DNA of 64,000 bases, taken from Onthophagus taurus. Lineage: Eukaryota > Arthropoda > Insecta > Coleoptera > Scarabaeidae. Under the pieces are notes generated by a model that did no database searches, had not been told where the DNA came from, and worked only from the letters and a program-made list of their open reading frames with translations. The position numbers and the translations under genes are program-made. Where the stretch lies: assembly GCF_036711975.1 (NCBI RefSeq), contig NC_091973.1, positions 806,001-870,000 of the forward strand. Reading direction: 5' to 3'. Shown one piece after another: positions 1 to 64,000 of the stretch (its first letter is position 1; each line of letters opens with the position of its first letter).

Positions 1-1673
1 TTGCGAACACAGTTGTTATGAAAACAGTTGAATTTCCACTCAGCGATTTACCACGTGCTAAACACTGCCTAAGTTACCATTAATGTTATAAAAACTGGCT
101 CTAATAATAATTACGATTAAAAAAAATAATGAAAAATGTTACGATGAAATCTTCCAAACATAAAATTTGTAATTGAAAAAACTGAGGAAAAGTTATAAGA
201 AAACGAAATTAAAAAGTTTCTTTTAAGATTAAGAAAAACGGTTTCACTACCAGATAAAAGTGAAATTGTAAAGAAAACTAACACACAGTTCGGGAAATAC
301 GCCAATAATAAACATTTACAAGCGCGTGTTTGATTTATTAGGTTGTTAAAAAGTGTACGGTCAGCTTTTTGGTCGAACACGGGTGGTTTGAAAATTCGGT
401 TATTCTTCAAAAAGATGCTTTTCGATAAACACCGGGCTGGTGTTACTAAAACAAACACGGTTTGTTGAAGTTTTTGCTGTTGCAACGATCAGCTGTTATA
501 CAGGCGTTCGAAATTCCGTTACATCATCGCCATTAGGTCGAGCTTTTCATTGCTGTTTCTCATTCAAATTTACGGTCACTGACTAACATCAAAACAAACC
601 GAAATTGGGGCAAATAAAAAAGGTGTGCTGTTTCACATAAAGCAAGATCTGTTTATATTTTAAATAGTAAAAATAAATTATGATATAAAACTTACTTTTC
701 TTTATTAAAATATTTACGTTTATATTTGTTGTTATTCGTTTTGTTTATGCTTGAATGATTGTAGAAAGAAAGAAAAATATAAGGATGCTTATATTTCCTT
801 CTGTAACCCGTTACTACAAATCCTCCATTGTTCTAGATTTAAAAAACATTTTGCGTCAGCAGAAAATATTAGATTACTGGTCGGTGGAAAGTAAATTGAT
901 AAGTCGTTAAAAAAAAGAATCAAGCTCCCAAACAATAACAACCCTTTTGTAAACTGAAACATTTTTATTCTCAACGCAAAAAATATGTTAAATATTCATA
1001 AAAGCATTTCAAGAATATCAGTATAACAGATAAGATTATATGTCGATGACATTTCGAAACATCAAGTACGCAGACAATGTGGACGGAAGTGACAGCTGAA
1101 TTCCCGTTCAAATATAGTTCAGCAAAAGAGATTTTATCGGTAATCCTACTTAATTCATTATTCAAGTGGATAATCATAAAAAAAGAATTAAATTGATTTG
1201 AACAAGAATTAAAAGAGATTATTAGAATTAAAATGGATTTATTGAGAGAAGATGGAATATTTACAATAAAAATATAAATATTTATTGTTAGTTTTAAAGA
1301 AGTATTCGTTTCAGCAATGGATAAGTTGAAAGCTCTAAACGTCAAAATTGTTTGCTTAGCTATAAGACTAAATAAAGAGTGCATAATTAACAGATATCAA
1401 GGTTATATATACAAAGATCGCAGATAGATTAAATTATACAAAGCATCATAAAGACGATGAAATAAAGAAAATAAAGAAAATAAACAAAATAAACAAAAAA
1501 ATTCGGTGTATAGCAGGCACATTTTTTTTTTTCGAAACGACATATTTTTATGTAATATAATACAAATAACAGAAATAATTAATATAAATACCATGTAAAA
1601 ATACATATATTAGATATCAAAATATTTAAAAAATGTGTGTAGTTGCATCGAGTTGGAAAGTTGTGTCAATAAT
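1..1673. other. AT-rich non-coding stretch
   Basis: Only short, low-complexity open frames are present, with no recognisable domain and no convincing splice structure. I see no gene here. Confidence 0.5.
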
Positions 1674-2003
1674 TTAGTGAACGTAAACCAAAAGTTTTAA
1701 CATTCTTTTGGCTATGGGTTCGAAAGCATCTGGTTTAAGAGGGGCTATCGCCGACGCATACACAATACATCCAAAGATAAGTGGAAGCGGAGGCATAAAT
1801 AACATCTTTATTGTCCATAACTTTCGAAATTTATCAAGTAGCGCAATAACTGTTTGCAACATAGTAAAATCCCCATGATTTGGCTTTAATTTTATCGACG
1901 CCATAACTGCAAAGCGGCGAGTCGGAGCTCCGAGTGGTAACAGGGACAAATGTGTGACCATTGTCAACCTATTTCTAGAAGTGAACTTGGCAAGTTGTAA
2001 CAT
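1674..2003 (-). CDS. unidentified 109-residue ORF
   Basis: I do not recognise this protein. It is an uninterrupted ATG-to-TAA frame of 109 codons in a region that is otherwise closed in most frames. A hydrophobic segment near residues 68-90 (core MPPLPLIFGCIVYASAIAPL) could be one membrane span, and the part before it is basic. Base composition is less AT-rich than the flanks and resembles the exons of the real genes further right. The sequence just upstream on this strand (about 2010-2240) is CpG-rich, as insect promoters can be. It could be a small membrane protein, one exon of a larger gene, or chance. Transcript evidence would decide. Confidence 0.25.
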   Translation of the reverse strand: MLQLAKFTSRNRLTMVTHLSLLPLGAPTRRFAVMASIKLKPNHGDFTMLQTVIALLDKFRKLWTIKMLFMPPLPLIFGCIVYASAIAPLKPDAFEPIAKRMLKLLVYVH

Positions 2004-4358
2004 TGTCGGTGCGAGAGGTGCGAGACTTGAAACCGAACGCTCTCACACTCGACGAGACGGAAAAACTTGGTAGTCAGAATCGTCGTCGGTGTAGGAGCGA
2101 ATGAGGGTTGTTACACCTGTCGGTCTTACGACTGTAAAACAGGACACGGGCAAACGCGAGGCCGCGTGCTCTATTTTTGACAAATCGCGATCGATTAAAG
2201 GAAAAAAACAACTACGGCAAGGCCGTCGCACCAAGGAATATTATTCGAACTCAAGCATGGGTGTATTAAATCGGCATTCGCTGCTCCTGTTTCTTTCGCT
2301 GTCTTCATTTTTATCTCCTTTTATCTTAATCCCCTCTCTCTCTCTCTCTTAATCTTTTTCCACGACATTGGCATACTTTAGTAATACGGAAATACTTTTT
2401 GTATACAACAAATAAATGTAATAATATATTATTAAAATTATAATTATATATAAAATTTAGGAAAATTGTGCAGAGTGTGCCAAAGATGAGCTGAGACAAT
2501 TGAAATTATTGTGAAATGTATGCCAATCACAGGTAACGAGAATTTCTTAGTACAAATTGCATGACACACTCGCTATTCATGTTTGGCACCATCATATTTT
2601 ACAATATTAATGAAGATATAAATATGGAAACATAGAACATTGTTCTAGAAAAAGACTCGGGATGCAATCATTCATAGCAACGAAGTGATGACTAACAGTC
2701 TGCCCACGTATTTTATTAATACGATATTCGTATAGTACAGCATTAAAGTTGTGGTTTCCCCAATAATGCAGTGAGTATAGCGAGTTAGGGAGAATTTTGC
2801 CTTTGCAATTGCATCCAATTAGCGAAGCAGAAATTGGGTGATCAGAAATTATTCAACTCCGAGAATAATTTGAAACATAGAAGTTCGAGTTACAACAGCT
2901 TTTTATTAATCCAACGCCAAAATGAATATATGACGTATCCTCCGCAAAATCCCTTAGTTACAGTATTATTTTGAACATTTCGCCTACTTAGACGAATACG
3001 TTTTGATGTATTTTGGCATTGACAATATATTAACAATGTATGAAATGTGAAAGTATATATAAAAAATAGTAAGAATATGTATTTTTTGGACTAATATATA
3101 AAAAGGGGATGTGATGTTGATCACAGACAGTAACTGCAATTACACCTTGAAACCGTATCGCTCATTAAAATTAATAATATCGTTGGCATGCATTCATTAT
3201 TTCACCGTTGTTACGAGGGGAAATGGATGTAAGTGGCAGATAAGGCCCAAGCTTAATTACTTTCGAAAAAAAAAAACACCTCAATTAACCGCTCTTCTTT
3301 ATCCCCCTTCTTAATTGTGGCCGAACATTTCGGTTTAGGTCAACACAACGACGTCAACCTTTCCATAACGCTTCCTCTGCCCATAAAAACGCAACGGTTT
3401 TCGTTTCGGGCCGTTTGACGTTTCGAACGACGTAATAGGAACCAAAAACGGCATTGGCATTCTACGTCAACGTGTAACATCTAAATATACCTAATAACAA
3501 TTTACTTGGGTTAAATTTTTTTAGACATTTGTGTGGAGGAATTGTTCAATTTTTGAATGACATCACACTCATTGGTCTCGGGTGACAATTGCGGCGATGA
3601 TTCACGGAATACCATTCAAACCTCGATTTCCGTTAGAGTAAACAAGCGGACGAGCTGTGACGGAGAGTGGACTCTCGCAACGGACTCGCAGCGGCGTCGA
3701 CGACAACCACAACGACGCTGAGGGCCGAGAAACATTTGCTATTTATACACGGTACTCATTGAGATGAACGAGCCGAAATAGAAATGGGTCTCTCTTTTCT
3801 ATTTAGCGTCTACCGTCGTGTCAATACATCTATTGTTCCAAGCTATTTTTAAGCCAAACAAACAATTCGCCCGCAGACAATTAAAAAATACCTCTCCATC
3901 GATAACGAATTAAAATAGCAAATCCTAAAAATCACATCGTTTCATTTAAAATTGAATTTTTATGATTCTATCAAAACATGAATAATAAGCACTTTCAAAC
4001 CAGTGACGTTGCACTGAAAAGTTGAGTGAATGAAACTTTGAATTAAAACATGAAAATACATTTCTAAGCCAAAATGCTTTTGTACTATCATATTGTATTT
4101 CTTGTTTTGTTATCTTTTTACTATTTTTAAATGCAATATAAATAAACGATTTCGTCGGTTATTTTCTTTTGCCATAATCGATAAAGTATTACTTTTTCTA
4201 GATTGGAGTTTGATTTAGAAACTTTTCTTAGTTGGACGTGAAAAACACTTTCAAACTACTTTTTTACGTTAAATGTTACGTGAAGATGACAAAAAACGCA
4301 TTAAATATTAAAAAAATCGTTTTGGTGTAATTATTATTTGTTTCCATTATTCGTATTA
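2004..4358. other. non-coding, with a promoter-like patch
   Basis: There is no supported gene. A (TC)n run sits near 2332-2350. The segment about 3540-3770 is clearly richer in G, C and CpG than its surroundings and contains a TATTTATA stretch near 3740, so it could be a promoter or 5' UTR. Nothing shows which gene it would serve. Confidence 0.3.
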
Positions 4359-4714
4359 AAATAAAATAAAGAATTGCACTTTTTTTTTTAATGGATAATT
4401 GTTATATTTTTGTTCTACCGGTTTCGACTCAACATAGAGTCATCTTCAGGAACACGTCAAAATTTGAACTAAAGCCCTGGTATTATTATTAAGCATTTGT
4501 TCGTGATTAAAAAAAAAAACATTAAGGAAATCAAAAATTTAATAAATGCGCAATTATGGGCGGATGCGATGAGTAAATGCTTAATAATAATACCAGGGCT
4601 TTAGTTCAAATTTTGACGTGTTCCTGAAGATGACTCTATGTTGAGTCGAAACCGGTAGAACAAAAATATAACAATTATCCATTAAAAAAAAAAGTGCAAT
4701 TCTTTATTTTATTT
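4359..4714. repeat. fold-back element with perfect 140-bp arms
   Basis: The left arm (4359-4498) and right arm (4575-4714) are exact reverse complements over 140 bases, around a 76-base loop. Each arm carries a CCGGTTTCGACTCAACATAG block followed by GAGTCATCTTCAGG. Identical arms mean a recent insertion or arm homogenisation. No coding capacity is present, so it fits a non-autonomous fold-back or MITE element. I cannot define a target-site duplication because both ends lie in A/T runs. Confidence 0.85.
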
Positions 4715-6568
4715 AAAAAAAATCGTGCCTGTAAAGAACATTTGCACATCTTAGTTGGACTTAGAAACTTTATAAATACCATTAAGAAGTATTCAACGAA
4801 TTATGTTCTCACTGATTGAAAAACTACGACATACAATGTTATTTTTACTGTTTTTCCATCACAAATTTATTACTCATTTCATGATAGAAACATGTGGTTC
4901 TATACTTTCCGATTCCTTATAAATCCAACTCATTCTTAGCCTTGAAACCTCGTTTAAACTTCTTTCACATAATTTCTGAATTAGTTAACACCTTTCTTAT
5001 GCATTTCTTTATTTATAATCGATAAAATGAAACCTCTACGAACCTAAGATATTATTTTGTCTAATTTACGGAAAATTGAAAATAACATACCTGCTTCCTT
5101 AATGACACTGTATTGAAAAATAGTATAAAAATAGTATAGAAAATTGTTTACTAATTCTAGAGGCGACCTCACAAACTAGCGCACATAAAATGTCAAATAA
5201 ACAACACGTAGTTTTCTCGGCGCGTCAGATCGGATTAGAGTATAAAAGACGGTCGCCGTGGTTGGCAAACAGGTTTATCAAGCTCTTTATGAAGCCCCAT
5301 ACTAATTGCGAGGTTCACTACTTCTATAAAAAGATAACAACTAGAACAAACGGACGTGTGGGCGAGACGTTTCATGCTCAATGATTCAAATGACCATCCA
5401 TTTTCAATAACAAAATTTTCAAAATCCCTACAAAATTGAACAAAACACAAATAATCTATTCTCCACATTGTTATAAATTGTTAATTAAATTTTTTAATTT
5501 GCTCATATTGTCAAATCAACCGATAAGACTGTATCGGCTTCCTATACATCATCCTCTACATTGTATACGCGTTAATTTATCAGAACGTTTCCTATTTTCA
5601 AATAAAAATAAAAAATAGAGAGTTCCTTTTAATTCCAATTGATTATTAATAAGCCAAATTTACTAGTTTCAACATTTCATCACTACCGACTACGTTAATA
5701 AATTTTTTTTAATTACTTTTTTATTTATTTTTATGTTAGGAAATCTTAAATAAATTAAATTAAATCTGTATATAGAAAAGTCAAAGATAGTAACCTGATT
5801 TTGTGGGAACCAAAGAGGAACTAGATGTTGAAAAGTTGGAAATAGACGCCCCCAACTTTAATTACACTATTACCAATCAACAAATTAATTAACATAAAAT
5901 GAACAAACAACCTGATGGGCTTATGCAAAAATTTAATAGACAACAATAACCACCAACTAATTTCTCTTCTCAATGGACTTCTAAAGTTGTAGGTTAAGTA
6001 ATTAACTCATCTAAGTAAAACTCATCATATCTCGTGTAATCTTCAAAAGACTCCTAAAGACGCTTTGGGGGTTGAATCAAAAAAACACCAACAACAGAAC
6101 TAAGACACCTCACTCATCAGTATCAAGTACGAATCTAAATGTAAAAATAATATCAGCAATTAAAAAAAAAATTCATTCATAGAACAACCTATCCTTCATA
6201 TTGTTGTGCATATTTCAGATATGAAGTCATCTTCAAAGGCAGTTGTTCATATTGTTAACAAATGGTCTGAGAATTTTGAAATTACGCATTTTATGTTATG
6301 TCTTTTTGATAAAGATGAGTAAGAAATGGTGGTGAAGCTCGATCGGTTTCATCTCGGCATTTTCTATAGTGAGCAACATTTATAGATTGAAATATAGTAT
6401 TTTTTTTTAATAATCTTGCAAACCTTCATTGAATGAAGAATACTTGAATTTGAAACAATGTGAAACAAGACCAATTATAATTAATTTAGTAACAATAAAA
6501 AAAGTTTACTTACTGCCTGATGTTTTATTGTATGGAGTAAATCCGTTGTATTCGGTAATATAACCAGC
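4715..6568. other. AT-rich non-coding stretch
   Basis: Short open frames at 5190-5618 overlap one another on both strands and show no domain, signal peptide or splice pattern that I trust. I see no gene. Confidence 0.45.
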
Positions 6569-6841
6569 GTGGGTAACCGGCAAGTTGCAGTAAAATCCAA
6601 AAACCACCCACGTAACCAGCAACCAAGTACAGAGCCGGCCCGTGTCAGCAACTCCGCAATACGACTTCGATGCCATGGGGTGTCTTATCCGGCAAAGCAG
6701 AGGCCCCGCTTTGCGCTCAGAGCGTGCATCTTATCCTCCCCACGGGGCCGTCCTTTACTAAGGCTTTCCTGCGCAACCTCTTCGCGTATCCCTGCTGTTC
6801 CCGCATTATCTGTAAGAAACATTAGAAGTGGGGTTTTTTAG
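6569..6841. other. GC-rich block of unknown nature
   Basis: A block of roughly 250 bp is sharply richer in G and C than the AT-rich DNA on both sides. The plus strand is open for 90 codons, arginine- and proline-rich, with no recognisable domain. The sharp composition edge suggests inserted sequence, for example part of a retroelement, or a structured RNA. I could not match it to either. Confidence 0.3.
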
Positions 6842-9800
6842 TATTTGTTTTTACGACAACGTTATGACGATAATCGAAAGACGAAACAAAATGTGAGGAT
6901 TGGTTTACGTACGCCGATAAAAACTACAAATCGTTACACGACGAATATATATATATATATGATAACAGTTAATTATTGTTCACTAAAGTATTGCGAGGAT
7001 TTTAATGTTAAATGTTATTAACGAAATTGTATTTAATGGTTTAATGTCAGGTTTAAAGTCATAAAATTTAATGTTTCAATAAAGCTTCTTTTTTTATCTT
7101 TCTACTTTCATTTTAAATTTCTTTATATTTCTCTGTAATTTTCTAAACAATTTACTGAAATGCTTCTCAAATAGTTTATATTCTAGGAAAACCTTTGAAA
7201 AAGTTTTTGAAAGTTTTTTATTGTCATTGTATTTGTCATGGACTTTCAACAATAAAAATTACCTGCTTTCTAAACAAATAATTTACTTCTTTAAATTCCT
7301 TTACAATGTTCAATTAGAATCATAAAAATTAAAACCTTCAAAATTTCTTAGAATATTAACATCCAAATTTATCGAGAAGCAAACTGTTTCATTATTATTG
7401 TAGGATTAATAAATGAAATAGGAGAAAATAAAACAAGATAAATGAGTTTTCCGGAGTAACACCTTCGCATATTACGTCGACTGAGACAACGCGTTACTTT
7501 CATAATAAAAATATGCATCGACAGGCGAAGGTCGAGCAAAATGATTTTAAAAGAATCAAAGGAGACAATCACAATATAAATAATTTCTTACACGTTTATA
7601 GATAATCGTCTAAATATATTTTTTTGTGATATATATTATATTTAGTACTTTCTGTTAATCCGTTCACATGCGAAAAAAACGGTTACAACATTAACGGTGA
7701 TAAACACTTGTTTTCGAGAGACTACACTAAAAGTAAACAACCGAAACCGATGAGAGGCGAGTGTCTCGGCAAACTGGACGAACGCCGACAGCGTCCTCAA
7801 TTTAACGACGCCCTTAATGTCGAACGAAAAACAATTTAATTAATTTCATTTTTACGCAAAGGTCAATAGAAGCCAATAGAAGCCACTCTAAATGTAAATT
7901 GGCCAGTGTGAGAGAGCACGGAATTGGCTCGTTGAATTAAAAAAAAAGTTGATTTTTTATTTTTTTTGCGTTTATTTGCTTAAAATTCACCTGAAATTAT
8001 TTTGGGCTAACAACTGATAATAACCTACGACAATCCGGCGGAGTACGTCGCTTCAATAAATTTGAGCTGTTCAAAAATCAAGGTCAGAGCGGTTCGACCA
8101 AGAAGTGAGCGGCGTACGCTTAAAAAGTCACACGTTTCACTATTTAAAACGCACCCGGATACAACGTTAAAAAAAAATAAATGAAAAGAAAAGAGAGTTC
8201 GCTCCCGATCGGTTTTTACTACATGAGAATTAGCGAAACCCCAATAATCGTTGCACAACAAAAATTCCGAGACCGTGACTACTAGCGGTTTCAAACGGTT
8301 TCGACCGACCCGTAATGGGCGCAATTGTTATTTAGAGTTTGCGCTATCGTAAGATTGTAATTTAAACAACTTTCTCTCGCTGAGGCAAGTAAAAAAAAAA
8401 CTGCGCAGTATGCATAGCCAAAAGTTGGGACCCGACCGTTTGCTTAACATTTAGCGTTGGCATTATCTTTCCAGCCAGCCATTTATCCATACACTCCTTT
8501 CGGTAACATTTTTATGATAATTTATTGCCGCTTAGGTAAATAACGTTTAACGGTACAATAAGAATATTGTGGATTTAAATATACAATTTGACCTTTAGAT
8601 CAAATTCTGTCCAAACAGCAGAGACGTAATAAGCTGATTATATTATATTACATTAATTAACTACGATTTCTTTTGCGCATACGCACTAATGTTTCTTTTT
8701 CAGAAGAAGGTTATGCGCAGACTCACATTGAGATGACTACTAAGCGAGAGAAATTCTTTTCATTTTCATATCATATTACAACACTAGAATGCGTGAGGGT
8801 GTTCAGGGCATGTGGGAAAAGTTGGTTACAATACGATTTTTCGTTTAATTGAACACCAAAATGGACAAATCTCCATTTTCAGATTTCCAATTCCCACTGA
8901 ATAGTACAGCATCAATGCAATAATGACATGGTTCTGTGATACAATTCTGTGATCGATTTAATCTCCAGAGAACATGTGGCCGAAAATAGATATGTTGACG
9001 CCTCTCCAGTTTTGGCATCCAAGAAAGGCTTCAATAAATCCACAAGACAATCTAAATAAAGTGAGGCACTGCTTAAAAGCATGGCGCATCATTGCCAATG
9101 AAACAAAGTTCACCCACAACATAACATTTATGCTGTGGGTATTAACATTCGACAACTTCCGTAAGGAGAGGATGCCAAATATCTCGGCATACATTTGGAA
9201 TAACGCCTAACATAGAGGAAACATTTATTTGCAGCATACAAACTTAATTAATTAATTAACTTTATAACATATTTATTGTCATCTATCCAAATGGTACTTG
9301 ACATCAAGTCGCCTTGAAAGTCAACTTCGATAAGTTTTAACAATAAAGGTAAAGAATTTATTTCGTTCCAGACTACCTAAGCAATAATGGTAAATAAACC
9401 GACTCAGGCTTTAGCCATAAATCATTTTCAAGGTAATTCAACAAAATCATTAATAAAATTCGTGTCACAACAAAATCAGGAATTTAATTAATTTGTCCAC
9501 TGTATACTTTTTGATTATTTTGATCTTTTTGATGAATAAAAATGACTTCAACAAGAATCTTGGAAGCATAAAAACAAAATGAGTCATTATCGAAGAAGTT
9601 AAAAAACAAATTTTTGTTTATTTATATTAATGTTTTGATAAAGATAGTACTTGTATAAACCAAATAAAAACGATAAGTAGGACGATAATAAACTAGGGAA
9701 CATATCAGATTTACGACTCGAAAGGAATCCCGTTTAGTTATATTATATAATTGCCGGTTCGGGTAATCCAATGAACTCAAATACCTTGTAGTACATTAAG

Positions 9801-10215
9801 ATAAGCAAACTAAATAACAAATAAATATGTCAAAAATATACTTTTTTACTAAATAACTACTCTCGTATCTTTAAATATACAAGGCAATTATAAAAACGGT
9901 GATAATACAAAAACGTTTTTGTTTTACAAAAAAGATCACCCCGTATTTAAAAAAAATCCACGTGTATGTTAACGAAGTTCATTGACACCGAGAAAAGAGC
10001 AGATGGTAAAGTCTGCTTCTAAAGTCCATTTTTGAGAATCCACCTCACTCTGGGGTCTACCTGGCATCGTGTGCTAGCGACGCGTCGATTTGATATTACG
10101 GGCTCTCAAAAAAATAATCCGAACGAATTTCGTCAAAAATGAACCGGCCGCAAAAGTTGGAAGAGCAGTGAAGTGCCACGGGCGCCGATAATCGCCATTA
10201 ACTGTTCGTATTTTT
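6842..10215. other. non-coding, AT-rich with GC-richer patches
   Basis: An (AT)n run lies near 6945-6960. The segments about 7690-7810 and 8020-8320 are CpG-richer and could be regulatory or non-coding exon sequence. Opposed open frames at 8958-9210 are mutual shadows. No gene can be supported. Confidence 0.35.
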
Positions 10216-10461
10216 GTGGAGCGAACGTCGGCCAACAATAATAACACCCGCGAAAATAATGCCTCTTGCAACATTGTGGAATTTCACTGGTGCTTGGCTC
10301 TCCCACTACCGACATCACACGTATTAAAATTGTTTACGCTATCGTTCCGTGCCTTCAATCAGGACCGTATTCTCTACGTCTACGCCGATGACGTTCTGTT
10401 TTTCAAGACGTCGTCGTTGTCTTTATTTTGCCAAGTCATAAAATTTTCAGGATCCATTTAA
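10216..10461 (+). mobile_element. possible reverse-transcriptase scrap (YADD)
   Basis: An 81-codon frame contains ILYVYADDVLFF near residues 53-64. This matches the catalytic aspartate motif of reverse transcriptases, where Y/F-ADD is followed by a hydrophobic strand. I see no neighbouring RT motifs, so at most a short remnant of a non-LTR retrotransposon is present. The upstream half of the frame is not recognisable. Chance similarity is possible. Confidence 0.3.
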
Positions 10462-11201
10462 AATTTTCTTGTTACATTTTAAAAAAATAATAAATTTGAT
10501 TAAATGATTTTAATCCGTTTAGCTTTTCAAACGAGGTGATAAAATCAAGTGGTAGAGTTATGGCTCTACGTTAGTATTACTGCCAATAATTTCAAAACAC
10601 TTTTGATCGCTGATATTTATAACCCAATCGTAAAATAACTTTAATCGAACAATGTTATTCGTTAATTGTAAGCAATCTAGTTGTCGATGTGGAACGAATA
10701 CAACCGGTGTGTTAAGTTAATTATGAATAAATTTTTCAACGCCAACCAATTTAAGAAGTAATTTAACAAAAGTTAAATCAAGATAAATAAATATTCCGCT
10801 CCCCAAAATATTGTGGTATCAAGACATCAAAAGTAAGAAATTTTCTTTTTTCATTTCAAACAAATTAAAACTATTTCTATCTATAACGAACAAAACAAAT
10901 TAAACGGTAAACGTCAAATAATGACTTTTATATTTGAAAAAACGCATTTAACGACGAAAAGACGTATTTGAATACAATGTCTAGTGCATTTTAGAAAAAT
11001 AGTAATTCAATGCAATATTAAATCATGAAGTCTTTAACAATAATATCATTACAATTATTAAAATATACATAATAATATAATAAAATAGAAGTTCTGACAA
11101 ATACATGTAAGAAAACCCCCATCAGCCTACGCATTCTTAGAGCACCATTCGTAGCTAGCGATAAGATATTACCTAAAGAATTTTTTTTCTTTAACACTTA
11201 A
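10462..11201. other. AT-rich non-coding stretch
   Basis: I see no coding, RNA or repeat feature here apart from simple A/T runs. Confidence 0.45.
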
Positions 11202-11335
11202 CTACAAGCGTGGTGTCAAATAGACGCGAGCATATTAAGCGCACGCATTGAGCGTGGCATGGAGAGAGTGGGTTGAAATATAGGGTTGCAAAGCGTACTT
11301 GATAATCTCGCGCCTATTTGACCCCACGCAACTAG
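11202..11335. repeat. TTAA-flanked MITE (piggyBac-type)
   Basis: A 134-bp element has imperfect terminal inverted repeats. The left end begins CTACAAGCGTGGTGTCAAAT, and the right end, reverse-complemented, begins CTAGTTGCGTGGGGTCAAAT. It is flanked by TTAA on each side (11198-11201 and 11336-11339). TTAA duplication is the hallmark of piggyBac-superfamily insertion, and there is no coding capacity, so it is probably a non-autonomous piggyBac-like MITE. The superfamily call rests on the duplication only. Confidence 0.65.
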
Positions 11336-11711
11336 TTAAGAATTCAAAAATTTATTCAATGTGTTGTATGCTGTTTTCCATTAGGTATTCGCAAACAATT
11401 TTATTTTGTTGGGATTTTTCTAATATTAATATTTTGTTTGAAAACTTATGAATACAAGTTACTAAAATACATCAATATTTGATGCTTCGCAATAGTAAGA
11501 TGTTATGTACATCTAAGGCATAATGATTATAAGCAGGATATACTTGAATCCTATACAGTATCATGAAGCCAAAAATTGATTGAATGATGTGATGCAAATT
11601 TAAGTCCTAAATTAAGTTAAAATAAAAACAAATTTTGAATGAAAATATATTTTCTACTAACAACATTTCTTACATAATAATGACATGATATTTCCCTAAT
11701 CAAACCACTGA

Positions 11712-12214
11712 TTACGGCAATTGTCCCACCATAGACGAGTAAAGCAGCCAAAACATAAACTTTGTGATGAATCTCTTATTTTTGCATGTTAGATAAGGTT
11801 CTATCTCTTCGTGAGCGAACTTGTTCGATGTTTTCTTTAAATAAAACCATTTCTCATCAGCATGAATGAAGCTTGTCAAATCATAATCAAGCATTGCCAA
11901 ATGCTTCCAACTTTTCCAGATTTCCGTGCCTCTCTCGATGCAAAATTCGACTAATAGCCTTCTCCGACATAGAATATCCAGCGGCTGCATTTATCATTTT
12001 ATATATATTTATATTATATATTTATTATCATTTATACTTACTTCTAACAAATAATGGTACACATTTTAGCGCATTTCTTGGGTTAGATTGCAATATCTGC
12101 AACTTCTTCACATTGAAGTCACTTGATGGAACACTAATTTGTAACGTATATTTCGCGACGTTGGTAAGTTTCGCGAAATCGGGAGATCAGACACTTATTT
12201 TGGGATAGAGGGAG
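11712..12214 (-). mobile_element. decayed mariner-like element, Stowaway-like end
   Basis: A minus-strand frame at 11712-11990 contains IHADEKWFYLKKTS followed by a segment ending CKNKRFITKFMFWLL. This is the block around the first catalytic aspartate of Tc1/mariner DDE transposases, closest in feel to the DEKWFY class best known from plant mariner-like elements. An upstream frame carries a helix-turn-helix-like segment (GYSMSEKAISRILHRERHG), shifted relative to it, so the gene is broken. The right terminus at 12214, read inward, is CTCCCTCTATCCCAAAATAA, flanked by TA (12215-12216). That closely resembles the Stowaway terminus of plants (CTCCCTCCGTCCC). No left terminus was found, so the copy is truncated. 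Confidence 0.65.
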
Positions 12215-12216
12215 TA

Positions 12217-14652
12217 TCAAATATGTGCCGAGGCAACTCTAGGCTGTGTACAACCTGAGCTAACATTGTGCCTTATAATAACACTAACAAAAAGAGCACA
12301 AAAACTATCAAGGAGACTAGATTAAGCTTTATGGGAAGAATAGGGTGTAAAAAGCTAATCCAACAATGTTAAATTAGGAATCCAAATAAGTAAGATCATG
12401 GTATAGATCATTTAACCAAAAGTGTGTGTAATTTGCTTTTGGTGTTCTGAGATATTAAAAAACTAAAAATGATGTAAAATGTATATGAAGAAATTATACA
12501 CAGACCACGCCCGACCGAAAATGTTTCAGGAAAAACATCCTAAACAAGTTACATATTTGTGGTTTTATTTGGCGCTGAAACAAAATTAGACTAAATGAGA
12601 AAGAAAAAAGATGTAAATACTAAGTAAATTACACATTCCTGTCCGAAATAAACACGAAAAATGTTATATAAATTTATTATTACAAAAATTTGATAATTAA
12701 GGTTAAAAATCAATGGTAAAGGTCTCACGGTTGAAAATAATCTCGTTAAAAACAGTTTAAGTAGTAGATTGAAATTAAAGTGGAAGGAGGCGGCGATGAG
12801 TTGAGAGGATTCACCTCCCACGAGAGAATTGAATCGTAGTTTATTTAGAAATAGCCAGGCGTACACGTGTGGCAAAAACGAAGGTGAAATAAAGAGAGCA
12901 AAATAAAGGCGTACGAAAATCGAAAAACCGTAAACACATTAATAACCGGGTTGGTTGGGTTTCGTGGCGGAAGATTTGGCGCGTCGAAATTCGAAAACAA
13001 CAACCGGGGGGCCCCACGATGAATGAATTGGTTTGTTTTGGTGGCGACGTTTTATGGCTATACGGTTTTACGGGTTTCGAGTTCACACTCTATAATTTGC
13101 TCTTTGAGTGTCCCCACTAAAATAAAGGTGGAAAATGAAACTAAGAGAATTATTAAGAAAAATAGAATGGGGCTGTTTGAAAGGGGGGAAATTATGGTCC
13201 ACCAAAAAAGAGCTAAATGTACCGCACGTGTCGTAGCCACGCCTTGTACCGTACTACGCGGCTCCGAATGGTGGGGCACATACACAGTGTTGTGACGGAG
13301 CAAAGAATCGATATTTGAAATAATTCTTGCCGCCCGAGACCCTGACGACGACGACCAACAACAGCAAAGAGACAGCCATAAGGCTGTTTACGATTTTCTA
13401 TACTTCAGGGTTTTGACTCTCTCGTTCCTTAGGCGCCACATCGTCGAAAATTCCTTTTAAAAACTTGATAAAATTGATTACGAGTTATGAATGAACCTGT
13501 GCCTATTGATGCGCACATTTTCAATCAATCAATCAAAAAAAAAAAGAAAAAAAACAAAATAAATAAAAACAAAAATACGTCACAAATCAATATATATTAA
13601 TATGTATTTATAATACAAAAATACAATAAAAAAATCAAAATAAAAAGATCTTACCTACGTATCTCGAATTAGTATCCAAGATTGTTTAAACACGCTACTT
13701 GCACCTTTACACAACATAGTAGTAAATAAGGCAAATAAACCGATCCCTTTCGTTAAAAGAATAAATCACAATTAATACATCTATTCTAAGATAGAAATGT
13801 TTGTCTTTTCCCGAAACGAAAAAAAAAGGAAGAAGGCCCCGTATTAAACAAAAAGTTAAGACCTCGTTGTTGTCGTTGTCTCAAGGGGGACCGTTGAGGA
13901 GTAGAGACACACACATACACATACACGGCTGGTTGGCTGTCTTTCGCACACGGAGCGTCCGCGTCTCTTTTACGCACCTTTAACGCTTCGTCGTCGTGTT
14001 CGCAGACGCGACTTTTTCTTTCATTAAAAACGCGCTTTCCGACGACATCCGCGAACGTCGAAATATTAACTGTCAACGGGCGCGCGATATATAATGCGTA
14101 TCCTCTGTATTAGCACATCAGAAAGTTTCGGACCAAACGGCGACGTTACATACGTACCCGCTCCGCAAAAAACAAACACTATAGCAACTGCGCAAACGTG
14201 TTCGAGGAGTGCGGCGTGCCAAACTTCTCCTTCGAGGCGATCACGTGATTGCCACTATATTATTCTATAGCCTACCCACTTTCGTTCCAACCCTCCATCT
14301 ACTATCAAATAGATATACTAATTAAATATTAAAAAAATGTGTTTCTAGAAAAAATTTCAAATCTCATTTTTAATTAAAATTATTTATTTCACATTTTTTA
14401 TTTATTTACATTTTATTTCATTTTTAACGTCTATTTATTTAAACGATTAAACAGAGAAAAAGATTCGCATCAAAGTATCTAACATCCGTTTATAATCCAC
14501 AATACTACGTTTAGATGGCGCCACCAATAAAGAAAACAATTGCTCTAAAATCAATTTTTTTAACATAAATGTATATAAATTTGTTACTATATCTCTCACT
14601 CCGGATCAATAAATTAATGGGTATTTAAACTAAAATTATTATATATAATTAA
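12217..14652. other. non-coding, promoter-like CpG-rich patches
   Basis: No gene can be supported. Segments about 12950-13380 and 13800-14260 are much richer in CpG than the flanks, carry many CGACGACG-type repeats, and contain a CACATACACATACAC run near 13910. They look like insect promoter or 5' UTR DNA. Open frames on both strands there (for example 13058-13303 and 13786-14076) lack domains. Confidence 0.3.
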
Positions 14653-14771
14653 AAGTGTGCTTGATTTTAGCTGTCACAGATATCTTGATTATTGACAAAA
14701 TCTTGCTCCACGCTTAGTATTTTATTATCTGCCATATTTAAAAAAAAAATTAAGCATCAAATGTGTTACAT
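14653..14771. repeat. fragment of TA-type MITE family
   Basis: The segment beginning GTGTGCTTGATTTTAGCTGT matches the left part of the element at 36439-36775, including the following GATATCTTGATTATTG stretch and, further in, TTAAGCATCAAA. It is a diverged 5' fragment, and no matching right end is nearby. Confidence 0.6.
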
Positions 14772-14791
14772 TACATAAATTTGTACCAACT

Positions 14792-15151
14792 TTGTACGGC
14801 GACCTCAAAGATCTATTGTATCCCGATTATCAAATTTCATCATGCAGTCCAATGCTCTTAACGAACATTAATGCCTTGCTCGGTGAAAAGCCATTCAGAT
14901 CCTTTGGGGAGATAAACTGCGACCCAAAAATTGAGAATCTGATACGATTAACACTTCCCCTTTTGGGCATAAGAACAACTTGGCAAGCGCGATTACCTTC
15001 AGGTAATAACACACTTCTAACAGTTACAATCAGTCCACGAGACAAGCTAACAAGATCTTTCTCAGAGCATCAAGAGACTAAATTGTTTTGGAATAAGGAA
15101 AGGGCGATTCATCTGGAAAGATTCCTGGATAATCAAAGAACTATGATGTAG
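14792..15151 (+). CDS. unidentified 119-residue open frame
   Basis: I do not recognise this sequence. A frame of about 119 codons is less AT-rich than the DNA around it and ends at TAG 15149-15151. The first codon of the frame is TTG, so it may be the tail of an exon or a transposon fragment rather than a free-standing gene. It starts next to a MITE fragment (14653-14771), which favours mobile-element origin. No motif identifies it. Confidence 0.2.
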   Translation: MYGDLKDLLYPDYQISSCSPMLLTNINALLGEKPFRSFGEINCDPKIENLIRLTLPLLGIRTTWQARLPSGNNTLLTVTISPRDKLTRSFSEHQETKLFWNKERAIHLERFLDNQRTMM

Positions 15152-21286
<6,135 letters not shown>

Positions 21287-23393
21287 CAGTGACTAAATAA
21301 CATTAAGTGAACTGAATCCCTGAATAATTTTTTTTAAGTGCAACCCGCTTGTAGATCAGAAATAATGTATCTTATGATGTATTTATGACTATTAGTTTAT
21401 TTATATTTTACGTATATTCGTCATTTGTATCAATATTATATCTTATATAATAAAAAATATTAAATACATTACATAGAAATAACATTTACTCTGGTTACAT
21501 GAAATAACTTGATAAATATTGACATAATTGGTTAAATTGTGGAAAGTGAAGGAAATTTTGTTGCAATTTCTGATGATAGAGAAAAAAAATATTTGTTATT
21601 AAAAATATAAGAGCAAAAATGTATTCCTTCGCCCTTTAATACAAATCTGGGAGTGTACTAGACAGTCTAGTCGAATTATTTAAGGTAGTTCCAGTGAGTG
21701 TTGAGCGATTATATTGTGTTAGTGAGCGAAACAAAGCCTGTAAGGAGAAGGAAGACGTGTACGATGGTGGAGTCAGAGTTTAAGTGAATAAAGGAATGAG
21801 TATTATTATTGTGTAATGAAATAAAACAAAAAAAACAAATACGATTCGATTTGAAGTTTATTTTTATAGATTAAATACAGTATATATAATTATTAATAAG
21901 AAAAAAAACGAGCGCTGTAACGAATATTATATAATGAGAAAGGACAAATTCGATGAAGCGCTCGATTAATGTTATACGGCTAGGGAAACGTATTTAACTT
22001 ATGTTACGCTCACTATGTTCGATAAGGCAAGGTCTTCATAAACATAGTTATTTTTTTTAGGTATTTGTTACCTTTATCACCTAAATGTTACGGTGTTCGG
22101 ATTTTTTGAACGGTTATATACCATTGGTGTTTTTTCCCTTTTTATAAGTTGTTGTTGTGTATTTTTTTTTTGTTATAAAACGACACGGTAACAAATTACG
22201 AACTTTTGCTCCTTACGATCACAAGAAGTACGGTTCAGTCTGAATTAAAATTAACAAAACCAAAAAATTTTGAGAAACAAAAACAATAAAAGCTCTCAGA
22301 CACCCTGTGAAAATCTATTTTCCTATTTTTTGTTTTTTTTTTCAGTCTCGTGGTGAATTGTATACAAAAAATTACAGTTAACATTGAAAATGGAGACTTT
22401 TTAAAACACGCAAATAACCTGAGAAACTAAAAAAATAAAACATGATTTAAAAATATCTCTTAATTCTCAAATTTAAAGTAAATCTTTGCATACAAAAAAT
22501 TATTTTGTTAAAAGAGGAACGAAAATTGACACAGATTACGCCAGATAAAGCTGTACGAAAAACATCAAAAGCTTTGAGCTTTTTTCGTATTCCGCAATAA
22601 ATACCCATTATAAATACGTTTAATATTTGGATATTAAGATTCCAAAAATACAGATTACACAATGATAATAGATAAATATACGTTGTAGATTACGATTGTT
22701 CGAGTAAAAACTGGTCGATATTTTAAGGGAGAAAAATTGCGGGAGAAATAAAACCCTCTCTGGTTAACGGTTCTTACTAAATCACATGGATCACATGAAT
22801 GTAAAAAATATACGAGCCGCAAAGTTATTGCAGCATACACGATAAGATTAAAAAGCACCATCTATATCGATTAAAAAGTCGTTGTGCAAAAAAGCTCTGG
22901 CGAAGGAAATTTTAATAATCGAAGAACATCGTCTGTACTTGGATGTAAAAACGATATGTACACCAGTGGATACATAATATTACGTGATCAATAAAATAAA
23001 ATTTTTAATGCATTCATTTTTTTGTCCTAAAATATTTTATTTTATTGTGCACATTCCATATTATTTATTATGGCACAATTTGAAGTTGTACGTGTTTTTT
23101 TTTCTTAATTGATTAGAAATATTTTTAGTGAAAATGTGAAATAAATTGTAAAGAGTGTGATCAAAAAAATCAATCCCGAAAATTAACAATAAAATAATAA
23201 TTACCATTTTCGGTATAAACACGTTCCTTAAATATATTAAAAAACTTCTTAAAATACCATAAAAAAATAGTCGCCAAATTCTCAGTTGAAGAGAAATTTC
23301 GGACTTTTTCCCTTCATTTTTGTTTGAGTGGATTATTATTGTCTACGGGAAAATTCGTTCCGCACCTCATCTCTTTTAATTTTTTTTTTAATC
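21287..23393. other. convergent 3' region between Sra-1 and srGAP
   Basis: This is AT-rich DNA between two convergent genes. AATAAA at 21449-21454 lies 163 bases past the Sra-1 stop. On the other strand, AATAAA-type signals near 23035-23046 could end srGAP. No other gene is seen; the frames at 22447-22861 have no supporting features. Confidence 0.5.
21449..21454 (+). terminator. poly(A) signal for Sra-1
   Basis: This is a canonical AATAAA 163 bases downstream of the Sra-1 stop codon, in an A/T-rich 3' flank. Confidence 0.5.
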
Positions 23394-26300
23394 TTAAGTG
23401 GAAACATCTCCTTGGTCCTTTGATAAATCTGTTGGTATCTGAGCGGGTAAAGGAACCGAAAACATCGGTTTTTTGAGCACCGGAGGTTTCACTTTAATTT
23501 GCGGCTTAAATGTAGTGGTTGTCGCGTTCGAAATTGTCGCATATTTCCGATCGGGAATCGGACTGGTTATGGCCACTAAATCGGAAACTTGTTTTGTAAC
23601 ATCGCCCGAATCGATTCGAACTTTAGTATTTTTCTTAACAGTTAATTGATTTTGTTTAGCAAATCTCTCAGCAGCCGTGGTCATATCTGGACTTTCCGGA
23701 TTATCTAAAATCTTTGTTTCTTCTTCCCCATGATCCGAATACAAACTCATCGATTTTTTAACCATTTCTTTTGGACCGGAATTTCCTACTAAAGGTAAAT
23801 CCATAACAAGATCTGGAGTATAATTTTGCCTTTGCATCCAATTTTCTGAGTTTCGATTTGCTTTTAAGGTATGTGATATTTTGATATGGGATTGCGAGTT
23901 TGCCCGGCGTTGCCATTGTTCGCGGTTTTGGCTAAAATCGACGTTTGATTCGTCGATTTCGGCTGGCTCTTGACTTTTTTTGCGTATTTCTACGGGTGAT
24001 CCGTGTTGGGTATCAACGGTATCAACGCTGTTTGATGAATCTTGACAATTTTTATTTAGCGATAAAGACGAACCGTTTATTATGATGTTTTGGGAGGTTT
24101 GGTTGATGTTTATGGTTGTTCTGTGTGATATCGTGTCGTCTTGTAATGATGTCCCATCCAATGATTTATTACGTTTATGTCCGATTAATTTCTGTAACAA
24201 AGAAAAGAATATTTGTTGCAGAAATTTTGGTTTTCTTGTTAATGGGGTGGTTTAACATTTATTTATTTTTTTCCTTGTACTTACAATGACTTTTATTTAT
24301 TATATATTTTATTTCAAAGAAAAAACATTCTTTCTATGGGTTTACTTAAAAAAGAGACCATGAAAGATATGTTAGGATGTTAGTATAAAAATTGAACAAA
24401 AAGGAAAAACAAAAAATAGTAAGAAATAGAAGAGATCATGCAAAAAAATAAATAAAACGAGACACGTAACCAAAAATAATTAATTTAGTTTTTTTACTTT
24501 TTACCCAACATGCGTATAGATGTGCTCACCTTTTTAAATAACGTAGACTTGGAACGGTTTTCTAGCAAATGTACTATATGAAATCAATAAAAAAAATAAT
24601 AGTGAAAAATTCAAAAAAATATCTCTACACAACTGGTTACTTAAAAGTCTGCCCGCGGTTTTATTGCATCTTAATTTATAGCAATAAAACCGCGTGTGTA
24701 ACGACATGCTGAAACGACACAGGAGGAACAGAAATCAACAAAAAAATAAATCACAGATCAGAAATTAGATACATGAAAAAAAATCGGGTTTTTTATTTGT
24801 TAAAATAATTAAAATATAACGCTACATTGCGCAAAACAAGCACGTTCATGCACGTTTCACCTTTTACTTATCTTTAATAAAAGTAACACATACATCTTCG
24901 TCACGGTCTCGTAAAATAAATATCAATCGAAAAAAAATAAATTTAAAACAAAAAAAAATACCTGCACCACCATACAACGTCGCGGACGTCGTTTTATTTA
25001 AAACAACGGAAAAAAATATACTCAACGAGAAAAATGAAAACAAAAAAACGGAACACAAATTTTTACATTAAAAGCAAACATATATTCATGCAGTTACCAT
25101 GCAATAATTTTTTAAAAGTACACGTGGCAAAGTGAAATCACTTTTTTTCTATATGGAGCACTTCCATATCAAACAAAAATTAAAGGATTAATAAAAATAA
25201 ATATTTGAGTTGATATAATGAGATGTTAGGAACCTTAAAAAGATATCAAAAAAGAGTTACCCTTTAATATTACTGTGATGTTATTGATTTTTTTATTTAA
25301 AAAAATTTACTACGTTTATATCTTTAATTCTAATCTATTCTTATATATATTAAAGAACCTACGATTGTGTTATTGACACATTTCTCTATCTCTATCGTCA
25401 TTATAAAGTCAATAAGAGAGTAAAACACCGAAAATTTAGGTGATATTAATGCGGACATAAAGAGTCATTACATTTTAATAAGAGTTTTAGAATATGTCAA
25501 TGAGAGTCACATTCTGATATAGTAAGAGGTGAAATAAAAGACCCTAAAAAGGGTCACAATGGGGTTGAAATTTCATTATTTTCAAAGTAAGTCATTACAT
25601 AGAAGCTTTTCCATACATACACTGCCAAAAAATTCTTTATAATATCTAATTGAAGACTTTATTAGACTTCTTTATCTAATTAAACATCACTGCAACAAAA
25701 AAAAAGTATAAAGTTCTAAGAAAATAGCACTTTTATATATAATTTGTTTCTATCACACTGATTTCACAAATCATTTCAAAAATAAGAATCTGAATAGAAA
25801 TTCCGAAATAAACGTAGTAATAAAAAAAATTATTAATGATCTATAAAATAACTGTAAAGATATAAAAATGGTGTATTAAAGGGGTTAAAATTGTTGTAGA
25901 GAACAAAAATGTTTGAAAAAATTTGGCTAATTTGATATGGAAAGCCTAGAAGAGAGGCTTTTTCTGTATGCTCAAGCTCCTAATTAATTAACTTAATAAA
26001 AAAAATTTAAAAAGAAAAACAAAATAAAATCACTAATAAAAGCACAGCGATCAATAATAATAAAGAAATTCTATTTACACATAAAAGCAGAATTAGAATT
26101 ATTCCTAAATTTTTTTTGATTTAAATGTTAATTTCTTTATTACTACGAATCAAAACTAAAATAATTTTTTTTAATTGAAAAAAAAAAATAGAACGGAAAA
26201 AAAATTGCAAACTCGAACATTTTTTTTTAGACTGTCGTTTCGAGTACCTCTCTAGACTGATTCATAAGCACTGTAGAACTGTTAGTCTCTTCGTTCATGT

Positions 26301-29300
26301 TAGGCACAGCCGTCCAAGTCATTGGTGCGCATTGAACTAATGGCGAATTCGTTGCCGACATTGAACTCTCGGACAGCATCGAATCGTTCGAACTAGACGC
26401 TCTGCGTCTTATCGATTCCTCCGACGAACTCGACTTTAAATTTTCAATTTTTTCACGATCATCATCTCTAAAACAACAAAATATAACTTTAATATACTAA
26501 AACCTTGATATAACCGATTAATTTAATTGTTGCGTTATATACTAATTAATTTTTAATATAAGATGATTGTTCAACGTGCAAAAAGAAATTTACGTTAAAC
26601 TTGAATTTTTAATCATTAAATCTTACTTCATTTTTAGTGATATATATTTATCTGGTATTAATCCTTGATTTCCATTAACAGCACCGCGCCACCAATCATT
26701 CGATATTTGCGAATATAAAGTTACCGTGTCACCTTTTTTGAAGGAAAGCTCTCGATCCGAACGCGCTTGAAAATCGAATTGAGCAGTCGCTTCCATGCAT
26801 TCAGAATCTATGCACAAATAAAATTAAAAAAATAAAAATTATTCTAAAAAGTTAAAATTGATTGTACCATCTTCTGAAGGATAAACTTCCGAATCGATAT
26901 CTTCATGGCCTTGCTCAGAGGGTGAATCACCAACATCACTAAAAAATGAATTAAATAGTGTAAATAACCTCGTATTTATACAAAACTTACTGATCATCCG
27001 GTTCAAGCGAAATGTATTTTTCATAAACCACACCGCCATCGTTAGGGAAAATAGAATCATTGTATTTAATAATATTTTTAATAAGCTCATTAACTTGGTT
27101 CTGATATTGAACCTGGTCTTTATCGTCTGGGACGGGCACCAACGTCGGGCCAAAACAAATCGCTAAATTGTAAGGATCCATCATGTTTTCATCAGAAAAT
27201 TCTGATAAACTATAAAAAAAATTTAATAAAACTTTCACCAAAAAAATTAATCTTATAACTCACTGATTTAAAAATGCAAAAAGATAACGCATCACAACCA
27301 CAACAGGTCTGGGAAGTCGGAAAATTAACTCACGTATTTTCGTTATAAATTCACGTTTCGATTCGAGTTCTAAAAAAATGAGATCATCAAATAATGTCTA
27401 AAAAGTGAAATAAAAATCTTACGTGCTAGTTCCATAAAACGTTCGAAGTAAATAATAGGGAAAAGCGGTTCTCTTAATTCACGTAAATAAAGTTTTAAAA
27501 CACCCGCGACGCTGTTAATATCGGAAGAATCGGTCATTTCGGCTAAAGGATCTTCGCCTTTCTCAAAAGCCTCCCTAAAATTGTTTATTTCAACCTGCGA
27601 CCCTGACACTCTAAATATTCCTTGGTGATGTAAACCTTTTATAACAATAAAAAATTATTTTGAATATTTTCTTTATAACAATATTAAAATTTACCGTATA
27701 AATTTATCACACGAACACATGATTTAATAATAAGGGGAATTTCTTGATTGGTGGCTTCTAGATACTCCTCAAGTGATCCTCCAAATAATTTTGGTTGACC
27801 GCTCATTTGTAGTCGACCAATACGCTTGCGCCGTGGTATCTTTGAAACCGGTTTTAATGTATTTCCAGCTTCGGGAGTTTCGGCTAATAATGTTTGACTT
27901 ATATATTTTTGCTTAGCATCTAACCTAGCTATTCTAGTAGAACCTAATAAGTATTCACGAAATTTCTAAAAAAAATATGCTTATTAAAGATATAATATCT
28001 TGATAATTATTTTACCGTTAAATAAAATTCCTCAGTCTCTTGTCGATCGGCCCTTTGCTTCATCGATAGCGATTCGGGCGGTTTCGTTGCGGGGAGAGCG
28101 TTTTCCCCAAAATACTGACTGCAATCGTAGTCCTTAGCGTTTAACATTTCCAACAACGTGCTTTCGGCAGTTTCTAACGTTTTCCAAACTTCGTCAGACT
28201 CCGCTCGTAATGTCGTCACACGTTGCTGGAGTTGATTCAGTCTGGTTTCCATCTCCTGGTGAAGTATCTTCTGGATTTCCGGTTCCGGTTGCTGTAAGGT
28301 GACACCCTTAAAAGGTCCAGGGTATAGATAATCTATGCTTATACTTACGTCATCTGTTTTTTGGCCTTGGAATTCCAATTTTTTAGGGATCATAAACGCG
28401 CTATGATTGTATTCTAGGAATCGTTGCTTATCGGAACCCGAATCTAGTGAGTTGATGCACGTTGAGAGAGTATCCATACCATGTTGCACTGACCTTTGGC
28501 GACCTTCTTCAGCGGAAACATGCATAAGTAAAGCTCTAGATATACAATTATGAAACCCAAAGTCCATACACTGAAAATGAATGGTAATTTTAATTGTAGA
28601 AAATAATTTGGGGGTTGGTATCTTACGTCGATTAAGTCAGATAAATCATCGACGAAATACTTATGAATAGTAGTGTTGGAGGCTTCCAGGCACAAAATGT
28701 ATTCATTACGAGCTTTTAGCGCTTTTATTTTAGCATCCGAGCATTTACTAGCACGTTTCGTTACTTCTTTTTCCATGAATTTGTACTTCTTAGACCGTTC
28801 GAGCTTATCCTGAGGTAGCGATTGTTTGAGCTTGTTCCGCTGAGTTTCAGCGGCTTTGAGCTTCTCCTCCGCTTGTCGGAGCTCGCCCTGGTAGCTGTGA
28901 TATGTCTTCATGGTCGTGTGAAGCTCATGTAATACTCTGAGAATTTCTTCGTGCGTTTCGTATCCAATTTCCCTGCACTAAGATTCATACAAAAAGAAAA
29001 AAATCGAGTTGACATTTCCTATAAATAGTTATTGAAATTACTCTTTTATATATCCTTTGGACGTCTTCCATAACTTGCGCTAACCTTGAAACTAAGTGAG
29101 TGGAGTAGACTTCGGCGAGGGCCACATGGTCACGTGATAAGTTCTTCGTTTGAGTGACCAGCTGTTGCCAACAAGCGTAACTTGAAAATAAAGGCCATTG
29201 TTCCCTTCTGAAAGAATATTCCATATAGAAAACGGTTCGAGTGTATGAGAAGGGCTTTTTTATACTTTTGCTTTTGCTCCTTGTGTCGAAGCTGAAGGCT

Positions 29301-29449
29301 CTTCGCCAGTTTGTCTAAATTCTTTGAATAGTCCAGCTCCAGCTCCCCTCTACGGCGGAAGAAATCTTGTAGCTCGGTCACTAAGGCCACTTGGGCCTCC
29401 ATGCGCATGTCCAGGCATCGTAGTTGCTCGTTCAACTGAAGCCTAATAT
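23394..29449 (-). CDS. SLIT-ROBO Rho GTPase-activating protein (5' partial)
   Basis: This encodes an srGAP-family protein: F-BAR membrane-bending domain, then RhoGAP, then SH3. It acts under the plasma membrane downstream of Robo to turn off Rac/Cdc42. Exons read 29449-29266, 29217-29042, 28977-28627, 28570-28016, 27965-27695, 27635-27423, 27369-27265, 27209-26991, 26938-26868, 26807-26627, 26467-26248 and 24191-23394. The F-BAR part starts IRLQLNEQLRCLDMRMEAQV. The RhoGAP has the arginine finger in GIFRVSGSQVE and the block DENMMDPYNLAICFGPTLVP. The SH3 has ALYDF-like ATAQFDFQARSDRELSFKKG and DWWRGAVNGNQGLIP. The first exon found opens at a splice acceptor in phase 1, so a short upstream coding exon (start codon plus roughly 20-30 residues) lies somewhere in 29.5-38 kb and was not found. 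Exon 12 can also read to TAA 26227, giving a shorter C-terminus. Confidence 0.94.
24654..24694. repeat. perfect 14-bp hairpin in the last srGAP intron
   Basis: CGCGGTTTTATTGC (24654-24667) and its exact reverse complement (24681-24694) flank a 13-base AT-rich loop. It lies in the 2-kb intron before the last srGAP exon. It is too short for a typical animal pre-miRNA unless pairing extends outward, which it does not appear to do well. Confidence 0.7.
26227..26467 (-). CDS. alternative terminal exon of srGAP
   Basis: If the donor at 26247/26246 (GAG|GTACTC) is not used, exon 12 continues EVLETTV and stops at TAA 26227-26229. If the donor is used, GAG joins AAA TTA ATC at 24191 in phase 0 and adds about 266 serine-, proline- and lysine-rich residues ending KDQGDVST. 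Both readings are open, so two C-termini are predicted downstream of the SH3 domain. The short form is serine-rich (SSSSEESIRRRASSSNDSM), suggesting a phosphorylated linker. Confidence 0.55.
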
Positions 29450-32400
29450 CTGAAACGAAGAACGAACCGTCGGTTAGAGTCGTAAAAGGGGGCATTTTAG
29501 AGACCACCGCGTGGGTATCACTTGCGAATTGGTATTTCCTGTCCACCCACGTGGAGAAAAGTACAATGTGGGTGAAACAACCGATAAAACATATGCATTT
29601 TCAAACCCAACAATTCATAATCAAAATGATTTATATAAAACGACGTTTAGTATAAGGGCTGTTTTGAGCTACTTCATGAAGTTAATAGATTTTAAAACGA
29701 TCGAATTTGACCCTTAATTAAAACGACCTCCAGGCGTTCGCTACGGGTCGTTGTGTTAGACACTGTCGCGACAGGGCGGTTCAAAACGCTCTCGACAAAT
29801 CTAGGGTAATGATGAATGAACGTTTTGCAAAAGGTCAATAACATAAACACCGGGCGATATTTACAAATGCTTGAACCACTTGAGTGTGACAAACATGTGG
29901 GAAGTGATAACATATAGTTAAAAATATAAAAACATTTACATTTAAAACATGTAGATATATAAGGAAGTTGTGGTTCAATTACACGACGTTTAGAGGTAAC
30001 GGAGAGACTCGGTAAACTGTTATTTGGTTATTTTTGCGAGGAATTAAATGCCGTTGCGTTCGAAACGAAGACGTTGCGTAACCTGCGAGCCTATAAATTA
30101 TGCTTATAACAATGAATGAGGAACGAGATTCCGAATAATAAAAGTCGAAATAAATCAATATAAAACGTTCCCGAGCCGGCAAGAGGATGTTCGTCAATTA
30201 GTTTTATACTAGCATTATTTCCCCATTACAAAAGGATGTTGGCAATATTACAAGAGATACGGCGCATCCGGAACGGTCAATCTGTTGAATACAAATGATT
30301 TTTGAAGCAGCGTACAGTTTACATATCGAATTGTTTCAACGCGCACTTTAAACCATAGATAGACCCAAAAAAATATTACTACACGCTATCTAATTGTAAG
30401 AGCAATAACAATTATAGCCAACTAATCCGTTTTCGATTCACGGTTAATCATTGGTTGCACCTCTTTGTCTCGTGAGAAAATAACTACATAAAAACTTCGC
30501 TCCCATTGTTGCATTCTACTGCTTTCGCTAACGTTATTAATGGGAGTCTTGTGGAGAAAGCTCAACTAAAACGAGACATTTCAATTTTTCCGCGTTTCAA
30601 ACATGTTAATTTTTTTTATTAAACCCGCTGTTACAATTCATTTCTGTAGGATCACAATAAAACCATTTGAATTACACATTATAGGTTGGATACAGTTTCA
30701 GAGATGTCTCTAATTAATGGCCCTTTATTTTTATTTAATATGCGTCTCACATAACATATTGTTGCAACAAGCTTCACGTTCTAAAGGTGCTTGTTAATCT
30801 CGGTATTATAGTCTTATAACGACGATTTTACTGGATGAAGTTGGTAAAATTAAATCGTTTATTTGATATGATCACTTTTAGTCGATTAAAACAATCGTTA
30901 CGTCACAGTGAATTTCTTGTTAAAAGTTAAACCTTGTCACTTTGTCACCACAGTTCACAAAGGTTTGAACATTGACCGAACGATCCATTTCTATTTTGGT
31001 TAACGAATTACTATTCTTACTATGACAGTTGGTTTCTTGTTTATTTATCTTGTCGGTGAGATGAAAACAATCTCATCTGAGAAAAATGATTCAGAAGCCG
31101 ACGATTATCTTGTATAGGGATGATGTAACACATCGAATCTGTATTTTCATAAAGTAAAATTTAGTTCAAATTTGTGTATTGAGTCATGTTTAAAGTTATA
31201 GATTAAAAATAGTAACATTTAAAATGATATGTAAACACTACGTAATAGAGAGCGCAAGAAAATTTGAAGGACATTTTCATTATTGTTAAGTATTCGGGAC
31301 GTTCTTATAGAAACTTGTACACAGATGGTTGGTTTCGAGAGGACGAATACCATTAAAGTTAAAGTAAAAGATTCTTAGCGATATAGAAAACTTGTTTGGA
31401 ATTTGTTGGACAGAGGCATAAAAGACGGAAACGGTATTCTACTATGCAGCGATGCGGCGTGATTTAAGCTTTATCTATTTTTACCGGTATCTTGACAGAC
31501 ACATCAAGTTCATTACCAAGGTAGAAAACCCGGCGCAATTAAATCTTTACTTCCAGAACGTCTCTAAACCATCGAGGGTCCCTCTATGATTGGCGTTTCC
31601 TTCGACCGCCTCTTAATTTATTAAGAATCTCCACGCTCTAACGGCCGTCATGGCGCAATCGAACGATTCGATTTTCATTTTCCGTTAGATTTAGCCGCTT
31701 GGACGGGCCGCGTTACGTGATAAATCACTCAAATTAGATTACGCTAAGCCTCATTTGATTAAGGCGCGCTCTTTCGCGGCTACTAAACTTCATTTAATTA
31801 ACCATCCCAGCGTTGCATATTGAGAAGACTCTGTCTCATCACGCAAAACCCTTTCTTTCAATTTTATTTCCGCACAGCTGCTCATATCCACATAAGTACA
31901 TAACCACAACACGAAAGCTTTACAAATACCACTCCATATTAAAAGATACTAAGAAATCTTCGCACAAAGAATTTGTTAATTAATAAAATAATAAAATTTC
32001 GAGTCTTTAAGTTTAACTGCAACTTTTCCTAGATTCTTACAGCCGAGGCGCTACATTCTCTGTGCTGAGTTTAGCCAAGGTCAATTTTGGCCGAGGAGCT
32101 TGATATGATATTAATTGAACGTCTCGGCCAGATACAACCTCAACTTAATCAGAGGAAGCCATAGTCATTTAGCCGTTGCTCAAATTAGTGTGGATGTGGT
32201 ATCATTTATGACGCCTCGCCCGCAAGCGACCTCGGCTTAATCAGATAAAATCCTACATTCTCTGTGAAAAATGAAAAATGTAGCCAAAGTCGCTTATAAC
32301 ATGTGTTGTTCAAGTTAGTTAAAAAAATTACTTACAACATTATGAGTTTTACCGCTTTTTGATACAGCAACCAACGCATACCGCAAAACTTAACACATAC

Positions 32401-32649
32401 AAAGCAGTAAACGTGATAAAGTGTAGTTTGGCACTCACAACGTTTCGAAATAACAAGCCTATATACTGTAATAATAATTCTGCGAAATCACACTTCAAAG
32501 AGAACTTCATAAGGTGATTTTTTTCATTTCAAATATACCTTTGAGGTAAAAACGGTTTGGGTGTACAAAAACAAGTTATTTAGCAATGTTATTTGATCAA
32601 AAATGTTGAGAAGAAAATCATAATAGGATAAAGAGGGAAAGACGGATGA
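29450..32649. other. large gene-free region upstream of the srGAP exons
   Basis: This is probably the 5' intron of srGAP. No exon with a convincing F-BAR start was found on the minus strand. Frames at 29511-29717, 29692-29913 and 29979-30197 have no supporting features. Confidence 0.4.
32040..32290. repeat. diverged repeat with CCGAGG termini
   Basis: AGCCGAGGCGCTACATTCTC at the left faces CCCGCAAGCGACCTCGGCTT near 32219-32238. The phrase TACATTCTCTGTG occurs at both sides. The right part matches the cv-c intron repeat at 53034-53120 (GCAAGCGACCTCGGC). It looks like a decayed member of a small inverted-repeat family. Confidence 0.5.
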
Positions 32650-33420
32650 GCTAGAGATATCGATCGCATGCACAAAGAAATCTTAGCGTTAGGGGGCGAG
32701 ACTATACTTAGACTGGTAGAAAGTCTGAGTCATCGAAATTACATGTGGTGGAGCGCCGGTTGGGGACATTTTTGTAGAAAATGCGCCGCTAAAAATACGT
32801 TCCGATCGGGGCGTTAGAAAAACGAAGGTCAAGACTGTTTAGATACAAAACCATCGCAAGGCATGAGGAGCAGGGCGATGACGGCAGCAGCAGCAGGAAC
32901 GTCGGCCGCGGAATAAATAACAACAAACCGTTATCGACTCCGCGTCCAACTGTTGAGTCGCGAGTGCAGAGTTATCGATCAGAGAGGGTCGCGTCGCGGC
33001 GCGGCCGGATCGTGTTTTCCTTTGTTTCGAACCTGGAAAGACGTCTTTCGTCTCGGTGTTGTGAGGATGGATCCACCCGTTCCTTTGCTGGATGATACAC
33101 TGGAACATCTCCCGGATCTATTCACATATCGTCCGGACGCGATTGACAGTCCGCGGCCGCTCGCGATTTCAACTTTCACTTATTCTCCGTCTGCGTATCT
33201 TCAGGCACGTGCAATCGTTTTGCAAGTAACAACAAATTTTACGGCGACCCCTTTTGGACCGTCAGTTTACGCGGCTCGAATCTCTCGTTTGCCCGTACCG
33301 TTGTAAGCAAAAGTAAGGTGGAGAACTCCGCGGGTACCCGAAGTGGAGGGACACCAATCGGGCGCCGCCGGCGCATGCGTACCCACAACTCGCCGCAGAC
33401 TATCAGCTACCCTCTTGATA
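32650..33420. promoter_or_regulatory. CpG-rich promoter-like island
   Basis: GC and CpG content rise sharply here (GCGCCGGTTGGGG, CGCGTCGCGGCGCGGCCGG, GGGCGCCGCCGGCGCATGCG) compared with AT-rich flanks. Conserved insect promoters often look like this. The nearest gene without a known 5' end is srGAP on the minus strand, so this may be its promoter and non-coding first exon. An opposed plus-strand frame (32953-33306) and minus-strand frames have no domains. Confidence 0.35.
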
Positions 33421-36400
33421 TATACGTACTATATACTAAGGTCACACATAACTATTGTACTTTGCGTTCAAGATAAATATCCTTTATTATTATTATTGTA
33501 TTAAAAAAAAACAACAAAAAACTTGCCGGAAACCATTACACACTAAATATTATCTTATCTCTATTATTTACACAAATTATTTAATAAAATATTATATATT
33601 TCTCTAAATTCATAGAATTTTTCAAATTATTTAATTAGGCAGTTCATTGAAACTCTGTACCATAAATTTTGTTTCATGTTTTAAAACTTTCTATTAAAGC
33701 ATTTGCAAACTTGGGTCTTGGAATGCTCTCGTGGAATTAATCCAAGTTACGTCATTATGTATTAGGTTGGCATTCATAACTATGTAGGAAGCAGTAAGGT
33801 GAAACAATATATTTTAAGAACTAATCGTAATAAAAAAACACTTGGGTCGTAAACGCTTACATTAACGAATTATTACAACTTACTTTTTTGATATGTACTC
33901 TCCGAACACGATGCAGATCTATGCAGATATCTTCCCGATCGATACATATCGATACACTCAAATTTAGACCAAGTCATCTTAATTTTTACTTTTAATATAT
34001 TGTTTTTAGCAGCCGTTCGAAACGCCAACTGAATTCTTTATAGCACCAAAGGTCTATAAATTACCTTTTTATCGTGTAATATCAATTCGAAACCAAGAAA
34101 TGGTATGCAGCATAGCTAGCGATAATCGCATAATTGCAGTAACAATGAAAATACTTTGCGTTAAATCACCTAATATTTATCTATTAGTACAGCCACACCT
34201 TTTAATATTACAAAAATAGTAGTCAAAACAGGTGCGTTGGTTTAAAATATTAACGTATGTGATAAGGTGACAAAAATATAATTGTATCTTCTCGTTATTT
34301 ATTTCTTCTATGCTCTCTCGTTCAGAATGCTAACAAACGGTACGAGGTTCTTGTAAATTTCTAATAGATTTCTTGCGTCCCGCCGACGAATTTTAAGTGC
34401 TGCTGAATATTGCATGACTACTAAATATTTATAATTCGAGGCGGACCGCGAAGGGACGAACAATCAATCTCGATGCTTTTACTCTTTTAAGATTAACCAT
34501 AAAATAATTGCCCCGTTTCTTACCTTCACCCCCTTCTATTTGTTGAATTTTTTTATACACAGCCTTCATCATCATAAAAACTTAACAAAAATGTCCACCG
34601 AATTCACAAAATTAAAACATATTAACTTAATTGCTTTCATTAACGGGGATAATCACAAAATGAACGAATAAAACGCGAACGCAGTCGTCGGTAGAGGAGT
34701 ACTGGAAGGGAAATTGCCAAGTTCAGGCTAGGACGCGATACTGTTATCACTTTTCCGTATATTTGATTTGGCCGCGTAAATATAAACCTGATAACTCTAC
34801 ACAATGGATAACTATAACAATTTGCGCATATCATATATTCGCGCAGTTTTCTTATCACGTTTCTTGCCGCAGGTTGTTGTTATATATATCGAAGTTCCAA
34901 GTACAGAAATCAAGAAAATGATTAAAATGACTCAATGGGTCATTAGCATATTTTTACAACTACCTCATAATATGATTTAACGCGTACATATTACAATATG
35001 AAATATCTAAGGAATAGGTGTCGATGACAGAAACCGTATGTATGGTTTGTTTAATATTCAAATTAGATGCGAAAATTTAAGCGCCAGACAAACGAGGTAC
35101 CAAACCAAATCGGGAACAATCAGTCGTTGAGACTTCGTCGGTAAAGGACTCATTTTTGAATTACCACGTACGAAGGTCGGTGAGGATATTCTCTATATGC
35201 ACGACGTATTGAATCCGGTGTCGTTTGCTGGGTATTATTAGAATCGAAAGCCTCTCGCTGCGCGTTAAAAAGATAAGTTACGGCCCGGCGTTTAATGAAG
35301 GAAGCGGGAGTCAAAATCTGGTATATACATCCTACACCGAGTTTTTACTCGGGACCCGACAGCTGTACTTCCTTTCGGTGTATTTTTAGCTGTTCTTTCC
35401 ACAACTTCGGCTTCGGTTTCATTGTCCCAACTTCCTGTCTCTATTTATAAGGCTTATCCAAAACGCGATCTTACTCTTGGCCACTATGACCGCGCCTCTA
35501 AATATTTCTTATAAACAGAAATCATCATACTTTTGAGTATAAGAAAGAAAAAAAAACATCTTGGGCGATTTCGAAACCGCATCGAATTATCTAGTTAGCG
35601 TTGACCTAGTTTTGTTGTGGCCGCTCGAAATCTCTCAAATACACTCAATATATGGTGTACGCAACGTCGCCGTTAATGACAAGTGTCAAATATGGCTTGT
35701 CCATAGCCTTGGCCTTAATGTATTAACGTTAAAAATAAACGTATATTAACAAAGAAATTAAATTGAAAATTGATCAATGTCAATATTCGTTTTCGCATTA
35801 AAGGATAAAATAACAAAACGGTCCCTCCGATTGTCCCGGACAACGACATAAAATCAATAGGACCGTCTACTATATTCCGAGAATAAAGTCCCTTTTCCGT
35901 CGCCACCGCTAATAATAGGTTGGCGTTTTGTTCCGCTACGCCTCTGAAGTTCCGCGATTATGATACGGGCTCTCGGCATCTTGGCTGCGATATGTCACGG
36001 TTCATATAACACGTTTCTTGTATCACAATCACCAGACTCTATTAAATTTAAGGATTAAAGTCTCAACTTTGTATGTTGGGGCTGAGTTACTAAGCCGCGA
36101 GTACTTGGTAAGTATACTTAAAAAAAAAGTGACTGGCCTCACCTTAAAGGCAGGTGACTCAGATCAATCTCGGAACAAAACCTAACCAACCTTTGTATAC
36201 AGCGTGTTTCAAAATATTACTTCACAGCGAGTCTTAAAAAAATAAATGTATTTTGGCTGTTAAGAAATTACCATTGAGAAAACCGAATATTTGTTAACAG
36301 GTTGTTGCCAGGAATTACAATTCTATCTTAGTCATTAAGTAAGGCTATCTCTCTCTGTCTGGCTTTAATAGCAAACCTATTAATATCTTGAAAAGCGGAA

Positions 36401-36438
36401 GGTTATATAGTTTTATATATATATTTATATAGAGTATA
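33421..36438. other. non-coding stretch
   Basis: AT-rich DNA with a few CpG-richer patches (about 35220-35500). No gene, RNA gene or clear repeat is supported. Confidence 0.4.
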
Positions 36439-36775
36439 CACTGTGTTTGATTTTAGCTGTCACGGCAGATATCTTGATTATTGTTGGAGATATGACAAAA
36501 TATTACTACACATTTAATATTCTATTAGCTGGCATATTTGAAACAAAAATTGAGCATCAAATTGTCCAATTTTATTAAAACTATAAAAGAACCTAGTTAC
36601 AATGATTTATCATATTATTTGTAAATTTACCTACTCAAGTATTGTTCGTGACATAACATGAATTCCATAAATTTCAAGACTTGGTTGCTTAAGCTTGAAC
36701 TTGGTTGCCAATATTAAGTATGGATGGTAACAATAATCGAGACATCTATTGTGACATTTAAAATTAAACACACTG
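36439..36775. repeat. TA-flanked MITE (Tc1/mariner type), 337 bp
   Basis: The left end reads CACTGTGTTTGATTTTAGCT and the right end, reverse-complemented, reads CAGTGTGTTTAATTTTAAAT. TA flanks both ends (36437-36438 and 36776-36777). Related copies lie at 14653-14771 and 49922-50101. It has no coding capacity, so it is a non-autonomous element whose TA duplication points to the Tc1/mariner superfamily. Confidence 0.7.
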
Positions 36776-36777
36776 TA

Positions 36778-38536
36778 TGTTAGCTGGTACTTCATAGTAT
36801 TCGCAAACACTCATTCTGAGCTGCGCTGATTACGTCTGCTTTAGTTCAAGTACATTTGTTGGTTCAATTTTGTAATGCTTACGGTTGAGGCATCAAACTC
36901 AAGTTTCCAGTCTTAATGTTGTTGTTAGTCTGTATCCACTCTCCAAAAAGATAAAATTTGTGTTTGCACGTTTCTGACATCTCTATGAAGATAATATTTG
37001 AGTACGAAAACTTTTCTATGCTCTTTAGGAAGAAAAAATTTAAGTATAATAAATTAGGGATTAACAAAGTGACTCATGATCGTTCACAACAATAGATTTG
37101 TACGGTGTCACGAGGGTGTGCTAAAATTTCGACGTTCATATTTGGATAGTACAACACAGGTTATTTTATATTACAACCATTTTCTAAAATGGATTTCATT
37201 ATAACTCAATATTAATTACTTAATGGAGACTGATAGTTAATTATTCATGATCTTGATGGTTATATGAGGGTTGTTATCGATTTTAGTATAGAAAACACGC
37301 AATTTCTGTAAATATTATGGGGTGTGTATGTAAGCGGGTATGTGTGTGTGTCATCAATTAGTGGCCGTCCCTTTTTCGTTTTCCTTGGAGGGCAGTTGGG
37401 TTCTGGGAATTGAGGGTCTAGTCGGTCGGTATTTTTGAAATTTAATATCTGAAACATGTGGTCTGTGAGAAAAATATGATGATGATCGTAAGATGGGATA
37501 GAAATTACGAAAGTGAAACGTTATTGTTTTGGGTTTTTGGATTTATTTTCTCACGTAATAATTATATAAACATTCTCGCGGGGGCCGACATTGTTCGCGT
37601 AGATTTTGCATGATAAAAAAAGGCGCGAGTAAACAAATAAAAAGCGTGTTTAATTGAATCCAGATGTTCGCGGAGTTATTTTTAAATATCGAATTGGTAA
37701 AAGGGCGAGATTTCTTTTTGTGGTTGGCGCATTGTCCGTAAACGCAGATGCAGGTTTTGTTTACAGAAAGGAGAGGTAAACGGAATTTTCAAAGCCGTAC
37801 ACCTGCCCGGACTTTTTCGATATTTATTGACCTTGATCCGACGTTATACACACACCTCCGATCGGACTATTTGAACAATAAAACACAGAAATATTATTAG
37901 TAGCGCTCGCACGGAACGTGCACATTGTGTACGATGTCGAAAATAGTTGTTCGTTTGTTGTTTCTCTAAACTTACTGTTGAAAACCAAAAGTTTCCTCGT
38001 CGAACCCAGTCTCTTTATTGGAGATTTCAATTCCTGCTCGTTCTCGTCCATACTCTTTCTTATTCGGCCGATGCACAAGCGAAATCCCGATCACGAACCA
38101 ATCTAAAACCGTCCGTAAATAAAAATAACTACTTTCACATTTTAATGCCACTGGCTTCGATCACAAAACGGCCCGTTCTAATGCAATTTTCGCGACGTCT
38201 AACGATATTCTTCGCTTTCTTACTTTATTTCCTTAATCCTATCACACTATCCAAGCCGATCTAGCGTTGATTTTTACTCGTAAACCAACGCGAACTACGA
38301 GAACACTTCCACACGCACCACTTGTATCGCGTTTGTGATGGTTACATAGATGGTTATTTTCAAACTTCGTTTATACTTCCACAACTTTCCTTCAACACGC
38401 CAGCGCTACCTACAAATGAAGCTCTCTACTATTACACATTTACCACAACATGTTTTCTACTACACTACTACTTTACCAATGGAACACTACTTTTTCATAT
38501 TATTATTATTTACTTTTAATTCAATAAATAAATAAA
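36778..38536. other. non-coding stretch, partly CpG-richer
   Basis: No gene can be supported. The part about 37550-38310 is less AT-rich and holds overlapping open frames on both strands (37824-38078 minus, 37947-38264 plus) with no domain. It could contain a promoter or a non-coding exon of srGAP. Confidence 0.35.
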
Positions 38537-38768
38537 TACAGTGACTCCAAAAACTATTCGCTCACCATGCGTATTCGCACTATTAGTTTAATAAAAATAA
38601 AATAAATTATAATAGAAAAGATTTATTGTAATACAAATAGACGTTGTAATGTCCTTATAAGAAATTAACAAGAAAAGATTGATCTAACAATCAACCAACA
38701 ATAATAAAAAAATAAAAAATAATTAAACTCAAATTTTTACACTCAAAAAGTATTCGCTCACTTAGGTT

Positions 38769-39714
38769 CATTGAGATCTTATATATAATCTAGAGTGCGT
38801 ATGCTGTTGTCCCCACCACGCCTAAAATGAAGCCAGAAAGGTCGCCATGTTAGATGTACCAACTTAGCGGGAAATTCGAAATTCTTATATATAGTTATGC
38901 AAGAATTTACATTATTATAAATTGGAAACACAGAAAATAATAACCAAAACAAAATACATTAATTTTTTATTAATAAATAATTATTAATTATATAGTATTT
39001 TAAAAGAACTTAATAATTTTTAACAATAACACTTATAATTAACATAAACTAAGAAGAAAATACCTTTTGCTTATAAATAATTGTTAGTTTATTTTAAAAG
39101 AACTGAACATTCCTTAATAATAAACTTGAACTTCATTGTTAATTTCAAGTCAACTAACCAGAAACATTTTATGGACTTTATAAATAATCTTCCAACCTTT
39201 GATTATATATAATATGGATTGAGCTAACTGAATATATCTACTAACAAAAATGTTGCTCAAGGTGAATAGACGCAGATGGAAAGCGATAATGTGAAAGTGT
39301 AACGAAGATAGATATATTATATGTCAATACGCTTCTATATCTATCTCACTTCTATCAGTACACCCATTATATGGCAGTATGCTTCTATGTCTATCTCGGT
39401 TCGATCACCTTGCGCAAGCTATCTCTCTCGTTGGCTCAATCCATATTATATATAATCAAAGCTTCCAACCAACCAAATTATAAAGAAACATATGTGAAAC
39501 AAAAAGAATTCGAAAATCTTCAATAAAAATAAAATTTTAATAAAAATAACAATATATTTATAAGAATTGTGAGGTTATAATCGTAGGTCTTGTAGGTACA
39601 ATAGAGACTTGAAACTATAGCTAAGTTCAGGTCGGTACATCCAACATGTCTGACTTTTTGATTACCCCCACCACCACCACATACGCACTCTAGATTATAT
39701 ATAAGACCTCAATG
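38769..39714. mobile_element. non-autonomous element inside the Tc1 copy (8-bp TSD)
   Basis: Inward-facing ends are CATTGAGATCTTATATATAA and CATTGAGGTCTTATATATAA, matching for about 35 bp with one difference. They are flanked by the direct repeat CTTAGGTT (38761-38768 and 39715-39722). Removing the element and one CTTAGGTT restores continuous Tc1 sequence. The 8-bp duplication fits hAT-like or P-like transposases. No coding capacity is visible. It carries a further insertion at 39197-39461, without which it is 673 bp. Confidence 0.85.
39197..39461. mobile_element. 265-bp MITE, third nesting level (8-bp TSD)
   Basis: Ends read CTTTGATTATATATAATATG inward from both sides, in perfect inverted repeat extending to GGATTGAGC. 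The flanking direct repeat is CTTCCAAC (39189-39196 and 39462-39469). The element is non-coding, and its interior holds internal similarity around CTATATCTATCTC. The 8-bp duplication again suggests a hAT-like transposase. Confidence 0.85.
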
Positions 39715-39769
39715 CTTAGGTTTAATAAAACATATCAAATTATCTGTTAAATTTTAGTATTTGGTGGAT

Positions 39770-40502
39770 TTATTCTAATCTTTGTATTGTATTCATAGAT
39801 ATTTTCTCCCACTCAGTAATCAAAGCTGCCTTTAGATCTTTTTGATTCTGAATACTGTATTTTCTGATACAGTAAACTCCACAAATTTTCAATAGGATTA
39901 ATGTCAGGCGATTGTGGAGGGGTTTCAATCCGTTTTGGAGTATTATAGAGTAACCACATTTTAGTATTCCAGGCTGTGTGCTTCGGATCGTTGTCTTTGG
40001 TAAATACATAATCGTTATTTAGCCTCATTTTTTCAGCACTGCTTCGAAGATTTGTTTTTAAAATGTTGATGTATTGCTTGTGATCCATGATTCCATCAAT
40101 GAAATGCATATTTCTAACACCTTTTGAGCTCATGCAGCCCCATACTAGTACAGAACCTCCTCCGTGTTTAAATGTAGGTCTCAAGTTTTTTTCTTCCAGT
40201 TCTTTATTCTTTTGCCGCCATATCATTCGCCGCCCGTCGGATCCATAAATGTTAAACTTACTCTCATCCGTAAATATTACTTTGTTCCAGAATTCATTTC
40301 TACTATTTTTATAGGTTTCAGCGAATAATTTTCTTTTTTGTTTATTAATTTTGCTTATAAATGGTTTCTTTCTGGCAACTCGACCATGATAACCAGCTGC
40401 ATACAGAACGTTACGAATGGTATTTACGGATACAGATTTTCCAAATTCACTTTCAACTTCAATAGCAATTTTTGTTGCACTTTTATTAGGATCTTTTTTA
40501 AT
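39770..40502 (-). pseudogene. Tc1 transposase pseudogene (DD34E type)
   Basis: This is the transposase of the Tc1 element at 38539-40810, broken at both ends. An open frame begins just after an in-frame TAA at 40503-40505 and carries the second half of the DNA-binding region (VNTIRNVLYAAGYHGRVARK). Next come NKVIFTDESKFNIYGSDGRR with the first catalytic D, VFTKDNDPKHTAWNTKMW with the second D, and SPDINPIENLW with the E. A frameshift after the E at about 39840-39820 moves the C-terminal part (NQKDLKAALITEWEKISMNT) to another frame, which stops at 39770-39772. The N-terminal helix-turn-helix region is missing. The element can no longer make functional transposase. Confidence 0.9.
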
Positions 40503-40921
40503 TTAATTTTAACGCATGCGTAACTGATTTGGGATGATTTACCTACTAGATTAAAAAAACTATGTGTATTTTGTTTTATTAAAACTACCTGAGCGAATAC
40601 TTTTTGGAGTGCAAAATGTGCACGTGAATTGATCTATATTTTTTATTATTATTGTGAAATTGTTAGAACAATTTTTTCTTGCTAATTTCTTATAAGGACA
40701 TTACAACGTCTATTTGTATTACAATAAATCTTTTTTTTGTAATTTATTTTATTTTTATCAAACTAATAGTGCAAATACGCATGGTGAGCGAATAGTTTTT
40801 GGAGTCACTGTAAATAATTGATAACATTATTAATTATTGCCGTGAGAATTATTGGAAAATCTTGGAATGAAATTGTGTCCATTTTTTTTCCACCACTGAA
40901 ACCCAGGGAGAATCAATGCCA

Positions 40922-41084
40922 GATCCTGATCAAATTGAACAAGTGGTCGATCTTGCCAGACTATTAAATTCATATAATCAGGAGCTGACAATTTTGTAGA
41001 CAAGGTTGTAGAAATGCGTGAGCAAGAAGAAGAGCAAGACATTGAACAATCTAATTCTTCAGACCCGGTTCAATCAGAAGATTA
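40922..41084 (+). pseudogene. possible decayed transposase tail
   Basis: Two adjacent frames read DPDQIEQVVDLARLLNSYNQ then, after a frame change and stop, DKVVEMREQEEEQDIEQSNS, ending at TAA 41082-41084. The acidic, glutamine-rich end preceded by a short helix resembles the C-terminus of pogo/Tigger-like transposases. It sits directly beside the Tc1 insertion. The match is by impression only. Confidence 0.25.
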
Positions 41085-41086
41085 AA

Positions 41087-42074
41087 TGACGGTTGCAAAC
41101 TTGACAGACCTTTGTGGTCTCAATAAAAATGCATTATTATTATTGTTTTAGATTTTTTACTTTTTTTTTTATTTATTTATTTATTTATTTCCAAAATAAA
41201 CAGGGTTTCCCCTAATTACAGATTTCGGAATTACTACATAATAATTAAATAAAATTGAACTAAATAATAAACTAAATTAAATATTAAACTAAGCCGTACT
41301 CGATTTGTAAGCAAATAAGTAAAAAGAAACAAAATGATACAAAATAAAACAATAACGTAAAACAGAACAGAGGAATGGAACAGAATTTTTTTGGATATCA
41401 CATCGTTCCACAAGAACTTAATATGTATTGGGGAAGATAAAGACAACAACGTTGTAATAATTCCAAATATTTGTGTAGCTAACTTCATTTGATTTAAATA
41501 ACATTTAAAAAAATAACAATTTTAATTAATATTTAAATTAAAATTCCAAGCTAATTATTACAATTTTATTTTAACTTCGACGTATTTCCTTAAAATAATA
41601 AATCCCAATTTGTAACTAACGTCATGTTGTTTCTAGAACAATCCAGAATGTTTCACGTCAACTTCCCGTCATAGTTAGTTCAAACAGCGCGTTGGGTCAA
41701 CTCAAATTTTCCTGATTTCGTGTTAAATAGTGATCGATTGGTGAGTTAACGCAATTTTCAGCCTAAATTAATAATAAAATGATTCGTATTGTTGAACATT
41801 TTGTATAAAACGTTATAAAAGCTTAATTAACATGTTGGATTTGACATAACCTCAAATCGACAAATCGTATTTCCAGTACATTAGGTGCTAACTTCTCGTC
41901 GTAGTTCAAACGCCGCAAAATCATTGCAAAAATTCGTGTTTTTATGATGATAATCGGTTTGATTTGCCAAATAAACATAGAATTAGTGCAATTTTTTATC
42001 TCCGTTTAATAAATTTTATTTTCAGCGGTAAAGATAACAACTTAAAATCGTTCGGGGGGAAACATAACCTCAAA
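41087..42074. other. AT-rich flank upstream of PIGN
   Basis: It holds an (ATTT)n run near 41170-41190 and otherwise unremarkable AT-rich DNA. The part from about 41640 to 42074 should contain the PIGN promoter and 5' UTR. No other gene is seen. Confidence 0.45.
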
Positions 42075-45000
42075 ATGTGGCTAGTCGATAGGTATGAATT
42101 TTTTTCTGTTATATTTGTTAATAATAAATGATTTTTTTCTTAATTACAAATAATTAATTTCTTTTTTAACAATATTAATGTTATTAATTATTATCTTTAG
42201 GTTATTCGATTATTCTTTCCGGGAAAGAAGCCGGACTATACGATTAATACTCATGGGAATAATAACTCATTTCGTTTTATTGTACGGTGTTATGGACGCC
42301 TACTTCTCCTCTCCAGTTCTTCATGGGTTACCATCGCATAGTGCTAAATTATCACTTTGCAAACGAGTTGTTGTTTTTGTTTCCGATGGGTTACGAGCCG
42401 AAGGAATTTTTTCTCGGGAACACGAAAGTTTTGCTCCTTACTTAAAGTATGTTGTTCATAAATTAGAGTCTTATTTTTTGTTATTACATTTTTATTTCAA
42501 AATAGTAATATTAAAAACGATGTTGGAGCTTGGGGAATATCCCACACTCGAGTTCCCACCGAATCAAGACCTGGACATGTTGCAATTTTCGCTGGAATGT
42601 ATGAAGACCCGCACGCTATTACGAAAGGGTGGAAATATAATCCGATTGATTTTGATCACGTTTTTAATCAAAGCAAGCGCTCCTTTTTGTGGGGTAGCCC
42701 TGATGTAGTTCCAATGTTTAATAAAGGTATTTAAAATAAAATACAAAGAATAATATAGGGATTTATAAATTTATTTTTTTAGATAAATTAAAGAAAATTT
42801 ATATGGATTATTACGAACCTAGTTACGAAGATTTTTCTGGTCAACAATCAACAATTCTCCTTGATGATTGGGTGTTTCGAAGGGTTGAAAAAGTTTTTAG
42901 GACGAATCATCCAAGTTTAAAGCACGACAAAAGTGTTTTCTTTTTGCATTTATTGGGAATGGATACCGCCGGGCATGTTTATAAACCAAATTCTAAGTAA
43001 AATTGGCTTAATTATCTTAATAATTATAATCGTTAATTTTTATTTTTTGATTATTAGGAAATATTTTGACAACTTAGCGTTTGTTGATCAAGGAATTAAA
43101 AACATTGTTAAATTTATGGACGATTTCTTTGACGATTATGAAACAACGTACATTTTTACCTCTGATCATGGGATGACCGACTGGGGTTCTCACGGAAGCG
43201 GCTCCGCGCATGAAACCGAAGCTCCCTTCATCATTTGGGGCGCTGGTGTTAAACCAAACAGTAAAAGACAAGATTTAAAACAAGCTGACATCACCGCAAT
43301 TATCTCGTTTTTATTAGGAATTAATCATCCAATTAATTCTGAGGTACGGTTTTTGAAACTTTTTTAATTTCGAACTTAAATACGTTTAATTTTCTTTAAT
43401 AGGGGATTTTTCAACAACAATATTTTGATTTGGTCGATTGGGAATTGGCTTATATTTTATATGCAAATGTTTTGACCTTATCTGAACAATACAAAGTACA
43501 AGAAAGCTATTTGGATCGTAATAAAATCTCATTCTTTTATAGAGGAATTAATGCCTTAAGAAATCTTACTGATATGTTGGATTTGATACAATTAAAACTT
43601 GAAACACGACAATATGAAAAAGCTGTAAGTATAATAAATTAAATGAAATTTATTATATTCATGTCCATATTTGTATTGAACATCATTTCAAATTATTCCA
43701 ACGCTGATATTTGAAGTGATATTTGATTACTCCCTGATAAGGGAGTATGTATAGAAGCTAGTAAGTGGGTGTGGTCCACTTACTAGTTCTTCAAGGTTTT
43801 TCTTTATAGTTTGTAGCAAACGCATATCCGAACTTCTTTTGCAATCTTTAGAAATGACCTGATGAGTAAATATATCTGATCGTTGTGGTCAAATATAGAA
43901 AGAAATCATCCTTTATTAAGTGATCAAATGAATGAAATTGAAATTTTAATAATCAATTTTTTTTATTCAGATATACGACATCAAAAAGTTAATTCCTTTG
44001 CTTGAAAAAGGCAAATTTGAGATGAACACTTACTTAAAACTACCAATATTGATGTGCCTTGCGGCTGGATTAGTTGTGTTTATGATTTACACAGCTTGTG
44101 TGATGCTGTATAGTACCGAAAGAATCGACAATCCGCATTATATTGAAGACGCTGAATTAATCGACATGTGTTCAAAAGTTTTGGGTATACTTTTTGTAGC
44201 GATGTGTGTTTTATTATGTAAGTAGCATTTTTTTATTACCACAAATATCATATTTAAATTTTTTTTTGAATTGCGTTTTAGACAAAGGTCTTGAAGTGAA
44301 ATATTGTGCATATTTAAGTTTTCCGTTCATAATGTTTTTGTTTCTAATGCATGATGGCGACCAATTACAGTATTTACTTGTTTTAATACATTTCGTGGAA
44401 TTGAAACATTTAATCAAATATGGCGTGATGCTTTTTGGTGTTTATTTTTTGGTATGTTTATATAAAATTTTTTTTATGTTGTTATTATTACGATTATTTT
44501 AGAGTATGACGCTTATTCACCGAGAATATATATTTTATACATGCATTGGGATTTTGCTATGGATGTTGACGGAGAATTTTAGCGCAAAGCGCATCGATAA
44601 AGTAATTTGGTTGATTTTAACGGTTTATTTGCCCGTGTATTACCAGGTTACGCCGATGTTCAGGGAAAATTATCATGTTGTTTGGTAAGATTTTTAATAT
44701 CACGTATTTATTTTGCTTAATTATTGTTTTTAGTATGATCGGTGCTGTGATAGTTATGTACATATCATTAATGTTTACTATGGATCGAATTATGCGAAAG
44801 ACTGACTATTTTCATTTAGGCGTATTAATCACCCAACTCGTTTGTATGTTCTTATCCGTCATAAACATCGCCGTTACGTCATATTACAACGATTTATCCC
44901 CCGAATTAATGACTTACATTTACATTTCATCGTGGATTATCCTTGGTAAGTAAATTTTTAATGTTGAAATTAAATAACGAATGATTTTTTTTGTAGTGCT

Positions 45001-45837
45001 TTCTTTAATTACGATGATTTTGCATCCGAGACGACTTCTTCACCGCGCTCTCGGAATTCAAGTTTCGATCTTCAACATTTATTTTTTGATGTCTACGAAT
45101 GGGGAAGGATTATTCTTGGCGTTTTTCATTTGTTTGTGTTTAACTTGGAGTTTCATCGAAATGGAAGAATCCAGGCAAAGTGGTGAGGTTGCTCTTAAAT
45201 TTGGAGCGATGGATGCCACGAAAACTGAAGTATCGCACCATGATTTCCGAAAATGCTTTATATTCGTATCCTTTTTTAAATAAGATTTAAAGGTTAAATT
45301 TATATATAGATTACATTATTCCTTAACTAATATTAGATGGCTTATATCTTGTTATCATTTTTTGGACCTGGAAATATCTCGGATTTAAATACATTCGACC
45401 CAATGTGGACGCGGTGTTTCGTGCGAGTCTTCAATCCATACTTGATTACATCTTTAATCGGTTTAAAACTAGCAGTACCGTTCTTTATAACAACGATTAA
45501 CTTCCATATGATGAACGTTTCCGGCCGAACATCGATCTTAGGCGCTTTCACGATTATCTTATTCTTTTCGGATATCATGGTTATGAATATGATGTTTCGA
45601 GTAACCAACGAGGGTTCGTGGCTTGATATTGGTTTGAGTATTTCTCGTTTTGTCATCGCGAATATTATTGCAATAGCGCTTTTAGTTATTTATTGTTTAG
45701 TTCGGTTGTTAACCGAGAATAGATTATTTGATTATTTAACCGTTCGTTTCCACCGCTTTTTCGGTATTCGTACCGCTATTGTGATTGAGGAGAGTAGCGA
45801 AGATGATTTGATGGGGATTTATCATAAAGTAGATTAG
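42075..45837 (+). CDS. GPI ethanolamine phosphate transferase 1 (PIG-N)
   Basis: This ER membrane enzyme adds ethanolamine phosphate to the first mannose of GPI-anchor precursors. Twelve exons (42075-42091, 42201-42446, 42506-42726, 42783-42996, 43058-43343, 43403-43624, 43971-44217, 44282-44451, 44503-44684, 44734-44945, 44997-45265, 45337-45837) join in frame to 928 residues, normal for the family. After an N-terminal membrane span come the alkaline-phosphatase-fold motifs: [13 protein letters not shown] (metal-binding D near residue 68), [16 protein letters not shown] (probable nucleophile threonine), [13 protein letters not shown] and [14 protein letters not shown]. The C-terminal PigN part is a long multi-span membrane region. 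The start is uncertain: exon 1 gives MWLVDR in frame, but a second ATG ([11 protein letters not shown], residue 24) is where the human protein would begin. It converges on eEF1-delta with a 269-bp gap. Confidence 0.95.
43758..43786. repeat. 11-bp hairpin in PIGN intron
   Basis: CTAGTAAGTGG and its exact reverse complement enclose the 7-base loop GTGTGGT. A second small hairpin (ACTCCC/GGGAGT) lies about 30 bases upstream. Both are in the intron 43625-43970 and have no known role. Confidence 0.6.
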
Positions 45838-46070
45838 GTTGAAAAAAAATGTGATAATAATTAAGAGTATTGTTTATTTTGTTTTTGTAAAAGTATCGTA
45901 GTTTATTACAAATGTGATAACGCTTTAATTTATGTTTTTCGTTCATTTGCGTTAATAATCTAGGTTAATACTTATAATACAAATTCAAAAATGTGATATA
46001 TTTGTATGCATTGACTGCCAAGAGTAACCTGTTTATTAAAATGAAACGATATAAAAATTATGGAAAATAT

Positions 46071-46076
46071 TTTATT
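46071..46076 (-). terminator. poly(A) signal for eEF1-delta
   Basis: On the minus strand this is a canonical AATAAA, about 30 bases past the eEF1-delta stop at 46107. Confidence 0.55.
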
Positions 46077-46106
46077 TCAAATTAAGTTTCACAATTTCAT
46101 AATGAT

Positions 46107-47147
46107 TTAAATTTTATTAAACGCTGCAATATCAACACTTTGCACCTAAAAATAAAATATAAATAAATTTATAATAAAATAGAATAATTTTTTTAGCTTA
46201 CATAGTCTTCAAGACCCTCAATTTGCTCTTGTAACAAATCAACAGAAACTTTTTCATCTTCTACTACGCATGATATTTGTAATTTTTTAATTCCATAAGC
46301 CAAAGGAACCAATTTTGCTAAAAACAAATCAAAAATAAATCAAAAAAAGATTTTTTTTAACCATAACTTACAAGCCCCCCATAATAATCCCTCCATTTCA
46401 ATTTTCCTAACATTTTGTTCCATAACTTTCATATCGGTTTCATCATCCCATGGTTTGACATCCAAAACAATACTAGATTTAGCAATTAAAGCGGGTTTCT
46501 TCGACTTTTTCGCGTGGTACTCTTCCAAACGCTGTTGTTTAACTTTCTCTGCTTCCTCATCTTCAGAATCGGAGGCGAATAGGTCAACATCGTCGTCGTC
46601 GGTGGTGGTTTTGGTGTCGATTTTCTTCATATCAATCGCACAGGATTTCGCGCAGCTCTTCGAATCGCCACATTTACTTTCGATAGCGCGGAGACGTTGA
46701 TCCATTTTCATCATTTGTTCTTGGATGTTGTTGATGACTTTTTCGAATTCTAAATATTTTTTCTCGATTAAACTCATTGAGGCTGTATCAGGCGTAACAT
46801 TTTCAGAATTTGACTAAAATTAAATAATTTTCTTTTTGTAGATATCAAAGGAAACATGGCAAAACTTAAAATAAAATGTTTTAAAATATTTAACCATTTA
46901 CATACATCGTAAGTATTTATAATATCAATAAATCGTTGCCTTGCCTTAGCCACTTCATCAGCTAAGGGAGTTAACGTGGACTGCATGAAAAATTTTATGA
47001 TAACATTTATGATAATTTTCAGGAATAAATGAATGTTACCTTTGGACAAGATGCTGGAAGTGCTTGTTTCTCGTGGTAAATCTTCTCAGCTTCCTCATAA
47101 ATTGCTCGGTCCGTCCAAAATTTATCTTGAGCGATTGCAGAAGCCAT
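46107..47147 (-). CDS. translation elongation factor 1 delta (eEF1B-delta)
   Basis: This is the guanine-nucleotide-exchange subunit of eEF1B, which recharges eEF1A with GTP in the cytosol. Coding exons 47147-47040, 46980-46906, 46813-46372, 46317-46202 and 46145-46107 join in frame to 259 residues, normal for short delta forms. The N-terminus is [21 protein letters not shown] heptad-like helical region follows ([20 protein letters not shown]), then a CxxxxSCAKSC patch, then the acidic stretch [19 protein letters not shown]. The exchange domain begins [20 protein letters not shown] and ends [11 protein letters not shown], the terminus typical of eEF1B-beta/delta. The start codon lies directly at a splice acceptor, and a likely 5' UTR exon ends near 47202. 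The leucine-zipper-like region and the longer N-terminus separate it from eEF1B-beta. It diverges from cv-c. Confidence 0.93.
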
Positions 47148-49074
47148 CTAAAATTATGCCCAATTTAATTAATTGATGGGATAAACAGAAAATACTTACT
47201 TTAATAGTAAATGTATTTGCTGAACTTAAGACAACGTGTCGACCACCGCTTTAATTAATTAAAAAGGAATGTGCTATATAGCATGCGTAACACGTTTTCC
47301 ACGTGATTTATGCTGCCATCTATTGTTCGATGCTATTAACTAATAACGGTCGGTATTAATTAAAATTCTCATCAGTAAATTAATTGAGAATGATGAGTGC
47401 TTATAATACCAAGAAGAAAATGCATTAAAAGTATAAAAAGATGGAATAGAAAATCTTTTTGGCCTTCTCACACCCACCAAAGATGGCGTTTTAATTCGTA
47501 GACTTTCAAAAAATTATTTTGCTTCCTTACATTTTGAAGTAATTTTTTTTGCCGAAATAACCACATTTATTTACTTAAATTGTTCATCCCGAATCCAACC
47601 CGGATATTGTTGATTACTTGTTGATGCTTAAGTAACTTAATAAATTTTTATTTAATAATTAAAAGTAATTCAATATTTTTTGATGAAAATTTTTTTTTAA
47701 TTTCGATTTCTTTATTGGTGTTATATTCATTGAAGAATATAATTTTGAATAAGCTTAAAAGGCCATAAACGAGTTGTTATCTTATCTCTGCTCAACGCGT
47801 TGGTTGTTATACTACAGCCATTTACAGTTTAACACTCAAACTTGGAACGTGACGATCCTTTTTTCTTGGTTTCTTCATCAAAAGTGTTTGTTTCAAAGTT
47901 TTGGGTTAAATGAAAATTTTTTAATTATAATTTATAACATTAAATTGGGTAAGTGGGTGTTAATTTTTATATATACTCATTTAATTAATAAAAATTATGC
48001 GGAAATAATTTTAAATAAAATATAAAATTATAATAATTGTAGATAACACCATCTGCTTAACACTTGATCGTCCTATTTATAAATAACGTACTATAATTAA
48101 AACAATCCCACATGTGAAGCTTTGAAAAAAAGAATAATAAAACGGCTTTAAAATTTATCTAGCTTTGCTGTCTTCTCCTTCTTCTTTATTAAATAGTCGT
48201 TTAAATTATTTGTTTCCTTTTCTTTTCATTAACGTTGTTTGGGTGGTTTTATTTTCGAACGCTAAAAGAAGAAGCTATTTTATTAGTTGAATTAAACAGA
48301 AACAGAAAGGCGTACTTAGGCATTCGTCTGTCGTAATAAACTGAGGCCGTTGATTCATTCATACATACACACTGTGTATGTACGGTATATACATAGTGTT
48401 TTCCTGTTTAGAGGCCAAATGAATGTGTTTTCAGTTTCAATTTATAACATAACATCTCTGTTTAAAACTTTGTGTTTTTAGTGTATTAATTTTTAATTTC
48501 ATTACTAATTAACTATCAATTTATTGATTATCTTTTTAAAATATTTGTTGAGATAGGTAAGTTCGATGAAATTTTCAAAATTTAATCTTGATAAATATAA
48601 GAAAGAAATTTCAAATGTTAAAATTTTAAAATTAAAAAAAAATTTAAATTAACAAGTCACTCCCAACTCAGGAGGGAGTTGGAATTGTTTAAACATAACT
48701 GAACGTAACTCTGTAACTCTGTAGGTGATATTTTCACGAAGCGGCTCAACCGCGTCAACCATAAAACTCTTACATAATGAATATTAAAAAATTGAGTGCC
48801 ACTAAAAATTGATGAAAAAATAAATTATTCCAAGAAACTACTTGAGCGTACTAAAATGACCTTGGTAGGTATAAAAAATATTTAATGGGGGAAAAAGAAA
48901 AGAGCCGACGGTATGCGGTTAGAAAAGAAAGAAATTCTAAATAAATCGTTTACGTAAATATATTTTAGCGTTCAAGGACGACGTCCTAATCAATATGTGT
49001 TCGTTGTTGCAGGTATAGTGGTAACGGGGCCCCGTAGAATGGACAACTTTTCGTTCGGCAGGTGATCCAAAACT
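47148..49074. promoter_or_regulatory. divergent region between eEF1-delta and cv-c
   Basis: These 1.9 kb separate two head-to-head genes. A 5' UTR exon of eEF1-delta probably ends near 47202 (minus-strand donor AAA|GTAAGT). On the plus strand a cv-c 5' UTR exon begins after the acceptor TTGTTGCAG at 49012, and the ATG follows at 49075. The rest is AT-rich with no gene visible. Confidence 0.45.
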
Positions 49075-52000
49075 ATGAGCCTCTACGACCCGTTTCAAGA
49101 TATCGAAAATTTTATACACAAAAATCACGTAAGTAAAAAAAAAATTTTTTTTAATTAATTTTATTAATTTAAATTAAATATATTAGAATTTTCTTACAAA
49201 AAAGAACACTCTGTATGTAAGATTAGTTTTCTTAATATTTTCTTCGCCCTTATCTACAAAGCGATAAGGGTGAAAATAGCTAAACCAAACTCCGCCATTC
49301 ATAACCCACCGTTTAAATTCTTATTACACACCGATTATACACCCATTACATCATATTACATTTATTGCATTAAAATAAAATTAATTAATTTGGAATTGCG
49401 AAAGGCTCTTATTGCAGGTGGATATACGGGTGATAATTATATTATATGTAATTATGTTTGATCATCGTCACGCGAATATTACGACTAATATCGTCAATGA
49501 CATCATTTTTTCATTAGAACTATTTGCTGGCACTATTTAGAAAGTTAGTCACTTTAGAAAAAATATTATATATTTCAACACATTTGTTGATTTTGTTCAT
49601 GAAGTTTATTTATTTTTCCTTATTACGGCTGTAATTATGTTTATTTAATTATATTGTACTTATTTAATTATATTTATTTAATTAATTTATGTTTATTTTT
49701 AAATATGCTAACAATCTAAGTAAATTTCCTGCTAAGGTTATAATGAAATATTTGAAAATATAATGTATTCTAGGAATTAAAATGTGTGGAAAATCTTTTA
49801 AATCGAAAAATTCTACATTAATACGATTTTTTTTAATATTTCAATTTTATCATGAAGAATTGATTAATTTTGATCGCTTTAAATGAGTTATATTAGAATC
49901 TTAATTTCTTACCTTTATTTTCTTCGAAGACGTCGGCCGCCCCAGGTATTGTTCGTGATATAAGAAATAATCTCGGCCGACTTCGAAGACGTCGGCCGCC
50001 CCATGTATCATGAACAATACCTAATTCCATAAATTTCAAGACTTCTCCAACAATAATCTAGTTCTAGATATCTGCTGTGACAGCTAAAATCAAACACACT
50101 GTATATACATATAATATATATAGGGTAAGCAACCGGAAACAGTAGCTTATCTAAACACCTGCAAGATTTTACGAGAAAATTTCATAGAGCACATTTTAAG
50201 ACAAAAATCCGTGGCACCTAAAAATGTTTTTGGTATTGAGAATTAATAAATATACGGCAATCATATAATATAATATATTAAGCGACATTTACACCAGTAA
50301 ATAATTATATATGATTAAATTGGGTTTATTAATTTGTATTTAATTTGACGTTTCGCAAAATATGGAGTTGATTAAAAACTTTTTTTAAATTTTTCTTCCC
50401 GCGTGTGGTGAAATAGGGGTCGTATTCCATATCGGGATCCTTTTTAATCAAAATCCAATAGGGAACTTCGGCGAAAAGCCTATCGTATAGATATTTCGGA
50501 TCCTTTTTGCCTCTATTTGCCCAGAAAGGACCCAAATCGGTTTGACGAATATCCCGTTTCAACCAGGTAGACACACAACATTTTCTTTTATCAACACTTA
50601 CCTACCGGAAAAAAAATTATTATTCACATAAGCAATTTTGTCACTTAGTTTAAGATTTACATCACTAGCGTGTGTACAAACGAGTATTAATAAAATGGGG
50701 AACTTCATTTTTGCTTCTTTGTAATTTCCGGGAGATTCTGTACAGGCTGAAACTTGTAAACTGGATAAATTCTCGGTTTGTTCGCCTTTTATAAGTTGAA
50801 AAAGTCGTAAGGTTCGTAGCTCGCGGTCATTGTAAGATTATTTGGGGACGTTGGGAATCAAATACTTGTATCACGTCACTTTGGTCATCATATATGTTTT
50901 GATTTCCTAAGGAAAAAGCCCTCTCTTTTAATCCCAAAAGTCAACCTCTGTTATTTACCGCTTTATTTATTAAATTTTTGTATATTTCAGCTTAATACTA
51001 AACACGAACAGGAACTCGATCCAGAACTCGCCAGAGATCTAAACGACCTCTTAGAAGATTGCAAAAAGTATAATCAAGACCATGTCGGGGGATACTTGGA
51101 TAATTCTTGGCTGGAAGATGAAGGGGAATTTTTATTTTCAAATTCGAGGGTAATTTTGAATTATTTTTTTGTTTGTTTTTTTTTTAATTTGTTTTTTAGG
51201 AATCTTTACAATTGGTGGAAGCTGTAATAAGCACTTGTACTCAAACTTCGCCGTCGGAGAGCTCAACAAATTTGACTTGCACATCAGATTCATCTTTGTC
51301 TCCTTGTGTAACGTCGGATTTAGATGGGGAAGAAGGGGTCGATCGTGGCGGTTGTGCGGTTAGTTTTCCAGTGGAAAGGAGGCGATCGGAACGACGGAAG
51401 TCCTCTTCTACGTCGGTATTGAAAAAAATAACCAAGGTACGGGAGATTGTCCCCTTTGAACTCGGGTGTCGAGTTCAAAGTTTTCCATTTGAGTAGCCAT
51501 GTATGATTAATCGTAACGGTTCCAGGTGAAAACACAACTCCGATCCCAGTCTGATAGGCACCTGTCTGGTGAGTAACATCTAAAAATTTGAAAATGTCCG
51601 TTCGGATAAAACAGTACAAGTTCTTTAGAAGTTTAAGTGTAAAAGTGAACGATAATTGGCCGGTTAGAAAGGCCGAGCAAATTTGGAGACAACTCAGAGC
51701 GCATAAAATAGCAGGTTGGTGACTGCCTAATATTTATATGCAGTCCCAACTCTCCCAGCCCTTATTAATATACTTTTTTTAATTTGATTTGTTGTTGCAG
51801 AGATCGAAGCAACCGAAGCTTGTAAATGGTTAAGAGCAGCTGGATTTCCTCAATATGCCCAAATGTACGAAGGTGAGGCTCAAAATGTTTTAACAACAAC
51901 CGATAACCTTTGCTTCTCAATATTTTGCAAACCGAGTTATATTTAGAAAAACTAATTAGCTTATCACCACTTCCAATTCATAACCAAAATTATGTGATAA

Positions 52001-54727
52001 TGTACAAAGGTAAATTACGTCACTCTAAATTTCATTCAAAAACTTCGAAAGATAACCTTTGATCCTTATTAGACTTAGTTTGCGAAAATACTTTATATTT
52101 AGAAACTAAATCAATTCTCATTCCACATTTAGACATGCAGTTTCCAATCGAGGTCGCAGCCGTGGAGCAAGATCACCCGCTTCTTGAATCCAGCGTTCTT
52201 CACTCCTTATATCGACGGCTTCATATTCTCAATAAATGCGCGCAGTTCCACCAACAGAGGGTGTCGCGTTCCGACGATTCCGAAGACGAACAATGCGCTT
52301 TAAGCGAAAATTGGGCTTATCAAAAGGATATTCGGAGATGGTCAAGAACCGTAGACTTGGAAAACGAGGAGGAAACTGCATCTTTAGGAACAGAATCGGA
52401 AAGTTTAAGGAGAGGCAGCTATCAAAAGGAGGAAGAAATCCCCGAAAGCCCAAGAAATAAATTTAAACGAGTGATTTCGCCGAGTTGTAGAAGGAGGAGG
52501 AATGAAATAGTAAACAATAATAGTGGATTGAACGTTCTGGATCTTCTCTCAAAGCAATTGAACGATTTTAGCACCTCAGGAAATCCTGTTTTAGACCCTG
52601 AATCACCGTTTAGGAGGAGTAGGAGAAGAAAAACCGGGTCTTTTGATAAAACTGAAACGTGGTTACAATTAACAAACCCAAACGATACGTAAGTAAATAT
52701 CAAAAAAAAAATTTTTTTATTTAATTTAAATTTATATTTAGTTTGTTATGGCCAAGTCATCAAACAAGCGAAGATTTCGACGAAGTGCCAACTGAAATTG
52801 AAGAAGGAGGGCGCCCAATTTACACTTTATCGGCAAATCAACTCCAAGTCCTTCGAAAATTAGCTTTGCTCAAATTAACTGCTCACATGGAAAAATATTG
52901 CCCAACACATAAAACGGGTTGGAATTGGGATATCTCAAAATTTATAAGAAAAATTAAATGTCCTGCTTATAAAGGTATAATTCTCTATAAGTTTTATATA
53001 GCAAAAAATATAAGGATCGATTTAATCTCAAATCGCCGAGGTTTGCGGACGAGGCGTTGGATTAATACGAAATCATCACTTTGGAGCATTCTAGCGCCTC
53101 GCCAGCAAGCGACCTCGGCGGTTTGTCTTCTTGTAAGTGACTTGGTATCTACAGTGTGTTAATTAATTATCGTACCCGACGTCATCATTGCAAGTATGCA
53201 ACCAATATCACACTGAATATATCTGAATACGCAAATCGCGTATTGCAAAATCAATACTGTGATATTGGTTGCATACTTGCAATGATTAATTAACACACTG
53301 TACATGAGTCCGTAATATCAAGGTTTTATTCTATTTATTTTATATAATTTTTTTAAATTTAAAGATAAACTTATTTTTGGAGTTCCTATAACCGTAATCG
53401 TTCAAAAAACGGGTTTACCACTTCCGAAAGGAATCGAAGAAGCTCTTATTTGGTTAGTTAAAAACGCTGCGAATAATGTTGGGATTTTTCGAAAACCCGG
53501 GGTTCGATCGAGGATTCAACACCTTAAAACAGTCATTGAAGAATATGGTGAGAACATTAATTTTAACGATCACCAAGCTTATGATGTCGCTGATACCGTC
53601 AAACAATATTTTCGAGAGTTACCTGAAGCTGTATTAACCAATAAGTTATCCGAAACTTTTATATCTATCTTTCAACGTAAGTTTAAATTAATGAAATTAA
53701 ACAATTATTAAAGTAATAATTTATTTTTGAATTAGATATACCAATTCAATTACGCAAAGAAGCCGTTTTATGTGGATTATTATTAATGCCGGATGAACAC
53801 CGCCAAGTACTTGAAGTATTATTAAATTTTTTGAGTAAAATAGCTGAATATTCGTCGGAAAATCAAATGAATGAAAGTAATTTGGCTTTGTGTTTCGCTC
53901 CAACATTGTTTCATCACAACCAAGTGGTAAACAGACAGGTTACGGGTATTCCTCATCCAAAAGAATTGGACGAAAACAAAGCGGCCCATGAATGTTTATT
54001 ATTCCTAATAAAAAATTTTGATAAATTGTTTCACGTTCCGACTGATTTATTAAATCAGTGTAATTTTAGCGAAGTTAAGTTGGTTCCTTTAAGTGTCGAG
54101 AACAACGACGAGTGGAGATCTTACTTAGAAAAGTGTCAATCGGCGTTGTTGAATGAAGTAAAAGAAAAAGCTAGGGGATGGATTTTGATTCCAAGTCATT
54201 TCGAGAAGATTGAAATTTCTTATAAAAAAGTCGCCGATTCACATCCATTAAGGTTATGGAAAATTACCATAGAAGTTGATGCTAGTCCAATAGAAATCTT
54301 AAACAGATTACTTAAAGAACGTCATCTTTGGGATGAGGAACTTGATTCGACCAGGACTATTTCTCAGGTTGATGAGTGCACGGATATTTTTCAATATACC
54401 CGAAGAAATGTAAATCCACTTCCTTTAGAAGATTACTGTGTTATTCGTAGTTGGAAAAAAGATATAGGAAAAGGTGGTTGTTTATTAGTTGAAACTTCCG
54501 TTGAACACAAAGATTCAATGACCATACCAAACTCCGTAAGAGGAATCGTTTTAGCATCACGATATTTAATAGAACCATCAGGATCACATTCTTCAAAAAT
54601 AATACATATGTCACGGGTGGATGTTAAAGGTAAAATGCCGGAATGGTATCACAAACATTTCGGCCATTTACGCGCTCAACATATCTACAATTTACACAAC
54701 ACTTTTAAGAAACAATCAAAGAAGTAA
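49075..54727 (+). CDS. crossveinless-c / DLC-STARD13 RhoGAP
   Basis: This encodes a Rho GTPase-activating protein that switches off Rho at junctions and in shape-changing epithelia. Exons 49075-49128, 50991-51149, 51200-51436, 51526-51568, 51801-51872, 52133-52688, 52742-52974, 53365-53676 and 53736-54727 join in frame to 885 residues. Domain order is SAM (EATEACKWLRAAGFPQYAQM, about residue 166 on), a serine-rich linker (RSDDSEDEQCALSENWAY), and RhoGAP (about 455-650) with arginine finger in VGIFRKPGVRSRI and the block NQMNESNLALCFAPTLFH. A START lipid-binding domain (about 685-880) follows, with LRLWKITIEV and SRYLIEPSGSHSSKI. This is the DLC1/STARD13 layout. An alternative first exon (51594-51714) and a possible cassette exon (51947-52009) are listed separately. 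A poly(A) signal lies at 54972. Confidence 0.95.
49922..50101. repeat. TA-type MITE fragment with GC-rich tandem block
   Basis: The right end, read inward, is CAGTGTGTTTGATTTTAGCT and is followed by TA (50102-50103). It is a relative of 36439-36775. Its inner side carries two direct copies of TTCGAAGACGTCGGCCGCCC (49922 and about 49980), each adjoining a GAACAATAC or GTATTGTTC phrase. The GC-rich block also occurs in Sra-1 intron 2. The left end of the element is not evident. Confidence 0.6.
50329..50708 (-). CDS. natalisin-like neuropeptide precursor, nested in cv-c
   Basis: This is a predicted secreted precursor of amidated FxxxR peptides of the natalisin type (brain peptides of arthropods, related to tachykinins). 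Exon 1 (50708-50602) starts MKFPILLILVCTHASDV, a convincing signal peptide, and ends NNNFFSGR at an AG|GTAAGT donor. Exon 2 (50512-50329), entered in phase 2, gives GKKDPKYLYDRL and then DPYFTTRGKK, ending at TAA. Together they make 96 residues with two amidation-plus-dibasic sites (FFSGR-GKK, YFTTR-GKK). The 89-base intron itself stays open in the peptide frame and encodes KRDIRQTDLGPFWANRGKK, a third, best-fitting natalisin unit. The true transcript may therefore use a different acceptor and include it. The gene lies wholly inside cv-c intron 1 on the opposite strand. A tachykinin-related precursor is less likely, because the FxGxR spacing is absent. Confidence 0.75.
51594..51714 (+). CDS. 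alternative first coding exon of cv-c
   Basis: ATG 51594 opens MSVRIKQYKFFRSLSVKVND and runs to GCA G|GTTGGT at 51714. It ends in phase 1, the same phase as exon 51526-51568, so it can join directly to the SAM exon at 51801. It would give a shorter protein beginning about 40 residues before the SAM domain, much like the short DLC1 isoforms that start just upstream of SAM. The donor is weak (GTTGGT). Confidence 0.5.
51947..52009 (+). CDS. possible 63-base cassette exon in the cv-c SAM domain
   Basis: The segment is bounded by TATTTAG and G|GTAAAT, is 63 bases long and is phase 1 on both sides, so inclusion would keep the frame and add 21 residues (core LISLSPLPIHNQNYVIMY). The known DLC SAM sequence fits without it (MYE-DMQFPIE). 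Inclusion would split the SAM domain, so it may be rare, non-functional or a duplicated acceptor region. Confidence 0.3.
53034..53120. repeat. short inverted-repeat element in cv-c intron
   Basis: Ends read CGCCGAGGTTTGCGGACGAG and, reverse-complemented from the right, CGCCGAGGTCGCTTGCTGGC, pairing imperfectly through GCGAGGCG. The element is 87 bp and non-coding. It is related to the repeat at 32040-32290. Confidence 0.6.
53152..53300. repeat. 149-bp TA-flanked MITE in cv-c intron
   Basis: Ends read CAGTGTGTTAATTAATTATC and, from the right, CAGTGTGTTAATTAATCATT. Inverted similarity continues inward through GCAAGTATGCAACCAATATC. TA flanks it at 53150-53151 and 53301-53302. The tip resembles, but differs from, the 36439-36775 family. 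The intron carrying it lies between the linker and RhoGAP exons and is otherwise spliced normally. Confidence 0.75.
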
Positions 54728-54971
54728 TAAAACTAGTCAATTTATTTTTTTGGTCACGATTTTGGGCCAGTATTTTTTATAACATATATTAATATATTAG
54801 ATTACGTAATGTTGAAAGGATGAATGTTAAAGTTTATATAAAATGTTAACCATTTTTTTTGTTCGTTGTAGGTAATGAAAAGATTAAAAGAATCTTTGTA
54901 ATATTAGGAATGTAACAAAATAACATTCTCCAGATATAAATAGAGTATTTATTTATAATTTTTCCGTTATA

Positions 54972-54977
54972 AATAAA
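54972..54977 (+). terminator. poly(A) signal for cv-c
   Basis: This is a canonical AATAAA about 245 bases after the cv-c stop codon. Confidence 0.5.
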
Positions 54978-55243
54978 GACTCTGCATCATATTTTCTCTG
55001 TGATTATTTACATTCTATTATTAATAAATGTTAAACAAACGTATTTTTGTAAATTTTAGCAACTATCATTAATTCGTTAGGTTCTCTCTAGATCTTTTGG
55101 CATTCTTAAGCCTCAATGTAAATATGTTTAAAATAGAATCTCTTGTGTGTTTATTATTAATAAAATCCTTTTTTTATAAAATTAATATTTTATTTACCCC
55201 CTCCAATATACTCTAACCTTGTCCAACACATTTAGACCAGGTC

Positions 55244-55408
55244 AAACTGAGTAACGACATGCTGACGCAAAAGATCCTGGTTGAGAGAAGTGTTCGCCAG
55301 GCAGTTACGAATAACATAATAACGTCTCAGTTGACATATGAAGTAGAAATCTTGAAAAGTGCCCAGAATGTAAAGAAATTGGAATCTTTTAGAAATAAGA
55401 TTAGCTAG
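55244..55408 (+). mobile_element. possible retrotransposon ORF remnant
   Basis: A short frame reads KLSNDMLTQKILVERSVRQA and, further on, TSQLTYEVEILKSAQNVKKL before stopping at TAG 55406. The pattern ending in TY-x-E-x-L...KKLESF recalls the segment after the reverse-transcriptase domain in non-LTR elements (TYGSExW...kkLexFe). Only this tail is visible, so the assignment is weak. Confidence 0.25.
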
Positions 55409-56047
55409 AAATAAGCTTTAGAGAAGAAGGCAGTCTGCAATATGCTAGAAGAAAGAAAATCCAAGTTGGATGAGAAATCACATCGTCGTAGGGAATTGAT
55501 AAGGAAAGAGAGAAAGTAAAAGAAAAACAAAAATATTCAACAAGAATAATAAAAGTTATATTTACAATAATAAATATTGACATAGGCCTGAACAAAAAAC
55601 ACAAATAAAAACACAAAAAGAAAATATTGGACATTTTGCATATAGACGGTGTTTATATATTCGCTGGGTTTATACATATTTTATTGAAGAATGTGGTAAA
55701 TAATAGCATTGCAACTCAACTAATTATAATATGTATTGCAAAGGTATCCAGATGTTGGCTCAATATAAAAATTAATTACCGCAATCTTAAAAAAATTATG
55801 TACTTAGACTCAGCGTTATTTATAAATATTTTTATATATATTAAAAATTGTGGAATTATTTCTTTCTTCATATATGAATATAATTATGTGTATATAACGT
55901 AGTTTCTTAGTAAATTTTTAGGTGTGTTTTATAAAAAAAAGCTCAGTACACGATTATATTAATAAATATCGAAAAAACGACCTCTTGATTTTCCTTTCTG
56001 CCTTTGATTGTTGAGGTGAATTGAGGTGTCCCATTATATATATTTTT

Positions 56048-59000
56048 TTAACTGTAATAATAAAATACCATTGCTTGTAAAATACCAAATAGAATAATGA
56101 TTGCGAGTAAGTAATTTGTACGATTTTTTTCCAATTCCAGGTGTCTGGTTAAACTTTCCTGCAACTTTTGTATCCGGTTGCTGTGTTCTTGAAGATTATT
56201 TTGCAATTCGGAAATTGCTGTTAAAATTCTTAAATAAAAAATTGTTTAAAATTATTTAATTTTTTTTATTTAATTTCTTACGTATTATTTGATGTAGTTT
56301 TATTGATTTTAACACTTTGAGTTGAATCGGAATGATATTCCTCAGATTCCGTCCCGGTATCGTGTCCATCCCCATCAAAACTACGCTTATTATTCTTCAT
56401 AGCAGCATCTTGTCTTTGCATGCTCGTTAAACTCGACGTTCTTATCATCGGCGTCGGGTGTCTGGTTCGCGTGGAAATCAAAAAATCATGTTCGTACTGA
56501 TACAAATCATTTCTAGGATCCCACGGCCGTAAATCGGAATGTTTATAAACCCACTGTCCGGATTTTAAGTCTTGTTGAAAATGAATCGGAATCCAATCTT
56601 CGCATTTCGCTTTGCGTTCTTTCGACGAAGCACGTTGGGCTTCTTCTAAAGTAGTCTTTTCTTCAGTAGCTGCGTTCATATCATCTCTCAAGATAGCTGC
56701 CGAAACGTGCTGCCAAAGACGTTCCGATTCAAACTCACCCTGTTGATCCACCGGAACTGTATGTCGAAGAAGGCGACTTTTACGAATAGCCGAAGTTGGG
56801 TTCCAAAAAATTTGAGTATCACCCGTTCGACGATCTTTTATATTAATAACACCATCCCAAAATCCCTCTAAAGTGGCAAGAGTTTCTTTCCCCAGTCTTA
56901 ATCTACCCGTTATGCAATTCGTATGCTCGGTTCCCCCCAAAAAAGGTTTTAATTTAAATTCAATTTCAGTTTGATAACCGGTTTTTTCACATTCTATGTT
57001 TACTTTACCCCCTAATTCCATACTTAAGGTACCCATTAATATACCTTTACAATGGGCGTAAGGGACGGTTAATGTATAATTTTCACCACGCGGTAAAAGA
57101 GTTAAAACAGCAGTACCATCTAAAATCGCAGAGGTTGAGTTGCCATAAAATTTCGATTTTGCGAGTATTGAAGCGGAAATTGAAAAGCCATCCATACGAT
57201 TCGTAACGTAAAATGCAGAAACCGGTGGATGATGAGAAACCTGTTCGGCGACGTAAAACGTTTTCGAACCGTTTGGATGTAGCCAATAACAACGAAAAGT
57301 TTCCCCCAAAATCGGGTTATAAGGTTTTTTTAATCCTTTCGGTTTTTTGTATAAACCGGAAAGGTACCATTTCACGACGGTTTTCATCCGAGTAAAAGCG
57401 TCATCTTCTAAAACGGCTCGCGATAAAATATCAACGTGGTAGTAAGAATCGGTGAGTTTATCAAGAAACGAACGCGGCTCTAAAATAAAAGTAGGCAAAA
57501 CAACTTTGCTCAAATCCATTCCCGGACGAACTTGTTTCACAAGATACCAAATTAATGATTTGTGTTCATCTGCTAATTCTTCAACTTGAGCACCAGCCTC
57601 AAAACACAAGAATACAAAAAAAAAATTAACATAAACAATATTAAAAAATATTTACATCTCCCAATTCTTCTTCAACGTTTGGTACATAAGGCGTTTCTAC
57701 TGGATCATCATCAATATACTCCTCTTTTCCTGAGACATCCGAGTCTGTATCACTTATTTCACAATCCGCGGCACAAAAATGAGTACCATTATCCGGTTGA
57801 CTAACATCATCTAAATCTAAAAAAAAATATTTAATTATTTTCAAACACACAATGATTTTGAAGTACAAGTATTAACTCCGTTCTTCTTACAAAAGTTAAA
57901 TGACATGACTCAAACTTGCGGAATAAAATTCCGAAATAATTACTAATGCTTATCCGGGAGTGTTTCGAATATTTCTGATTTCGAATCGTACGGAGTTAAT
58001 TTAAATTTAAACTAAATTAAATTACCATGAACAAAATGTTTTTCGTAATCGGCTTCAGACCATTGCGTTTCATGACTAGTACTTCCAATACTTGCTTTAT
58101 TAGCCGAACGAACCAAAGCGGCGTCGTTTCTTATCGAAATTTCTAACGCGTCTAACCAACACATTCCCGACGCTTGAGAAGATGCTCGAAAAATTGAGTA
58201 TGATGTAGGTAAAGGTTGTACGACAGCCCCTTAAAAAAATGTTTTTACTCACCAAGTTTTTGAATCAATACACTTTATTTATTTTATCATCTCAAATTTT
58301 TAGAAAAAACTTATTTTACTTAGAACTGAAATGAAATAAAGTAGCGGAGAAAGACACAGGATGAAGTTCGGCTGAAATCAACCCAAGAAGTTTCAAAAAG
58401 AGAAGGTAAGGATAATTTAAAGATTCTTGAAGCGCGAACCATGAGAATGTAGTCGAGATTTCCACAGAGAAACCAACAAGGCAAGATCGTCAAATCAGAA
58501 AAAATTAAGATATGTACACCGCAAGCAAAACACCGACCCGAGCCGCCTTTGACCACCTGACTAGGTCAAAGGAGGGTCGGGTCGGTCTTATACCATGTAT
58601 AAACAAATAAATCTTTATACTTGGATGATGTGCCAGATACGAAAAATCAAAACACCGACCCGAGCCGCCTTTGACCACCTGACTAGGTCAAAGGCGGGTC
58701 AGGTCGGTGTTCTAGTAAATGATGTGCATGGCTCCAGTTCATTTATTGACTTCATTTTTATGTATCGAATAATACAACTTTTTTACATTATATATATATT
58801 ATTTTTAATTTGTAACTTAATAATATGGAGATTATGCCAAATAATTATCTTATCTTTTCGGTACCGATTACTCCAATTTCTTTTCCTTGGAAGAAGCAAC
58901 TCAACGTTTTGTACAAAATTGATCATATTTGATATAAAACAGTAAAACCTCGATATAACGGATTAATACGGAGAAGGGAGTACCCGTTATATGAATACTT

Positions 59001-61429
59001 TTAATGCACACAAATCCCCACCGTTGCTCTACCAAGGAAGGTAGAATACATCCTGGAAACAGGTGTATAGCTCGAAGGCCCGTTCGTGACGTCAGCGCTG
59101 AATTACAATTAAAAGTAGAACTAACACTAAACCTAGAACTCGAATGTTTTTAGTTCTACTATCCGTGCAAAAAGTCAAGGCCCCTCACTTTAGAGATCGA
59201 TATCTCCGTAACCGCTCGATGGAAAAAATTGCTGTAAAGTTTATTGTAATCAGTGAACATTTCTGCGTATCACATGTTAATTTGGAAATTTTCGGGTCCG
59301 CGGTTTTACTTTTATCGCGAGTTAAGTGAAAAAAGTACCCGATTTTTGAGAGTGCCAACAACTTTGTCTACTTTGCCATTTTTTCTCTCCAAAACTATTT
59401 GACGAAAAAATTTCAAATTTGAACTGGTGGTAAACCGATGTGTTCTTAATGTGGGGAATATTTTATTTTTTCGATATTCCATATAGTTTCGCGGAAAATC
59501 GCGATTTAGTAGGATGCTGTTATTTCGAAAACGACCTGGCGAATTTCAACGCGGTTTTTACCAAAATATGTCAAATAACGCGAATTTTCGGATTCCGTTA
59601 TCAGTTTTTCAAAAATAAGGCTCCCTAATTTTTTAAGAGCGATTTAATGGAATTACAAATTAAAGAGAAACAGAAATCAGCTATGCGGGGAGAGGAAGGT
59701 TCCGTCCAATCGGAACAGATGGTGCGTCCCAGACAGTACGTCGCGCCTTTATCTTGCCTACATAAAGAAATAAGGCGCGACGTCATTTGTAATTCCATTA
59801 AATCGCTCTTAAAAAAATAGAGAGCCTTAATATTGAAAAACTGATAACGGAATCCGACAACCAACATTATTTGACATATTTTGGTCAAATCCGCGAAGAA
59901 ATCCACCCAACCGTTTTCATGCCACTCATTGAGAACACATCAGACTACCACCTATTCAAAATTAAAATTTTTTCGTACGATAGTTTTCGAGAAAAAAAAT
60001 CGCAAAGTTGATAAAGTTGCCAATTCCGTAAAAAATCGGGTACAATTTTCATTTAACTCGCGGTAACAAGAAAACCGTGGATCCGAAAATTTTCAGATTA
60101 ACATAAGTTACGTAGAAATGTTCAGTGATTACAACAAATTTTGTTGCAATTTTTTTTATGGAGCGGTTGCGAAGATATCGATCTCTAAAGTGAGATCTTT
60201 TTGCACAGATAGTAGTATTAGTTCAATAAAAGTAATGAGTTAAGAATTTGATTGAAGTGTTTAAAAGATTCCAATTAAAATAAAATTAATGATTACCAAA
60301 AAAAAAATAATAATAAAGGATAAATTAGAATTATTTAGATAAATAAGTAGATATTTCCAGTATTTCCACAAAAATACTACCTTTGTAACAGTTTTTTAGA
60401 ACAATAGCTCCTATAATGTTTACAAAAGGAATAAAGGAATGACGTAATTTTATGTGTTTTTTTGTGTACATAATATTCCCAATGAATTCCACACAAAATA
60501 ATACGGAATAAACTTGGATTTGCATTCATAAAGGTGTTAGATTGTGAGTTAACGACTCTAGAGTGAGAACAAACTTAAATTGAGACTTAATTTGTATCAA
60601 GAACAAAATGATTTTAAGTTGGAATTTTATAAAAAAGGAGATAAAGGAGACAAATTTGAGATGGTAATGTTAAAATGTATTAATTTGACATGTAACAATC
60701 ATAGAATAGTTAGACTAACCAATTGTTTCATTTTCTGGTCCCCGTGGTGCCCAAATATTTTGATCTAAGGGGTTATATAATTTGAAACAAAACCCATCTT
60801 TTTTGCTTGGTCTTTCTATCACTTTGCACGAGTTTAATAATATTGTTCCAACCCAATGGTTGCTCTTAGCTTTTGGAGTTTTATATAATAACAGCAAACC
60901 AGGTTTTAAGACACACCAAAGTTTTGTCCATGATTTTAGTGTGCCTCGTATTTTTAACCAATCCGCCAATACAACCACAGACGTATCTTTTAATGAACTT
61001 AAAAGCTCGTTTGTCATTCTTTTCTTTTCTTTCCGATAATGTTTTCTCTGCACTTTATATGATTCTTTACGTGCTAACTTAACCGCATTCTCAGTAGACT
61101 TGCAATTAAAAATTAATATGTTTACATTAGTACAAAAGAATATAAAACAATTTGATTTGCAATATTAAAAACGAACTTACTTTATCGACCAACAAGCAAT
61201 CTTGGCGTTCTAAAGAAAGACCAATTAGCGAAAAATTGATAACATCTCTGGACGTAGAAAGATTTTCCTTACCAGGAGAAGCAGGACCGGGGCTATTACT
61301 GAGTGAATCACTTGATGGCAACTTGGGGATTATGTGAAGAAGAGTTTTTGACTTCTTTTCCTCACATTTTCCCCCTTTTGGTGTCGAAACGACACTTTGA
61401 GATTCTTTCTCTTGAGGCTGCTGTGGCAT
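56048..61429 (-). CDS. oxysterol-binding protein-related protein, ORP5/8 type
   Basis: This lipid-transfer protein is anchored in the ER and acts at ER-plasma membrane contacts. Vertebrate ORP5/8 swap phosphatidylserine for PI4P. Exons 61429-61181, 61098-60720, 58229-58026, 57816-57656, 57597-56282 and 56228-56048 join in frame to 829 residues. After a serine/proline-rich N-terminus comes a split PH domain (about 110-270, SVVVLADWLKIRGTLKSWTK) and an acidic linker (ISDTDSDVSGKEEYIDDDP). The OSBP domain follows (about 345-720), with KKPKGLKKPYNPILGETFRC and the signature EQVSHHPP near residue 449. The C-terminus ends in a coiled stretch and one hydrophobic span (YLLAIIILFGILQAMVFYYY), the tail anchor that defines ORP5/8. 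The start is ATG 61429. The 2.5-kb intron 58230-60719 holds several inverted repeats. Confidence 0.94.
58529..58589. repeat. GC-rich palindrome, copy 1
   Basis: The left arm begins ACACCGACCCGAGCCGCCTT. A 9-base loop ACCTGACTA separates it from a right arm that pairs at 23 of 26 positions. It lies in AT-rich intron DNA of the ORP gene, 122 bases from a second copy with the same loop and a nearly identical left arm. Confidence 0.8.
58651..58711. repeat. GC-rich palindrome, copy 2
   Basis: It shares its left arm and loop exactly with copy 1, and its right arm pairs at 24 of 26 positions. The two units have the same orientation and length (61 bases). Differences lie only in the right arms, at different positions, as if each hairpin has drifted separately. 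Confidence 0.8.
59156..60215. mobile_element. 1.06-kb long-inverted-repeat element in ORP intron
   Basis: Tips read CTACTATCCGTGCAAAAAG and, from the right, CTACTATCTGTGCAAAAAG. Diverged inverted similarity continues for about 480 bp per arm (for example CTTTAGAGATCGATATCT), down to an inner pair TTAAGAGCGATTTAATGGAA near 59634 and 59795. The centre holds another pair, GGCGCGACGT/ACGTCGCGCC. Flanks TTTTAGTT (59148-59155) and TATTAGTT (60216-60223) look like an 8-bp target duplication with one change, suggesting a hAT-like transposase. No intact coding frame is present. Confidence 0.7.
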
Positions 61430-62833
61430 TTTCAATGGGTTTTAAAACGTTTTCGTGCCCGTTTCATTCACATCGTTTAAAGTAACGGCGACGTTTTTCG
61501 AATTGAAATCATTATTATTTTGACACCGAATCTCACTCAGCTGTCTTTAACGCAAGGTCTGTAATGAGACAGGTTATCTACAGACGCAAAATAACCAGAT
61601 AGGACACTGGGGGTGTCCCGCCAAAACTTTATCCGCCATGTTTTAGAAGGTTCTCTCCAGAGAAGCACAGCGAGTGATGTTGCATTCCCTTTTTAAAGAT
61701 GGCGGAATTTAAATCGAGGTCAAAAAATACGATTCCTCCAACATCAAAGGAACCGACATTAATTCTGTATTACAGATTACCAACCAAATGTTACTGAAAA
61801 CTTCGTTTTACCCTAACAAGATTAAAGATACCAACGATGTATTAATAATAATTAATTGACGCGAGAATGTTTTAATTATGTTAATTTAATCATAATTCAT
61901 TAATTCATCGATCTGTTAAAAATGCCGATAAAGTAGATAATCAACGTCAACTTGTCAACACAAAATCAACTTCGAATTATCATGAAACACGTCAGTTTGA
62001 TTAAAAAAGAAATTGTTTTATCTTTTTATTTAAACATTTATACTTGAATTTGATTAAAAACATTTTATCGATACTTTAGAAATACCGATAATGAAGCTAA
62101 TCAATGGTACTTGATCGAATATGTTAAAAATATTGTGAAAATAATAATTTATTTTTTACCAACAATGAATGCAATGTCATGTTTTTTATTATTAATTTCT
62201 TTACTTATTCATCGTTGATTCAATTTTAATAAGTGTGAGATTGGTCGCAAGAGTTTTAATTTATTTAATTATTAATTTAGAGAGTTCGCGGAATCTACAA
62301 AAAGTAATTTTTGCCTAACAACGCCATCTGTTGATTGCAAAAAGACGAACGATTGTTTTGTATAACAATATGCGTAAATAATCAAGGTTATAAATTGCTT
62401 ATGTTTGATATTTCCCACCATTATCGCTAATAAAATCCAGATATGTTTATTTAGGAAGAACTAGTAGCTCCAAACATAAAAAATAAAAAATCCCTAAATT
62501 AATAAGAATACAATAAAACAAGGGTAATAATGAAACAAAAATGTTAAATATTAAATAAGAACTAAGTTGTTTATAAAATACATCATAAATTAATGAAATA
62601 AAAAAGTAATAAACGAAGAAATTCAATGATATTGTTTCATCATACTAAAAGTGATCACTAGATGTCGCAACGGCAGTAACTAATCCTGTCAAAATGTTAT
62701 GATCTGATAAATACGTTTTAAAAACCAATATGTTAGTGTACAAAACAAGAACAAAAATAAATAAATTAGTGCTGTGATAAAAGACAAAGTATATAAATCG
62801 AAGAGTAATATCTAAAAAAGTAAAGATACGAAA
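61430..62833. promoter_or_regulatory. divergent region between the ORP gene and MED30
   Basis: These 1.4 kb contain the 5' flanks of two head-to-head genes. The part next to the ORP gene (61440-61700) is CpG-richer and is the likelier promoter core. The MED30 side is AT-rich. No further gene is seen. Confidence 0.45.
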
Positions 62834-63727
62834 ATGTCGGCACCTCAACATCACTTTTTACCAGGTTTAAATCCTCAGCAAGGCGCAATGCGATCTCAAT
62901 TTGGTACCGGCCCGATGCAAGCGCAAATGGGGGCGCCAATGCAAACTCAAATGGGTGCTCAACTTGGGAATCAAATGCCTGTACCAATGCCAAATCAAAT
63001 GCCACCTCAAATGAATAATCCCATGATGACTCCGATGGGAAATCCATTAAACAGCCAAATGATGGCGCAAATGAATCAACAATATACAATGAATGGACCT
63101 AGTCAAATGCCACAACATCAAGGACCTAATCCAATGCAAATCCCTCCAAATTCAATGACGGGGATGGCTCATCATCCAATGCAACAAGCACAGCCTCCTG
63201 TGATGCAACAAACTAACGCTGTTCCTCCAACCCCCGCACAACCTCAACAACAACCAAATAAAGAGTTTAACACAGCTTCAATATGTAGATTTGGACAAGA
63301 AACAGTCCAAGATATTTATAGTAGAACCCAAGAAGTATTTCAAACCTTAAAAACAATTCAACCTCCAAATGGCACACCACAAGGTACAAATATAAGCAAC
63401 GATAAAAAAGCGAAGATACAAGAACAATTGAGGACCATAAGGGTACTATTTAAAAGATTAAGATTGATCTATGAAAAGTGTAATGATAATTGCCAATTGC
63501 AAGGGATGGAATATACGCATATTGAGAGTTTAATACCGTTTAAAGATGAAATTGATCCTAAGTATGATGAAAAGAAAAATTCGGAAGCTTATAGATTAAT
63601 TTGTGAAGAAAGTAAGGAAGTTATGGAACAGGTTGTGCAGAAAAATAAACAAATGAAAGAAGTTATCGATCATTTGAGAAGAATTATATATGAAATAAAT
63701 ACAATGTTAAACATGAGACGTTCTTAA
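62834..63727 (+). CDS. Mediator complex subunit 30
   Basis: This encodes MED30, a metazoan Mediator head-associated subunit that links activators to RNA polymerase II. It is a single-exon frame of 297 residues from ATG 62834 to TAA 63725-63727. The first 145 residues are a low-complexity tract rich in M, Q, P, G and N (QMGAPMQTQMGAQLGNQMPV). The conserved MED30 domain follows from about residue 149: ICRFGQETVQDIYSRTQEVF, the basic helix RTIRVLFKRLRLIYEKCNDN, and the C-terminal coiled region ending RRIIYEINTMLNMRRS. The low-complexity N-terminus is longer than in vertebrate MED30, as is common in insects. The lack of introns is notable beside its intron-rich neighbours but fits a small gene. 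Confidence 0.93.
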   Translation: MSAPQHHFLPGLNPQQGAMRSQFGTGPMQAQMGAPMQTQMGAQLGNQMPVPMPNQMPPQMNNPMMTPMGNPLNSQMMAQMNQQYTMNGPSQMPQHQGPNPMQIPPNSMTGMAHHPMQQAQPPVMQQTNAVPPTPAQPQQQPNKEFNTASICRFGQETVQDIYSRTQEVFQTLKTIQPPNGTPQGTNISNDKKAKIQEQLRTIRVLFKRLRLIYEKCNDNCQLQGMEYTHIESLIPFKDEIDPKYDEKKNSEAYRLICEESKEVMEQVVQKNKQMKEVIDHLRRIIYEINTMLNMRRS

Positions 63728-64000
63728 ATAATCCTCGTTTTTCACTTTAGATTAAAAGCTTGTTAATATTGTTTATTTTGCATGTATGTAGGTAATTAAT
63801 CTTTATAAAGTGTGTCTACAAATTGTCCTGGAAACGAATTTGTTTCACCAAATCTGCTTTACTCTAACTACATTAATACCAAGGCTGTGTAAATAGTTAT
63901 CTGTGTAACAAGGCTAATTAATAGAAGTATATTTTTAACATTTAAGGTAAATTGTTGGAGATAATTCGCGGCTGAGGTATAAATTTTTTTAGAACCGCAT

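Follow-up and report, generated by a model that had tools for sequence, protein, structure and literature searches.

Gene model and chance expectation

The window, the whole 64-kb stretch of Onthophagus taurus DNA analysed here, very probably contains a natalisin precursor gene with two predicted peptides, placed by prediction on the strand opposite to cv-c and within the first coding intron of the latter (Table 1). The initial annotation described a signal-peptide exon and the units PFWANRGKK and PYFTTRGKK on the minus strand. All three were found between 50329 and 50708, where an ATG opens a signal-peptide-like beginning, MKFPILLILVCTHAS, and both units lie within one open frame. The signal peptide was assessed by eye, on its charged start, its hydrophobic core and the T-x-A ahead of the cut. 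Models were enumerated from the ATG with a single GT-AG intron of at least 40 nt and a product of more than 60 aa, and 12 were listed. The model with a 59-nt intron is the longest of these and the sole listed one that retains both peptide units in phase. It links MKFPILLILVCTHASD in phase 0 to VSVDKRKCCVSTWLKRDIRQTDLGPFWANRGKKDPKYLYDRLFAEVPYWILIKKDPDMEYDPYFTTRGKKNLKKVFNQLHILRNVKLNTN and gives a precursor of 106 aa, in which dibasic sites stand on both sides of each peptide (KR-DIRQTDLGPFWANR-GKK and KK-DPDMEYDPYFTTR-GKK). At 50601 stands a GTAAGT, a stronger donor than the GAT/GTAAAT of this intron.

With its TATA box, initiator-like site and AATAAA, the predicted gene is compact, at ~440 bp. 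Since TATAAAAG has 11 occurrences in the window, counting both strands, the TATA box is notable solely through its spacing to the initiator-like site, at which transcription likely starts, judging from these motifs.

Table 1. Predicted features of the window, by position.
Feature	Position	Strand	Basis
CYFIP/Sra-1	17398-20568	+	Pfam
F-BAR (FCH) protein	29133-29600	-	Pfam
PIG-N	45337-45834	+	Pfam
Elongation factor 1 beta/delta type	46343-46813	-	Pfam
cv-c, predicted first coding exon (MSLYDPFQDIENFIHKNH), GTAAGT next	49075-49128	+	prediction; single candidate in 45901-50985
cv-c, predicted first coding intron, 1862 nt, natalisin host	49129-50990	+	predicted flanking exons
Natalisin, polyadenylation signal AATAAA, overlaps stop codon	50325-50330	-	motif match
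Natalisin, coding exon 2, TAA stop included	50329-50601	-	open frame, splice model
Natalisin, peptide 2 (DPDMEYDPYFTTR), YxxxR type, KK before, G-KK after (Gly codon 50400-50398)	50401-50439	-	positions hand-counted
Natalisin, peptide 1 (DIRQTDLGPFWANR), KR before, G-KK after (Gly codon 50511-50509)	50512-50553	-	positions hand-counted
Natalisin, 59-nt intron, donor GAT/GTAAAT, acceptor TTTTTTTTCCGGTAG, 25% GC	50602-50660	-	splice model
Natalisin, coding exon 1 (MKFPILLILVCTHASD), signal-peptide-like	50661-50708	-	reading frame, splice model
Natalisin, initiator-like site TCCAGTTTAC, ~30 nt downstream of TATA box	50756-50765	-	motif; start inferred
Natalisin, TATA box TATAAAA	50787-50793	-	motif match; spacing to initiator-like site
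cv-c, predicted second coding exon (LNTKHEQELDPELARDLND...), acceptor TATTTCAG, no in-frame ATG	50991-51149	+	prediction
cv-c body: SAM second half (in 52063-52689), RhoGAP (53316-53708, 53720-), START (53720-54724)	52063-54724	+	Pfam, solved-structure sequences
Oxysterol-binding protein	56281-57651	-	Pfam

The pattern [FY]xxxRG[KR][KR] has three matches in the six frames of the 64-kb window, and two of the three form the natalisin pair, which shares one frame at a distance of 111 nt. For comparison, 200 windows were simulated from an order-1 Markov model of this window; they held 0.47 matches on average and four at most, and in none did two matches share a frame within 200 nt of each other, stop codons being ignored. 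The motif pair is therefore beyond chance expectation. Codon usage of exon 2 was positive in the proposed frame alone among the six (0.123 per codon). Stop-free stretches elsewhere in the window, some of which may be real exons, scored similarly or higher (up to 0.382), so the codon usage of exon 2 is weak support for coding, and we rejected it as decisive proof.

Host gene, nesting and splicing

Pfam detected RhoGAP and START in the body of the host gene. The second half of a SAM domain was found with solved-structure sequences only (best E 1.7e-6), and 52063-52689 gave no Pfam match at E 0.001; the first half of the SAM domain was not located. The three domains stand in the order SAM (second half), RhoGAP, START, and the best solved relatives of the host are STARD13 and DLC1, with a match to the STARD13 START domain at E 6.5e-56. 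By its domain content, the host gene is assigned to the DLC/cv-c family. The exon that begins at 50991 has an acceptor and lacks an in-frame ATG, which calls for a coding exon upstream of it. We scanned 45901-50985 for phase-0 segments that open with an ATG, span 24 nt or more and end at a common donor, and one candidate was obtained, 49075-49128, with GTAAGT. Exons 1 plus 2 together gave no Pfam match at E 1. As these two predicted exons flank the natalisin gene, it would lie antisense in the predicted 1862-nt intron; the antisense position put forward in the initial annotation is thereby upheld as a prediction. We found nothing showing that the nesting regulates natalisin or cv-c, and nothing that speaks for or against the transcriptional interference raised in the initial annotation.

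Natalisin might instead lie upstream of cv-c, head to head with it, if 49075-49128 is no cv-c exon. At only 54 nt, and lacking support from databases, this exon would allow such an arrangement. We nevertheless consider it unlikely, since the exon at 50991, with its clear acceptor, needs a coding exon ahead of it and the donor patterns applied to 45901-50985 yielded no candidate other than 49075-49128. If the coding exon lay further upstream, natalisin would still be nested; an exon between 50709 and 50985 would leave it outside the intron, and none was found there. The exon structure within the precursor had also been drawn differently. The initial annotation read a third unit, NNNFFSGRGKK, across a splice, which needs an 89-nt intron (50601-50513) that deletes the FWANR unit, and it ended the signal exon at the GTAAGT of 50601, where the best model ends it at 50661. 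With exon 1 running to 50602 and spliced to 50512, the product would be 96 aa long and carry NNNFFSGR-GKK and YFTTR-GKK, either in place of the 106-aa precursor or as a genuine second splice form. That model does have a full consensus donor, TAG/GTAAGT at 50601, and its join keeps the frame and yields SGR-GKK. Against it, the conserved FWANR unit is lost, NNNFFSGR has no preceding dibasic site and the acceptor, GGGCAAATAG, is poor. Base composition and codon scores point the same way: the 89-nt intron would have 40% GC, above the exons (35-36%), whereas the 59-nt intron has 25%, and the codon score is above zero for 50601-50513 in its coding frame (0.240 per codon) and below zero for 50660-50602 read as coding (-0.194). 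Use of the donor at 50601 is quite improbable, with a minor second splice form still conceivable, and the third peptide and the earlier exon structure are most likely wrong, as far as sequence can tell. Read as a peptide, NNNFFSGR most likely corresponds to the T-run and the acceptor TTTTTTTTCCGGTAG of the 59-nt intron translated as protein.

At 50601-50602, the natalisin 3' splice site abuts the consensus 5' splice site TAG/GTAAGT, which is the layout of a recursive splice site. Two-step splicing, with removal of 50660-50602 and then of 50601-50513, was worked through by hand and rejected, as an early stop results.

The cv-c intron also holds a repeat of ~100 bp (49922-50023), in which CTTCGAAGACGTCGGCCGCCCC occurs twice at a distance of 59 bp. 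This repeat has 426 matches in the species' own genome, and among the matches listed all but one, on C7, are on C8, the contig of the window, suggesting that it may be enriched on one chromosome. Its 22-base core has 1396 copies at no more than one mismatch (reversed control, 0), and among the matches listed at least 19 are on six contigs other than C8. Telomere repeat type was little informative, with one internal TTAGG stretch and 10 matches for the reversed control. Elsewhere in the window, at 39813-40502 on the minus strand, an open frame resembles a Tc1/mariner-type transposase by eye.

Peptide identity and the natalisin system in the genome

Both units are of the FxxxRamide kind with a Gly-dibasic signal, PFWANR-GKK as FxxxR and PYFTTR-GKK as YxxxR. 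In the passages of the cited papers on which we draw throughout, the natalisin motif outside Diptera is given as FWxxRamide (PMC7907129); peptide 1 (FWANR) has this ending and peptide 2 (YFTTR) does not. The comparison covered published mature natalisin peptides, and the precursor had no Pfam family match at E 1. The FWANR ending, the Gly-dibasic signals and the match to the mature peptides support the earlier assignment of the gene as natalisin-type. One natalisin locus was found in the genome (290.8 Mb, 33 contigs), on C8.

A provisional tachykinin-type receptor query gave 72 genome matches, with two loci prominent by identity, and these were compared with provisional natalisin and tachykinin receptor references. 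At C10:2.650-2.653 Mb (L004, L018), identities to the natalisin versus tachykinin receptor reference were 55.6/42.1, 61.5/48.7, 50.8/43.9 and 43.9/37.0%, all four compared pieces being closer to the provisional natalisin receptor reference. At C3:30.18 Mb (L010, L011), identities to the tachykinin versus natalisin receptor reference were 58.8/46.5 and 74.5/54.5%. On these provisional references, the C10 locus appears natalisin-receptor-like and the C3 locus tachykinin-receptor-like. Independently of the provisional references, the 11 best solved-structure sequences for each of the two loci were tachykinin receptors, one of the two queries having been joined by hand with inexact first residues. 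The C10 locus is a candidate natalisin receptor by sequence similarity, and the C3 locus a candidate tachykinin receptor. Loci L005 and L006 were second and third by E-value for the receptor query, at 31 and 29% identity. Locus L007 (C10:2.53 Mb) was rejected as a tachykinin-type receptor: neuropeptide FF receptors came first and the substance-K receptor was near (E 4.1e-25 versus 1.6e-22).

Tachykinins have the FxxxRamide frame too, and the gene could on that ground be a tachykinin precursor. We regard this as extremely improbable and rejected it. Neither FWANR nor YFTTR has the Gly of FxGxR, the common insect tachykinin ending in the excerpted text of PMC4730192, and the genome has a separate tachykinin precursor at C5:2.334 Mb (L020, 1261-1950), a single open frame that encodes 229 aa and in which six of the seven FxxxR-G units are FxGxR. 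A decaying natalisin pseudogene also deserves consideration, because natalisin has been lost at least twice in beetles according to passages of PMC6585902. In the same passages, Veenstra describes natalisin-less beetle genomes as lacking both ligand and receptor genes; here both appear to be present, the receptor as the candidate on C10, and the frame, splice sites, cleavage sites, TATA box and AATAAA are all intact. Decay is therefore very improbable, and we retain the reading of an intact natalisin precursor gene.

The locus contains the frames, a splice-compatible structure, the motifs and the cleavage and amidation sites, and in the genome we found one natalisin locus, a candidate receptor and, apart from these, a tachykinin gene. 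Beyond this, we infer transcription, processing, receptor activation and a behavioural role. A small TATA-driven gene with one splice, of the 59-nt intron, would give a secreted precursor of 106 aa. Convertases would cut it at KR and KK, the exposed C-terminal Gly would be converted to an amide, and DIRQTDLGPFWANR-amide and DPDMEYDPYFTTR-amide would be released. The amidated peptides might then act on the natalisin receptor, for which C10:2.650-2.653 Mb is the candidate, and modulate mating and fecundity. In several insects natalisin has effects on mating or on egg laying (PMC7907129), and some lineages no longer have it (PMC6585902). Natalisin genes are known from many insects; with its corrected structure this one looks real and of an ordinary type, and it would add a member with a two-peptide model to a known family. 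The gene is so small that gene callers could overlook it. Together, the corrected model and the receptor candidate in the same genome make the system testable in this species.

Possible age of the predicted nesting and comparison with known systems

We take Drosophila cv-c to be CG34389 (RhoGAP88C, at 88C), a number consecutive to CG34388, which would make these genes neighbours. Natalisin of Drosophila is CG34388 (PMC10620068). On these gene numbers, the nesting may be old. It is plausible, if somewhat short of probable, that it is ancient and dates at least from the ancestor shared with Drosophila, perhaps through shared regulatory DNA or because separation would be damaging. One association analysis of flight performance names both natalisin and cv-c (PMC7971549, in part), which fits linkage of the two genes and is no demonstration of it. 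Among the papers searched, none combined natalisin with crossveinless, natalisin with CG34389 or RhoGAP88C with intron, those listed for synteny did not cover natalisin, and the excerpted passages that name natalisin and cv-c do not state gene positions. The word "nested" in the excerpt of PMC7907129 concerns PCR primers, and this hit was set aside. If ancient, the arrangement would represent a neuropeptide gene that has stayed nested for a long time, and natalisin could then be sought by position in insects whose peptide has diverged; should Drosophila share the position in cv-c, position could help in locating natalisin in other insects or in ruling it out.

The order SAM (second half), RhoGAP, START of the host body is the same in cv-c, DLC1 and STARD13; the N-terminal exons of the host, unlike its body, have no database match. 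Among the peptides in the excerpts of PMC4730192, Tribolium castaneum TcNTL1 (ASGQEEFGPFWANRa) is identical to peptide 1 in its last seven residues, GPFWANR, and at eight of 14 positions by hand count. Its amidation relies on the same Gly-dibasic signal, and its N-terminal half is unlike that of peptide 1. Bombyx mori BmNTL3 (DLRQENDPFWGNRa) and BmNTL5 (TEENPFWANRa), from the same source, have the PFW(A/G)NR ending in common with peptide 1, and BmNTL3 shares with it a D-x-RQ start. Like the precursor described here, that of Bombyx includes YxxxR peptides, BmNTL10 and BmNTL11 ending YxxxRa (PMC7907129, excerpt) and peptide 2 ending YFTTR. Published precursors range in these passages from two predicted peptides in mites (PMC4730192) to twelve in the moth Spodoptera litura (PMC7907129), compared with two here. 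Natalisin of Drosophila is likewise an FxxxRamide neuropeptide, possibly in the same genomic neighbourhood to judge from the cv-c number. The Diptera form of the motif, FxPxRamide in the excerpts of PMC4730192, is unlike the endings found here.
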